A DNA stretch of 10,138 bases, taken from a bacterium (lineage in GTDB: Bacteria; Electryoneota; JAOADG01). The stretch is from NCBI GenBank assembly GCA_026417415.1, contig JAOADG010000011.1:1-10138 (forward strand), read 5' to 3'. Both the position numbers and the translations under genes were made by a program. Below, in pieces: positions 1 to 10,138 of the stretch (position 1 is the stretch's first letter; every line of letters begins with the position of its first letter). The notes beneath the pieces were generated by a model. It was not told the origin of the DNA. It searched no databases and saw only the letters and a list, made by a program, of their open reading frames with translations.

Positions 1-93
1 ATTTCATATCGCGACGCTTACCAATTAACCAATCGGTTTGGAACCAATTTTGATAGGTATAGTGATTATGTTTTGGAGCAAGTGCTAAAATGA
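1..93 (+). CDS. 3' end of a probable ImmA/IrrE-family metallopeptidase (antitoxin-like), truncated by the window edge
   Basis: Only the last 30 codons are present, in frame 1, ending in TGA at 91-93. The visible tail begins ISYRDAYQLTN and continues with FGTNFDRY. It resembles the C-terminus of ImmA/IrrE zinc peptidases (often XRE-ImmA fusions), which commonly end with a helical 'S-Y-x-x-A/V-Y-x-L-T' segment followed by a 'G-x-x-F-D' turn. The HExxH zinc site would lie outside the window and cannot be checked. The stop overlaps the start of the next gene in a 4-base ATGA, a sign of translational coupling. XRE/ImmA genes paired with DUF4411 genes are a known toxin-antitoxin-like arrangement, and this supports the call more than the short tail does. 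Any other small gene preceding a PIN-like toxin remains possible. Confidence 0.5.
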   Translation: MSYRDAYQLTNRFGTNFDRYSDYVLEQVLK

Positions 94-587
94 ATGCAAA
101 AACGGTCTTTGTACTTGATTCTAATGTTTTTATACAACCTGCGCGTACTTTCTATGCGTTTGATATTGTACCAACATTTTGGGAAAAATTAAAAGAATTA
201 GCAGCTCAAAATAAAATCGTAAGTATAGACAAAGTGTTTACAGAATTGCAAAAGGGAAACGACGAATTAAAAGTATGGTCTGAAAAGGAGTTTAAGCAGT
301 ATTTTTTACCAACAACATCAGAATCGGTACAAACTGAGTTTAAGGAGCTAATGAGACTTGTTCAGAATCATTCAAGTTATACAGATGTCGCAAAACGTAC
401 ATTTGCAAACGATGCAGATGGTTGGTTAATTGCTTTCGCAAAAGCGAAACAATACGATGTAGTTACTAACGAAGGAACAGCAGGATCAAACACAACAAAA
501 ATTAAGATCCCTAACCTTTGTAAAGAGTTTAATGTACAATGTCACAATTTGTTTGAAATGTTGCGAATGCTTAAAGTGAAGTTGTAA
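90..587 (+). CDS. DUF4411 family PIN-like putative toxin nuclease
   Basis: This 165-residue protein matches the DUF4411 pattern from end to end. An N-terminal strand carries FVLDSNVFIQ (residues 7-16; D10 is the first acidic residue expected in a PIN fold) followed by R19 and the FYAFD segment. SIDKV at about 45-49 leads into an ELQKGNDELK region with further acidic residues. FANDADGWLIAFAKAK (about 105-120) gives the central acidic cluster, and VVTNEG the next strand. The C-terminus, with KIPNLCKEF and NLFEMLRML, is typical of the family. PIN-fold proteins are usually Mg-dependent RNases, but nuclease activity here is inferred. The ATG at 90 has GGAG at 75-78 and overlaps the stop of the upstream ImmA-like gene. 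Together the two look like a toxin-antitoxin module. The DNA is visibly AT-rich compared with the 915-2795 gene, fitting horizontal acquisition. The length is normal and no disruption is seen. Confidence 0.85.
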   Translation: MNAKTVFVLDSNVFIQPARTFYAFDIVPTFWEKLKELAAQNKIVSIDKVFTELQKGNDELKVWSEKEFKQYFLPTTSESVQTEFKELMRLVQNHSSYTDVAKRTFANDADGWLIAFAKAKQYDVVTNEGTAGSNTTKIKIPNLCKEFNVQCHNLFEMLRMLKVKL

Positions 588-607
588 TAAATTCTTTGGA
601 GGCTAAG

Positions 608-925
608 TTGGAATTTACTTTTTGACCAGAAAAAACTTTTTTTGACTATTATTCTCACCCAATAACAATTCCACGAACTCAAATAAACTACACTGAATTA
701 GAACGACAAGGACTTGTTTCAGAAAATGTTAGAATTATTTTTCTAAACGGAAGCCAACTAACAGGAAGAATAAGGCACAGTCGTAGTGGTTGGGGAGAGT
801 ATTATCAAATGATGTTGAACGGTTATGCAAACGATTGTTCTATGTGCATAATGTTTTATGCAAAGTACATTGTAAGGTTGGTAAAATTAAAATTTGATTG
901 TTGTCGTTACAATTTCACCTCTTGA
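608..925 (+). pseudogene. Degraded reading frame of unknown family following the DUF4411 gene
   Basis: A good ribosome-binding site (GGAGG, 598-602) precedes a TTG at 608. This frame reads five codons (L/M-E-F-T-F), then hits TGA at 623, and is then open for 99 codons to TGA at 923-925. The translation after the stop looks like real protein: SHPITIPRTQINYTELERQ, then VRIIFLNGSQLTGRIRH and SGWGEYYQMMLNGY. No ATG lies near its beginning (the first is at 809), so it cannot be expressed as it stands without readthrough. After about 835 the neighbouring frame reads FYVHNVL and CKVHCKVGKIKI and stops at 895-897, which could mean a frameshift near the end. The family is not recognised. The 3' end overlaps the convergent gene ending at 915. 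It is probably a decayed third gene of the ImmA/DUF4411 locus. Sequencing error is an alternative. Confidence 0.45.
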
Positions 926-2795
926 TAATAAAATTAACCAAACCAAAACCCGGTAAAGCGGTCAAAAGAAGACGCGCTTCAAATTGATAGTTGTAGAAAG
1001 CGTAGAGTATCCACATTATTAGGGAAGAGAAAATCCCTACACACCATAACAGCAGTGCAATAGAATCGTTTTGCGTCGTGAGTGTAGAAATGGAACTCCA
1101 ACCCCTTGCGCTCCCTTGAACAAGGGGGAGTACGTTTCCCTCTCCCTTCTTTTCAAACGTAAATGAGGTTGTTTCCTCCGCTGCTTGTATTGGAGAATTC
1201 CTTGAACCGTATGACTGCTTAGGGGAGGATTCAGAGGGGGTATCCCTTGTGTTTAACCCCTTTGCGATGTGAGTGGGACTTAGGGGGACTATCCCTCTGT
1301 TCATTGAAAATAAGGAGGGTGAAGCACCCAGTACCCAGCGTACATTTCTCCATGCGCACCACAGCGCAAACGGCAAAGCCAGCAGTAGCAGAAAAGCAGC
1401 AATTTTCACACTGGGAAACACCCACCATTCCTGAATGGGTGCGATAGCAGAATAGAAAAAGGACTTCACCCCTTGCCAAAAACCGACAGGTAGCGCTTTA
1501 CCTACACCAATGGGATTCCCATAGAAAAGATTTCTAAACCACAACAATGGGAGCAGCAAATCTAGAAGGATGGTGCACGCTACCAGCAGTTCAATCAAAC
1601 GGATCCGCAACGGTTGGTGCCTTCGTCCCAACCAAAGGGTTGCCAGCACCATTGGGAGGAGTGGGAGCGCGCTCAGTTTGGTGTACATGGCGGCTAAAAA
1701 CACGCCACAAACAAGTAACCCCTCGTAGCGGGTGAGACCCTTGCGCGCCGCATACGTGGCGAATCCGTAGAGCATCGCCACCCACAACCACAGTAGCGCA
1801 TCATTATTAATGGTGGCCGACATTGGCAGCCATAGCCCCAGCAGCGTGGAAAGCAAGAGGGGAGCGCGCATTTGCGGAACTGGCAGGAATTTCAAAAGAA
1901 TGATGAGACCGATTAGCCAAAAGAACAAGGAAAGAGCGCGTAAAAAGAGAACCTCTTGACTTGGTTTTGGAATTTTCTGCAAGCTGAACATCCCACGATG
2001 TTCAATGTTCTCTAAACTTACGGAGCGTAGGTCTTTCAAGTACAAAAAGAAACACCCTTTACTTTGTTTTTCTGCTAAGATGTTGAAATTTGATGTATGA
2101 CTCGCTGAACACGTTGCTGTACTTGCCAACTCCCATACACGAAATGGTAGCGTAGTCCTCAAACTGTTAACTTTATAGTAAGGATGAGGGTGGTGTGCTA
2201 CGCAAATGGTCTTTTTTGTGAATTTCCCCTTCTGTTCTGAAAGTACAGCGAAACTGGTCTTTCTATCACTCATATCCTTAACAAAATTAGGAAAGAAAAA
2301 TCCCTTACGAATGCTATCGTCAACTGGACAACTAAGACAAAAATCAGATATCCACAAATAAGGACTTGTTGACGTGTTGGCTTGCTTGCTCCCTTTTACT
2401 CCCCCTTCTATCGCAGAAGGGGTTACGGTCTCATTGCTCCCAATAGGAAGATGGGTAAACTTTCCATCAGAAGAATGATCTTGAGAAAAACACAAGCGCA
2501 GCAATAGCCCACACAACAGGTAATAAAGTGTCGGTTGCCAATACTCCCCATCCCCGCGAGCAAGCACCTCTTCCGAAACCGTTCGTTCAAACTGATGAGG
2601 CATGCGCTGAAAATCCCGCTGATACAAAACATGATGGTAATGCGCCAATTCATCATTAAATGGGATCCAAAAGGTCCCCTCTTGCTTGGGAAGAGGGGTA
2701 TTCAACAGATACATACAACGAAACACGACCCCTCCTAAAAAGAGTATCGTGAACCAAAAATTGCGAGAATAAAACCAACTACGAATACGGAACAT
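915..2795 (-). CDS. Polytopic GT-C-like membrane protein (DUF2142/ArnT-like glycosyltransferase) with two in-frame insertions
   Basis: This 626-residue protein has about ten hydrophobic segments: near 12-31, 87-99, 281-302, 311-330, 333-349, 357-377, 398-418, 464-482, 579-600 and 608-622. Between segments 1 and 2 lies IPFNDELAHYHH (44-55), matching the acidic DE-x-H loop motif of GT-C enzymes. WQPTLYY (86-92) resembles the QPPLYY motif, and SATINNDALLW (326-336) the S-A-x-x-N-D motif of DUF2142-like proteins. This suggests transfer of a sugar from a polyprenyl-phosphate donor outside the inner membrane; donor and acceptor are unknown. Two stretches do not fit a membrane protein: about 104-277 and about 492-572, both polar, low in hydrophobic helices and open in frame. 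The ATG at 2793-2795 is the first Met but has no clear Shine-Dalgarno. The start is divergent from the 2850 gene, 54 bases away. The gene may still make a protein with long loops, or may be inactive. Confidence 0.6.
   Translation of the reverse strand: MFRIRSWFYSRNFWFTILFLGGVVFRCMYLLNTPLPKQEGTFWIPFNDELAHYHHVLYQRDFQRMPHQFERTVSEEVLARGDGEYWQPTLYYLLCGLLLRLCFSQDHSSDGKFTHLPIGSNETVTPSAIEGGVKGSKQANTSTSPYLWISDFCLSCPVDDSIRKGFFFPNFVKDMSDRKTSFAVLSEQKGKFTKKTICVAHHPHPYYKVNSLRTTLPFRVWELASTATCSASHTSNFNILAEKQSKGCFFLYLKDLRSVSLENIEHRGMFSLQKIPKPSQEVLFLRALSLFFWLIGLIILLKFLPVPQMRAPLLLSTLLGLWLPMSATINNDALLWLWVAMLYGFATYAARKGLTRYEGLLVCGVFLAAMYTKLSALPLLPMVLATLWLGRRHQPLRIRLIELLVACTILLDLLLPLLWFRNLFYGNPIGVGKALPVGFWQGVKSFFYSAIAPIQEWWVFPSVKIAAFLLLLALPFALWCAWRNVRWVLGASPSLFSMNRGIVPLSPTHIAKGLNTRDTPSESSPKQSYGSRNSPIQAAEETTSFTFEKKGEGNVLPLVQGSARGWSSISTLTTQNDSIALLLWCVGIFSSLIMWILYAFYNYQFEARLLLTALPGFGLVNFIIKR
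1080..1322 (-). repeat. In-frame insertion 2 in the GT-C-like gene (suspected dispersed palindromic repeat)
   Basis: This encodes residues about 492-572, between two membrane segments, rich in Ser, Thr, Pro, Gly and charged residues. On the coding strand, AGGGATA followed by a C-run and CT occurs twice (near 1271-1290 and 1230-1246), and a near-palindrome CCCTTG-AA-CAAGGG lies at 1113-1126. G-run and C-run hairpins of this kind are typical of dispersed intergenic repeats. GC is about 48% over 1081-1320, not clearly different from the host gene, so the evidence is sequence character and placement rather than composition. The boundaries are estimates from where the membrane-protein character stops and resumes. 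Confidence 0.4.
1111..1130. repeat. Near-palindrome CCCTTG/CAAGGG inside insertion 2
   Basis: CCCTTG (1113-1118) and CAAGGG (1121-1126) are separated by AA. The flanking bases 1111-1112 and 1127-1128 extend the pairing weakly (C-G and a T-G wobble). It lies within coding sequence, so a terminator role is unlikely. It resembles the other C-run/G-run hairpins in this gene at 2402-2422 and 2676-2698. Confidence 0.5.
1965..2486 (-). repeat. In-frame insertion 1 in the GT-C-like gene (about 174 codons, lower GC than the host gene)
   Basis: Residues about 104-277 interrupt the normally short link between the QPPLYY-type helix and the L-R-x-L-S helix of GT-C proteins. The segment is polar and rich in Cys, His, Ser and Lys, with no membrane helices. 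Hand counts give 39% GC for 2041-2400 against 54% for 1741-1920 and 53% for 2521-2580 in the flanking core, so the insert is compositionally foreign. It stays open in the gene's frame for more than 500 bases. The 8-base hairpin at 2402-2422 lies near its upstream edge. The likeliest explanation is one or more repeat elements inserted in frame. The exact ends are not defined, and no flanking direct repeats were found by eye. Confidence 0.5.
2402..2422. repeat. Perfect 8-base stem hairpin within insertion 1
   Basis: CCCCTTCT (2402-2409) and AGAAGGGG (2415-2422) flank a 5-base ATCGC loop. On the coding strand it encodes the T-P-S-A-I-E-G-G part of the insertion. It is inside an open frame with no following T-run in either direction, so it is better seen as the core of a palindromic repeat than as a terminator. 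Confidence 0.6.
2676..2698. repeat. Perfect 8-base stem hairpin near the 5' end of the GT-C-like gene
   Basis: CCCCTCTT (2676-2683) and AAGAGGGG (2691-2698) flank a 7-base loop. It encodes residues about 33-40 (TPLPKQEG) just before the conserved NDE-x-x-H loop. Its design matches the hairpin at 2402-2422 (C-run, T/C, then G/A and G-run), so it could be a third, very small in-frame repeat copy. It may also affect folding of the early mRNA. Confidence 0.55.
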
Positions 2796-2849
2796 ATCTT
2801 AAAATAAACTGATTTGAAATCAATTCCAACTTCAACGAAAGGCGATCAA

Positions 2850-3170
2850 ATGAATCACGAATGGATACAACGATATTTAGATTTAATTTTTGACCCGAAC
2901 CACGTGGGTTTGACCACCGAACAACTGGCTGAGCAAATTGGATGCGATGTGGAATGGTTAGAGCATTTGAACAACGATGATAGATATTGGGTCATTATGG
3001 AGAGGGCTCGCCATAAAATTTTGGAACATATGCCACGTATGTTGGCGGCACTATTAGAAAAAGGGTTAAAAGGGGATGCGACCGTCGTGCGTTTGCTTTG
3101 GATGATGAGCAAACCTGAAACGCAGAAAGGAAAAAAAGCAATTGAAAACGATTTGGACTATTTGGTTTGA
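2850..3170 (+). CDS. Small helix-turn-helix protein, similar in layout to phBC6A51/terminase-small-subunit-like proteins
   Basis: The ATG at 2850 is chosen because AAAGG (2838-2842) lies 7 bases upstream; an earlier in-frame TTG at 2814 has no such site. The product is 106 residues. LTTEQLAEQIGCDVEWLEHL (21-40) reads as a helix-turn-helix: 'x-x-E-x-L-A-E-x-I-G' first helix, turn, then recognition helix. Next come a charged helix with ERARHKILEHMPRML (51-65), then GLKGDATVVRLLWMMS (72-87). The order 'HTH, E-A-R-x-x-x-L, A-L-x-E-K-x-x-K-G-D-x-x-A/V' is that of phBC6A51-type HTH proteins and phage terminase small subunits. DNA binding is inferred; the target is unknown. The gene is convergent with rsmG, overlapping it by 13 bases (3158-3170), and divergent from the GT-C-like gene. 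It stands where parA/parB often follow rsmG. No portal, large terminase or other phage gene is present. Confidence 0.6.
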   Translation: MNHEWIQRYLDLIFDPNHVGLTTEQLAEQIGCDVEWLEHLNNDDRYWVIMERARHKILEHMPRMLAALLEKGLKGDATVVRLLWMMSKPETQKGKKAIENDLDYLV

Positions 3171-3799
3171 TCTTCGTTAGGAGAAAAATTCACTTGAGCA
3201 ACCCAAAGCGCAAGGCCTTGTTCGTTGACGGTTTGACAATGGATCTGAGTAAGTTCTTTGGGCGGTAGGTTGACGGTGCGCTCATTTGAGCCACGAAACA
3301 AAAGAAATAAGGTATCGGGTTTGCAAAATGGGCGCGTCCATTTCCAAATCTCTGGAAGGGGTGCCACCGCACGCGCACTGATGTAATCCACATGAATGGG
3401 GGGATGTTGTTCAACCCGTCCGATAAAAACCGTCGCATTGTGAACACCGACCTGTAAACGAATTCTTTCCAATGTAATGGCTTTTTTACGAACCGTTTCG
3501 GTTAAAATCACCATTATGTTTGGTTGCAAAAGTGCATAGACAAGCCCGGGTATGCCATTTCCCGAACCGACATCCAAAAGTGTTCCTTGTTTTCGGAGAA
3601 ATGGGAGGGCGTACAAAGATTCCAATGCAAGTTTCTTCCACAAGTTATCCACAGAGTTATTTGCATACAAATTTAGTTTACGTCGGTAAAATGTTACGAT
3701 ATTCACTAAATGTTCAATTTTCTCTAAGCAAGAATTGACTTGAATTCCGTGCTCTGAGAGGGTATTTCGGAGGGCAATTGGCAAATCCGTCATAAACAA
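3158..3799 (-). CDS. rsmG: 16S rRNA (guanine527-N7)-methyltransferase RsmG (GidB)
   Basis: The cytoplasmic SAM-dependent methyltransferase modifies the 530 loop of 16S rRNA. The SAM-binding motif LLDVGSGNGIPG (residues 74-85) is clear, followed by a strand ending in T-E (100-101) and VRKKAITLERI, then SARAVAPL (141-148), the family's conserved S-R-A-x-A-P-L equivalent. The N-terminal helices contain KLNLYANNSVDNLW, in the place of the usual N-L-T motif. Length is 213 residues from TTG at 3799 or 211 from ATG at 3793. The ATG gives the normal family start, and neither has a strong Shine-Dalgarno. The gene follows mnmG by 78 bases, a conserved order near bacterial origins. Its 3' end overlaps the convergent HTH gene by 13 bases. 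A perfect DnaA box lies inside it (3645-3653). Confidence 0.93.
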   Translation of the reverse strand: MFMTDLPIALRNTLSEHGIQVNSCLEKIEHLVNIVTFYRRKLNLYANNSVDNLWKKLALESLYALPFLRKQGTLLDVGSGNGIPGLVYALLQPNIMVILTETVRKKAITLERIRLQVGVHNATVFIGRVEQHPPIHVDYISARAVAPLPEIWKWTRPFCKPDTLFLLFRGSNERTVNLPPKELTQIHCQTVNEQGLALWVAQVNFSPNEDQTK

Positions 3800-3855
3800 T
3801 AATCTAACAACTTATCTACAACTTATCAACAACCCGTTCCATGGAGTTATCAACA
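3645..3855. promoter_or_regulatory. Second cluster of DnaA-box-like sequences in rsmG and the mnmG-rsmG gap
   Basis: A perfect TTATCCACA lies at 3645-3653 within rsmG. Three single-mismatch copies follow in the gap: TTATCTACA (3812-3820), TTATCAACA (3823-3831) and TTATCAACA (3847-3855). All four face the same way. The last overlaps a perfect palindrome, CAACATGTTG (3851-3860). These could form a minor part of the origin, titrate DnaA, or regulate rsmG. Function is inferred from sequence alone. Confidence 0.5.
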
Positions 3856-3877
3856 TGTTGTTATTTTGTAAATCAAC

Positions 3878-5824
3878 CTAATATTCTTGTTCTTCTGATT
3901 TTACCCGCTTTTTTGGCATTGTTTCATGTGAAACATCGCTCTTTTTTGCATCCATTTGTTTTCGTTGGTGCATTTTCAGTGCAGCCAACAACACCAACAC
4001 ATCGGCAGGCGTAACCCCCGGTAATCTACTGGCTTCACCTACAGTGGTCGGCTGTACTCTAAGCAATTGATCCCGCGCTTCTGCCGATATTGCCGGAATC
4101 AATTGATAATCTAGATCCTGTGGAATTGGACGTTGCTCTTCTTCTAACAAACGTTTGACCTGCCGTTTCTCTTTTTCTAAGTAACCATCATAACGCAAAT
4201 GGGTCTCTACCGATTTTCTAAGACGCTCTTCTTTCACGAACGGATGGGTTAATGGCTCTATCGCCAATAGCGTTTCTAAATTGATCCCTTCACGCTGAAG
4301 TGCTTGCTTCCAAGTCATGGTTTTACCGTGAAGACGTATGGTTTTTTTCTGTAACCATTGTACTGCATCGCGAACCATCCGCTCACGCTCTTGATAACGT
4401 TCATACACGGCCTCACTCACCAAACCTAAACTCTTTCCATAGTGCAACAACCGTTCCGCAGCAGTATCCATTCGTAACAATAAACGGTGTTCAGCACGTG
4501 AAGTAAACATACGATATGGTTCTTCCGGCACACGCAACCGTAGGTCATCGCAAAGGACACCGATGTATGCTTCATCTCTACGCAAAACAAACGGGGGCTT
4601 TCCCATCAACTTCAAAGCAGCATTGACACCCGCATGAAACCCTTGTGCAGCTGCCTCTTCATAACCGCTGGTACCATTCAGTTGTCCCGCAAAATAAAGC
4701 CCCTCTACCATTCGAGTTTCAAAAGTCGGTAACAGCATTTCTGCAGGAATGGCGTCGTATTCAACTGCATAACCAAAACGAGCAATTTCACAGCGTTCTA
4801 ATCCTGTAATGGTGCGTATGGCTGCATATTGGACCTCTTCAGGTAAAGAAGATGAAAATCCATTGATATACATCCATGGGTGATGAACCCCTTCCGGTTC
4901 TATAAACAATTGATGGCTATCTCGTTCTGCAAAACGGTGGACTTTGTCTTCTATGCTTGGGCAATATCTCGGACCTATCCCTTTGATTCGACCCGTAAAC
5001 ATAGGCGATCGGTCAAACCCCTTTTCCAATTCTGTATGGGTCCGTGCATTGGTACGAGTAATCCAACATGGCAGTTGAGGAAGCGTCGGGGCTTGGGTAA
5101 GGATATGAAAAAAGGTCGGTTCTGGATCACCATCTTGCCTTTGGCAAGCGTCATAATCAATGGTTTCTTTTTTTATGCGGGGGGGTGTCCCTGTCTTCAA
5201 ACGGATAAGCCGAAAACCGAGATGTTTCAGATCATCGGACAGTGAGTAGGATCCAACCTCACCAAACCGACCTGCCGGCTGGCTCCATTCACCACAATGG
5301 ATGATTCCCCCTAAGAAAGTACCTGTTGCTAAAACAACCGCCTTGCACTCCACTTCACCCAACTTTGAAAGTTGTACCCCGATGATTTTTTTCAGTTTGA
5401 TGTTGCTCTTATCTTCAATTGGTGAAGGTTGGATTGGTGGCTCTGTAATTAAGTGCAATACTTCATCTTCAAGGATGGTGAGACGGGGTGTTTGTTTCAA
5501 AATGGTTTGTGAAAGAGTGGAATAGGCCTCTTTATCCGATTGGCATCTTGGACCCCATACTGCAGGCCCTTTAGAACGATTGAGCAAACGAAACTGGATC
5601 GCAGTTTGGTCTGCAAGGATAGGCATTAACCCTCCGAGAGCATCCAGTTCCACGACCAAATGACCTTTGGCAAGTCCGCCGATCGCTGGGTTGCAAGACA
5701 TCCTTCCGATGGCTTGTTGGTTTTGTGTTACCAAAAGGGTTTGAAAGCCCATGCGTGCGGTCGCATAAGACGCTTCAATCCCTGCGTGCCCACCTCCTAC
5801 CACCACCACATCTGCTTTTATCAA
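3878..5824 (-). CDS. mnmG: tRNA uridine-5-carboxymethylaminomethyl modification enzyme MnmG (GidA)
   Basis: This FAD- and NADH-dependent enzyme works with MnmE to install the cmnm5 group on wobble U34 of certain tRNAs. The protein has 648 residues, slightly longer than usual. It has the N-terminal FAD site GGGHAGIEAS (10-19), SCNPAIGGLAKGHL (43-56), NRSKGPAVWGPRCQSD (82-97), KTGTPPRI (210-217), GPRYCPSIEDK (284-294), GQLNGTSGYEEAAAQG (380-395) and EPYRMFTSRAEHR (435-447). The C-terminal MnmE-binding region ends with a Lys/Glu-rich tail of about 25 residues. The start is TTG at 5822-5824, supported by AAAGGGG (5833-5839) at 8-base spacing and the family's usual N-terminus. It lies 48 bases after mnmE in the same direction, so it is probably co-transcribed. 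A parS-like site overlaps codons about 630-635, and another lies just before the Shine-Dalgarno. GC near 47% in sampled lines contrasts with mnmE. Confidence 0.97.
   Translation of the reverse strand: MIKADVVVVGGGHAGIEASYATARMGFQTLLVTQNQQAIGRMSCNPAIGGLAKGHLVVELDALGGLMPILADQTAIQFRLLNRSKGPAVWGPRCQSDKEAYSTLSQTILKQTPRLTILEDEVLHLITEPPIQPSPIEDKSNIKLKKIIGVQLSKLGEVECKAVVLATGTFLGGIIHCGEWSQPAGRFGEVGSYSLSDDLKHLGFRLIRLKTGTPPRIKKETIDYDACQRQDGDPEPTFFHILTQAPTLPQLPCWITRTNARTHTELEKGFDRSPMFTGRIKGIGPRYCPSIEDKVHRFAERDSHQLFIEPEGVHHPWMYINGFSSSLPEEVQYAAIRTITGLERCEIARFGYAVEYDAIPAEMLLPTFETRMVEGLYFAGQLNGTSGYEEAAAQGFHAGVNAALKLMGKPPFVLRRDEAYIGVLCDDLRLRVPEEPYRMFTSRAEHRLLLRMDTAAERLLHYGKSLGLVSEAVYERYQERERMVRDAVQWLQKKTIRLHGKTMTWKQALQREGINLETLLAIEPLTHPFVKEERLRKSVETHLRYDGYLEKEKRQVKRLLEEEQRPIPQDLDYQLIPAISAEARDQLLRVQPTTVGEASRLPGVTPADVLVLLAALKMHQRKQMDAKKSDVSHETMPKKRVKSEEQEY
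3920..3935. promoter_or_regulatory. Probable parS site (one central mismatch) inside the 3' end of mnmG
   Basis: TGTTTCATGTGAAACA matches the ParB-binding consensus TGTTTCACGTGAAACA at 15 of 16 positions; the mismatch is in the centre. It encodes S-H-E-T of the MnmG tail (residues 632-635). Overlap with a coding region is normal for chromosomal parS. It lies about 3.6 kb from the DnaA-box cluster. Confidence 0.75.
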
Positions 5825-5841
5825 TCTCTTTGCCCCTTTAC

Positions 5842-5857
5842 TGTTTCACGTGAAACC
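5842..5857. promoter_or_regulatory. Probable parS site in the mnmE-mnmG gap
   Basis: TGTTTCACGTGAAACC matches the consensus TGTTTCACGTGAAACA at 15 of 16 positions, with the perfect GTTTCACGTGAAAC palindromic core. ParB (Spo0J) loads here and spreads to organise the origin for segregation. It lies between mnmE and mnmG, 2 bases upstream of the mnmG Shine-Dalgarno and about 1.7 kb from the oriC candidate. No parA or parB gene is in the window. Confidence 0.87.
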
Positions 5858-5872
5858 TATCCATTTTCTTTG

Positions 5873-7303
5873 CTATTTACCAATACAAAAATGTTGAAAA
5901 ATATGCTGTAGAACACTCTCTTTTACATTTTTCCCAATCATTGCACCCAACTCTTCTAAAGCCATACGCAACTCAAACGCAATAAACTCTGTTGATTGTT
6001 CTCCTTTTTTAAGCCAATTCAAACTGTTTCTAATGTTATGAATGGCTTTGGTAAAATGTTGATGATGCCTTTCGTTTACTAAAAAATGTAATTCGGTTTT
6101 TTGTAGTTCCGTTTTCTCTTTGACCCAATTTTGTATCTTGGTCTTTAATTTTTCTACATTAGTCCCATATTTTGCTGAAATAAACAGAACATTATCATAT
6201 TTTCGTAATTTCATAAATGTGGTTTTGTCTAGTTTATCTACTTTATTGACCACTAACCAAACCTTTTGTGAATTCTTACTGATCAGTTTTTGATACTGAT
6301 TTTGAATGCTCGGTTGGAGAAAATGAATCTTTTGAGGACTATGAAATTGAATCTTTTCTATTGGTACCAAAAATAAAATGAGATCTGCTTGTTGGATAAT
6401 GTCTTCACTTCTTCTTATTCCCTCTTTTTCAATTTGGTTTTCTGCTTTTCTTAAACCGGCAGTATCTACTACTCGAACCGGTATCCCTTCAAAATGCAGC
6501 TCTGCATCAATAAAATCACGGGTAGTACCAGGTATCTCAGATACGATTGCTCGCTCTTCAAGTAAAAGTTTGTTTAACAAAGAAGATTTTCCTGCATTGA
6601 CTGGACCAGTCAAAGCAATGGTGATCTTGTTTTGTGTTTGTTTGCTTATTCTGTACTGGTTTTCTAATTGGATAAGTTGCTTTTCAATCTCTTTTAGTTT
6701 TAATCTCATTTTATCAACATCCAATATGGGTACATCATCTTCGGAAAAATCTAAAGATAACTCAATTAATGATAAAATTTCTTGGATTTTCAGTGTAAGG
6801 TTATCTACATATTGATGTAATTCACCTTTCATCAACCCTAATGCCAATTGTTGTTGAGTTTGGTTTTGCGCTTGGATAAACTCGCCTATCCCTTCTGCTT
6901 GTTCTAAAGTAATCTTTCCATTCCAAAATGCCCTTAACGTAAACTCACCTTGTGTGGCCATTCGTGCACCATATTGTTGTAAAATTTTGAGCAATTCATT
7001 TATAATTCTTGGTGAACCGTGAATTGAAAACTCTACCATATCTTGACCAGTATAAGAAAACGGCTTTCTAAAAAATAAAACCATTGCTTGATCCAAAAGT
7101 TCACCATTTGGTTTCCATAACGTTTTCAAATGTACGCTACGAACGTTTTGGAGGGACTCTTCCTCTAACTTTTTCTTAAACAACTTTTGTGCTAATTCAA
7201 AACAACCATTTCCACTTAAGCGAACCACTGCAAGGGCTGATACACCTGGGACAGTTGCTAAAGCACAAATGGGATCATTTAAATTGGGTAATAGACGCAT
7301 CAT
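5873..7303 (-). CDS. mnmE: tRNA modification GTPase MnmE (TrmE)
   Basis: Partner of MnmG in U34 modification. The 476-residue protein has the complete family layout. An N-terminal formyl-tetrahydrofolate-binding domain (about 1-120) begins with DPICALATVPGVSALAVVRLSG (10-31). A helical domain carries an inserted G domain: G1 GPVNAGKS (233-240), G2 EIPGTTRDF (256-264), G3 DTAG (280-283), G4 NKVD (353-356) and G5 SAK (376-378). The C-terminus is F-C-I-G-K with catalytic C473. Two consecutive ATGs (7301-7303 and 7298-7300) follow AAAGGTG (7308-7314); the first is used here. It is first in the mnmE-mnmG-rsmG unit and read away from the origin. Sampled lines give 23-32% GC against about 47% in mnmG, and the protein is rich in Lys, Gln and Asn, a notable contrast between functional partners. 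Confidence 0.97.
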   Translation of the reverse strand: MMRLLPNLNDPICALATVPGVSALAVVRLSGNGCFELAQKLFKKKLEEESLQNVRSVHLKTLWKPNGELLDQAMVLFFRKPFSYTGQDMVEFSIHGSPRIINELLKILQQYGARMATQGEFTLRAFWNGKITLEQAEGIGEFIQAQNQTQQQLALGLMKGELHQYVDNLTLKIQEILSLIELSLDFSEDDVPILDVDKMRLKLKEIEKQLIQLENQYRISKQTQNKITIALTGPVNAGKSSLLNKLLLEERAIVSEIPGTTRDFIDAELHFEGIPVRVVDTAGLRKAENQIEKEGIRRSEDIIQQADLILFLVPIEKIQFHSPQKIHFLQPSIQNQYQKLISKNSQKVWLVVNKVDKLDKTTFMKLRKYDNVLFISAKYGTNVEKLKTKIQNWVKEKTELQKTELHFLVNERHHQHFTKAIHNIRNSLNWLKKGEQSTEFIAFELRMALEELGAMIGKNVKESVLQHIFQHFCIGK

Positions 7304-7322
7304 CGTTCACCTTTCTATCTTT

Positions 7323-7351
7323 ATTCTACGAAGAAACTAAAAATTTGTCAA
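7323..7351 (-). promoter_or_regulatory. Sigma70-type promoter for the mnmE-mnmG-rsmG unit
   Basis: On the minus strand, TTGACA (7346-7351) and TAGAAT (7323-7328) are separated by exactly 17 bases. The -35 box is perfect and the -10 box has one mismatch to TATAAT. The predicted transcript would start near 7316, giving a leader of about 13 bases that still contains the AAAGGTG Shine-Dalgarno. Confidence 0.7.
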
Positions 7352-7439
7352 GTTTTGTTCCTTGTCCTGAATGTTTATTGAAGGATTTGTTTTGTATGGT
7401 TCATTCAGTCAAAAATGAACACAAACGTTTTTGACTTAT

Positions 7440-7700
7440 TCACTCTTCTTCTTCTTTTCTTTTAAGATTTTAATAAAGAGGATTATGATAATATCGGTGG
7501 ATAATGTGGATAATTTTTTTCAACATACCATTTTGTTAACATGTATGCCCTTTTCGTTGAATGTACCTTAAAAAATTGTTGTGGATTTCGTTGTGAAGAT
7601 TTTGTTGATAAATATCCATTTATTCACAAGCACATTTAATGTTGTGGATAAGTCGTATTTTATCCACATTTATCCACATGTAATTTTTTCTTTGTGAAGA
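7440..7700. other. oriC: Putative chromosomal replication origin (oriC): DnaA-box cluster in AT-rich DNA
   Basis: Perfect 9-base DnaA boxes lie at 7505-7513 (minus), 7643-7651 (minus), 7660-7668 (plus) and 7670-7678 (plus). TTATTCACA at 7620-7628 fits the looser TTATNCACA. One-mismatch copies are GGTGGATAA (7496-7504, touching the first box) and TGTTGATAA (7603-7611). The pair at 7643/7660 faces head to head with 8 bases between. GC is 28% over 7441-7740. The stretch 7461-7495, next to the first boxes, is particularly AT-rich and is a candidate unwinding element. No gene fits 7304-7949. Flanking genes are read outward on both sides, and mnmE-mnmG-rsmG with nearby parS sites is a typical origin context. 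Whether this is the active origin needs skew or experimental data, because dnaA is not in the window. Confidence 0.82.
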
Positions 7701-7949
7701 ATAAGTGTATATCTTTCTACGCTTTGTGTAAAGAACATTCCAAGGTTATCTTTTGAATATATACGCAATCTGATTCGCACCTCAGAGAGAAAATGGATAT
7801 TCATTCAATTCAAAATCGTGTACAGTATAACACCAAAGTTTGGCGTTTCCGACGTTTAAATTGAAAGACAACAAAATGCTGTTGGTAGATTTGACAAATT
7901 GCTAAGAAATTTCTTATCTTCCGCTTGTTTCAACAAAGCAAAGGAATCT

Positions 7950-9152
7950 ATGAACGATCCACAAACTACTTGGCTTGATCGCATTTCCATTCTTGCCAAA
8001 TACCGTACATTCTTGCTTCGCTGGCTTTTTCTTTGGATTGTGATCGGCATAATCAGTTTTTTTGTCTGGCCCCGTAAATATCGTGCAGAAACCAGTTTTT
8101 TGCCACCTGTAGAAGAAAACATCGGTCTTTTTGGATCTTTAAGCATGGCTATGCGCTTGGGCAACTCGTCTGACATCCAAGGCAGTGGATTTATTCCAAT
8201 CCTTCGTTCCAAACGCTTGAAGGACTCTTTAGATAAGACCTACAATTTTCGCAAACGATACAAAGAAAAAAAGTTAGATCGCGCCTATAAGGCCTTTGAC
8301 CGTAAATTAGAAATAGATATGGAATTGGAAGAAGGCATCGGCGCTAACTACATCTACGCATTTTATATCCGTGTAACGGACAAAGATCCTAAAGAGGCCG
8401 CCAACATTGCCAACGACTTGGTGTTCTACGCCGATCGCATTGCTGCTGAACTGACTACTCAGCGTCAACGTCAAATTCGTGAATTTCTGGAAAAGCGCCT
8501 TGCTGAAGCGCGTGATTCACTTAGTGCTATAGAAGATTCGTTGAAGAATTTTTCTATTCGTACCGGTGTAGTTGTTCCCACGGATCAAATCTCTGCTACA
8601 GTGAAATTGTTAGGTGAATTGGAAACGCAGATCGCATCCTCCGAAGTTGAACTAACGGTAGCAAAAACCACCTACGGAGAACGCCATCCTAGCGTTCAAA
8701 CCATAGAAGCCAAATTGGATGAATTGAAAAAACAGCGTAGCGCCATGTTGGGCAATGTGGATTACGAAATCGGTAAAAGTTTGCTCAAACTGAAACAATC
8801 ACCGGAATACCTTTTAGAGCATACGCGTCTCTATCGTGAAACTACCTCGCGCACGATTACTGTGCAGTTTTTAGAAAAACAGTTAGAGCAAGCACGCATT
8901 AACGAGCAGCGTGATGCACCTGTGTTGCGCATTTTGGATCGTGCTGTACCACCAGAAACACGCATATGGCCAATTTTTACACTAATGGTCTTATTGGGTC
9001 TTTTGTTTGGTGCACTTTCTGCATTCATCTGGATCGGTTGGAAAGAGTGGCTTGTAAGCATTCAACAAACCCAATTTTCAGAACATTTCCAACAAATTTC
9101 AAAAGATTTTTCTTTATCTGCATTATGGAAAGCATTTCGTGGTAAAAGCTAA
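7950..9152 (+). CDS. Wzz-type polysaccharide chain-length regulator (polysaccharide co-polymerase)
   Basis: Inner-membrane protein controlling the length of O-antigen or a related surface polysaccharide. The 400-residue product has TM1 at about 22-40 followed by P-R-K-Y-R-A-E-T-S-F, the usual start of the Wzz domain. A long periplasmic region includes coiled-coil helices, with QRQRQIREFLEKRLAEARD then the GNVR-like segment GERHPSVQTIEAKLDELKKQ. P-P-E-T-R-I-W-P then leads into TM2 (about 342-364), the proline-rich signature that precedes the second helix. The cytoplasmic tail is about 33 residues without Walker motifs or a Tyr cluster, so it is not a Wzc-type kinase fusion. The ATG at 7950 is preferred because AAGGA (7941-7945) lies upstream; the in-frame TTG at 7899 adds 17 residues unlike the family. 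TATAAC at 7826-7831 could be a weak -10 box. It is read away from the origin, and the next gene starts 30 bases downstream. Confidence 0.85.
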   Translation: MNDPQTTWLDRISILAKYRTFLLRWLFLWIVIGIISFFVWPRKYRAETSFLPPVEENIGLFGSLSMAMRLGNSSDIQGSGFIPILRSKRLKDSLDKTYNFRKRYKEKKLDRAYKAFDRKLEIDMELEEGIGANYIYAFYIRVTDKDPKEAANIANDLVFYADRIAAELTTQRQRQIREFLEKRLAEARDSLSAIEDSLKNFSIRTGVVVPTDQISATVKLLGELETQIASSEVELTVAKTTYGERHPSVQTIEAKLDELKKQRSAMLGNVDYEIGKSLLKLKQSPEYLLEHTRLYRETTSRTITVQFLEKQLEQARINEQRDAPVLRILDRAVPPETRIWPIFTLMVLLGLLFGALSAFIWIGWKEWLVSIQQTQFSEHFQQISKDFSLSALWKAFRGKS

Positions 9153-9182
9153 GCTATTGTCTCAAACACAGGATTTAAGCCG

Positions 9183-10138
9183 TTGGTAGCATCAAGCCCA
9201 ACTTCATCTCTACTTTCTTTTTCTCGATTCTTTGTTCGTTTTTCTTGCATTCTCTTTTGTATCATCAGTGCAATCTTGTTTTGGTACAAAGTCCCGTATG
9301 CTGGATGGTTCCTTGGATTCAGCATTGTGCTGATTGGGATAAGTTGGAAAAAAGTTTCACTTCCTAAACACGTTTATTCTTTTCGTTCACTAAACTTTCC
9401 AATTCTTTTTGTTCTACCTTTTATTGCAGTGATATTGGCTGCAATTCACAGATTACTTGGTTTGCGGGGCGGTATCCTTTTGCAACTTGGAATGATAGTC
9501 GCCTCAATTTTTATCAGTGTATTATTAACCACCGATCTATTTTTACAAAAGCATCACCAATTCCGAACCCTTTACACACGCCTTATTCCGCTTAGTAGTA
9601 TCTACCTAAGTATGATGGTTGTATTTTTGTTTTGGTCAATGGAACGAACCAAAATGGGTCTTGTGATTAGTGCTGCAATCCTTGCTATTCCTGTATTTCT
9701 GCTACTTGTAGAAAAATTGGGTATTGCTGTCGTTTATGGTTTTACTTTTTTCATTCTTGCCATCTGGCCCTTACTGAGTGAAGTTCCTAAGTCCAATTGG
9801 ATTTTAGGTGGTTGGGGTTTTGTACTATTTTTGATTGCAGTTTACAGAAAGGCACGTGCTGGATGGCCTGTCGGAATTGCGATTCGTGGGTTTTACGCAT
9901 TAAGCATTCTCTATTTGCTTTGGTTAATGTTTACCTTTCTATTTGTGGACGTACCTACGCAAAGTGCATTTCTCAAGGTATTGCTGTCCATCGCTCAAGT
10001 AATTTTTGTTTATGCTATGTTTGAAAATTTCCTCACACGCAAAGATGTACTTGCTTGCATCATCGGATTTACCGCAGGTGCATTCTTCATTTTGCTGCTG
10101 GTGCTGAAAAGTGCTGTGGAACAGATCACCGACTTTAA
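9183..10138 (+). CDS. N-terminal part of a polytopic membrane protein, probably O-antigen polymerase/ligase-like, cut by the window end
   Basis: This frame is open from the Wzz stop codon to the window end. The likely start is TTG at 9183, with AGGA (9170-9173) 9 bases upstream; no ATG occurs nearby. The 318 visible codons encode about nine or ten hydrophobic segments with short polar links, for example LNFPILFVLPFIAVILAA and KMGLVISAAILAIPVFLLL. Near the end, VLLSIAQVIFVYAMFENFL then a TRKDVLACIIGF link and another helix resemble the middle of Wzy/WaaL-type proteins ('y-x-x-x-N-x-x-x-T-x-x-D'). The catalytic periplasmic loop of the family would be beyond the window, so the assignment rests on topology and the adjacent Wzz. 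A flippase or unrelated transporter is possible. It is probably co-transcribed with wzz. Confidence 0.6.
   Translation, partial: MVASSPTSSLLSFSRFFVRFSCILFCIISAILFWYKVPYAGWFLGFSIVLIGISWKKVSLPKHVYSFRSLNFPILFVLPFIAVILAAIHRLLGLRGGILLQLGMIVASIFISVLLTTDLFLQKHHQFRTLYTRLIPLSSIYLSMMVVFLFWSMERTKMGLVISAAILAIPVFLLLVEKLGIAVVYGFTFFILAIWPLLSEVPKSNWILGGWGFVLFLIAVYRKARAGWPVGIAIRGFYALSILYLLWLMFTFLFVDVPTQSAFLKVLLSIAQVIFVYAMFENFLTRKDVLACIIGFTAGAFFILLLVLKSAVEQITDF

Follow-up and report, generated by a model that had tools for sequence, protein, structure and literature searches.

The window analysed here is the whole of contig C28, 10,138 bp in length, which belongs to a draft genome of 2.21 Mb in 40 contigs. Its minus strand carries rsmG (gidB; 3158-3799, Pfam GidB), mnmG (gidA; 3878-5824, Pfam GIDA) and mnmE (5873-7303, Pfam MnmE_helical and TrmE_N), and mnmE flanks a cluster of DnaA boxes that we consider to be a candidate chromosomal origin. 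The right-hand neighbour of this cluster is a plus-strand gene for a Wzz/BexC-like polysaccharide co-polymerase (7950-9152), which matches TIGR01010 at 2e-16, below the cut-off of that model, and Wzc structures at 6e-5, and which starts at either ATG 7950 or TTG 7899. As an earlier note on this DNA had claimed, the genes on both sides diverge, with mnmE and the polysaccharide gene each pointing away from the boxes. At the left end of the contig lies a DUF4411 (PIN-like) protein (90-587), which may be the toxin half of a toxin-antitoxin pair truncated where the contig ends. It is followed by a membrane-like frame of 626 amino acids without a family match (915-2795), in which unusual internal segments of raised GC (about 52%) look like other DNA inserted in frame. 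An Rfam scan of the window returned no match. When MnmE was used to scan genome contigs, the matches came from distant bacteria only, and protein ends resembling sorting domains may point to the Bacteroidota side of the tree.

DnaA boxes and a predicted unwinding element

The four perfect and three near-match DnaA boxes within 183 bases that the earlier note reported were all recovered, spanning positions 7496 to 7678. On the left, a perfect box TTATCCACA (7505-7513, minus strand) is followed without a gap by a one-mismatch box TTATCCACC (7496-7504, minus strand), forming a tandem pair. The right-hand group consists of two one-mismatch boxes, TTATCAACA (7603-7611, minus strand) and TTATTCACA (7620-7628, plus strand), and three further perfect copies of TTATCCACA, at 7643-7651 on the minus strand and at 7660-7668 and 7670-7678 on the plus strand. 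The GC content of 28% given previously holds for 7440-7700 (28.0%) and does not hold for the 183 bp proper (30.1%). Similarly, the expectation of one perfect box per 131 kb was too low a frequency, as the genome-wide count amounts to one per 57 kb.

Despite this higher background, the cluster stands out. The window holds 18 boxes with at most one mismatch, compared to 3.2 +/- 1.8 in dinucleotide shuffles, none of which reached 18 (0/200). Across the 2.21 Mb, perfect boxes are no more numerous than matches to a reversed-pattern control (39 and 40, respectively), and a scan of the whole draft genome found more than two of them close together only at 7496-7678; clusters of four boxes in 174 bp are expected about 2e-7 times genome-wide. 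A second cluster of perfect boxes was thus not found anywhere in the genome in this search, which was limited to consensus boxes. The next-best pair of perfect boxes, an inverted one on contig C31 (G000:C31:24654-24681; L005:10655-10682), was rejected as a DnaA site, as it forms a hairpin with a T run directly behind it and is probably an intrinsic terminator that appears as a false positive in box searches. A perfect box at 3645 was likewise discounted, as it lies inside the rsmG coding sequence.

The DNA next to the tandem pair has the properties of an unwinding region. Nearest-neighbour energies place the least stable 60 bp of the contig at 7435-7494 (21.7% GC), which we designate the predicted DNA unwinding element, and the least stable 40 bp at 7454-7493 (17.5% GC); both windows directly abut the pair 7505/7496 on its left, and this AT-rich element sits in the non-coding spacer between mnmE and wzz. 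Within it, on the strand of the boxes (minus), seven consecutive T-centred triplets occupy 7472-7492 (ATT, ATC, ATA, ATC, CTC, TTT and ATT, in NTN form), and these equate to seven DnaA-trios of NAN form. They are separated from the perfect box at 7505 by a 12 bp spacer and run into the unstable DNA. Runs of at least seven trios follow only 0.4% of 263 other boxes sampled in this genome and occur in 0.055% of shuffles of the local DNA. The search rule for the basal unwinding system calls for a box and at least three NAN trios, separated by no more than 16 bp, with spacer lengths peaking at 10-13 bp (PMC8287927); the seven trios and 12 bp spacer found here agree with that rule, and no trio is exactly of the GAT consensus. 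The triplets also differ from the CTA form found between dnaA and dnaN in several relatives and, for this reason, we regard the trio run as moderate evidence for an origin. The unwinding element and the box cluster together make up the predicted core oriC (7435-7678), the sole such cluster in the genome.

Location of dnaA, dnaN, parS sites and skew

The absence of the usual neighbours was correctly noted before: dnaA is on contig C19, where it is flanked by saccharopine-dehydrogenase-like and peroxiredoxin-like genes, and yidC is on C13, where rnpA is not its neighbour, so that neither dnaA nor yidC is on the contig studied here. The dnaN gene is found on a 4.6 kb contig, C35, adjoining a subtilisin-like gene and likewise lacking boxes (the '-like' names at the dnaA and dnaN loci come from our reading of the translations). 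The cluster at 7496-7678 therefore adjoins neither dnaA nor dnaN, adjacency to which is a common but not a defining trait of oriC. A stronger box cluster beside dnaA, named in the earlier note as an observation that would count against the present site, is absent, with no box of up to two mismatches in the 460 bp around and upstream of the dnaA start, and there is likewise no box cluster upstream of dnaN on C35.

The putative centromere is close at hand. With up to one mismatch allowed, parS-like sites number just two in the genome, and C28 carries both of them, one at either end of mnmG: TGTTTCACGTGAAACC where mnmE and mnmG meet (5842-5857) and TGTTTCATGTGAAACA in the 3' end of mnmG (3920-3935). 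Sites of this type mostly lie within the 20% of the chromosome around oriC (PMC7022226), and their presence here at 3920 and 5842 is a usual, not strictly defining, trait of an origin region. Relatives also have perfect or near-perfect parS sites at or near the mnmE-mnmG junction. The parA and parB genes are on contig C38, at about 822 kb, and are not adjacent to the parS-like sites.

GC skew was examined on C38, which represents 41% of the genome, in 10-20 kb segments taken at intervals of about 22 kb. In its right part all genes are on the minus strand, and the skew falls towards the right end, the location of the ribosomal S10/spc genes, reaching -0.19 there. Because minus-strand genes and a skew falling to -0.19 both lead towards that end, the C38 data place an origin beyond it; a strong switch from minus to plus was not seen in the sampled parts of this contig. 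At about 700 kb, C38 switches abruptly from positive skew and plus-strand genes to negative skew and minus-strand genes, which resembles a terminus or an inversion boundary. A comparison of contig ends found no overlap by which C28 could be joined to C38 or to another of the ends compared. Skew does not visibly switch inside C28, third-position skew being -0.14 to the left of the cluster and -0.13 to its right, where only 2.5 kb is available.

Gene order in the phylum and the mnmG-rsmG spacer

We searched forty further genomes and read the gene order where the stretch allowed. Members of the phylum usually have rsmG-mnmG-mnmE-yidC-rnpA, then further along dnaA and dnaN with DnaA boxes between them; dnaN directly follows dnaA at 28 of the 29 phylum dnaA loci that were fetched, and most of these loci have DnaA boxes in the dnaA-dnaN spacer, with CTACTACTA-type trios in several. 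In G003, a nearly complete relative, skew turns from negative to positive around dnaA, and the origin in most relatives seems to lie between dnaA and dnaN. Since the usual phylum order keeps the boxes between these two genes, the gene order at the predicted origin of the present genome is derived, which bears out the suggestion of the earlier note that the site reflects a rearrangement or a lineage-specific order.

The only same-family genome compared, G001, has an intermediate arrangement in which rsmG-mnmG-mnmE is followed at some distance by dnaN, a spacer with boxes, and dciA, and dnaA is gone from the site. When the 48 bp block comprising the tandem pair and the trios was compared with the 20 kb G001 locus, the best ungapped match, at 32 of 48 positions, was the spacer just upstream of dnaN; shuffled versions of the block (n=40) reached at most 28. 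On the G001 contig, GC skew crosses from negative to positive values no more than a few kb from the dnaN-dciA spacer. From these two genomes we infer, as the simplest history, that dnaA left before the lineages of G001 and the present genome split and that dnaN left in the present one.

The searches also brought up other groups of boxes. G018 and G030, which belong to one family, have a DnaA-box cluster between apparently homologous genes away from dnaA (L140:9417-9613 and L141:2810-2938), which might be a DnaA-binding locus peculiar to that family. In another family, two genomes carry tandem perfect DnaA boxes inside similar lpxK-like coding sequences (L142:9764-9784 and L143:8036-8056). In G040, an unrelated genome of 1.2 Mb, several perfect DnaA boxes at C2:965006-965200 lie about 594 kb from dnaA (C2:370 kb) and apparently mark another origin parted from that gene.

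The window contains a second group of boxes, three one-mismatch copies starting at 3812, 3823 and 3847 (3812-3855, plus strand), in the mnmG-rsmG spacer and antisense to the genes. When the spacer was compared across 28 phylum genomes, an antisense DnaA box turned up in 21 of them, the present genome and G001 included, and a sense box in none; after shuffling of the spacers, a mean of 0.6 and at most 4 contained a box. Four further genomes, which come from one family and have long spacers, lack a box there, bringing the overall count to 21 of 32. In other phyla with mnmG next to rsmG, 10 of 11 loci are without a spacer box, and the eleventh has one box on the other strand. The rsmG start codons that bound these spacers were picked by hand from the open frames. 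In some genomes the box variant seems to be the same in the mnmG-rsmG spacer as in the dnaA-dnaN spacer (TTTTCCACA or TTATCAACA), which suggests that the same protein reads both. These boxes, for which we found no earlier description in the literature searched, may constitute a DnaA control site.

Given that the mnmG-rsmG boxes are conserved across the phylum on one strand only, and that two-part origins are known in B. subtilis (PMC5295017), we considered an origin whose two parts, the boxes at 3812-3855 and the cluster at 7435-7678, would act jointly and enclose the mnmE-mnmG block with its parS sites. We judge this to be unlikely. The mnmG-rsmG boxes also occur in relatives whose likely origin is between dnaA and dnaN, several kb off, and those in the window are without a long trio run; because they are present where the origin is kilobases away and lack such a run, they look like a separate DnaA site.

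Interpretation and comparison with known systems

Taken together, the comparisons favour an origin in the spacer between mnmE and the Wzz gene, as the earlier note had proposed. The sole perfect-box cluster of the genome, the layout of boxes, trio run and unstable DNA, the match to G001, both parS-like sites on the same contig and the lack of clusters at dnaA and dnaN lead us to conclude that this region is very probably the chromosomal oriC, in a gene neighbourhood derived in this lineage. In such an origin, DnaA would bind the right-hand cluster at 7603-7678 and the tandem pair 7505/7496, and from the pair a DnaA oligomer would spread leftwards onto the trios at 7492-7472. The AT-rich DNA at 7435-7494 would presumably be opened by DnaA and would then be the place at which helicase is loaded, and ParB bound to parS about 1.6 and 3.6 kb away could help part the duplicated origins. 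As to how the arrangement arose, dnaA and then dnaN, an order that we infer, would have moved away, and the origin would have remained with the parS-bearing mnmE-mnmG-rsmG block and ended up beside the polysaccharide gene.

The main rival to this reading is that the boxes form a titrating or regulatory cluster upstream of mnmE that is not an origin, a type to which datA, DARS and the jag-trmE cluster belong. Such a site has a precedent in B. subtilis, whose DnaA has a strong binding region between jag and trmE (mnmE) (PMC4447404). In Listeria ilorinensis, too, the DNA preceding mnmE holds five boxes within 110 bp; the cluster at this place in Bacilli is not their origin. However, the phylum relatives examined have no box cluster directly upstream of mnmE, so the present one is not an inherited, mnmE-linked feature. 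In addition, the run of trios, the DNA of low stability and the similarity to the spacer on the dnaN side in G001 exceed what a mere binding cluster would have, and G001 shares the unwinding block but has it beside another gene. Neither the genome-wide scan for consensus boxes nor the dnaA and dnaN loci yielded a further origin candidate. We therefore hold the binding-cluster explanation to be distinctly improbable. A DnaA-box cluster at gidB in Bacillus found no support and was set aside; the cluster that has been described is the one at jag-trmE.

Very improbable, in our estimation, is an assembly error that joins mnmE, the box cluster and the polysaccharide gene and gives a true origin the wrong neighbours. 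The assembly is a draft of 40 contigs, C28 is only 10 kb long and a second strain was not found. Nevertheless, no part of C28 is repeated elsewhere in the genome, dnaA and dnaN each have other neighbours on their own contigs, and the unwinding element is on the mnmE side and faces mnmE, just as the G001 block faces dnaN and mnmE. The idea that the inverted boxes act in transcription, as terminators or as promoter elements and not as DnaA sites, which recalls the hairpin and T run of the one further inverted pair of the genome, that on C31, carries a negligible probability, as the region is upstream of two divergent genes so that no transcript needs to end there, and as the seven boxes are of mixed orientation, with the inverted pair followed by a further box and not directly by a T run.

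With the region read as oriC, the analysis provides a predicted origin for a little-studied phylum, whose members display successive stages: an origin between dnaA and dnaN in most, one beside dnaN without dnaA in G001, and one with neither gene here. This raises the question of what keeps an origin where it is after dnaA has departed, for which the parS block is a suggested answer. More tentatively, and as a possibility that we would not call probable, oriC may have lost first dnaA and then dnaN and yet stayed anchored to the parS-bearing mnmE-mnmG-rsmG block, in a phylum where a second conserved DnaA station, formed by the one-sided boxes directly before rsmG, would link the control of initiation to the centromere region.

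Origins parted from dnaA are already well known, for example in Escherichia coli, where oriC is beside mnmG (gidA) and mioC and 44 kb from dnaA (PMC5295017). As in E. coli, the boxes of the predicted origin form one undivided cluster, accompanied by unwinding DNA that is AT-rich, which lies apart from dnaA and on the side of mnmG. The predicted origin is unlike that of E. coli in that its neighbours are mnmE and a polysaccharide gene and that dnaN is displaced as well, with dnaA and dnaN on different contigs. It resembles the jag-trmE cluster of B. subtilis (PMC4447404) in placing DnaA boxes upstream of mnmE, although that cluster belongs to Bacilli, is not an origin and is unmatched at this place in the phylum relatives. 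With the dnaA-dnaN origin of B. subtilis (PMC8287927) it shares tandem boxes, a short spacer, trio repeats and AT-rich DNA, whereas its trios deviate from the GAT consensus and neither dnaA nor dnaN is at the site. Finally, it differs from the predicted dnaN-dciA origin of G001 in that dnaN, kept beside the origin there, is gone here, but the two have in common a similar 48 bp unwinding block, the same orientation towards mnmE and the departure of dnaA.
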